Shown in pieces: positions 1 through 40,684 of a DNA stretch of 40,684 bases; the stretch's first letter is position 1, and the number at the start of each line of letters is the position of its first letter. Made by a program: the position numbers and the translations under genes. Location of the stretch: assembly GCA_001800605.1 (NCBI GenBank), contig MGVS01000069.1, forward strand, positions 1 through 40,684. The letters run 5' to 3'. The notes under the pieces are model-generated. The model was not told the origin of the DNA. It saw nothing but the letters and a program-made list of their open reading frames with translations, and ran no database searches. Source of the stretch: Elusimicrobia bacterium RIFOXYD2_FULL_34_15. GTDB lineage: Bacteria > Elusimicrobiota > UBA8919.

Positions 1-53
1 AAATGATAATCAAATATATTAAGGAGCAATCCGAGGAGATATAAATAGTCAAG

Positions 54-74
54 CTCCGATGCTTGGCATCGGAG
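54..74. repeat. Perfect hairpin CTCCGATG-CTTGG-CATCGGAG
   Basis: 8-bp perfect inverted repeat read directly; overlaps the predicted TTG start of the first ORF. Confidence 0.75.
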
Positions 75-89
75 AACACCTTATTTGTC

Positions 90-758
90 TTGACAAAAAA
101 TAAGATACTAATTTTAGTTGAAGGTCTAACCGAAGAAAAATTTGTAAAAGATATTGTTTATCCGTATTTTCAATCTAAAGGATTATACTGCATCCCAAAA
201 ATCGCTACAACTAAAATGGTAAAAAATGGTCCAAATTTCAAAGGTGGAATTGTATCATATGAAAAAACAAAAAAAGATATTATGTTTTTGTTAGAGGATA
301 CAAATGCTATTGTAACAACAATGATAGATTATTATGGATTTTCTAATTTAGTTCCATTTAGGGACTCTATAAAAGGCAATAATTGTTTTGAAAGAGTTAA
401 ATTTACAGAAGTTTTATTTAAAAAAGATATTAATAGCGATAGGTTTATTCCATATTTACAGTTACACGAATTTGAAGCAATGACGTTTGTTTCTCCAAAA
501 GAGATTGCTAATACTATGGTAGAAATAAGTAAAGAAAAACAGGTATTTGAAATAAAAAGTCATTTTAATTCACCAGAAGAGATTAATGATAATCCTGAAA
601 CAATTCCATCAAGAAGATTAAAAAATATTTTTAAATCGTACCAAAAAACGTTACACGGTCCCCTTATAACAAAAAGAATAGGAATAGAAGCTATACGTAA
701 AGAATGTAAACATTTTAATGATTGGTTAGAAAAGCTTGAAATATTAAAAAGTGAGTAA
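90..758 (+). CDS. DUF4276 family (Toprim-like) protein
   Basis: Motifs ILVEGLTEEKF, RFIPYLQLHEFEAM and LHGPLITKRIGIEAIRKECKHFNDWLEKLE are typical of DUF4276. The ORF track starts at TTG 63, inside a hairpin; TTG at 90 is more plausible. Confidence 0.8.
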   Translation: MTKNKILILVEGLTEEKFVKDIVYPYFQSKGLYCIPKIATTKMVKNGPNFKGGIVSYEKTKKDIMFLLEDTNAIVTTMIDYYGFSNLVPFRDSIKGNNCFERVKFTEVLFKKDINSDRFIPYLQLHEFEAMTFVSPKEIANTMVEISKEKQVFEIKSHFNSPEEINDNPETIPSRRLKNIFKSYQKTLHGPLITKRIGIEAIRKECKHFNDWLEKLEILKSE

Positions 759-850
759 TGAGAAAAATAGGTTTTATTTATAAAATATTAAAATTTTTTT
801 TCGATTTTGTTTAAAATTAGATTTGATGTTTTAGTTAATAATATTTAAAA

Positions 851-885
851 TAACCCGCCAAAAAGTGTCGTATTTAGGCGGGTTA
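851..885. repeat. Hairpin TAACCCGCC-N17-GGCGGGTTA
   Basis: 9-bp perfect stem in the intergenic region; no U-tract, so not a canonical terminator. Confidence 0.65.
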
Positions 886-918
886 ACGTAAGGTTTTAAA
901 TATATCATAGGAGTGTTA

Positions 919-1458
919 ATGTTTAGTGATATTATAAAATATTGTAAAGAGCTCTACTTTCAGGGAACAAATAACTCGCATAGCGGTAATGTTTCCTATT
1001 GTAAAGGCAATAAAATTTATATTACCCGACATGGTGCGCGTATGGGTGATTTGTCGTTTAAAGATTTTATTGTAGTCAATTTAGAAGATGAAAAAAAAGA
1101 TCAAAATGCATCTGTAGAAGTAAATGTTCACAGAGAAATTTATATTGCAAATCCGGATGTTAAAACGATTATTCATGCTCATCCGCCCCATGCGATAGCC
1201 TTATCATTGAGTTTTGATAAAATAATACCTATAGATGTTGAGGGTAATCATTATTTGCCTGAAATACCTATTGTAGCTGAAGTAGAAAAACTTCCGGAAT
1301 ATCTATGCAAATACAAAATTGTTTTAGTCAAAGGACACGGAAGTTTTGCTGCAGGAAAAGATTTTGAGGAAGTTTATTTATATACTTCAGTATGTGAAAG
1401 TGCATCTAAAATACTGATACTAAATAACTCGGTAAAATCCGGAGGAAGCGGATGCTAA
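919..1458 (+). CDS. Class II aldolase/adducin family protein (fuculose-phosphate aldolase-like)
   Basis: GNVSYC..., VNVHREIYIANPDVKTIIHAHPPHAIALS metal-binding region; AGGAG upstream of ATG 919 (track start is GTG 913). Confidence 0.8.
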   Translation: MFSDIIKYCKELYFQGTNNSHSGNVSYCKGNKIYITRHGARMGDLSFKDFIVVNLEDEKKDQNASVEVNVHREIYIANPDVKTIIHAHPPHAIALSLSFDKIIPIDVEGNHYLPEIPIVAEVEKLPEYLCKYKIVLVKGHGSFAAGKDFEEVYLYTSVCESASKILILNNSVKSGGSGC

Positions 1459-1922
1459 GAAAAATTCTTTTATGGAGCGGATTTGTCTTAGGAATCGTTA
1501 TTGTTTCTTTTCCTTCTTTGATGCTTGTGGAACGCGTTCGCGGATTTGGAAAAGGAAAACCAAAGCAGGAAATTAAACAGGAATCACAGAAAGAAGAAGA
1601 ACAAGTTAAAACGGAAGCGATAGTTGCCGAAGAAATTAAAAAGGAAAGCTATCCAAAAATCACGGACAGCGGAGTTATTTTTAGATATCAATCAAAGACA
1701 GCACAAAAAGTTTTTGTTGCCGGGACTTTTAATAACTGGGATGGCAGAAAAGGTATAATGGTAAAAAATATCGAAGGTATTTGGAATATAACTTTACCGA
1801 TAAAACCGGGAAAGTATACATATAAATATAAGGTTGACGGTGTTTGGATTTTGGATCCGGACAATCCTGTTTCTGCAGACGATGGAAAGGGCGGAAGAGT
1901 TTCGGTTGTAATCATTAGATGA
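1452..1922 (+). CDS. Membrane-anchored protein with C-terminal AMPK/isoamylase-type glycogen-binding domain (CBM48)
   Basis: N-terminal TM, charged linker, then VFVAGTFNNWDG...GIWNITLPIKPGKYTYKYKVDGVWILDPDNP. Confidence 0.8.
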   Translation: MLRKILLWSGFVLGIVIVSFPSLMLVERVRGFGKGKPKQEIKQESQKEEEQVKTEAIVAEEIKKESYPKITDSGVIFRYQSKTAQKVFVAGTFNNWDGRKGIMVKNIEGIWNITLPIKPGKYTYKYKVDGVWILDPDNPVSADDGKGGRVSVVIIR

Positions 1923-3235
1923 AAAAAATAATATTGATTTTATTGCTGTTCTTAACTGATTTAATTTATTCTTCGGTTATTTATATAAATAATGAAGATG
2001 AAATTAAAAAATATGCGATAAATGTATCAACGGTTTCAAAAAATGTTTTTATAATTCCGGCAGATTTATTAGCAAATCTTTCGGATGAGAATAAATTATT
2101 AATTAATAAAATGAAAAGTTCGGGCAATGCCGAATTCGCAAGCACAACATTTACAGAAGTTATACTGCCGGTTCTTATGAAGGTTCAACTTACGGATGAC
2201 GTTAACAATCAAATTAAAAGAGGGAAAGATATTTATCGCCAGGTGTTTGATAAGCAGCCAAATATTTTTTATCCCTATATGGGAATAATATCTAAAGAAA
2301 TGATAGAGATTGTAAGACAAAATGATTATACCACTTTTATAACTTCAGCAGGCAGTTTTTTCGATTTAAAAAGCACAATGACAATAATAGAACCGAATTT
2401 GTCTTTTTGGACTGATGCACCGGTTCAAAATTTAGCCTGGAATTACTTAAAAAAAGCCCGTACAAAAATAAGTGAATATACTTCTTCAAATTCTTATGAA
2501 AATGAGAAGTTGGAAGCAGTTTTAGAAGAAATTTATTCTTTAGAAAAACCAATTTGGTTTGAAAATTATATTTCTTGTGACGAAGATAAAAAAAGGGAAA
2601 ATGATTTATGGTTTAGAGCCGGGCTTTCAAATATATACCGGATTATAGGCCTTGAACCTCCTCTGGAAATTTCAATTCCTCTTTTTATATCATTATCTAA
2701 TTCATCATTGTTATCATCAACTACGAGCGAATATAATGTTTATTTTAATGATGAAATTGATGATGTAATTCCAAGCAGTTGTAATATTATTTCTTTTGGA
2801 GTTAAAAAATCAACAACAGATATTATTTTTGACCTTTTTATATCTTCACAGGAATCTGAAGTTGTTGACATTTATATAGATATGAATAAGAAAAATAATG
2901 CGGGAAGCACCTCTTTTCTTCAGGGACATAAAGGTTATACCGATACAATGTCTGCCTGGGAATATGCAATTTCAATTTCAAATGCAAATGCGTATTTGTA
3001 TAGATATAATAGAAGCGGAAATCCAATGACAGTTGGAATCTTTAATATTGAAAAAATACCTAAGGAAAAGCTGGTAAAGTTAAAAATTCCAGAAAAATAT
3101 ATAAGAGGTAATCCTGGAAATTGGGGTTATATAGTTGTTGGATTTTTACCATCAGGTGATATTTTTGATGTTTTAGGAAAAAATATATTTCAACCGGATA
3201 GTATAATACAGATTCCGGCGTTAAGAGTCAAGTAA
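1919..3235 (+). CDS. Secreted GH57-derived protein with glucodextranase-type C-terminal module, probably catalytically degenerate
   Basis: Signal peptide; GNAEFASTTFTEVILPVL and ENDLWFRAGLSNIYRIIGLEPP resemble GH57 segments; C-terminal NNAGSTSFLQGHKGYTD...WGYIVVGFLPSGD resembles Glucodextran_C; no HxH N-terminal GH57 motif. Confidence 0.6.
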   Translation: MKKIILILLLFLTDLIYSSVIYINNEDEIKKYAINVSTVSKNVFIIPADLLANLSDENKLLINKMKSSGNAEFASTTFTEVILPVLMKVQLTDDVNNQIKRGKDIYRQVFDKQPNIFYPYMGIISKEMIEIVRQNDYTTFITSAGSFFDLKSTMTIIEPNLSFWTDAPVQNLAWNYLKKARTKISEYTSSNSYENEKLEAVLEEIYSLEKPIWFENYISCDEDKKRENDLWFRAGLSNIYRIIGLEPPLEISIPLFISLSNSSLLSSTTSEYNVYFNDEIDDVIPSSCNIISFGVKKSTTDIIFDLFISSQESEVVDIYIDMNKKNNAGSTSFLQGHKGYTDTMSAWEYAISISNANAYLYRYNRSGNPMTVGIFNIEKIPKEKLVKLKIPEKYIRGNPGNWGYIVVGFLPSGDIFDVLGKNIFQPDSIIQIPALRVK

Positions 3236-3244
3236 GAATAAAGT

Positions 3245-3344
3245 CAAGTTAAAATAAAAAGTTATAAGTTGAAATAGATGCGGGACAAAGTCAAAAGTTA
3301 TAAATAAATTTTTAATTTTCATTTCAACTTTTAATTTAAACTTG
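3245..3344. repeat. Imperfect AT-rich inverted repeat (CAAGTTAAAATAAAAAGTTATAAGTTGAAAT / ATTTCAACTTTTAATTTAAACTTG)
   Basis: Read directly; arms flank the intergenic region before htrA. Confidence 0.5.
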
Positions 3345-3363
3345 TTTTTGAAGGGGGGTTATT

Positions 3364-4890
3364 ATGAGTAGTTCAAATTCCGCAAGGAAATTAGTTTTTT
3401 GGACAGTAATGGCTTTTGGAATATTTGTTTTGGCATTTCTTTACTTGCAATCACAGAAAAATTTGAGCACAATAATTGGAGCAAGTACAGCACGTGCTGC
3501 TTTCACTAAAGAGGTAAATTTCCAGGATGGATTTGCAGATATTGCCGAAGCTGTTAAACCGACTGTTGTTTCAATTTACACTGAACAGGTTGTTAAAGAA
3601 AGCGTACCTTTTAATTTTTTCTATTCAGATCCGTTTAACGATTTTTTTGATCAGTTTTTCGGAGGTAAACCCCAACCACAACAGAGAACACCTCAACAGA
3701 AATATTATACTCAAAAAAGAGTTGAAGGTGCAGGGAGTGGTGTAATAATTAACCGGGATGGTTATATTCTTACAAATTATCATGTAGTAAAAGATGCGGA
3801 GAAGATAACTGTTAAATTAGCAACTGATAAAGAATATGTCGGAAAAGTTATCGGAAAAGATGCTAAAACAGATATAGCGGTTGTTAAAATAAAACCGTAC
3901 GGGGAGCTTCCGATAGCTGTTTTAGGAGATTCAGATAAAATACGTGTTGGTGAGTGGAGTTTAGCGTTTGGTTCGCCTTTTGGGTTGGAGCAAACGGTTA
4001 CTGCCGGTATAATATCCGCAAAAAGACAAAACATAAATATTGAAGGAAATAATTACAGAGATTTTATTCAGACTGATGCTTCAATAAACAGAGGTAATTC
4101 CGGTGGTCCGCTAGTGAATGCTCACGGGGAGGTTATTGGTATAAATACGGCTATTTTTACACAATCGGGTGGTTCAGTCGGTGTTGGATTCGCGATTCCA
4201 ATTAATCGAGCAAAAGCCATTTTAGACACGCTTATTACTAAAGGTAAAGTTGAAAGAGGTTTTTTAGGTGTTAAGATAGAAAATGTGAACGAAGTTTTTG
4301 CCAAACAGGCAGGATTAAGAGAAACTGCCGGTGTTATTTTAACAGATGTTATAAGCGGTTTAGCTGCGGATAAAGCAGGGCTTAAGAGAGGAGATATAAT
4401 ACTTGAATTTAACGGAGTAAAAATTGATTCTGTTGAAAAGTTGCAGGATACGGTTACCAGTATTGAACCAAACAAAAAGGTCAATGTTGTAATTTGGAGA
4501 GATAAAACACAAAAAAATATTCCGGTTGTACTTGGAGAATGGACTGAAGAAACAGCTCAAACTCAGACACCAACAAAACAAGAGAATACCAACGAAAAAA
4601 CTTCAAGTTGGATGGGCATGAGTGTAAAACAGTTTACGAAAGATATGGCAGAAGAATTAAGTGTTTCACCCGATGAGCAAGGGGTGGTTATTGTTGATAT
4701 CCAGAGCGGTTCAAAAGCTGATGAGATGGGGCTTTATGCCGGTGATGTGATTAGAGCAATAAATAATCGAAAGACAAAAACTGTTGCAGAATTTGAAGCT
4801 GTAACAAAAAAAGTATCTCTTGCAGAAGGTGTTTTGTTCGATATAAATAGAAGTGGCAATTTAATTTATAAAACTTTTGCTGAGAAATGA
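3364..4890 (+). CDS. htrA: Do/DegP/HtrA family periplasmic serine protease with two PDZ domains
   Basis: NYHVVKDA, TDIAVVKIK, GNSGGPLVN catalytic motifs; two PDZ regions. Confidence 0.95.
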   Translation: MSSSNSARKLVFWTVMAFGIFVLAFLYLQSQKNLSTIIGASTARAAFTKEVNFQDGFADIAEAVKPTVVSIYTEQVVKESVPFNFFYSDPFNDFFDQFFGGKPQPQQRTPQQKYYTQKRVEGAGSGVIINRDGYILTNYHVVKDAEKITVKLATDKEYVGKVIGKDAKTDIAVVKIKPYGELPIAVLGDSDKIRVGEWSLAFGSPFGLEQTVTAGIISAKRQNINIEGNNYRDFIQTDASINRGNSGGPLVNAHGEVIGINTAIFTQSGGSVGVGFAIPINRAKAILDTLITKGKVERGFLGVKIENVNEVFAKQAGLRETAGVILTDVISGLAADKAGLKRGDIILEFNGVKIDSVEKLQDTVTSIEPNKKVNVVIWRDKTQKNIPVVLGEWTEETAQTQTPTKQENTNEKTSSWMGMSVKQFTKDMAEELSVSPDEQGVVIVDIQSGSKADEMGLYAGDVIRAINNRKTKTVAEFEAVTKKVSLAEGVLFDINRSGNLIYKTFAEK

Positions 4891-4985
4891 CCCCGCTGAA
4901 TATTAAGTATTTTTATAGTTACCTGTATTACAAAATTAGGAAACTTTAAAATACTTTAACAATATTTGTATTTATTCTACGGGGT
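4890..4985. repeat. ~96-bp MITE-like element with terminal inverted repeats ACCCCGCTGAATA / TATTCTACGGGGT
   Basis: 11 of 13 terminal bases match on inversion; first base is the last base of the htrA stop codon. Confidence 0.5.
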
Positions 4986-4991
4986 AAAAGC

Positions 4992-5007
4992 TCCAGTTAT
5001 AACTGGA
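4992..5007. promoter_or_regulatory. 16-bp perfect palindrome TCCAGTTATAACTGGA, possible operator
   Basis: Read directly, in the intergenic region upstream of the histidine kinase. Confidence 0.35.
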
Positions 5008-5095
5008 TAAAGAATATAAATATTAGTTGTAAATCCGTTATAAAATAGAAAAGCAGTTAATTGCGAATAGCGGTTGATTTAATTGTTAAAATACA

Positions 5096-7192
5096 ATGAG
5101 AATAAAATTATTCCCAAAATTTTTAATTTTAATAACTTTGATTTCAGTGATACCTCTTATTGTTATTGGGATTTTGACAATTAATATAAATAAAGAGATG
5201 TTGCAGACCATGATGCTCGAACATTATATTAAAATTACTACTTCTCTTGCAGAAAAAGTTGATGACAAAATAGGAAATATAGACAGAAGGATGAGTTTTG
5301 TAATCGCCACACAAAACCAGGAATACTTGTCTACTTTCGAACAGATGAATATTTTAAGAAACGTGTTAATTGCATCGGACGATTTTGCAAGAGCATCAAT
5401 AATTGATAAATCAGGCGATGAGGTCGTTGCTTCTAATCCAAAGTTCGGCAAAAATATATACAAACCAAAAAATTACTTAAATGATAAATATTTTTTAACT
5501 GTAAAGAAAACCAAAAAATATCAAGTGAGTCCGCTTTATTACGAGCAGAACCAGCCGATGATAGATTTTTATTTTCTTTTACTTGATAAATATGTTTTAA
5601 AAGTATCCGTTTCACTTGAAAATATTGCTCAGGTTGTTGAAGAAACTAATGTCGGAGCAACTGGGCATGTTTATATTGTTGATAATAACGGAAAAATTAT
5701 TTTACACAAGCAAAGAGAAATGGCAATTAGCAGGCAAGACGTTTCAGATGAGCCGGTTGTGAAAGAAGCAATTATGAAAGCAGGTGTCGGCAGCAAAGAG
5801 TATATATCAAAAAACGGCATTGCGATGATCGGTGCATATGCTCCGGTAAATAAATTAGTATGGAATGTTATATTTCAACAGAATAATAGTGAGGCATATT
5901 CTTCAATGATAAAAATGCGAAGAAATGCAGTGATTACAATCATTATAGTTTTTTTACTTTCTATAAGTATTGCATATGTTTTGGCCAAATCGCTATCCAA
6001 CCCGATTCTTAAAATTATAGATGTTTCAAAGCGTGTGGCAAACGGTGATTTTAGCCAGAGAGTTAATATCAAAACGCATGACGAAATGCATGATTTGGCA
6101 GATAATTTCAGTGAAATGATAAATAAGCTTTCTGTATATACAAAAATGCAGGCTGATAAACTTTCTGCTATTGTTTATTCTATCAACGATGGTCTTATTC
6201 TTACGGAGGAAAATAATAAAGTCGTTCTTATGAATGATAAAGCAGCTGAAATATTGGGAATTTCTAAAGATTCAAAAGAGTCACTTTTTGAAATTGTTAA
6301 AAATGAGAAATTATCATTTGCACTAAAACAGGTTTCCGAACGTCCTGAAACTATAAAAGAGGTTGATTTATCATCTGATAGGCCTTTTATCATTAGTGTT
6401 TCCACTCAGATTATCACGGATCCCAGTAATAAGACTGTTGTAGGCATTATTTTTGTTATGCGGGATGTAACCGGTGCAAAAGAAGTTGAAAAAATGAAAG
6501 AGGATTTTTTCCATGGTATTACTCACGATTTAAGAAATCCGCTTGCTTCTATGCTTGGATTTCTTAAATTTTTATTAGATGGCAGTGTCGGACAGGTTAA
6601 TGAAAAACAAAAATATTTTCTTGAAATAATCAATAGATCTTCAAACAGATTGCTTAGTATGATTAACGACATACTTGATATCGCCAAATTGGAAGTAGGA
6701 AGAATGGAATTAAATCTAAAACAATTTGATATAAAAGATGTTGCAGTAAAGGTATGCGACGGATTAATGGCAAAGGCAATGGAAGGTAAAATTAAATTAA
6801 GTTGTGAAATGGTCTCAATGAATATAGTTGCGGATGAAGGGCTTGTGGAAAGAGCATTGATAAATTTAGTTAGTAACTCAATAAAATATACCAGAATGGA
6901 AGGTGAGGTTAAAATTTTATCAAAAGAAAATGACAAAAATATTGAAATATCCGTTGTGGATAACGGCGAAGGTATTCCAGCTGAATATCTAGATAAGATA
7001 TTTAATAAATTTCAACAAGTAAGCGGAAGAAGTAGAGGCGGTACGGGGATAGGACTTACAATTACAAGGTTTATAGTTGAAGCGCACCTTGGTAAAATAT
7101 GGGTTGAATCAAAATTAAATGAAGGATCAAAATTTTCTTTTACTATTCCTAGAGGTTTGAAAAAAGACGAAAAAGGCGAAGTATGTATTTAA
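5096..7192 (+). CDS. Membrane sensor histidine kinase (Cache-HAMP-PAS-HisKA-HATPase_c)
   Basis: Extracytoplasmic sensor between TMs, HAMP, PAS (LSAIVYSINDGLILTEENNKVVLMNDKAAEILGIS), FFHGITHDLRNPL, NLVSNSIKYT, DNGEGIP, GGTGIGLTI. Confidence 0.93.
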   Translation: MRIKLFPKFLILITLISVIPLIVIGILTININKEMLQTMMLEHYIKITTSLAEKVDDKIGNIDRRMSFVIATQNQEYLSTFEQMNILRNVLIASDDFARASIIDKSGDEVVASNPKFGKNIYKPKNYLNDKYFLTVKKTKKYQVSPLYYEQNQPMIDFYFLLLDKYVLKVSVSLENIAQVVEETNVGATGHVYIVDNNGKIILHKQREMAISRQDVSDEPVVKEAIMKAGVGSKEYISKNGIAMIGAYAPVNKLVWNVIFQQNNSEAYSSMIKMRRNAVITIIIVFLLSISIAYVLAKSLSNPILKIIDVSKRVANGDFSQRVNIKTHDEMHDLADNFSEMINKLSVYTKMQADKLSAIVYSINDGLILTEENNKVVLMNDKAAEILGISKDSKESLFEIVKNEKLSFALKQVSERPETIKEVDLSSDRPFIISVSTQIITDPSNKTVVGIIFVMRDVTGAKEVEKMKEDFFHGITHDLRNPLASMLGFLKFLLDGSVGQVNEKQKYFLEIINRSSNRLLSMINDILDIAKLEVGRMELNLKQFDIKDVAVKVCDGLMAKAMEGKIKLSCEMVSMNIVADEGLVERALINLVSNSIKYTRMEGEVKILSKENDKNIEISVVDNGEGIPAEYLDKIFNKFQQVSGRSRGGTGIGLTITRFIVEAHLGKIWVESKLNEGSKFSFTIPRGLKKDEKGEVCI

Positions 7193-8679
7193 AAGCAATT
7201 AAAAATTTAAAATTTAAAATTAAAAATTACAGTTTGTTTTTAACATTAATTTTTAATTTTGCATTTATAATTTTAAATTGTCTTTATGCTCAGCAGAATC
7301 TGCAGGAAATAGAAGTAAAGTCTGGAGATACGCTTTGGGGTGTAGCAAATTATTACTTAAAAGAACCGTCCAAATGGCCCGAGATATTAAAATTTAATAA
7401 TATTTCCGCTGATCCGAATAATGTGCTTCCCGGTATGAAGCTAAAAATACCAATAGTGATGATAAAAGAACAATTGCGTTCTTCTACTGTAATATCTATT
7501 GTTCGCGATGTTAAAATAAGGCGCCAAGTAGAAGTTAACTGGATTGACGCCCAACCAAGCATGAAGCTTTATAATAAGGACGGGATTAGGACACTTGAAA
7601 ATTCCTATGTAGGTGTAAAATCTCCTCTGGGAAATTTTATGACAATAGGCCCGTCCTCGCTGGTTATAATTCAGCCGGAAGAAAAAACAGACGAGACAAG
7701 ACTTTTATCAGGCGAAATCAGAGCTTCAAATATTCCTATCAGAACTCCGACAGCTTTTATTATGCCGAAAATAACTCCCAAGACGCCAATCTCTGATTAT
7801 AAAACTAAGGTTAAAGAAGACCAATCAACAATAGTTGCTGTTTATAAAGGAGCTGTAGATGTTACCGCTAAAAATAAAACCGTTACGGTTCCGGAAGGAT
7901 ATTCAACTGAGGTAAAAATAAATTTACCTCCCGTAGAACCAAGACTGCTTCCGCCAAGCATGGAATTGCTGGATGAAAAACAAAAAACCGGAAGCATGGG
8001 GAACGCGGATATAGAAAAACCAAAAATAGGAAAAATGAAAATAGAAAACGTAAACGAGATAAATGTCGGAGGAGAATTATCCAAATCCAAAGCATCATCA
8101 GGATGGCTTGATATTACACATTATCACATACAGATTGCAAAGGATAAAGAATTTGACAATATGGTTTTTGATTCTGTCAGACCTATTTACGAAAAATTTG
8201 ATATAAAAAAAACCGATGTGCCGGATGGAAGATATTTTTGGCGTGTTTCTTATCTTGATTCTTCAAGTGCCGAAGGGATTATCTCATCATCAAAAGAAAT
8301 ACTTGTGGACAAAACACCGCCGGTTTTAACGATCGAAGAACCAATAAATAATGTAAGATACAGTGATAAGAATATAAAAGTCAGCGGTAACACCGAAGAA
8401 CAATCAATTGTTAATATTAATGGAAGTTATATATCAACAGATAAATATGGTAAATTTTCAACAGAAATACCTTTATTAAAAGGGGAAAATACAATTAAAG
8501 TTAATTCAAGTGACAGATTTGGAAACACCACGACAATCGCATTAAAAGTATTTCAGACCCAAGAGGGTGTAAAACAACAAATTAGAAAAAGTTTTTTTCT
8601 GACACCAGTTGGTATTGTAATATCTATTATTACGATTTCTGCATTGTTGGTGATATCTATTGTTACAGTTACGGGTTGA
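7183..8679 (+). CDS. LysM and FecR domain protein with Ig-like domain and C-terminal TM
   Basis: VKSGDTLWGVANYYLKEPSKWPEILKFNN...NVLPGMKLKIP (LysM); SPLGNFMTIGPSSLVII...GEIRAS (FecR-like); C-terminal hydrophobic segment. Confidence 0.8.
   Translation: MYLKAIKNLKFKIKNYSLFLTLIFNFAFIILNCLYAQQNLQEIEVKSGDTLWGVANYYLKEPSKWPEILKFNNISADPNNVLPGMKLKIPIVMIKEQLRSSTVISIVRDVKIRRQVEVNWIDAQPSMKLYNKDGIRTLENSYVGVKSPLGNFMTIGPSSLVIIQPEEKTDETRLLSGEIRASNIPIRTPTAFIMPKITPKTPISDYKTKVKEDQSTIVAVYKGAVDVTAKNKTVTVPEGYSTEVKINLPPVEPRLLPPSMELLDEKQKTGSMGNADIEKPKIGKMKIENVNEINVGGELSKSKASSGWLDITHYHIQIAKDKEFDNMVFDSVRPIYEKFDIKKTDVPDGRYFWRVSYLDSSSAEGIISSSKEILVDKTPPVLTIEEPINNVRYSDKNIKVSGNTEEQSIVNINGSYISTDKYGKFSTEIPLLKGENTIKVNSSDRFGNTTTIALKVFQTQEGVKQQIRKSFFLTPVGIVISIITISALLVISIVTVTG
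7196..7282. repeat. AT-rich inverted repeat inside the signal-peptide coding region
   Basis: CAATTAAAAATTTAAAATTTAAAATTAAAAATTA versus inverted TTTTTAATTTTGCATTTATAATTTTAAATTG. Confidence 0.5.
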
Positions 8680-8690
8680 GGAATTGCTAA

Positions 8691-9080
8691 ATGGCGAAAA
8701 TAATTATTGCTGATGACGATATAGAGATTTTGGAATTAATAAAAACAGCTCTTGAAAATGACGGGCACAGCATTATTGGTTATAATAATGGTTTTGATGC
8801 TTATGAAGCTATTGTAAAAGAAAAGCCCGATTTGGTGGTACTTGATGTAATGATGCCGAGAATGAATGGATATGAGGTATGTGAAAAACTAAGAGAAACG
8901 CCTTCAACAAAAACAATCCCTATAGTTATGTTGACTGCGCAATCTCAGATAAAAGATAAAATAACAGGATTGAAATTAGGGGCAGATGATTACATAACAA
9001 AACCTTTTGATCCATTGGAGCTTGCTGCGCGCGTTGAAAGTATAATAAAAAGATGTAACAAAGCAAAATCAGACAAATAA
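8691..9080 (+). CDS. Single-domain response regulator (receiver only)
   Basis: IIADDDIEILELI, DLVVLDVMMPRMNGYEVCEKLR, PIVMLTAQ, GADDYITKPFDPLEL; no output domain. Confidence 0.92.
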   Translation: MAKIIIADDDIEILELIKTALENDGHSIIGYNNGFDAYEAIVKEKPDLVVLDVMMPRMNGYEVCEKLRETPSTKTIPIVMLTAQSQIKDKITGLKLGADDYITKPFDPLELAARVESIIKRCNKAKSDK

Positions 9081-9106
9081 TTTAAATTAGTATTTTTAAG
9101 CAAAAA

Positions 9107-10891
9107 ATGAAAGAAAATGTAAGCTCAGATAGTCTGCCAAAAGTTATTTTTTTTATTACCGGATTCTTTCTTTTTTTACTTCCGCTTATTCCGGACGAAA
9201 AAATAACAAGATGGAAATTGTGGGTTTTAGAAAGCGGTCTTTTTATAATTTTGATTACCTGGATTTTTAATAAAATTAATTCTGAAAGAATCTATATTAA
9301 AAATTCCGAATTAAACAAACCGATTTTAATCTGGCTAATATTCTCAATATTTTTGTATATTATTTCTTCCAATTTACATATTGCTGAATTGGAATTATAT
9401 AGAGTAATAATCTGTTTTTTGAGTTTTTTTGTTTTTTCTAATATCATACTGAAAAATGGCCGGAAGGAAATATTAATCAGGTTTTGGTTAATTGGCGGTT
9501 TTTTATCTGTAATTTATGGGTTAATGACGCACTATGGCGGATTTTGGATAATAACAACTCCGAAAGTGGATAGAATTTTTTCTACGTTTGGAAATCCGAT
9601 ATTTTTCGCATCGTTTTTGGTTGTTTCATTTCCGTTTATAATTTATAAAATTACATTAAGTAGTAATTTTTTAAATAGATTCTTTTGGTTTATTATTTCT
9701 TTAGCATTTTTAATTGCTTTATTTTTTACAAAGAGCCGTGCCGGGTGGGTAGGCTTGGGTGTTTCAAGTTTGGTTTTAATTTTTAATCTTTTAAAAACTA
9801 AAAAACAAAAAATATTTTTTATAATAGTTTTCTCTATTATTACAGCCGGATTTATTTATAAAACAAAAAATGTTTGGACAAGACAGCAGGCGCATCTGCT
9901 TATATGGAGAGATTCATTAAAAATGGTTTCACGCAATCCGCTGCTTGGCGTTGGATTAGGAACCTTCCATATAAATTTTCCGAATTATGCTTCTGAAGAG
10001 CTTAAGAAGATTTGGCCTCAGATGCAGAATATTGTTAATGATGCGCATTCAGAATTCGTTCAGATTTTAGCAGAAACCGGTATAATAGGATTTGGAATAT
10101 TTCTGTGGATTATTATAATTTATTTTCTGCAATTAAATAAATTTAAAAAGAATATAAATGACAAAAATAAGATTCTACTGCAAAATGTCGGATTGGCTTC
10201 CGTGTGCGGAATTTTAGTTCAGAATTTGTTTTCTGTAGATATGAGGTTCACAATTTCTTCATTCTATTTATTTACAGTAATTGGCATAACCTCATCACTT
10301 CCGGATAATTATGAAGTCAATATCAATATAAATAAAAATCAAAAATATTTTTTTGCGGTAATTCTGATAGCCGGTATAATTTTTTTAGAATATAATATGG
10401 TTGTAAAGCAATACAGGAGCTGGAATCTGGTTTTCAGAAGCAAAGATTTTCTGAATACAAAAATATTAAATTCAGATGATCAGAAAAAAATTGTTCAGAA
10501 AATGATAGATTCTAATCCTGGAGATGCGCAGTTATATTTTAAATTAGGGTATTTGTGGGCGAATGAAATCAAAACAAATAAAGAAGCGATTCAAAAAGCG
10601 ATAGAGTATTTTTCAAAAGCCGCAGATATTAATCCTGCAATTGAAAATGGCGGTGCATATAATAACTTAGGAAATATTTATTTTACAATCGGAAATAGAG
10701 CTATGGCAAAAGAAAATTATATTAGGGCAATCAATGTAAATCCAAAGCTGATTGATGCACATCTGAATCTCGGGATTGCATATTATTATGATGGTAAATT
10801 AAAGGAAAGTGTAGCCGAATTTGAAAAAGTATTGCAACTGGAACCCAAAAATTTGCAGGCAGTTTACATGCTGAAAAAAATGAGAGAATGA
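9107..10891 (+). CDS. O-antigen ligase family protein with C-terminal TPR repeats
   Basis: Multi-TM, STFGNPIFFASFLVVSFP, FTKSRAGWVGL, NDAHSEFVQILAETGIIGF, TPRs at the C-terminus. Confidence 0.85.
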   Translation: MKENVSSDSLPKVIFFITGFFLFLLPLIPDEKITRWKLWVLESGLFIILITWIFNKINSERIYIKNSELNKPILIWLIFSIFLYIISSNLHIAELELYRVIICFLSFFVFSNIILKNGRKEILIRFWLIGGFLSVIYGLMTHYGGFWIITTPKVDRIFSTFGNPIFFASFLVVSFPFIIYKITLSSNFLNRFFWFIISLAFLIALFFTKSRAGWVGLGVSSLVLIFNLLKTKKQKIFFIIVFSIITAGFIYKTKNVWTRQQAHLLIWRDSLKMVSRNPLLGVGLGTFHINFPNYASEELKKIWPQMQNIVNDAHSEFVQILAETGIIGFGIFLWIIIIYFLQLNKFKKNINDKNKILLQNVGLASVCGILVQNLFSVDMRFTISSFYLFTVIGITSSLPDNYEVNININKNQKYFFAVILIAGIIFLEYNMVVKQYRSWNLVFRSKDFLNTKILNSDDQKKIVQKMIDSNPGDAQLYFKLGYLWANEIKTNKEAIQKAIEYFSKAADINPAIENGGAYNNLGNIYFTIGNRAMAKENYIRAINVNPKLIDAHLNLGIAYYYDGKLKESVAEFEKVLQLEPKNLQAVYMLKKMRE

Positions 10892-10894
10892 AAA

Positions 10895-10978
10895 AATAGT
10901 AACGGGTAACGGGTAATGAGTAACGAGTAATCCTTCGACAAGCTCAGGACAGGCTGGGTAATGGGTAATAAGTAAAAG
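10895..10978. repeat. (GGTAAYGRGTAA)n array with embedded CTTCGACAAGCTCAGGACAGGC element
   Basis: Read directly; antisense translation gives the recognisable peptide VLSLSKD. Confidence 0.7.
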
Positions 10979-10987
10979 ATAAAAATT

Positions 10988-11959
10988 ATGGAAATCAAAT
11001 TAAATAAATTAGATGATTTAAGAAAATCCGGAGAAAAGGTTGCAATATTCACAATAAGGAATATTAAACACACCGCGGAGTTTTCTGCTTTGCTTGTAAC
11101 TAATTTTTTTATTTTACTTTTGCCTTTGAAATTTTCACTCTGGGCAGGGAGGCGATTAGGCAGTATCGCGTTCCATATTTTAAAAATAAGAAGAGAAGTT
11201 GTGATAAAAAATCTTAGGTTAGCATTTCCCAAAAAAACAAATTTGGAAATATTTAATATTGCTGAAACAACATATAAAAACTTTGCTATGTCAATGATAG
11301 AATTATTATCATTTCCAAAATTAAGATTGAGGGATTTTTCTAAAAATATAGAATTTGAAGGACTCGAATGTCTGGAGCATTCTTTAAATAACAAGGAAGG
11401 CATGGTTTTAATAGCGGGGCATTTTGGGTCGTGGGAATTGATGGGAGCGGTAGTCCGTAAAAAAGGTTATCCAATAAATTTTTTGGTTGGCAAACAACAT
11501 AATATATATGTAGATAATCTTTTAAATTTCTACAGAAAACTTAAAAATGTAGGTATTATACCTCTTAAAATGGCATTAAAAAGTGTAATCAGGGCTTTAA
11601 AAAAGGGCGAATTTGTTGCTATGTTATCAGATCAGGATGCCGGTAGAAGAGACGGTGTTTTCGTTAATTTTTTTAATAAACCGGCTTCTACTCCTAAGGG
11701 CCCGGCTGTTTTTGCACTGCATACTGATGTACCGATAGTAATGGGTTTTTGTATAAGACAACCCTCTAAAATTAAACATAAAATAAAATTCGTTGCAGTC
11801 GATTTTAAAAAAAGCGGTAATAATGAGAAAGACATTGAATTACTTACATTGAAATATACTCAGATTCTGGAAGGTTTTATAAAAAAATATCCTGATCACT
11901 GGTTTTGGTTTCATAAAAGATGGAAAACCACTGTTGACAATACAGAAAATATGTATTAA
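10988..11959 (+). CDS. Lipid A biosynthesis lauroyl acyltransferase family (LpxL/HtrB-like)
   Basis: GMVLIAGHFGSWELMG, FVAMLSDQDAGRRDGVFVNFFNKPASTPKGPAVFA, YPDHWFWFHKRWKT. Confidence 0.92.
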   Translation: MEIKLNKLDDLRKSGEKVAIFTIRNIKHTAEFSALLVTNFFILLLPLKFSLWAGRRLGSIAFHILKIRREVVIKNLRLAFPKKTNLEIFNIAETTYKNFAMSMIELLSFPKLRLRDFSKNIEFEGLECLEHSLNNKEGMVLIAGHFGSWELMGAVVRKKGYPINFLVGKQHNIYVDNLLNFYRKLKNVGIIPLKMALKSVIRALKKGEFVAMLSDQDAGRRDGVFVNFFNKPASTPKGPAVFALHTDVPIVMGFCIRQPSKIKHKIKFVAVDFKKSGNNEKDIELLTLKYTQILEGFIKKYPDHWFWFHKRWKTTVDNTENMY

Positions 11960-11970
11960 AATCTGAAAAC

Positions 11971-12008
11971 ATAGTAACGGGTAATGAGTAATGGGTAACG
12001 AGCAAAAT
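11971..12008. repeat. Second GTAACGGGTAATGAGTAATGGGTAACGAG array
   Basis: Same unit as the 10895-10978 array. Confidence 0.65.
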
Positions 12009-12178
12009 CGCTAGATTATTAATTACTTAAAATCTTAGTTTTGTGAAAATTAATACTTGTAGTTAGTGTGAGCCTGCTTACCGGCAGGTAATTAGTAGTC
12101 AAGGAAAGTTTTTCGTTCTAGTAAATATGTATCCTCGCACCAATTACAAATTACTAACTACTAATTACTGGTTTTAAT

Positions 12179-12265
12179 GGAGAGGTGGCCGAGTGGCTGA
12201 AGGCGCGGGTCTCGAAAACCCGTTCCCGATTTATCGGGACGAGAGTTCGAATCTCTCCCTCTCCT
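12179..12265 (+). tRNA. tRNA-Ser(CGA)
   Basis: Acceptor GGAGAGG/CCTCTCC, D-arm GCC..GGC, anticodon arm CGGGT-CTCGAAA-ACCCG, long variable arm TTCCCGATTTATCGGGAC, T-arm GAGAG-TTCGAAT-CTCTC. Confidence 0.95.
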
Positions 12266-12292
12266 GAGTTTTCGCTTACGGCGAAAACTCAG
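12264..12292. repeat. Perfect 12-bp-stem palindrome CTGAGTTTTCGC-TTACG-GCGAAAACTCAG abutting the tRNA 3' end
   Basis: Read directly; could act as tRNA terminator stem but lacks an immediate U-tract. Confidence 0.75.
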
Positions 12293-12293
12293 A

Positions 12294-12367
12294 GAATCGA
12301 AAATAGAGATTAGAAAATAGATAAGGACAAATTTTCGATTCGGTCTAATGTTCTATTATCTATTTTC
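12294..12367. repeat. Two interleaved perfect inverted repeats (pseudoknot-like topology)
   Basis: GAATCGAAAAT 12294-12304 with ATTTTCGATTC 12331-12341; GAAAATAGATAA 12313-12324 with TTATCTATTTTC 12356-12367. Confidence 0.7.
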
Positions 12368-12412
12368 AGTAGTTAAGACAAAATTACATATTTAATTTTA
12401 TCTGGAGGGTTT

Positions 12413-13516
12413 ATGAAAAAAGTTTTGATTATCGCGGCATTATTTTTGCAGTTATTAGGTCTGTGTTATGCAAGAAAAGAAGGTACGGTTAATTTAGACT
12501 CAATCCCTAAAGCGATTTCTCCAAATCATGACGGGCTTTATGAAAAAACTAGATTTATTATGACAATAGATACTGGAAAAATAAAAAAATGGACGCTTGA
12601 AATAAAAAATGATTTAGGTGTACCGATAAAAACATTATCAGGTGAAGAAATTATTCCTGCTGTTCTCGAGTGGGATGGAACCGATGAAAAAAATGCTGTT
12701 GTTGTAGATGGTAAATATGTATGTGTTTTGAATGTAGATGGCAAATATCCTGCCCGTTCAAACGAAGTGTGGATTACTGTTGATACTATGCCTCCTTTTG
12801 TTGGGATTTCAGTATCTACTCCGGGAATATCACCAAATGGTGATGGTATTGATGATTCATGCACCATTTCTTTTGTTGCAGACGATCCTATAGGTTTTTC
12901 AGTCTGGGAAGCGGCAATTGAAAATTCAAAAAGTATTGCGGTAATTTCTTTGAAAGGAACCTCTTCAATACAAAAAGAATTTGTTTGGGACGGAAAAGAT
13001 GATTATTATAAAAATGTAGTTCCAAATGGCAAATATAAAGTAAAATTTACAGTATTTGATACTGTTGGTAATAAGGCTGTTGCCGACCTGATTGATATTG
13101 ATGTGAATATACCCGAGAAGGTTGTTGTAGAAGAAAAGAAAATTTCTGTTAAAGAAGAAAAAAGAGGATTGGTTGTTAATCTCGCATCTTCAGTTCTCTT
13201 TGACTCTGGAAAATCTGAACTGAAACCGGGAGCATTTGATATGCTGAACGAGGTTGTAAAATTAATGCAGGAATATCCTGATAATAACATTTTAATTGAA
13301 GGGCACACTGATAGCTACGGCAGTGATGCTTATAATAAGAGACTTTCTGAAAAAAGAGCACAATCTGTTTATGATATGCTGGTTTCTAAGTATAGCGTAG
13401 ACTCAAAACGGTTATCTGCTATAGGTTATGGTGAAGAAAAACCAATGGCAGACAATAAGACAGCTGCTGGGCGTGAACAAAATAGGCGCGTAGAAATTAT
13501 AATATTGAAAAAATAA
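12413..13516 (+). CDS. OmpA-family outer-membrane protein with two FlgD-like Ig segments
   Basis: SPNHDGLYEKTRF, SPNGDGIDDSCTISF; C-terminal VLFDSGKSELKPGAFDMLNEV...EGHTDSYGSDAYNKRLSEKRAQSVYDML. Confidence 0.92.
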   Translation: MKKVLIIAALFLQLLGLCYARKEGTVNLDSIPKAISPNHDGLYEKTRFIMTIDTGKIKKWTLEIKNDLGVPIKTLSGEEIIPAVLEWDGTDEKNAVVVDGKYVCVLNVDGKYPARSNEVWITVDTMPPFVGISVSTPGISPNGDGIDDSCTISFVADDPIGFSVWEAAIENSKSIAVISLKGTSSIQKEFVWDGKDDYYKNVVPNGKYKVKFTVFDTVGNKAVADLIDIDVNIPEKVVVEEKKISVKEEKRGLVVNLASSVLFDSGKSELKPGAFDMLNEVVKLMQEYPDNNILIEGHTDSYGSDAYNKRLSEKRAQSVYDMLVSKYSVDSKRLSAIGYGEEKPMADNKTAAGREQNRRVEIIILKK

Positions 13517-14334
13517 TGGCAGGCATTAAAAAGATTCTTTTATCGCTCTTTGTAATTTTATGCTTTTTATCCATCATGTCAATGGTTCTGTTGAAAACTG
13601 CTTTTCCGAGAAAATGGATGAAAAATATTGTTCAATGGAGAATTTCTAAATTTACAGGAGGGAAATCTGAAATTAAATCTATCTCTTTGGATTTTGGAGG
13701 AATAACTTTAAACAATATAAATATTTTTTTCGATAATCATTCTAAATGGAATATTGAAAAAGTAAAGTTATCACCTAATTTATTTCCGTTTCCGCGAAAA
13801 CAGGTGGCTTTAAATAAAATAGTAATTATCAATCCAATATTGGAATTTACTGATAAAATAGAAAATCTTTCATTCAAAAAAAAATTTAAAACTGAATATG
13901 CAATTATAATAAGCAATTTAGGCCTTAAAAACGGCAAGATATATTTTACTAATTTAAGAATTGAAAAGCTAAGCCTGGATATAAAAAACGCTTCTTTAAG
14001 CAATACATTCCCTATTGAAATGTCTTTTTTTGCCGAAAATGCAAGTTTTGATATAAAAGCAGAATATAATTATAAAGATGATTTAGTAAATATAAAAGAA
14101 GCGATTTTAAAAGAAGATAAAAAGGAAGTTTTTTTAACCGGGGAATTGAAAAATATGCTTAATTTTAAGAATTTAAACTTTAACATAAATATCAAAGGTG
14201 ATAGAATATTATTTAATAAAATATTTTTATCTAATTTGTATAAAAGAAAAATTACTGCTTTTAGTGATGATAAAGTAAGTTTAGAAATTAACGGTAATTT
14301 GGAAAATTTTCAGATTAATAATTCAGTCCATTAA
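13516..14334 (+). CDS. AsmA-like membrane-anchored protein (tentative)
   Basis: N-terminal TM followed by beta-rich repeats (ISLDFGGITLNNINIFF...VKLSPN); start overlaps the previous stop by one base (TAATG). Confidence 0.45.
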   Translation: MAGIKKILLSLFVILCFLSIMSMVLLKTAFPRKWMKNIVQWRISKFTGGKSEIKSISLDFGGITLNNINIFFDNHSKWNIEKVKLSPNLFPFPRKQVALNKIVIINPILEFTDKIENLSFKKKFKTEYAIIISNLGLKNGKIYFTNLRIEKLSLDIKNASLSNTFPIEMSFFAENASFDIKAEYNYKDDLVNIKEAILKEDKKEVFLTGELKNMLNFKNLNFNINIKGDRILFNKIFLSNLYKRKITAFSDDKVSLEINGNLENFQINNSVH

Positions 14335-14390
14335 AGGATGTTGCAAATTAACTTGGCATAAGAAAGTAATTACAAAGACTAAGCAGCTTA

Positions 14391-14413
14391 TTGTTTAACG
14401 GAATATTAAACAA
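14391..14413 (+). promoter_or_regulatory. Hairpin TTGTTTAA-CGGAATA-TTAAACAA immediately 5' of a strong Shine-Dalgarno
   Basis: 8-bp perfect stem followed directly by GGAGGTGAGG. Confidence 0.4.
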
Positions 14414-14427
14414 GGAGGTGAGGTAAA

Positions 14428-14649
14428 ATGTTGGCAGTTATAGGCGGTCTTATCACATTGGTTGTAGGTATAATCTTTTTATTTGGTGCGAAAATTATAC
14501 CCGGACTTCCGCTTTATATGTGGGATGATTTCTTGGTTTTTCTTAAAGGTATGATATCTTCCGGACTTGTTTTGGGCGGAATACTCGCAATTATAGCCGG
14601 TATATCGGCAATAAGAGATAGAGCGAAAACAGAGGAAAAAAATAATTGA
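14428..14649 (+). CDS. Small two-TM membrane protein (73 aa), unknown function
   Basis: Strong SD AAGGAGGTGAGG; two hydrophobic helices and charged tail. Confidence 0.75.
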   Translation: MLAVIGGLITLVVGIIFLFGAKIIPGLPLYMWDDFLVFLKGMISSGLVLGGILAIIAGISAIRDRAKTEEKNN

Positions 14650-15623
14650 AGATATCTAATCTCGGCGAATTTGGATTAATCGAAAGAATTAGAAAAAAAG
14701 TTAAGAAAACAAGTAGTGGTTCCGGAGTAGTAGTTGGCATAGGTGATGATTGTGCTATTGTTAAAAGTAACAAAGTAAAAAATTTTCTTTTTACAACTGA
14801 TACATTAATAGAAAATATTCATTTTTCAAGAAAATATTTTAACTTTTTTGACATAGGATATAAATCACTTGTTGCCAATCTTTCCGATATTGCTGCGGTT
14901 GGTGGATTGCCTCTTTACTGTCTTGTAACCGTGGGTTTTCCTTCAAATATAGAAGTACAAGACATTGATAATCTTTATAATGGAATTACAACCCTTGCTG
15001 CAGAATTTAATGTTAAGATTATCGGAGGGGATACAGTTAAATCTCCGGATAATATAGTAGTCTCAATTACAGTTATAGGTAAGACAGTCTATGGTAATGG
15101 CATATTAAGGAGCGGCGCTAAGGCCGGGGATACAATCTTTACAACAGGTACTTTCGGAGATCCGGCTGCCGGCCTTTTTTTGTTTCAAAAAAATATTTCC
15201 GGCTGGGAAAAAATAAAGAAAAAACATTTAAAACCCTACCCAAAAATTAAAGAAGGTATTTTTATTGCAAAATCAATGTTGGCAACATCAATGATTGATT
15301 CGTCAGATGGATTTGATAAATCAATAAGACTTATTTGCGAAGAATCTAAAGTTGGTTGTGAGATTTATACAAATAAAATTCCGGTTTCTTCCACTTTGAC
15401 TAAATTGTGTTCACTTAATAACTTATCTCTAAATAAATTTGTTCTTTTTGGCGGTGAAGAATACGAATTATTATTTACCGTTCCGACTAACAGGAAAAAG
15501 TTTTTTGAAAAGAGGTTTTATCCGGTTGGAAAAATAATCCGGAAAAGAGAAATTATATATTTGGATAAAAACGGTAAAAAATTGAATCTTAATAATAATG
15601 GATATGACCATTTTAAAAAGTAA
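14646..15623 (+). CDS. thiL: Thiamine-monophosphate kinase
   Basis: GEFGLIERIRKKV, GIGDDCAIV, FTTDTLIENIHF, GYKSLVANLSDIAAVGG, GGDTVKS, MIDSSDGFDKSI, FGGEEYELLFT. Confidence 0.95.
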   Translation: MKISNLGEFGLIERIRKKVKKTSSGSGVVVGIGDDCAIVKSNKVKNFLFTTDTLIENIHFSRKYFNFFDIGYKSLVANLSDIAAVGGLPLYCLVTVGFPSNIEVQDIDNLYNGITTLAAEFNVKIIGGDTVKSPDNIVVSITVIGKTVYGNGILRSGAKAGDTIFTTGTFGDPAAGLFLFQKNISGWEKIKKKHLKPYPKIKEGIFIAKSMLATSMIDSSDGFDKSIRLICEESKVGCEIYTNKIPVSSTLTKLCSLNNLSLNKFVLFGGEEYELLFTVPTNRKKFFEKRFYPVGKIIRKREIIYLDKNGKKLNLNNNGYDHFKK

Positions 15624-17160
15624 TTTCTCGAAAATAGCTCTTTTATGTATTTTAACATTTACACTTTTTTTTCCATTTATAAATAAAGCAATATCTTCGG
15701 ATTCTATATTTTATATCTATACAGCAAGGCAAATATTAAAAGAACCGATCAAACCCTTTAGTTTTCAGTTAAATTGCGCCAATAAGAATTATTTTGCATG
15801 GGATGTCGCTAATAACCCGCCACTAATATCATATTTTATTGCAGGTATAATTAAAATATTTGGAGAAAATGAAAAAATATTTCATCTTTTATTTTTATGT
15901 TTCACGATTTTTTGTGTTTCTGGTATATATTTTTTATCGGATGAATTAAAAATAGATCCATTTTTTTCAGCACTTCTATTAATTGCAAGTCCCGCTTTTT
16001 TTGTTAACGCTACCGATATTATGCTGGATGTTCCATTAATGGCATTCTCTGTCTGGGGAATACTTTTTGTTTTCCGGCAAAAGTATTTTGGCTGGATTCT
16101 ATTGGGTTTTGCAATATTAGTCAAATTTGCTGCAATTTTAAATCTTCCTATTATCTTTGTATGGTTATTATTGAATAAAAAACTAAAAGAAAATATTATA
16201 TTCTTTGCAGTGCCGATTCTTTTTTTATTAGTTTGGATAATACATAATAAATTGGTTTACAATGAAATTCAAATTTTAAAAAAATCTTTACAAGTAGGAT
16301 TATCATTTGGATTAGTTAAAGAGATACCTATATTTACTTATATTGGGGGAGCATTTATTTTTCCAATAAGTATAATGTGGGCAAGTTTTAATAAGAGCAA
16401 ATATAATTTATGGATTTTTTTACTAAGTTTTTTAGCAATTAATCTTTTATTTAATTTACTAGGTTATAAAATATTACAAAGTTTTTTATTCGGAATTTTT
16501 ATTTGTTCAGCAATATTATTAATTATGATATTTTTTAATTATCTTAAAGAAACTAATTTTGATAAAGATGTAATTTTTCTTTTAAGCTGGTTTTTTTTAT
16601 ATTTAATATTTTTTGTTTCAGTTTCGGCTATCGTGGCGGTAAGGTATCTTTTGCCATTACTGGTGCCGGCGATAATTTTGTTTGTTAAAATTTCTGAAAA
16701 GGTTGTATATAGAAAAATATTTCTGTCATTTTCTATAATTTCCGGATTAATAATCTCATTGTGCATTTCAAATTCTGATTATATATTGGCGAATTCATAT
16801 AGGGATTTTTCAAGATATGTCACTGAAAATTATAATAAAGAAAACGTTTATTTCACCGGGCATTTGGGTTTTCAATATTACATGGAAAATAACGGCTTTA
16901 TAGCGATTGATTCAAATAATAATAAATATTTGAGAGGGTCTATTATAGTTGTTCCCGTTTTACCTGTCCCGCAAAAAATTAACCAAGATGTTATAAAAAA
17001 ATTGAAATTAATTGATGAAATAAATATTCACGCAAAAAATCCGTTTAGAAGTATGGATCCAAATTCACAAGCGGGTTTTCATTTAAATATGTACGGGCTA
17101 TTACCATATTCTTTTTCAAAGATGCCTATTGAAAAATTTAGGATTTATAAAATAAAATGA
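15598..17160 (+). CDS. GT39/ArnT-like membrane glycosyltransferase
   Basis: Multi-TM, AISSDSIFYIYTARQILKEP near the N-terminus, WDVANNPPLISYFIAGI, MLDVPLMAF. Confidence 0.75.
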   Translation: MDMTILKSNFSKIALLCILTFTLFFPFINKAISSDSIFYIYTARQILKEPIKPFSFQLNCANKNYFAWDVANNPPLISYFIAGIIKIFGENEKIFHLLFLCFTIFCVSGIYFLSDELKIDPFFSALLLIASPAFFVNATDIMLDVPLMAFSVWGILFVFRQKYFGWILLGFAILVKFAAILNLPIIFVWLLLNKKLKENIIFFAVPILFLLVWIIHNKLVYNEIQILKKSLQVGLSFGLVKEIPIFTYIGGAFIFPISIMWASFNKSKYNLWIFLLSFLAINLLFNLLGYKILQSFLFGIFICSAILLIMIFFNYLKETNFDKDVIFLLSWFFLYLIFFVSVSAIVAVRYLLPLLVPAIILFVKISEKVVYRKIFLSFSIISGLIISLCISNSDYILANSYRDFSRYVTENYNKENVYFTGHLGFQYYMENNGFIAIDSNNNKYLRGSIIVVPVLPVPQKINQDVIKKLKLIDEINIHAKNPFRSMDPNSQAGFHLNMYGLLPYSFSKMPIEKFRIYKIK

Positions 17161-19148
17161 CAACAAAATATTTAAAACTATTTTTAATAAGTTTTATTGC
17201 ACTTTTTCTTCAGGTAACCTGTATAAGATGGTTCAATTCCAATGTTATTATGCTTTCATATTTTTCAAATTTTGTTTTACTTGCCTGTTTTTTAGGTTTA
17301 GGCGTAGGTTTAATGATAGAAAATAAAAAAAATGATTTTATTATTTATTTTCCTGCAATATTTTTAATAATTTGTGTAATTTTTTGGAAAGTTATCATTA
17401 GGGTTACTGTTGAATCTAGTGTTAATGTTTATTTTACTTCCGGTGGTTTTGCCAAAGGAATTCCTCTTTATAATGTAAGTGCATGGTGGTTTTTACCGAT
17501 AATTTTTTTATTTACAACTTTTATATTTATTTCAATCGGGCAGGAGATGGGGCGGGCTTTTACCGTAATGGAGCCGCTCAAGGCATATTTAACTAATGTT
17601 TTAGGATCTATCTTAGGTGTAATAGTTTTTGGAGTAATTTCTTTTTTTAATAGCCCGCCGTTGGTATGGTTTTTTATTTCTTTTATTTGTTTAATACCTT
17701 ATTTTTATAAAAAATCACTCTTTGCTTTCAATATTTTTATTTTAATTGTTTCGCTAATATTTATTTACTTTATTAGTAATAATGCGGTATTTTCTCCTTA
17801 TTATAGAATTGACACGATAAATAGAATGATTATAGTAAATGGCGTCCCGCATCAAAAGATGTTAGATATAAATAAAGAAAGTATTAAACCATATGAATTT
17901 CCTTATAAAATGAAAAAGAATCCTAAAAAAGTTCTCATATTAGGAGCCGGTACCGGTAATGATGTTGCTGTTGCAATAAAAAATAATATTGAAAATATTG
18001 ATGCTGTCGAAATAGATCCGGTAATATTAAAAATAGGAAAAATTTCACATCCAAACAGCCCGTACAATAATAAAAATGTACGAATTTTTAATGATGATGC
18101 GCGTTCTTTTCTAAAAAAATCAAATGAAAAATATGATTTAATAATATTCGCATTACTTGATTCATTGACTGTTTTCTCGCAATTTTCTTCCGTGCGGCTT
18201 GAAAATTTTGTTTTTACAAAAGATTCTTTTGAAGATGTAAAAAAACATTTGAAAGATGACGGGACGGTTGTTATTTACAATCAATTTAGAAAATTGTGGG
18301 TAGTTGAAAGAATTTCGAAAATGCTCGAAGAAGTATTTGGTACAAACTCAGTAGTTTATGATGAGCCGGAAATTGAACATTTTGCAGTTATATTTAACGG
18401 GCCTGGAATAAAAAACATGACATTTCCTAGAACAGCAGAGATTTTTACCGGAAAGGAAATGTTAATGACAAAGTTAACAAATACCGAAATAAAATCCACC
18501 AATGATAATTGGCCGTTTTTATATATGGAAAAACCGGCGTTACCAACGCATTATCTAATTTCAATTTTATTGATATTAATATTTACCGTGTTTTTAATAT
18601 TAATTTTCTCCGATACTTCCCGGGAAATAAATAATCACTTCTTTTTCCTCGGCTGCGGTTTTATGATTTTGGAAACTTCTGCAATAATACGTATGGCGCT
18701 TTTATTAGGCTCAACATGGTTTGTAAATGCGATTGTGATAACTTTTGCTTTACTGGTTACATTTACATCAGCATATTTTATTAAGGTTCAGAGACAAATA
18801 AATATTAAAAAGTATTATATTTTGCTTTTTATAAGTATTTTATTAAATATTATTATTCCATTAAAAATATTTCTAACTTTCCCGAATTATTTGATGGTTT
18901 TGTTATCTTCTTTTCTAATGTTTTTGCCGGTATTTTTTTCAGGAGCAATATTTTCTTATTCATTTTCTCAAACAAAGGATTCTCCGGTTGCATTTGGTTC
19001 TAATTTGATTGGTGCAATGTTGGGCGGATGCCTGGAATATATATCTCTAAAATACGGGTATAATTCTCTAATGTTTGTATTATTAGCGGTTTATTTTACT
19101 TCAATCAAAAATTTCAATTGGAAATTTAATGAAATTTTCAGAAAATAA
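17157..19148 (+). CDS. Membrane-embedded spermidine-synthase-like (class I SAM-fold) protein
   Basis: N- and C-terminal TM blocks flanking VLILGAGTGNDVAVAIKNNIENIDAVEIDPVIL...DDARSFLKKSNEKYDLIIF. Confidence 0.75.
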   Translation: MTTKYLKLFLISFIALFLQVTCIRWFNSNVIMLSYFSNFVLLACFLGLGVGLMIENKKNDFIIYFPAIFLIICVIFWKVIIRVTVESSVNVYFTSGGFAKGIPLYNVSAWWFLPIIFLFTTFIFISIGQEMGRAFTVMEPLKAYLTNVLGSILGVIVFGVISFFNSPPLVWFFISFICLIPYFYKKSLFAFNIFILIVSLIFIYFISNNAVFSPYYRIDTINRMIIVNGVPHQKMLDINKESIKPYEFPYKMKKNPKKVLILGAGTGNDVAVAIKNNIENIDAVEIDPVILKIGKISHPNSPYNNKNVRIFNDDARSFLKKSNEKYDLIIFALLDSLTVFSQFSSVRLENFVFTKDSFEDVKKHLKDDGTVVIYNQFRKLWVVERISKMLEEVFGTNSVVYDEPEIEHFAVIFNGPGIKNMTFPRTAEIFTGKEMLMTKLTNTEIKSTNDNWPFLYMEKPALPTHYLISILLILIFTVFLILIFSDTSREINNHFFFLGCGFMILETSAIIRMALLLGSTWFVNAIVITFALLVTFTSAYFIKVQRQINIKKYYILLFISILLNIIIPLKIFLTFPNYLMVLLSSFLMFLPVFFSGAIFSYSFSQTKDSPVAFGSNLIGAMLGGCLEYISLKYGYNSLMFVLLAVYFTSIKNFNWKFNEIFRK

Positions 19149-20592
19149 CTATTTAATTAAAAAATTTTCTAATAATATAATATTGATATTTTTATTTGTA
19201 ATATTAATAATATTGGTTTTTTACAGGGATGTCGTTATTGATGAAGGTATATATCTATATATTGGGAAGTTGGTAGCTAAAGGTAAACTCCCGTATATAG
19301 ATTTTTTACATCCCCAAGGCCAGATGTATGCATTAATACTTGGACTGATGAGCAGAATCTTTACACAAGATTTATATATAAATAGGATAGTAGTGGCAAT
19401 CTGTAGTTTTATTGGAATTTTGTTATTAGGGAGAGTTGCAAGGAATATTGGAAATACGAAAACAGAAACAATATATTATTTATTTAACCTAACATCAGTT
19501 TATGTATTAGCGCATTATGTAGTTGTAACAACCTATGCAATAGCGTTTTTATTTCTTTCTCTTTCAATTTATTTTGCAATATACAAATATAAACCCATAT
19601 TATCCTGCACTCTCATTATTATAGCATCATTAATACGTTTAAGTATTATAAGCATTGTTCCTTTATTTATATTTTATTTTATATCAAAGAGTAGTGACAA
19701 AAAAAAGTTACTGCTAAGAGTATTGATAATTACAATTTTAATTTACTCGGTCTTTTTTATTCCGTTCATTCTAAAATCTTACGATACATTTATTTATGAT
19801 ATAATTACTGCACATACCAATTTTGTTAATTTACCAACAAGAATTTTAATAATGTTAGATACCTTAATTGTTAATTTAAAAGATTATTCAATTTTATTAA
19901 CTTGTACATTAATATTAAGTATTTTATTTATAATAAAAAAAAGAATTGGGTACAAAAAAGAGATAATTTTTTTATTTTTGATTTTTTTTATCCTTATGAT
20001 TGTTCATCTTTTGCCAATTAGTAATAGAGGAACTCATTACAATGTATTAAATATTCCGGTACTTTTTATAATCATAGGATATTTTTATAACGAATTATTC
20101 CAAATTAGGAAAATAGGACTTTACGGATTAATTTTTATATTAATATTAAATTTTGTAGAGCAGGCAGTTTTAGTTAAAAAAAGCAGTCTTTTTCAAAACG
20201 AAAATCCGGTTGATAAAATAAAATTGGCTGCTATGTATGTGGATGAAAAAACTGATAAATCAGATACTATATTAACATTTAATACTTTATTGGCAACACA
20301 GGCGAATCGCAATATTCCTATAGAATTTACAAATGATTGTTTTTCATACAAAAAAGGTTTCGATACTGCAAAGTGTAAAATTTATCATTTAGTTAACGAC
20401 GATATATTTTTAACTTATATTAATGACAATAAAATTAAATTATTAGCTCTTGGAGATTTTGATTTACACCAATTTGGAACAGATAAAAAAAATATATTAG
20501 AGGCAATAAGAGAAAACGGTTTTATTTTTACTAAACAATTCGAAAATTTTGGTCAGTGGCACGATAATCTGTATGTTTATACAAGAAAATGA
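19129..20592 (+). CDS. Multi-TM GT39-like glycosyltransferase family protein
   Basis: VVIDEGIYLYIGKLVAKGKLPYIDFLHPQGQMYALILGLM is typical of GT-C N-terminal loops. Confidence 0.65.
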   Translation: MKFSENNYLIKKFSNNIILIFLFVILIILVFYRDVVIDEGIYLYIGKLVAKGKLPYIDFLHPQGQMYALILGLMSRIFTQDLYINRIVVAICSFIGILLLGRVARNIGNTKTETIYYLFNLTSVYVLAHYVVVTTYAIAFLFLSLSIYFAIYKYKPILSCTLIIIASLIRLSIISIVPLFIFYFISKSSDKKKLLLRVLIITILIYSVFFIPFILKSYDTFIYDIITAHTNFVNLPTRILIMLDTLIVNLKDYSILLTCTLILSILFIIKKRIGYKKEIIFLFLIFFILMIVHLLPISNRGTHYNVLNIPVLFIIIGYFYNELFQIRKIGLYGLIFILILNFVEQAVLVKKSSLFQNENPVDKIKLAAMYVDEKTDKSDTILTFNTLLATQANRNIPIEFTNDCFSYKKGFDTAKCKIYHLVNDDIFLTYINDNKIKLLALGDFDLHQFGTDKKNILEAIRENGFIFTKQFENFGQWHDNLYVYTRK

Positions 20593-21008
20593 AAACTTTT
20601 ATTTCTAAAAGTGCAGAAAATACAATAAAAATAGGCCTGGCAATTGCAAAAAATATTAAAAACAGGGATATCATATGTCTTATCGGGCCGCTTGGTGCCG
20701 GAAAAACAGTTTTAGCTCAGAGCATATGTAAAGGTTTAAAAGTCAAAGATTTTGTCAATAGTCCTTCTTATAAAATTGTCAATCAATATAATGGAAAGTA
20801 TCCTGTATATCATATAGATTTATACCGGCTAAATTCAGTAAAAGAAATCGATGAATTAGGGCTCGATGATTATATTTATGACGAAGGCATAACAATTATA
20901 GAATGGGCTGATAAACTGGAAAAAAAGAATCTTCCAAAAAAAAGAATAGAAATAAAAATAGAAATTAAGAGCGAAAATGAAAGGTATATAAAATGGCAGC
21001 GATATTAA
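20589..21008 (+). CDS. tsaE: tRNA threonylcarbamoyladenosine biosynthesis ATPase TsaE
   Basis: GPLGAGKTVLAQSICKGL, SPSYKIVNQY, VYHIDLYRL, ITIIEWADKL. Confidence 0.93.
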   Translation: MKTFISKSAENTIKIGLAIAKNIKNRDIICLIGPLGAGKTVLAQSICKGLKVKDFVNSPSYKIVNQYNGKYPVYHIDLYRLNSVKEIDELGLDDYIYDEGITIIEWADKLEKKNLPKKRIEIKIEIKSENERYIKWQRY

Positions 21009-22885
21009 TAATTCTGATATCAGTTATTTTTATAATATATTTTAAAGTAATTTTTCTTTCGGGTTTATTTGCAGCGCATTTTGCCGGTATTAGCGATATT
21101 CAGTCGATGTATTTGCCGTTTCGTAATTTTTTTGCTCAATCAATAAGGAGCGGGCAATTCCCTTTATGGGCACCTGACATGTTTTTGGGATTTCCGCTGC
21201 ATGCCGAAGGACAGGGCGGTTATTTTTATCCGTTAAATATTCTCTTTGCAATATTTCCTTCATGGGTTGCGTATAACTATGTTTTTATTTTAAGTGTTTT
21301 TCTCACAGGTTTATTTAGTTACTTATTTGCAAAATCAACCGGTTTAAAAAAAACATCGGCTCTATTATTTTCAATAGTATTTTCTTTCTCAGGTTTTTTT
21401 GCTGTTCATAATGAACATATCAATCTTTTGAATTCTGCAACATGGATACCTTTGGTATTTTTGTTCACACATAAAATAAATAAACAAAAGTACTGGATAA
21501 TTCTTGGATTGATTTTTGCAATGCAGTTTTTATCCGGTTTTCCTCAGATCGCATATTATTCAATGATTACCGGGTTTATATGGTTAATTTTAAATACTAA
21601 AAATATTAAAACAATTGGTAATTTTTTTATTGCAGCAATTTTATCTCTTATTTTAGCAGTATGCCAAATAATACCAACTATTGAGTTAATCCCATATTCA
21701 GCGAGAGCCGGAGGTATTGTTAAATCGCAGGTAAATAGCTGGGGCTATTTTTTTAAAGATATATTACTTTTTATTAATCCATATATTTTCGGTAATCCAA
21801 CTTTAGGCAACTATATAAGAAAAGATAGTATTTTTGGAGAAAATGTCGCATTTATCGGTATAATGGCACTGCTTCTTTTGATTTATGGAATAGTAAAGAA
21901 TTTTAAAAATAAAAATATAAAATATTTTTTGATTTTATCTTGTTTGATAATGCTTTTTATTTTATATTTTAAACAAATATATAGTTTTTTGTTAATATTG
22001 CCCGGAATGCGGTATTTTCGGTTGCCGCAAAGAATGCTTGTCTTTGTTGTTTTATCGTTTGCTTTTATTGCGGCAATGGGTTACCAAGAATTAAAAAGGT
22101 TCAAAATGATAGTTTTTTTAGTAGTTTTAATTGAATTAGTAAATTTTTCTTTTGGATACAATAATGTTATAAATAAGAAATATTTGTCAAAACCGAAAGT
22201 TGTTGAATTTTTTAAGAATGATGCAAATTTATTCAGGATTTCTGTTAATGACGATAAATTAAAAGCATGGTTATATTCTTATTATTTTTCAACAATTCCG
22301 GAATTAAAAGAAAAAGTTCAGTTAATGTACAGAAATTATTTACCGCCTAATTTGAATATGATTTATAATATATCTTCAATAAATGCTTATTCTCCGCTTG
22401 TTCCGGAAATTAAAACGGACTATACTAATGTTAAGTACATAGTTTCATCCGCAGAATTAAAAAATGAAGTATTAATAAAAAAAATAAATTTTGACGGTTA
22501 TTTGCCGGATTTGAGAATTTATAGAAAAAATAAGTTTTATTCCAGAGCATTTGTTATATTAGATAGAAAATCAGAAGTCGTGCCTGTAAATATAAAACAA
22601 TATAAAACAACAAAAATTGTAATTGATAAAGAAAAAGGAAAGGGCGGAAATTTAATTCTTTGTGATTTTTACTATCCGGGTTGGCATGCTTATAAAGACG
22701 GCAAAGAAGAAATTATTAACAAATTTGAGGGTGTAAGAGAAATACAAGTTTCTTCGGAAAAACAAAAAATTATTTTTACTTTTATTCCGTGGAGTTTTAA
22801 TTTTGGTGTTATTATTTCAATTTGTTCAATTTTTTTAATTTTGAAGTTGTTTGAAAAAATAATAATCTCTGCAATAAATTTTTAA
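20993..22885 (+). CDS. YfhO-family membrane protein
   Basis: QSMYLPFRNFFAQSIRSGQFPLWAPDMFLGFPLHAEGQGGYFYPLNILF, LPGMRYFRLPQRML, C-terminal YPGWHAYKDGKE. Confidence 0.85.
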   Translation: MAAILIILISVIFIIYFKVIFLSGLFAAHFAGISDIQSMYLPFRNFFAQSIRSGQFPLWAPDMFLGFPLHAEGQGGYFYPLNILFAIFPSWVAYNYVFILSVFLTGLFSYLFAKSTGLKKTSALLFSIVFSFSGFFAVHNEHINLLNSATWIPLVFLFTHKINKQKYWIILGLIFAMQFLSGFPQIAYYSMITGFIWLILNTKNIKTIGNFFIAAILSLILAVCQIIPTIELIPYSARAGGIVKSQVNSWGYFFKDILLFINPYIFGNPTLGNYIRKDSIFGENVAFIGIMALLLLIYGIVKNFKNKNIKYFLILSCLIMLFILYFKQIYSFLLILPGMRYFRLPQRMLVFVVLSFAFIAAMGYQELKRFKMIVFLVVLIELVNFSFGYNNVINKKYLSKPKVVEFFKNDANLFRISVNDDKLKAWLYSYYFSTIPELKEKVQLMYRNYLPPNLNMIYNISSINAYSPLVPEIKTDYTNVKYIVSSAELKNEVLIKKINFDGYLPDLRIYRKNKFYSRAFVILDRKSEVVPVNIKQYKTTKIVIDKEKGKGGNLILCDFYYPGWHAYKDGKEEIINKFEGVREIQVSSEKQKIIFTFIPWSFNFGVIISICSIFLILKLFEKIIISAINF

Positions 22886-22974
22886 AATCGTTGTATGGTA
22901 TTGAGTCTTCGGCAGAAAAATGAAAAAGTAAGGTTTTATTCCTACATTTTTAATCCCGCGGCATTTTTCAAAAG

Positions 22975-23018
22975 GCTCCCGCCCCAAAGGGGCGAGAGGC
23001 TCGCCATAGGCGGCGGGA
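22975..23018. repeat. GC-rich palindromic element copy A (GCTCCCGCCCCAAAGGGGCGAGAGGCTCGCCATAGGCGGCGGGA)
   Basis: Near-identical inverted copy at 29065-29107. Confidence 0.8.
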
Positions 23019-23047
23019 CAAGTTTTTACACTTTTAATTGAATTATT

Positions 23048-23695
23048 ATGAAAATACTCGCTATTGAAACATCAAGTGAAGTTTGTGGAGCAGCACTAAT
23101 TTTTGATAATAAAATTATATCAGAAAAAAATATTTTGCTTCCCAAAAAATCTTCTTCAAAAATATTCGAAATTGTAAAAAAGGTTTTGAAGGATGAAAAA
23201 ATTGATTGTGTTGCTGTGGATATAGGGCCAGGTTCTTTCACAGGAATAAGAATAGGTGTTTCTTTTGCAAGAACATACGGACAGTTTTTAAAAATCCCTG
23301 TTATCGGAGTTTCAAGCCTGGATTGTCTTGTATATAAATTCAATTCTATGCATCTAAACGAATATAAGAAAATTTATCCGGTGATAGATGCACTTCGTGA
23401 CGAAGTATATACAGCAAGATATAGCGGGCTTAAAAAGGAAACCGAATATCAAATAATGAAAATCGAAGAACTAAAAAAAAGATCCCGTAAAAATTGTGTT
23501 ATAACAGGGAACAAAGAAATCTGCGAAAAACTTAATTTGAAAAAAGCATGCATTGAAACACGATTGACATCATCAGCAGTAGGAATGTTGGCGGGTGCGA
23601 AAACAATAAAAGTTATCAAAGACAACTATAAAAATGTTTTTCCTTTATATATAAGGAGAGCCTTTGCAGAAGAAAAATTTGGATATAGAAAGTAA
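23048..23695 (+). CDS. tsaB: tRNA threonylcarbamoyladenosine biosynthesis protein TsaB
   Basis: MKILAIETSSEVCGAAL, GPGSFTGIRIGVSFARTYGQ, VIDALRDEVYTARY. Confidence 0.93.
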   Translation: MKILAIETSSEVCGAALIFDNKIISEKNILLPKKSSSKIFEIVKKVLKDEKIDCVAVDIGPGSFTGIRIGVSFARTYGQFLKIPVIGVSSLDCLVYKFNSMHLNEYKKIYPVIDALRDEVYTARYSGLKKETEYQIMKIEELKKRSRKNCVITGNKEICEKLNLKKACIETRLTSSAVGMLAGAKTIKVIKDNYKNVFPLYIRRAFAEEKFGYRK

Positions 23696-24128
23696 TTTTA
23701 AAATTCGTGAAATTTGTTTAGAAGATATCGATTATATACTGAAAATTGAACAAGAATCGCATCCGGATCCTTGGTCAAGAAAAATGTTCGAAAATGAGTT
23801 AAAGCTGGACTATTCGAATTTTTTTATCGGAAATATAAAATCTGAAATTGTTTCTTATATAATATTCTGGCATGTAATTGATGAAGCATATTTAACTAAT
23901 ATTACAGTTTCTAAAGATTATAGAAAGCTGGGTATCGGTGAAAAAATGTTGAATTTTGCGATAGGTATTTCTAAATCGTTAGAAATAAAAAAAATGTTAC
24001 TAGAAGTAAGAGAAAATAATTTACCTGCAATATTATTTTACAAAAAACACGGATTTAAAGAAACTTATATTAGAAAAAAATATTATTCAAATTCGGAAAA
24101 CGCAATTGTAATGGAGAGATCTTTATGA
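23664..24128 (+). CDS. rimI: Ribosomal-protein-alanine N-acetyltransferase RimI-like (GNAT)
   Basis: HPDPWSRKMFENEL, AYLTNITVSKDYRKLGIGEKML, LEVRENNLPAILFYKKHGF. Confidence 0.88.
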   Translation: MQKKNLDIESNFKIREICLEDIDYILKIEQESHPDPWSRKMFENELKLDYSNFFIGNIKSEIVSYIIFWHVIDEAYLTNITVSKDYRKLGIGEKMLNFAIGISKSLEIKKMLLEVRENNLPAILFYKKHGFKETYIRKKYYSNSENAIVMERSL

Positions 24129-26263
24129 AAATTAAAGTATTGCTTATCTTACTACCTTTTTACCTTCTACTCCTTACCTGTCTTTTTTGTGCTTCTCAGC
24201 CGGATGCATATTATTACTACACACTAGGCAACATTGCAGAAATGAAAGGTGAGTTAACAAAAGCAATTGAAGAATACAAAAAATCAGCTTCTTACGATAC
24301 CAAATCAATATACATAAAGAAAAAACTGGTAAGTCTTTATTTATTGACCGGTGATATTAATTCTGCTTCCAAGGAAATAACCGAAATGTCGAAGATACAG
24401 CCCGGAGATAAAGAAATTACAGAGCTTATGGCAGAGGTATCAATTTATCAGAAAAAACCTGAAGAAGCGATATCCGCATATGAAACATTACTCTCAACTG
24501 AGCCCAACAATAAGCAGGCACTTTATAATTTAGGTATTTTATATGCACAAATAGGTAAACCGGAAAAGGCTATTTCATACTTTGAAAAATACGCACAATT
24601 ATATCCGGATGAGATTGAAGTCAATGTAAGCATAGGGATTTTGTATCAAAAATTAAATCAATTGTCCAAGGCGGAATCATATTTAAAAAAAGCAAATGAA
24701 GCTGACCCTAATTCTACTGCTCCGATGATTGCACTTGCAAATTTATACGAAAATGGAAAAGAATATAAGAAAGCTATTGAATTATATGATAAACTTTTAA
24801 AAGTTTTTCCGGACGATTCCGAATTAGTTATTAAAATTGCAGGACTATGTCTTTTGGAAAAAGATTATCCTAAGGCAAAAGAAAATTTGTTAAAGTCAGC
24901 ACAGACATTTCCAAAAAATCCTTGGATAAACTACTATCTAGGATTAATTGCCATTGAAGAAAAAAATTATAACCTTGCAATAGGTTATTTTGATAAGTCA
25001 ATTAATATAGACAAAAAAATGACTGAACCATATATTCAGCGAGGTTATGTTTATATGATTCAGGGAAACGAAAAACAAGCTATAAAATCGTTTGAGAAGT
25101 CCGTTGATTTAGGAACAAATATACCTGATATATATTTTTTCTTGGGATTAAATTATGAATCCCAAGCTAAATATAAAAAGTCCGAAAAATATCTTAAAAA
25201 AGCGATTGAACTCGAGCCGAATAATCCAAAATATCATTTTGAGCTTGGTGTTGTTTATGATAATTTGAAAAAGTCAACAGAATCTGAAGAAGAATTTTTT
25301 AAAGTAATTAAAATTGATTCTACAACCGCACAGGCTTATAACTATCTTGGATATTCATGGGCTGACAAAAATGTAAAACTGAACGATGCGGAAGATTATG
25401 TAAAAAAAGCACTTTCCATAGATCCGGAAAACCCCGCCTATATCGATTCACTTGGATGGATTTATTATCGTAGACAAAAATATAACGAAGCTTTAGAGGT
25501 ATTAAAAAAAGCATCCGATAAAGCTGATGATTCAACAATACTTGATCATCTGGGTGATTGTTATCTCGCGCTTGGAAATACGCAAATGGCGGTAGACACA
25601 TGGCAGACGGCATATTTACTGGGAAAAACAAAATCAATTGAAAAGAAAATAAAAAAATATAAAAAAAATATTGTTTGGTCAAGAGATATGGTTAAATTAA
25701 AGGCTATCAGGTCTTTTAAAGATATAATGGATGTTTCCGGATTTTTAAGTTCTAATACTAGTTATGAAAATAAAACGTTTGGTGTAAACGGTCCATTTTT
25801 TTTTAAAAAACCCAAACAATTGCGTATAGAAATTCTGGGCTTATTTTCTGCACCGCAGGGACTTATACTTATGAGGCAGGGAACAATTGCCTATATTACA
25901 CCTGATAAATCAAAATATGATTTAACCGACGATTTTTTCTGGGTAAAAGACATTTTTAACATATTCGAATCGGAATATTTTAACGATTTAAAACTTACCG
26001 GAGAAAATAAAGATGCATATATTTTCAAAAATAATTTTGTAGAAATAAAAGTTGAAAAACAATTATGTCTTATTTCAGAAATTAAATTTTTAAACGGTTC
26101 AATTGTTCATTTTAGTAATTATAAAGCTTTAGGAAAAATATATTTTCCTCAAGAACTAATTTTTAACAATCCCGCCATTAAAATGAGGACCATCCTAATG
26201 TTTAAAAAATTGAATTTAAACAAAGATATAAAGGTAGATTTATTTAATGTCCCAGAAAAGTGA
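24125..26263 (+). CDS. TPR-repeat lipoprotein with C-terminal LolB/LolA-like domain
   Basis: Lipobox-like LLLLTCLF; many TPRs; C-terminal FKDIMDVSGFLSS...FKKPKQLRIEILGLFSAPQGLILMRQG. Confidence 0.75.
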   Translation: MKIKVLLILLPFYLLLLTCLFCASQPDAYYYYTLGNIAEMKGELTKAIEEYKKSASYDTKSIYIKKKLVSLYLLTGDINSASKEITEMSKIQPGDKEITELMAEVSIYQKKPEEAISAYETLLSTEPNNKQALYNLGILYAQIGKPEKAISYFEKYAQLYPDEIEVNVSIGILYQKLNQLSKAESYLKKANEADPNSTAPMIALANLYENGKEYKKAIELYDKLLKVFPDDSELVIKIAGLCLLEKDYPKAKENLLKSAQTFPKNPWINYYLGLIAIEEKNYNLAIGYFDKSINIDKKMTEPYIQRGYVYMIQGNEKQAIKSFEKSVDLGTNIPDIYFFLGLNYESQAKYKKSEKYLKKAIELEPNNPKYHFELGVVYDNLKKSTESEEEFFKVIKIDSTTAQAYNYLGYSWADKNVKLNDAEDYVKKALSIDPENPAYIDSLGWIYYRRQKYNEALEVLKKASDKADDSTILDHLGDCYLALGNTQMAVDTWQTAYLLGKTKSIEKKIKKYKKNIVWSRDMVKLKAIRSFKDIMDVSGFLSSNTSYENKTFGVNGPFFFKKPKQLRIEILGLFSAPQGLILMRQGTIAYITPDKSKYDLTDDFFWVKDIFNIFESEYFNDLKLTGENKDAYIFKNNFVEIKVEKQLCLISEIKFLNGSIVHFSNYKALGKIYFPQELIFNNPAIKMRTILMFKKLNLNKDIKVDLFNVPEK

Positions 26264-27683
26264 AGCTCCACAGATTTATACTTATAAAGACTTTATGTAC
26301 GCTTCGAAGCTGAAATCCCCTCCTACGCCAAGGCTTCGGAGGACAAGAAAGCTACGGTGGGCAGGTGCCGTAGCGAAAATTGAGCTATTAATACACAAAT
26401 TTATATTCTATGGATTTTCGTTTACCCGAAAGATTTGGTCAATAGGACAAAGGCTGGATAAATTAGGCATTTTATTATTTTTGCTATTTACCAGCCAAAC
26501 ATTTGCAGCCAATTTGACTGTTACATTTATTAATGTAGGTCAAATTGGCGATTCTATTTTAATCCAGACGTCGTTAGGCAGGAACATTCTTATTGATGGC
26601 GGGTTTGAATATGCAGGCGAAGAGAATGTTTGTCCGCATCTTATAAAGAAAAAAATAAAAAAATTGGATACCATAGTTCTTACCCATCCGCATGATGACC
26701 ATTGCGGAGGATTGGAATACATATTGAAAAAATTTACAGTTAGCGAGGTTTTGGATACGGGAATAGCTTCGCCTTCTGAGCCATACCGCAATTTTTTATT
26801 GGCGGTAAAGAAAAACGGGGCTAAATATAAAATTGTTTCAATTGGAGATGAATATAATTGGGGCGGTGTAAAAGCGGTTATATTAAATGCTAAAAATGAA
26901 AAATTATACGATAAAGAATCATTTAATAACCATTCTATAGTAATAAAATTAACATACAAAAAAGTTTCATTTTTATTTACCGGTGATATAGAGAGAGAAG
27001 CAGAAGATTTTTTATTATCAAATAATATAAAATCAACGGTTCTAAAAATTCCGCATCATGGGAGCAGTTCATCTTCAACATATAGATTTCTAAAAAAGGT
27101 TAGTCCGCAAGTTGCGGTAATAAGTGTTGGGAATCCGAACGATTATGGTTTTCCTGTTGCAATGAACTTAGAAAAGCTAAAACAATTGGGAATTGAAACA
27201 TATAGAACAGATTTAAACGGCAATATTGAGATAACTTCAGACGGCAAAAAAATATCGGTAAAAACAGAAAGAAAATCTAAAAAAGATAATAGTGTAATAA
27301 ACTCATCTTCCATTGATGAAAATTTTTGGTTTCATCTAGAAAATGGATGGTTTTTGGTTAGGAGCGGAAAATTTAAAAAAGCAATACCAGAATTGGAAGA
27401 AGCAGTTAGAATATTCCCTGGCTTTTCCGATGCACATTCCAAATTAGGATTTGCATACAAAAAAACAAAAAATATATTATTAGCAAAAGAAGAATTTTTA
27501 AAAGCACTTTCCATAGATAGCAATGATTATTATTCTTTAGTTCATCTGGGCTTGATATATAATTCCGAAGGTAATAATAAAGACGCATTGAAATTTTTTA
27601 GAAAAGCACTTGCAAATGAACCATATAATACATATACTAGCTTATTGAAGGAAAAAATCAGGGAAATAGAGAAAAGCAATTAA
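26247..27683 (+). CDS. ComEC-type metallo-beta-lactamase-fold protein with C-terminal TPRs (N-terminal ~45 aa repeat-derived)
   Basis: FINVGQIGDSILIQTSLGRNILIDGG, LTHPHDDHCGGLE, FTGDIE, IPHHGSSSSSTYRFL; true start uncertain, probably downstream of the element. Confidence 0.8.
   Translation: MSQKSEAPQIYTYKDFMYASKLKSPPTPRLRRTRKLRWAGAVAKIELLIHKFIFYGFSFTRKIWSIGQRLDKLGILLFLLFTSQTFAANLTVTFINVGQIGDSILIQTSLGRNILIDGGFEYAGEENVCPHLIKKKIKKLDTIVLTHPHDDHCGGLEYILKKFTVSEVLDTGIASPSEPYRNFLLAVKKNGAKYKIVSIGDEYNWGGVKAVILNAKNEKLYDKESFNNHSIVIKLTYKKVSFLFTGDIEREAEDFLLSNNIKSTVLKIPHHGSSSSSTYRFLKKVSPQVAVISVGNPNDYGFPVAMNLEKLKQLGIETYRTDLNGNIEITSDGKKISVKTERKSKKDNSVINSSSIDENFWFHLENGWFLVRSGKFKKAIPELEEAVRIFPGFSDAHSKLGFAYKKTKNILLAKEEFLKALSIDSNDYYSLVHLGLIYNSEGNNKDALKFFRKALANEPYNTYTSLLKEKIREIEKSN
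26264..26380. repeat. AGCTCCA...CCTACGCC...GCTACGGTGGGCAGG element, copy 1
   Basis: Homologous by eye to 35000-35096; starts directly after TGA of the TPR-LolB gene. Confidence 0.75.
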
Positions 27684-27686
27684 AAA

Positions 27687-27778
27687 TGACACAAAGTGTC
27701 ATCCTGAACCGAAGGTGAAGGATCTCGATTTTAACTACGAGATGCTTCGCCGTATGCTCAGCACGACATAAATGTCGT
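27687..27778. repeat. Palindromic element TGACACAAAGTGTCATCCTGAACCGAAGGTGAAGGATCTCG...CGAGATGCTTCGCCG...ACGACATAAATGTCGT
   Basis: Nested inverted repeats read directly; widely seen TGTCATCCTGA-type intergenic repeat. Confidence 0.75.
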
Positions 27779-27800
27779 TTTGCATTTTGAATTCTAAGTT

Positions 27801-29012
27801 ATGTTTACACATTTACATACTCATTTTATAGGTTCATTTTCTGACAGCGTTTTGCGGATTGAAGACGGGATAAAAAAAGTAAAAATGCTTGGTCAAACAG
27901 CTATTGCTATGACTGAACACGGCGAAATACCATATTTTTATGAATTTTCAGATATATGCAAAAAGTACGAAATAAAGCCGGTTTTTGGCGTGGAAATATA
28001 TTTTGTAGATGATGCAAAAAAGAATATTGAAAAAAAAGATAATACCAGATTTCATTTATTGCTTTTTGCAAAAAATGATATTGGCTATAAAAATCTTGTC
28101 TCATTAGTTTCGGAAAGCTGGCTTAAAAATAATTATAATGAAAAAAGGGGTTTGGTTGACTGGGAACTTTTGGAAAAATATCATAAGGGGATAATAGCGT
28201 CAACCGCATGTTTTTTTAATCAGGTATCGCAGTTATATATAAAAAACAATTCGCAGGAAGCGGAAAAAACTTTATTAAGATACAAAAACATATTTGAAAA
28301 TGACTTTTATGTCGAACTTGCTAATCACGAAATAGAAGATGAAAAAACTTCAAATAAAGGACTTTTAGAACTTGCAAAAAAAAATGACATAAAAGCGATA
28401 GCTACAAATGATGTCCACTATCTTGAAATAGAAGATTGGCTGGCACACGATGTAGTAATGAAAACGAGATTTGAAAATATTTCAGGATTTAAAGCCGCAT
28501 CACAGCAATTTTGGTTAAAATCGGAAAAAGAAATGCTGGATGCCGGTATACCTCAGGAATTTTTGAATAATACGCAGGAAATTGTAGAAAAATGTGAATT
28601 TAAATTGGAAGATAAAAAACCGGCACTATCCGCGGATGCGGATATAGAATCAATTGATGCTGAATTAACTCTGGGTAATGCTGCGTATGTTCCGGAGACA
28701 GAATATATTGAAAAAGACAAAGCGGATTATTTTGTAAAAAAAATAATCGGAGAAAACCACCCGGATAAAGATTATTATGCCGAAAAAATTATCGGCATAC
28801 CGAGAAAACAGATACCAAATACAAATAAAATCGCTTATTTCCCTAATATTAAAGAAAATATACCGCTAAAAATTGTTTTAGGCAAGGTAATAACACAATT
28901 TAATGAAGTATCCTGCCGACGTGCCGGTGCCCTGATATATCCTGCAATCCGCTCGCCTCTTGCCGAAGCACTCTTAGAAGCTAAAAAAGTAGTCAAAAAA
29001 ATATTAAAATAA
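27801..29012 (+). CDS. Stand-alone DnaE-type PHP domain protein
   Basis: FTHLHTHF, AIAMTEHGEIPYFYEF, KPVFGVEIYFVDD, RFHLLLFAKNDIGYKNLVSLVSESW, IATNDVHYL; no polymerase palm/fingers region. Confidence 0.8.
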   Translation: MFTHLHTHFIGSFSDSVLRIEDGIKKVKMLGQTAIAMTEHGEIPYFYEFSDICKKYEIKPVFGVEIYFVDDAKKNIEKKDNTRFHLLLFAKNDIGYKNLVSLVSESWLKNNYNEKRGLVDWELLEKYHKGIIASTACFFNQVSQLYIKNNSQEAEKTLLRYKNIFENDFYVELANHEIEDEKTSNKGLLELAKKNDIKAIATNDVHYLEIEDWLAHDVVMKTRFENISGFKAASQQFWLKSEKEMLDAGIPQEFLNNTQEIVEKCEFKLEDKKPALSADADIESIDAELTLGNAAYVPETEYIEKDKADYFVKKIIGENHPDKDYYAEKIIGIPRKQIPNTNKIAYFPNIKENIPLKIVLGKVITQFNEVSCRRAGALIYPAIRSPLAEALLEAKKVVKKILK

Positions 29013-29064
29013 TTAATACATTCGACTTCCTTTGGCAGACTAAGGACAGGTCGCTCAGTATTTA

Positions 29065-29107
29065 TCCTGCCGCCCTTGGCGAGCCTCGCCCCTTTGGGGC
29101 GGGAGCG
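29065..29107. repeat. GC-rich palindromic element copy B (inverted relative to copy A)
   Basis: Reverse complement matches copy A except for a 2-nt indel and a few substitutions. Confidence 0.8.
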
Positions 29108-29193
29108 TATTAAAGGAGTCGAACGGATCAATTTTTCTGTTGTGTTTTTTCATTTTTTTAATATAATTGATTGTTGGAAATCAAACAATCACT

Positions 29194-29279
29194 GATTACA
29201 CCGATTAAACAACAAGATTACACAGATTATGGCTCATTTTTTAAAATCTGTGTAATTGTTTTTAGAAATCTGTGTAATC
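29194..29279. repeat. GATTACACAGATT repeat cluster: two forward and two inverted 13-mers
   Basis: 29194-29206, 29216-29228, 29245-29257 and 29267-29279 read directly. Confidence 0.75.
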
Positions 29280-29280
29280 A

Positions 29281-29300
29281 GATATAATGAACATTATATC
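29281..29300. promoter_or_regulatory. 20-bp inverted repeat GATATAATG-AA-CATTATATC just upstream of the argG RBS, includes TATAAT
   Basis: Perfect 9-bp arms read directly. Confidence 0.5.
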
Positions 29301-29311
29301 AGGAGATAGTT

Positions 29312-30505
29312 ATGAAAATTGTACTTGCATATTCGGGAGGTCTTGATACCTCCATCATGATAAAATGGCTGAAAGAAAACTATAATGCCGAAGTTATTGC
29401 GGCCATAGTTGATGTAGGCCAGACCGATGACAATTTGTCAAAAGTTAAGCAAAAAGCGATAAAAACGGGTGCGTCAAAAGCATATTTGATTGATGCTAGA
29501 AAGGAATTTGTCGAAAAATATATTTTTCAGGCAATAAAAGCAAATGCAATCTATGAAGGAAAATATTATCTTGGAACTTCATTAGCAAGGCCGATTATTG
29601 CTGAAAAGATTATAGGCATAGCCAAAAAAGAGAAAGCGGACGCAGTAGCTCATGGTGCAACTGGAAAAGGTAATGACCAGGTAAGATTTGAACTGACTTT
29701 TAAGGCATTAATGCCGTCAATAAAGATAATAGCGCCTTGGAGAGAATGGGAGATGAAATCGAGACAGGAAGAGATTGAATATGCTGAAAAGCATGGTATT
29801 CCGGTTCCTGTTTCAAAGGCAAAACCGTATTCATCTGATGCAAATATCTGGCATATTTCTTATGAAGGCGGGATTTTGGAAAATCTTGAAAATGCGCCGG
29901 ATGAGAGTATGTTTCAGATGACGGTTTCACCTGAAAAAGCACCAAACAAACCAACGATTATAGATATTTATTTTGAAAAGGGCATTCCGGTAAAAATCAA
30001 CGGGAAAAAGTATTCTTCAGTTGAGATTGTAGAAAAACTTAATGAAATTGGTGGTAAAAACGGAATTGGCAGAAGCGATGTTGTTGAAAACAGGTTAGTT
30101 GGTATGAAATCAAGGGGTGTTTACGAGTCACCGGCTGCAGTTTTACTTTATACCGCACATAGAGAAATAGAAGCATTAGCCCTGGACAGGGAGACGGCTC
30201 ATTTTAAAGAAATTTTGTCACAAAAATATGCGGAAATAGTTTATTACGGATTGTGGGAGTCACAATTAAAGAAATCGATAGACGGATTTATAAATGAAAC
30301 ACAAAAGAATGTTACAGGTCTGGTTAAATTAAAACTTTACAAAGGTAATTGCATTATTATGGGAAGAGTTTCGCCGAAATCGCTTTATTGGGAGAAGCTT
30401 TCTACATTTGAAGAAGAAGATATTTACAATCAGAAAGACGCCGAAGGTTTTATAAATCTTTTTGGATTACCGTTGAAGGTGGAAGCAATCCTTAGAAGAA
30501 AGTGA
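29312..30505 (+). CDS. argG: Argininosuccinate synthase
   Basis: KIVLAYSGGLDTSIMIKWLKE, AHGATGKGNDQVRFE, GRSDVVENRLVGMKSRGVYE. Confidence 0.97.
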   Translation: MKIVLAYSGGLDTSIMIKWLKENYNAEVIAAIVDVGQTDDNLSKVKQKAIKTGASKAYLIDARKEFVEKYIFQAIKANAIYEGKYYLGTSLARPIIAEKIIGIAKKEKADAVAHGATGKGNDQVRFELTFKALMPSIKIIAPWREWEMKSRQEEIEYAEKHGIPVPVSKAKPYSSDANIWHISYEGGILENLENAPDESMFQMTVSPEKAPNKPTIIDIYFEKGIPVKINGKKYSSVEIVEKLNEIGGKNGIGRSDVVENRLVGMKSRGVYESPAAVLLYTAHREIEALALDRETAHFKEILSQKYAEIVYYGLWESQLKKSIDGFINETQKNVTGLVKLKLYKGNCIIMGRVSPKSLYWEKLSTFEEEDIYNQKDAEGFINLFGLPLKVEAILRRK

Positions 30506-30585
30506 TATAGAGCGATGGCGCGGTAGTGCGATGGTATAGGAATTCTTGCATATTCTATCGCACAATCCCACTATCGCACGCTATG
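30506..30585. repeat. Palindromic GCGATAGTG-type repeat between argG and argH
   Basis: AGCGATGGCGCGGTAGTGCGATGGTATAG...CTATCGCACAATCCCACTATCGCACGCT. Confidence 0.65.
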
Positions 30586-30593
30586 AGGCTATT

Positions 30594-31904
30594 ATGGATT
30601 TGAAAAAATTTGTTTCATCGATTGATTATGATGTAAAACTAGCAAAATATGACATTTTAGGAAGCATCGCACATGTAAAAATGCTTGCCAAGTGCAGCAT
30701 TATTTCTAAAAATGAATCTATAAAGATAATTAATGGATTAACATCAATTTTGAAAGATTTTGAGATGAAAAAAATAAAGTTTTATGATGAAGATATTCAT
30801 ACCGCAATTGAAAATGAACTTAAAAAGAGAATTGGTGAGGTTGCGGGTAAGATGCATACGGCAAGAAGCAGAAATGACCAGGTGGTTTTGGATGAAAAAC
30901 TATATCTTAAAAATGAGATTTTAATAATTACCGGAAAGATAGACGGCTTAATTGCATCAATAAAAAATGTGGCAGGGAAAAATTCATCTGTTATTATGCC
31001 TGGATTTACACATCTGCAAAATGCTCAGCCGGTGCTTTTTAGTCATTGGTTTTTGGCATATGCGTGGATGTTAAAAAGAGATAAAGAAAGATTGCTTGAT
31101 TGCTACAATAGAACGGATGTGTTCCCGTTAGGAGCAGCTGCTTTTGCCGGTACGGAATTTCATATAGACAGAAATTTTGCGGCAAAACTTCTTGGGTTTT
31201 CAAAGATTTCTGAAAATTCGGTTGATACAGTTTCGGACAGGGATTTTATTATTGAATTTTTATCTGATTGCGCTATAATTTCAATGCATATTTCAAGAAT
31301 TGCAGAAGAATTGATAATTTGGTCATCTCAGCAATTCGGATTTGTTAAAATTTCAGATGAATTTACAACAGGGTCTTCAATTATGCCTCAAAAAAAGAAT
31401 CCTGATTTTGCAGAACTTTTAAAAGGAAAAACCGGAAAGATATACGGTAATTTGATGTCAGTATTGGCTATGATGAAGGGATTGCCGTTATCCTATAACA
31501 GGGATATGCAGGAAGATAAAGAACCGCTGTTTAGTTCAGTTGAAACATTAAAAAATATGCTGGAAGTTTCAGCTAAAATGACGAGTTCTATTAAAATTGA
31601 TTCAAAAAAAATGTTTTCTGCCTGTGAAAACGGATTTATTCTTGCAACGGATATCGCAGATTTCTTGGTTTCAAAAGGTTTGCCGTTTAGAACTGCCCAC
31701 GGTATTGTTAAAGAGGTGGTCAATTACTGTATTAAGAACGAAAAATTATTTAATGATTTATCTATTGATGAATGGAAAAAGTTTTCAGAAAAATTTGATA
31801 ATTCTATTTACACAATATTAAATTATAAAAAAGCGATTGAAAAGAGAAAATCATACGGCGGGACATCGTTACAATCAGTAAAAGCCCAGTTAAAAAACCT
31901 ATGA
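30594..31904 (+). CDS. argH: Argininosuccinate lyase
   Basis: MHTARSRNDQVVLDEKLYL, PGFTHLQNAQPVLFSHW, TTGSSIMPQKKNPDFAELLKGKTG, LPLSYNRDMQEDKEPLF; track start 30546 lies in a repeat, ATG 30594 preferred. Confidence 0.95.
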   Translation: MDLKKFVSSIDYDVKLAKYDILGSIAHVKMLAKCSIISKNESIKIINGLTSILKDFEMKKIKFYDEDIHTAIENELKKRIGEVAGKMHTARSRNDQVVLDEKLYLKNEILIITGKIDGLIASIKNVAGKNSSVIMPGFTHLQNAQPVLFSHWFLAYAWMLKRDKERLLDCYNRTDVFPLGAAAFAGTEFHIDRNFAAKLLGFSKISENSVDTVSDRDFIIEFLSDCAIISMHISRIAEELIIWSSQQFGFVKISDEFTTGSSIMPQKKNPDFAELLKGKTGKIYGNLMSVLAMMKGLPLSYNRDMQEDKEPLFSSVETLKNMLEVSAKMTSSIKIDSKKMFSACENGFILATDIADFLVSKGLPFRTAHGIVKEVVNYCIKNEKLFNDLSIDEWKKFSEKFDNSIYTILNYKKAIEKRKSYGGTSLQSVKAQLKNL

Positions 31905-33187
31905 AGAAGTTTATATTCTATTTACTCATTACCTATTACTCGTTACTCGTTACTATTCTTTACGCCCAGCAGCTCACAGAGCGGGTTTTGACTTTACAAG
32001 AAAGTAGCAGGCTTGCTATTTCAAATAGCCAGCGGCTTCTTTCTGCGGAACAGGATATAAATATTGCTAAACAGCGGTTGAACGAAGCAAGATCTATAAT
32101 GTACCCTCAGCTCGAATTTAATACTAACTATTCAAAATTCGATGCACAAAGTCCACTGCTGTTAAATTCTGTTCTCGGGAATACAATTCTTCCTCAGACA
32201 AATAATATTAATGAAATAGGAGAATATTATACAACGAAATTATCGCTTATTCAAATATTGTGGAATGGTGCGAAATTAGGAACGACAAAAAAATTTGCGG
32301 AAGCGGAACTTAAGGCTGCAGAAAGCGATTACGAGGCAGTAAAAAATAAAACGGTTTCGTCTTCTAAAAAAATGTTTTATAAACTTTTAGCTATACAAAG
32401 GAAACTAGATGTTTGCAAGAATATTATTAATTTAAGTAATGATAAGAAAAATAATTATATCAGTAAAAAGAACAAATTTTTAATCCAACGTACTTTAGTA
32501 AGAATAAATGCTGCTAGTGAAAAAACTGAGAAAGATCAAGAGGTAGCAAAAATTGATTTTCTTGATTCTATCGGCATAGAATATAACACAATATTTGTAA
32601 TAAAAGGTGATTTAGAATATAAAAAAGCAGATGCAGATTTGAATAAGTGTCTTGCGTGGGCTATGGAATACAGGCCAGAACTTAAAAAAATAGAATTGCA
32701 GGAACAGATGGATGCACTTTCTGTTAATCTTTCACTATCAGGAAGATATCCGATTGTTGCAATAGGCGGCAACTATCAGCTTGAAGATACAAAATGGCCT
32801 TTTGAAAAAAAATCCTGGAATGCTACCGTGAGCATGACGCTTCCGATATTTGACGGTTTTGGCCAGTTTGCAAGAATAAAACAGAGAAAATATCAATACC
32901 GGAAAGCACAAATAAACAGAGCAAATATTGCAGATTCAATAAAAGCAGAAGTAAGAAAAACATTTATTACTTATGAACATGCAATTAAACAGTATGAACA
33001 AAGAAATAAGGATATGGAATCTGTTAATAATTTTGAAAAAGAAGAATTAAAAAATCTTTCGTATGAGGATTATATAGAAGCCTTGAAATTGGTTATGGAT
33101 TCACAGCTTGAATATATAGATGCCATCAAAGACGTCGTAGTTGCAAAAATTGAATTAGAAAATGCCACAGGACGAAGTTTTGAATAA
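31901..33187 (+). CDS. TolC-family outer-membrane efflux-type protein
   Basis: Signal peptide; long amphipathic helices LNEARSIMYPQLEFNTNYSKFD, SMTLPIFDGFGQFARIKQRKYQYRKAQI. Confidence 0.85.
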   Translation: MKKFIFYLLITYYSLLVTILYAQQLTERVLTLQESSRLAISNSQRLLSAEQDINIAKQRLNEARSIMYPQLEFNTNYSKFDAQSPLLLNSVLGNTILPQTNNINEIGEYYTTKLSLIQILWNGAKLGTTKKFAEAELKAAESDYEAVKNKTVSSSKKMFYKLLAIQRKLDVCKNIINLSNDKKNNYISKKNKFLIQRTLVRINAASEKTEKDQEVAKIDFLDSIGIEYNTIFVIKGDLEYKKADADLNKCLAWAMEYRPELKKIELQEQMDALSVNLSLSGRYPIVAIGGNYQLEDTKWPFEKKSWNATVSMTLPIFDGFGQFARIKQRKYQYRKAQINRANIADSIKAEVRKTFITYEHAIKQYEQRNKDMESVNNFEKEELKNLSYEDYIEALKLVMDSQLEYIDAIKDVVVAKIELENATGRSFE

Positions 33188-34151
33188 ATTTAAAACTATT
33201 AATATAAAACTAAAAATTTTATTACTTGCTATTTACTGCTCATTATTTTTCCCGCCGGCAAATCTTTATTCTAATAATGACAATTTAATAAGAGAACTTC
33301 TGTGGAAAGATTTTTTATCTTTAGGTAAAAATCGGCCCAGGGTCGCGGTTGTATTGGGTGGCGGCGGAGCAAGAGGCTTTGCACACATCGGAGTTTTAAA
33401 AGCATTAGAAGAGAGTAAAATTCCCATAGATATTATAGTGGGAACCAGTGCCGGTGCATTGATTGGCGGGCTTTATGCTTCCGGGATGGAAATATCTGAA
33501 ATAGAAGAAATTGGAAGTGATATTGGATGGAATAAAATTTCAAATCTCTCATTTTTCAAAATGCTTACTTTGATAACAGCTGATTCACTAATTAGTCATA
33601 GAAAATTAGAAGTGTATCTTGAAAAACATATAGGGAAAAAAAGGTTTGACGAACTAAATATTTCTTTCGCCTGTATTGCCTGTGATATAAAAACCGGAGA
33701 AAGGATTGTTTTCAAAGACGGAGATGTAGGTTTTGCAATGATGGTTTCTGCAACCATCCCCGGTGTTTTTAAGCCCGTGGAGTACAGGCATCGTCTTCTT
33801 ATCGATGGCGGAGTCGTGAATAATTTACCGGTTGATATCGCTAAAGTTTTGGGAGCAGATTTTATCATTGCTGTTTATCCGGAGGCGGATTTTTCGTTGT
33901 TTGAAGTAAAAAATGTTTTAACTACTCTTTACAGGGTAATAAATATACAAGGTAACTTTTTGGTAGAAGATCAACTAAACAATGCAGATTTTGCAGTAAT
34001 TCCCGATGTAAAAAGTGTAAGCGATATTGAACTTAATAGATCTGAAGAATGTATTGAGGCAGGGCTGATTTCAACGAGGAGTAAAGTAAATAATATCAAA
34101 GATAAAGTTTTAGAAAAATACATAAGCAAAATTGTCCTAAATAAACCATGA
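33162..34151 (+). CDS. Patatin-like phospholipase (RssA-like)
   Basis: VAVVLGGGGARGFAHIGVLKALEE, IVGTSAGALIGGLYASG, LIDGGVVNNLPVDIA; possible alternative TTG start at 33180. Confidence 0.92.
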   Translation: MPQDEVLNKFKTINIKLKILLLAIYCSLFFPPANLYSNNDNLIRELLWKDFLSLGKNRPRVAVVLGGGGARGFAHIGVLKALEESKIPIDIIVGTSAGALIGGLYASGMEISEIEEIGSDIGWNKISNLSFFKMLTLITADSLISHRKLEVYLEKHIGKKRFDELNISFACIACDIKTGERIVFKDGDVGFAMMVSATIPGVFKPVEYRHRLLIDGGVVNNLPVDIAKVLGADFIIAVYPEADFSLFEVKNVLTTLYRVINIQGNFLVEDQLNNADFAVIPDVKSVSDIELNRSEECIEAGLISTRSKVNNIKDKVLEKYISKIVLNKP

Positions 34152-34999
34152 AAAAGATACTTTGTTTCTTACTTTCTACCTTTTTACCTTTTTACCTTGC
34201 TACCTGCCTTTTATATTCTGAAATTGATAAAATAGCGGAAAAAAGAGCCGATAGTTCTTATAGTATTCAATCTAAATCAAAAAAAGAAAAAATTAAATTT
34301 TATGTTTCTGAAGGAAACGAACATCTGATACGCGGTGAATATAGCGATGCAATTGATTTTTACAACAAGGCAAGAGAATTGAAAAAAAAGAATTCAAATG
34401 TGCTTTTTTTACTGGGTGAAGCATACCGGCTTGCAGATATGAAGGAAGAAGCGATAAATTCTTACGAAAAAGCATTGGAATTTGGTTCGAAGGATATAAG
34501 AATTTATTTAGGGCTTGGAAATATTTTCAAATTAAAATATCTGTATAATGAATCTGAAGAATTTTATGATAGAGCGTTAAAAGATGAAGAGAATAATATT
34601 ACGGCACTTAGAGGTCTTGCAGAAGCTTATGAAACCGAAGGCAGGTATCAGAAATCACTTTTGCTGTATGAAAAAATATACTCGGTGGATTCTTCGCATG
34701 AAATGAAATTTAAGATAGCTTTTTTAAATGTTTTAATTGGAAATTATGATAAAGCTGAAAAATATATTGGTAGTTTACCTGGATCTAAAATTTTAAACGG
34801 ATATATAAATATTAAAAAAAATCCTAATCTTGCTTTAAAAGAATTTACATCTACAAATGAACATCTTTTGAAAGCATTGGTATATTTAGAAATGAAAAAT
34901 ACTGTGGATGCAAAAAAAGATTTGGAAATATTAATTAATCAGGACGAAAATACACTATCAAAAAGACTTGCCACTATTTTATATAAAGATTTGAATTAA
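34148..34999 (+). CDS. TPR-repeat lipoprotein
   Basis: Signal/lipobox-like LPFYLATC; TPR motifs. Confidence 0.75.
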   Translation: MKKILCFLLSTFLPFYLATCLLYSEIDKIAEKRADSSYSIQSKSKKEKIKFYVSEGNEHLIRGEYSDAIDFYNKARELKKKNSNVLFLLGEAYRLADMKEEAINSYEKALEFGSKDIRIYLGLGNIFKLKYLYNESEEFYDRALKDEENNITALRGLAEAYETEGRYQKSLLLYEKIYSVDSSHEMKFKIAFLNVLIGNYDKAEKYIGSLPGSKILNGYINIKKNPNLALKEFTSTNEHLLKALVYLEMKNTVDAKKDLEILINQDENTLSKRLATILYKDLN

Positions 35000-35096
35000 A
35001 GCTCCATAACTTTACACTTAAGGGAACTTTATTGTTTAGGAGCTGAAGTCCCCGCCTACGCCAAAGCTACGGTGGGCAGGCGCCGAAGCTAAAATA
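35000..35096. repeat. AGCTCCA...CCTACGCC...GCTACGGTGGGCAGG element, copy 2
   Basis: Homologous to 26264-26380; starts directly after TAA of the TPR gene. Confidence 0.75.
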
Positions 35097-35148
35097 GGGC
35101 AATTCACAGGGCGGTATTTAGCGAAGGCGGATGAAGGGGAGAGCTTAT

Positions 35149-36354
35149 ATGCTAAGTTATAAAAACAACCAGTTATTTGTTGATAGCGTTCCGGTTTCTA
35201 TTTTAGCAAATAAAACGGATACACCGTTTTATTTATATAGCAAAAACAAATTATCGGAAAAATATAATGAAATTAATAATGCTTTTTCAAAAGTAAATCA
35301 CATAATTTGTTATGCAACTAAAGCAAACGAAAACGTATATTTATTAAAAATCCTTGCTAAAAAAGGCTGCGGTTGCGATATCGTTTCCATCGGCGAATTA
35401 AATCTTGCGCTAAAAGCCGGCATCAATCCTAAAAAAATTGTTTTTGCGGGCGTAGGAAAAAGAGATGATGAAATAAAATTAGCAATAAAATCAGGTATAC
35501 TGATGTTTAATATTGAATCAATACCTGAACTTTATAGGATTGACAAAATTGCAAAAGCGCTTAACAAAATTGCAAGGATAGCTTTCCGAGTAAATCCGGA
35601 TATTGATGCAAAGACACATCCTCATATAACCACCGGGCTTTCGCATAATAAATTCGGATTATGTTTTGATGAAGCATTTGATGGATATATATTGGCCAAG
35701 TCGCTGAAAAATATCGAAATAGCCGGGATTCACACGCATATTGGCTCGCAAATAACCGATATAGATTCGTTTATACTTGCATCAAAAAAAATGTCGAGTT
35801 ATATTTCAAAACTAAAATCTGCAGGAATAAAATTAAAATACATTGATATGGGCGGCGGATTAGGAATAAAATACAAAGATGAAAAAGTGATAAATCCTGT
35901 AGATTATGCAGATGCAATTTTAAAATATCTACCCGGAAACTATACAATAATATTAGAACCGGGAAGATTTTTAGTTGCTGAAACCGGCGTATTGATTACA
36001 AAAGTAATTTATGTTAAAAAAACAGCAAAAAAGAATTTTTTAGTAGTAGATGCCGGAATGAACGATTTAGTCAGGCCTGCGATTTATGGTGCATATCATG
36101 AAATAATTCCGGTTAAATGGAAAAACGGCAAGAAACATAATTGGGATGTAGTTGGTCCTATTTGTGAATCTTCTGATGTATTTGCAAAAGACCGCTCGAT
36201 GCCGCTTGCTTCAGAAGGCGATTATCTTGCGATATTATGTGCAGGTGCATATGGGTATTCAATGTCTTCAAATTATAATATGCGGCCTCGTCCGGCAGAA
36301 ATAATAGTTGAAGATAATAAATATAAAGTGATAAGGGATAAAGAAAAGTTATAA
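35149..36354 (+). CDS. lysA: Diaminopimelate decarboxylase
   Basis: HIICYATKANENVYLLKILAKKGCGCDIVSIGEL, HTHIGSQITD, DMGGGLGIKY, LEPGRFLVAETG, CAGAYGYSMSSNYNMRPRPAE; start by GGGGAG SD before ATG 35149. Confidence 0.95.
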   Translation: MLSYKNNQLFVDSVPVSILANKTDTPFYLYSKNKLSEKYNEINNAFSKVNHIICYATKANENVYLLKILAKKGCGCDIVSIGELNLALKAGINPKKIVFAGVGKRDDEIKLAIKSGILMFNIESIPELYRIDKIAKALNKIARIAFRVNPDIDAKTHPHITTGLSHNKFGLCFDEAFDGYILAKSLKNIEIAGIHTHIGSQITDIDSFILASKKMSSYISKLKSAGIKLKYIDMGGGLGIKYKDEKVINPVDYADAILKYLPGNYTIILEPGRFLVAETGVLITKVIYVKKTAKKNFLVVDAGMNDLVRPAIYGAYHEIIPVKWKNGKKHNWDVVGPICESSDVFAKDRSMPLASEGDYLAILCAGAYGYSMSSNYNMRPRPAEIIVEDNKYKVIRDKEKL

Positions 36355-36377
36355 TTCTGATTTATAGAGGGAATAAA

Positions 36378-37217
36378 ATGCAAAAAATAAACTTTGCAAA
36401 AATGTCGGGTAGCGGTAATGATTTTGTTGTATTGGACAATAGAAAAAAAATTGTAAAAAATCTGTCAAATTTTGCTAAAAAATACTGCCATAGAAAGTTT
36501 GGTATTGGTGCTGACGGTATTTTGCTTGTTGAAAATTCTAAAATTGCAGATTTCAAAATGATATATTATAATTCAGATGGTTCGCGCGCGTCTTTTTGCG
36601 GTAATGGAGCAAGATGTATTTCTTTATTTGCATATATTAAAAAGATTGCTCACCAAAAGATGACGTTTGAATCCGATGCCGGCATTATTTCTGCAGAAAT
36701 TAAAAATGACATGAAATGTCATTGCGAGCGATCCGCCAGCTGGCGGAGAGCGTGGCAATCCTATTGTATAAAAATAAAAATGCCATCCCCAAAAGATATA
36801 AAACAAAATATAAAAATCGGAATTGACAAAAAAAATTTGGATGTATCATACATCAACACCGGTGTTCCGCATGTTGTATTATTTATAAACAATATAAAAA
36901 ATATTGATGTAGATAATCTTGGCAGAAAAATAAGATATCACAAGCAATTTCAGCCCCGGGGTGCAAATGCAGATTTTGTAAAAATATTAGGAAAAAATAA
37001 AATTCAGGTAAGGACTTACGAACGGGGTGTTGAAGGTGAAACTCTTGCCTGCGGGACCGGCGTGGTTGCTTCTTCGGTAATATCTATTACAAAAGGCCTT
37101 GTTTTATCGCCGGTAAATGTCTTAACTCATGGTGGAGAAATATTAAAGGTCTATCATGACTGCTGTAATACCTTTTTTGAAGGAAAGGTTTATATAACAT
37201 TCGAAGGCAGAATATAA
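36378..37217 (+). CDS. dapF: Diaminopimelate epimerase carrying an in-frame palindromic-element insertion
   Basis: MSGSGNDFVVLD, CGNGARC, GVEGETLACGTGVVAS; insertion MKCHCERSASWRRAWQS. Confidence 0.93.
   Translation: MQKINFAKMSGSGNDFVVLDNRKKIVKNLSNFAKKYCHRKFGIGADGILLVENSKIADFKMIYYNSDGSRASFCGNGARCISLFAYIKKIAHQKMTFESDAGIISAEIKNDMKCHCERSASWRRAWQSYCIKIKMPSPKDIKQNIKIGIDKKNLDVSYINTGVPHVVLFINNIKNIDVDNLGRKIRYHKQFQPRGANADFVKILGKNKIQVRTYERGVEGETLACGTGVVASSVISITKGLVLSPVNVLTHGGEILKVYHDCCNTFFEGKVYITFEGRI
36707..36762. repeat. Palindromic element inside dapF (TGACATGAAATGTCATTGCGAGCGATCCGCCAGCTGGCGGAGAGCGTGGCAATCC)
   Basis: Contains perfect TCCGCCAGCTGGCGGA palindrome (36732-36747) and TGACAT-GAA-ATGTCA hairpin. 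Confidence 0.85.
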
Positions 37218-37239
37218 TAAAGGCAGGCAAAGGGGTAAC

Positions 37240-37359
37240 CCGCCACTGAATCGTTGGCGAGGTACCTCGCTAGGCGGCTTAAAACTCTTTGAGTTTTAAG
37301 CCAGCGACCCTCCCGCTTCGCCAAAGCGAAGCGAGTCGGGCAGTCGCCTGCGGCGACTG
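37240..37359. repeat. Cluster of four consecutive hairpins/palindromes between dapF and ybaB
   Basis: GCGAGGTACCTCGC 37257-37270; GGCTTAAAACTC-TTT-GAGTTTTAAGCC 37276-37302; CGCTTCGC-CAAA-GCGAAGCG 37314-37333; CAGTCGCC-TGC-GGCGACTG 37341-37359. Confidence 0.85.
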
Positions 37360-37372
37360 GGTAGGAGATTTT

Positions 37373-37630
37373 ATGTTTGATAAATTGAAGCAATTGAAAC
37401 AACTGAAAGATTTACAGAGTATGCTTTCACAGGAAAGAGTAGAAGTTGAAAAAGATGGAGTCAAAGTAGTTATTAACGGCAAATTGGAAGTTGAAAGCGT
37501 TCAGGTAAACCCTGCTTTAGACAAAGAAAAACAGGAAAAAATCTTAAAAGATTGTTTTAACGACGCAATCAAAAGAATTAATTTCAGTATCGCACAAAAA
37601 ATGGCTAAAATACCAGGGATGGGGCTGTAA
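37373..37630 (+). CDS. YbaB/EbfC family nucleoid-associated protein
   Basis: MFDKLKQLKQLKDLQSMLSQERVEVEKDGVKVVINGKLEVESVQVNP; TAGGAG SD before ATG 37373; track start 37289 reads through a repeat. Confidence 0.88.
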   Translation: MFDKLKQLKQLKDLQSMLSQERVEVEKDGVKVVINGKLEVESVQVNPALDKEKQEKILKDCFNDAIKRINFSIAQKMAKIPGMGL

Positions 37631-37684
37631 ATAATATTTAAAAGTAAGATTCCCTGCCTGCCGGCAGGTTCGTTATCATTCAGA

Positions 37685-38275
37685 ATGACAAAAGTTGAAT
37701 TATTTCTCGGTGATATTACAGAACTAAAAGTTGACGCAATTGTTAACGCTGCAAATACAACACTTTTAGGAGGCGGCGGAGTTGACGGTGCGATTCACAG
37801 AGCAGCCGGGCCAAAACTTTTAGAAGAATGCAAAAAACTTAACGGTTGCAAAACCGGTGAAGCAAAGATTACAAAAGGATATAATCTACCCGCAAAATAT
37901 GTTATTCATACCGTAGGCCTTGTCTGGCGAGGCGGCAATTCTGGTGAAGAAAAATTGCTGGCATCCTGTTATAAAAATTCTTTAGAGTTAGCAGTCAACC
38001 CCATTAGAGAAATAGCTAATGACCCAAAAAATATTAATTTCACTTATGCAGTAGATAATGAATTCTCTAACAGGACAAAGAATAATATCAAATCAATCGC
38101 CTTCCCATCAATTTCAACCGGTGCTTATGGATTCCCGATAGAGAAAGCGGCACCGATTGCTCTAAATGAAGTGAAGAATTTTATAGTAAAAGATAATAGT
38201 TTAGAAAAAATTATTTTCGTATTATTTTCAGAAAATGATTTAAAAATATATACCGATTTTTATAAAAATTTTTGA
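37685..38275 (+). CDS. Macro-domain protein (O-acetyl-ADP-ribose deacetylase-like) with insertion
   Basis: [58 protein letters not shown]. Confidence 0.92.
37998..38076. repeat. Probable in-frame ACCCCRTTAGAGAA-type palindromic element within the macro-domain gene
   Basis: Left ACCCCATTAGAGAAAT; right AATTCTCTAACAGGAC is an imperfect inverted match. Confidence 0.5.
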
Positions 38276-38289
38276 TTAAGGGAGGAATA

Positions 38290-40566
38290 ATGAATCCTAA
38301 AAGAGTTTTTAAAAGTTTTTTGTTTTTTATTTTATTGGCTGCTAATTTGTATGCAGGCGACCGCCAGTTATTTCTTAAACAAACACGCGAGTGGAATTAC
38401 GATGATCCGAACAAAGGTACTCCTTATGCGGTTTGGTTAAGTTCAAGCGGAGAGTTACCGCCGGATTTTGATACAATGCCATCGCTTCCTTTTGCACCGG
38501 ATTTACTTATGTTAAATGAAGGTAAGCCGAATGCTGTACCGGTAACAACAGTTGAACAATGGCAGCAAAAAAAAGCGGAAATGAAAACGGAAATTATGAA
38601 ATGGATTACAGGAACCGTACCGTCTGCTCCCGGTAAAATAAAAGTTAAAGAAGTAACGGAAGAAAAAGACGGAGTTAATACGCTTCGTAAATTAAAATTA
38701 GTTTTTGGTCCTAAATATGCAGCACATATGCATGTTCAAATGCTTATCCCTCCGGGCAAGGGACCATTTCCCGTTTTAATGGGTCCAACTGGCTGGGATG
38801 TTATGAAGGAAGCTAACAACCGTAATTATATTGTGTGTATGTATGCCGGTTCAGATAAAGACAATGACAGTTGGGAATATAAAGATATTTGGCCGGAATA
38901 TGATTTTAGCGATTTGATGCGCCGCGCATGGGGGGCATCGCGGGTTGTAGATTATTTGTATACTTTAAAAATTGTAGACAAAAGCAAAATTGCAATTACC
39001 GGGCATTCCCGGAACGGTAAGCAGGCGCTTTGGGCCGCGGCATTCGACGAAAGGATAACAGGTGCAGCACCGAATTGCGGGGGAACATTTGGAGAGAATT
39101 TAATAAGATACAGTCCGGATAAATATAACACAGAACCATTACGCGGAATTACCGGCGGTTATCCATATTGGGCAAACCCGAGAGTTAGATTTTTTGTAGG
39201 ACGCGAGTATAAATTACCGGTAGATATGAATTCGATTCAGTCGCTTGTCGCACCGCGTGCACTTGTACTTGGCACAGCTATTAATGATGTCGGTGGGGGA
39301 CCCTGGGGTATTGAACAGTCCTATTTTTCAGTTAAACGTGTTTATAATCTTCTGAAAAAAGAAGATAACTTGTCTATGCTCCCCCGTTTTGGCGGGCACG
39401 ATTTTAGTAAGCCGGCTATCGATTTTTATTTGGATTTTTTTGATTATGCGTGGGGGCGGAGTACGAAAAAACCCGAAATAAAATTCTTTTATAACTATTC
39501 TTTTGAAAAATGGAAGCAATTAAGCGGTGATCAGATTAATTTAGCTATATATCCTGTAAAGACAACGGATGATTTACTTAAAGATGATAATGGAAACTTG
39601 GTTATTGATAAGAAAGATTGGGAAAAGAAAAAAGCAGGCATCAAAAATCAGATAAAATGGGCAATAGGCACTAAGCCGGCAAATTATAGTTTTACGCCGG
39701 TACCAAACCGCGATTTTGGTCAGGCAGCGGAAAAACCGCTTGCTTCTTCTAGTATGGGATTATCTGAAATTACAGTTAATGATTCAACCGGAAAATATTT
39801 ATATATTGGATATTTATACTATCCGATAAATAGTAAAAATTATCCGGTTGTAATATATTTAAATCCGCTTGCTCATTCCACGGGTTTTAATAGGGAAATG
39901 CAGGCGCCAATGCTAAAAATGTTTATCGAAAAGGGAATAGCCATTTTTGGTATGGATATGATTGGCTGCGGAAAACGCGTGGAAGAGGTTACAGACTTTT
40001 ATGCCAAATATCCGTATTGGACAAAAATGGGTAAAATGATAGACGATGTTAAATGTGCGGTTGACGTGTTGGAAACTCAATCTTCCGTAAACAAGAAGAA
40101 AATTTATGTGTTCGGTTATTCTATGGGTGGAGCGGTTGCACTTTGTTCAACTGTATTTGACGATCGTATTAGTGGTGTTGCTACACTTTGCGGGTTTACG
40201 CCATTGCGTACCGCAACGGCAGAAAAGGGTATTGAGGGTATTTACGCTTATTCACATTTGCAAGGGCTTTTACCAAGGTTAGGATATTTTGTGAACGGGA
40301 ACGAAAGCCGCATTCCGTTTGACTTTAATGAAATAATCGCAAGTATTGCACCAAGACCTGTTTTGATTGACGCGCCACTATGGGACGAAGATGCGGTTGT
40401 TCCGGATGTTGTAAAATCGGTTGAAAGTGCAAAGAAAGTTTATGAAATCTATAAAAAAGCCGATAATCTTGTATTGAAAACACCTGATGATTGGAATCAT
40501 ATAGTATATGCTACAGAACTTCAAAACGAAATCACTGATTTCTTTGTCGGAATTTCCAGCAAATAA
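38290..40566 (+). CDS. Secreted tandem alpha/beta-hydrolase: CE15-like esterase domain plus second hydrolase domain
   Basis: Signal peptide; GHSRNGKQALWAAAFDERITGAAPNCGG (CE15-like serine motif), GGHDF; second module GYSMGGAVALCSTVFDDRISGVATLCG and DDWNHI; GGGAGG SD before ATG 38290. Confidence 0.8.
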   Translation: MNPKRVFKSFLFFILLAANLYAGDRQLFLKQTREWNYDDPNKGTPYAVWLSSSGELPPDFDTMPSLPFAPDLLMLNEGKPNAVPVTTVEQWQQKKAEMKTEIMKWITGTVPSAPGKIKVKEVTEEKDGVNTLRKLKLVFGPKYAAHMHVQMLIPPGKGPFPVLMGPTGWDVMKEANNRNYIVCMYAGSDKDNDSWEYKDIWPEYDFSDLMRRAWGASRVVDYLYTLKIVDKSKIAITGHSRNGKQALWAAAFDERITGAAPNCGGTFGENLIRYSPDKYNTEPLRGITGGYPYWANPRVRFFVGREYKLPVDMNSIQSLVAPRALVLGTAINDVGGGPWGIEQSYFSVKRVYNLLKKEDNLSMLPRFGGHDFSKPAIDFYLDFFDYAWGRSTKKPEIKFFYNYSFEKWKQLSGDQINLAIYPVKTTDDLLKDDNGNLVIDKKDWEKKKAGIKNQIKWAIGTKPANYSFTPVPNRDFGQAAEKPLASSSMGLSEITVNDSTGKYLYIGYLYYPINSKNYPVVIYLNPLAHSTGFNREMQAPMLKMFIEKGIAIFGMDMIGCGKRVEEVTDFYAKYPYWTKMGKMIDDVKCAVDVLETQSSVNKKKIYVFGYSMGGAVALCSTVFDDRISGVATLCGFTPLRTATAEKGIEGIYAYSHLQGLLPRLGYFVNGNESRIPFDFNEIIASIAPRPVLIDAPLWDEDAVVPDVVKSVESAKKVYEIYKKADNLVLKTPDDWNHIVYATELQNEITDFFVGISSK

Positions 40567-40684
40567 TCGTGAATCAATATGGTTTAAAATAATTAACCTA
40601 AAGAATAAAAATTTTAAAAATTCAAGGTGATGTCAAGTATTTTGTGTAAGTTTAGAAAAATTTTTAATTAAGGGCTTACCCTCC

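Follow-up and report, generated by a model that had tools for sequence, protein, structure and literature searches.

A CGTC-type palindromic repeat read in frame within dapF of an Elusimicrobiota bacterium, and other palindromes at the same turn in its relatives

How does a palindromic repeat come to be read in frame inside dapF, the gene of an essential enzyme of core biosynthesis? The question arises in Elusimicrobia bacterium RIFOXYD2_FULL_34_15 (G000 below), within a window of 40,684 nucleotides, the whole stretch of DNA analysed. A sequence-only reading had placed a palindromic in-frame insert at 36707-36762 of this window and likened it to the palindromic elements of Rickettsia. Coordinates and frame are correct, and the insert proves to belong to a broader pattern in this bacterial family. 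The features at the locus, in window positions and with their evidence in brackets, are listed here.

36378..37217, plus strand: dapF, diaminopimelate epimerase, 279 aa, with in-frame insert (ORF, PF01678, TIGR00652, Foldseek)
36597..36599, plus strand: codon of catalytic Cys74, CGNGARC motif, intact (ORF translation, alignment)
36707..36762, plus strand: palindromic insert of 56 nt, lengthening the empty loop by about 17-18 codons (comparison with the empty loops of G003 and G005; low-pLDDT turn)
36707..36721, plus strand: 5' hairpin TGACATgaaATGTCA, 15 nt (sequence, DNA folding, comparison with G001)
36717..36761, plus strand: CGTC-type REP unit with TGTC tag, ATTGC...GCAAT outer stem and CC tail (genome copies; definition in PMC3733652)
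36732..36747, no strand assigned: perfect 16-bp inner palindrome TCCGCCAGCTGGCGGA (sequence and dispersed copies)
37050..37052, plus strand: codon of catalytic Cys225, ACGTG motif, intact (ORF translation, alignment)

The host gene encodes a recognizable DapF. A profile search of the 36378-37217 open reading frame returns PF01678 with E = 5.5e-49, the NCBIfam equivalog TIGR00652 scores 251 bits, the cutoff being 114.65, and Foldseek aligns the model with the solved DapF 8qzy at a TM of 0.87-0.88. As had been claimed from the letters alone, the reading frame is uninterrupted and both cysteine motifs are preserved, including Cys74 and Cys225, the catalytic cysteines of the DapF family. Outside the loop, NG86 estimates give dN 0.10 and dS 0.76, and the resulting dN/dS of about 0.13 indicates that the enzyme is under purifying selection.

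The insert has the DNA sequence TGACATGAAATGTCATTGCGAGCGATCCGCCAGCTGGCGGAGAGCGTGGCAATCCT and encodes (N)DMKCHCERSASWRRAWQS, producing a loop of 22 aa where G003 and G005 have 4 and 5 aa; 17-18 codons are gained on balance. Its residues have no counterpart in these empty-loop relatives and no place in the consensus drawn from 43 homologues in other phyla, in agreement with the earlier view that nothing in DapF corresponds to them. The AlphaFold model, with a mean pLDDT of 93, also bears out the exposed hairpin turn that had been suggested: residues 111-130 drop to a pLDDT of 56-68 between strands 102-109 and 128-135, so that in the model the insert sits exactly in an exposed beta-hairpin turn, as a loop predicted to be disordered.

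At the DNA level, the insert consists of two adjacent hairpins with a folding z of -2.5, equalled by 7 of 200 shuffles, and the REP element has no stop in five of its six frames. An Rfam search found no RNA family at this position. Its parts also occur separately: the inner palindrome TCCGCCAGCTGGCGGA is dispersed by itself, in G001 and G003 too, and the 5' hairpin module TGACATgaaATGTCA precedes many repeats of G007 as well as a REP at window position 27687. The latter is a further CGTC-type REP (TGACACAAAGTGTCATCCTGAACC...GGATCTC), located at a synteny break with the sister species G001. Two other repeat-related observations come from the window. The spacer 3' of dapF (37218-37370) is dense in palindromes, and G001 carries about 4.9 kb of extra DNA there; a 42-bp dispersed repeat occurs at 26348-26389 and 35063-35104, the two copies being 86% identical.

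Dispersal of the palindrome, proposed from the window, is confirmed by the genome. Searched with up to two mismatches, the head motif TGTCATTGCGAGCG is unenriched inside the window (2 matches versus 1.5 expected), so the whole genome is needed to show dispersal; across 2.47 Mb it gives 52 matches versus 3 with the reversed control. Four near-full copies of the dapF element exist elsewhere in the genome (C87:7588, C1:12235, C38:88 and C118:55809), 89-94% identical. A GTC head, an ATTGC...GCAAT stem and a CC or CT tail are common to the copies, whose inner arms vary. These data bear directly on the idea that this is one of DapF's usual variable loops, its palindrome arising from chance or an assembly error. 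Loop length does vary across the family, but the near-identical dispersed copies refute that idea, two separately assembled genomes hold the same insert, and the reversed-pattern controls are near zero, leaving it with next to no probability.

The element agrees in its features with the CGTC-tagged REPs, a superfamily to which R. conorii RPE-4 and RPE-6 also belong (Di Nocera et al. 2013, PMC3733652), and this membership makes the comparison with Rickettsia an apt one. REPs of this kind carry a terminal CGTC (or TGTC/CCTC) tag, a stem opening with complementary A-T and a short tail that stays unpaired and is CCA in most cases; they have an 8-9 bp stem, a 4-5 nt loop and a high dispersed copy number, and form mostly head-to-head dimers (PMC3733652). 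In dapF, the tag is TGTC at 36717, with CGTC, TGTC, GGTC and AGTC in other copies; the stem ATTGC...GCAAT opens with A-T, and the CC tail is followed by T. Copy number is high, reaching 154 in G002. Several head-to-head pairs occur, such as C16:3591/3659, C110:1000/1092 and C72:7574/7642, and the dapF copy is a single unit. That copy departs from the canonical stem and loop, having an outer stem of about 5 bp, an internal loop and the 16-bp inner palindrome; the canonical form is approached more closely by shorter copies, for example GTCATTGCGAGCGTTAGCGAAGCAATCTC. Since some species have CGTC-REP loops of differing length (PMC3733652), the stem and loop dimensions describe the families of that study, not the tag-based definition. 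G003 shows no excess of TGTCATTGCGAGCG-type REP heads, yet has dispersed TCCGCCAGCTGGCGGA.

The sister species G001 carries the same element in its dapF, with 47 of 47 bases identical, while the rest of the gene is about 82% identical and the main aligned syntenic blocks of the two genomes show 71-86% DNA identity. Identical runs of at least 47 nt occur only twice in 35.7 kb of aligned syntenic DNA, the insert being one of them; a second identical run, of 44 nt, lies in the same dapF gene and tempers the 47/47 statistic. Third positions in the insert are identical at 16 of 16 sites versus 67% in the remaining gene, and the residues adjoining the insert differ between the two species. Strong hairpins form at the insert in both, and the loop of the 5' hairpin reads GAA in G000 and TTC in G001, exact reverse complements. 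No other near-full copy of the element was found in the G001 genome, which is about 91% complete. Had a neutral insert been present since the two species separated, it should have diverged, which implies that the insert either postdates the split in both or is under constraint. With two genomes compared, independent recent insertion, transfer and hairpin constraint are all possible.

One contig pair from these genomes stands apart. G000:C20 (L199) and G001:C41 (L248) share a 14,307-bp contig at 100% identity, the genomes being otherwise about 77% identical, which reflects either mis-binning or very recent mobile DNA. An in-frame REP common to DNA methylase ORFs of these two contigs was set aside because of this identity over 14.3 kb.

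Other members of the family fill the same DapF turn differently. G004 has a shorter CGTC REP, GTCATTGCGAGAGCCGACTTGTCGGCTCGTGGCAATCTC; G007 has the palindrome TGTCACCCCGGACTTGTTTCGGGGTCTCA, with 21 matches in its own genome and 0-3 in the others; and G006 has a GTAGC..GCAAAGCGAAGCTTTGC palindrome, two further relatives of which lie within 57 kb of G006 DNA. The sequence in the turn of G002 looks like a degraded version of the G006 palindrome, and G003 and G005 have a short loop. In genus g4, three species (G004, G006 and G007) carry three different palindromes at one turn. In four genomes (G000, G001, G004 and G007), the element head lies at an identical nucleotide offset in dapF, and the 5' hairpin region of G000 and G007 shares 17 of 20 positions. 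Counted by hand, the loop states require a minimum of five changes along the family tree. Close relatives therefore hold the same or other palindromes here, and not the common non-repetitive sequence that would have spoken against an inserted repeat. A named-genome search revealed no further member of this Elusimicrobiota family.

The pattern extends to other conserved genes, where in-frame REPs of two families occur in the relatives. Three species have them in hycI, at the same loop, with one REP in G006 and another in G004 and G007. One RnfC loop (L311-L316) differs between species: G004 has a REP there, G005 what looks like a decayed copy, and both G006 and G007 short tandem repeats. In-frame REPs are also present in coaX of G007 (six extra codons versus G006 and G004), in folC of G004 and G007 (where both loop and orientation differ) and in a Mrp/Nuo antiporter subunit of G007. 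In serA of G004 (26/26; L334/L363) and G005 (24/26; L364), a REP replaces a conserved segment at unchanged length, turning KEILxxAxNL into NVILSEAKNL. In 610 kb of G004, the two families number 11 and 13 REPs, four of them inside conserved genes (dapF, rnfC, serA and folC). Throughout, ORFs with the REP ahead of the likely start, such as L226 and L404, were not treated as genic cases. G000 has in-frame REPs in large, probably secreted proteins as well. Large ORFs of 4360, 1488 and 1082 aa at L208:3579-16658 and L215 contain in-frame REPs, two of them at matching positions of related sequences. Across the genes with in-frame REPs, the encoded peptides include VIASE, CHCER, VILSE and RFFAPLRMT; the repeats are thus read in several frames and in either orientation, which argues against selection for a peptide.

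Selection could still act on the dapF copy itself, by keeping an RNA or DNA hairpin, or the peptide, that slows translation, protects the mRNA or modulates DapF. Such a function would explain the exact conservation within the genus, from the 47/47 identity and the 16/16 third positions (67% elsewhere in dapF) to the rarity of runs this long in 35.7 kb; it would also suit the strong hairpins of both species and a 5' hairpin that is kept though its loop is inverted. The relatives, which hold other palindromes or none at this turn, speak against it, as do the differing frames and orientations of REPs in other genes, the predicted disorder of the loop and the second identical run, of 44 nt, within dapF. 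A functional insert is accordingly unlikely.

A different history, compatible with selfish spread, would have a single insertion in the family ancestor whose palindrome body was later rewritten in place. The head offset common to G000, G001, G004 and G007 favors it, together with the 17 of 20 positions shared by the G000 and G007 5' hairpin regions and the overwriting of serA without length change; the short loops of G003 and G005 do not, nor does the G007 palindrome, which is that species' own enriched repeat. Because the 5' hairpin belongs to many G007 copies, sharing it is no proof of common descent. We give this single-insertion history a real but minority chance.

It is highly probable that the insert is an in-frame copy of the resident CGTC-tagged REP family in a DapF turn, selfish or neutral and filtered by protein structure. 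A copy of the resident REP would have landed in frame in the turn between strands 102-109 and 128-135. REP copies presumably arrive often, and selection would retain the in-frame, stop-free ones at structurally tolerant turns; if only tolerated copies are kept, the same few loops would receive, time and again, copies of the REP family active in the species concerned. The DapF insert peptide probably has no selected role of its own. The 47/47 identity with G001 counts against this reading, as does the survey of Y1 loci, which yielded no mobilizing enzyme. Copying may replace an existing REP body or a short homologous tract; candidate routes are template switching, gene conversion or the action of a transposase on the TGTC tag. 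The equal-length serA overwriting and the common head position in dapF suggest replacement at short homologies as a hypothesis. A tentative extension, which we think somewhat less than even, is that the family's REPs also spread by copying into short homologous or hairpin tracts, swapping bodies in dapF and hycI and overwriting a structured SerA segment, with a few exposed turns of core enzymes serving as standing docking sites for the active repeat of each species.

To our knowledge, CGTC REPs have no known transposase. Y1 transposases are present in eight of the nine REP-rich genomes among 13 scanned, with exceptions both ways in G003 and G008, the latter having REPs and no Y1 match. None of 20 Y1 loci has a dapF-type REP bordering the Y1 gene, and exact heads come no closer than about 1 kb, in L097. 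A Y1 transposase as the REP mover was therefore rejected, being associated with REPs but with these exceptions and no REP flanks. Many Y1 genes of the family (L091-L108) have short inverted repeats on their flanks, GGGGACGGT/ACCGTCCCC being one example.

Three aspects appear new, none being described in the literature searched: the phylum, the turnover at the same site by each species' own repeats, and the overwriting of SerA. A literature search that covered few subscription papers found no CGTC REPs or in-frame REPs in Elusimicrobiota, and a word search of PMC3733652 gave no mention of the phylum. The phylum assignment rests on genomes of the same phylum, which match named Elusimicrobia and Endomicrobia records at 81-97%. 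The sequence-only reading had stressed that the insert lies in an essential enzyme; this host stands, but it is not new in kind, since REPs and RPEs inside metabolic genes are already known. The findings place in-frame REPs in core biosynthetic enzymes of 1.5-3.0 Mb genomes, in a phylum other than that of Rickettsia. Sister species that refill the same turns with different repeats offer a natural experiment on how selfish DNA probes the places where a protein accepts added sequence, and on the way CGTC REPs move.

Among known systems, REPIN/RAYT systems combine GTAG REPs with TnpA-REP. The present genomes likewise contain both short palindromic REPs and Y1 transposases, but the dapF REP carries a TGTC tag, not GTAG, and the inverted repeats that border the Y1 genes are different ones. 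The best-known in-frame REPs are those of Rickettsia, for which reductive evolution was a natural explanation. The likeness lies in a palindromic repeat read in frame within genes of conserved, metabolic function, here dapF and enzymes of the relatives, there including the reported intragenic R. conorii RPE-4 and RPE-6. Compared by description, the two differ in that RPEs occur in Rickettsia as one of its families, whereas the host here belongs to another phylum with genomes of 1.5-3.0 Mb, and its orthologues carry several unrelated palindromes at one site; RPE-1 is longer, and RPE-4 and RPE-6 are CGTC REPs. With CGTC-tagged REPs (PMC3733652), the dapF element shares a TGTC tag at one end, an AT-initial stem, a short CC tail, dispersal and some intragenic copies, with several pairs of its genomic copies lying head to head, but it has a short outer stem, a longer inner arm and its own 16-bp palindrome. 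The closest precedent for the refilled turn is recB of X. campestris and X. oryzae, where related species carry different REPs at roughly one position within a single gene (PMC3733652); that case concerns one gene in two species, whereas dapF, hycI and rnfC extend the pattern across several species here.
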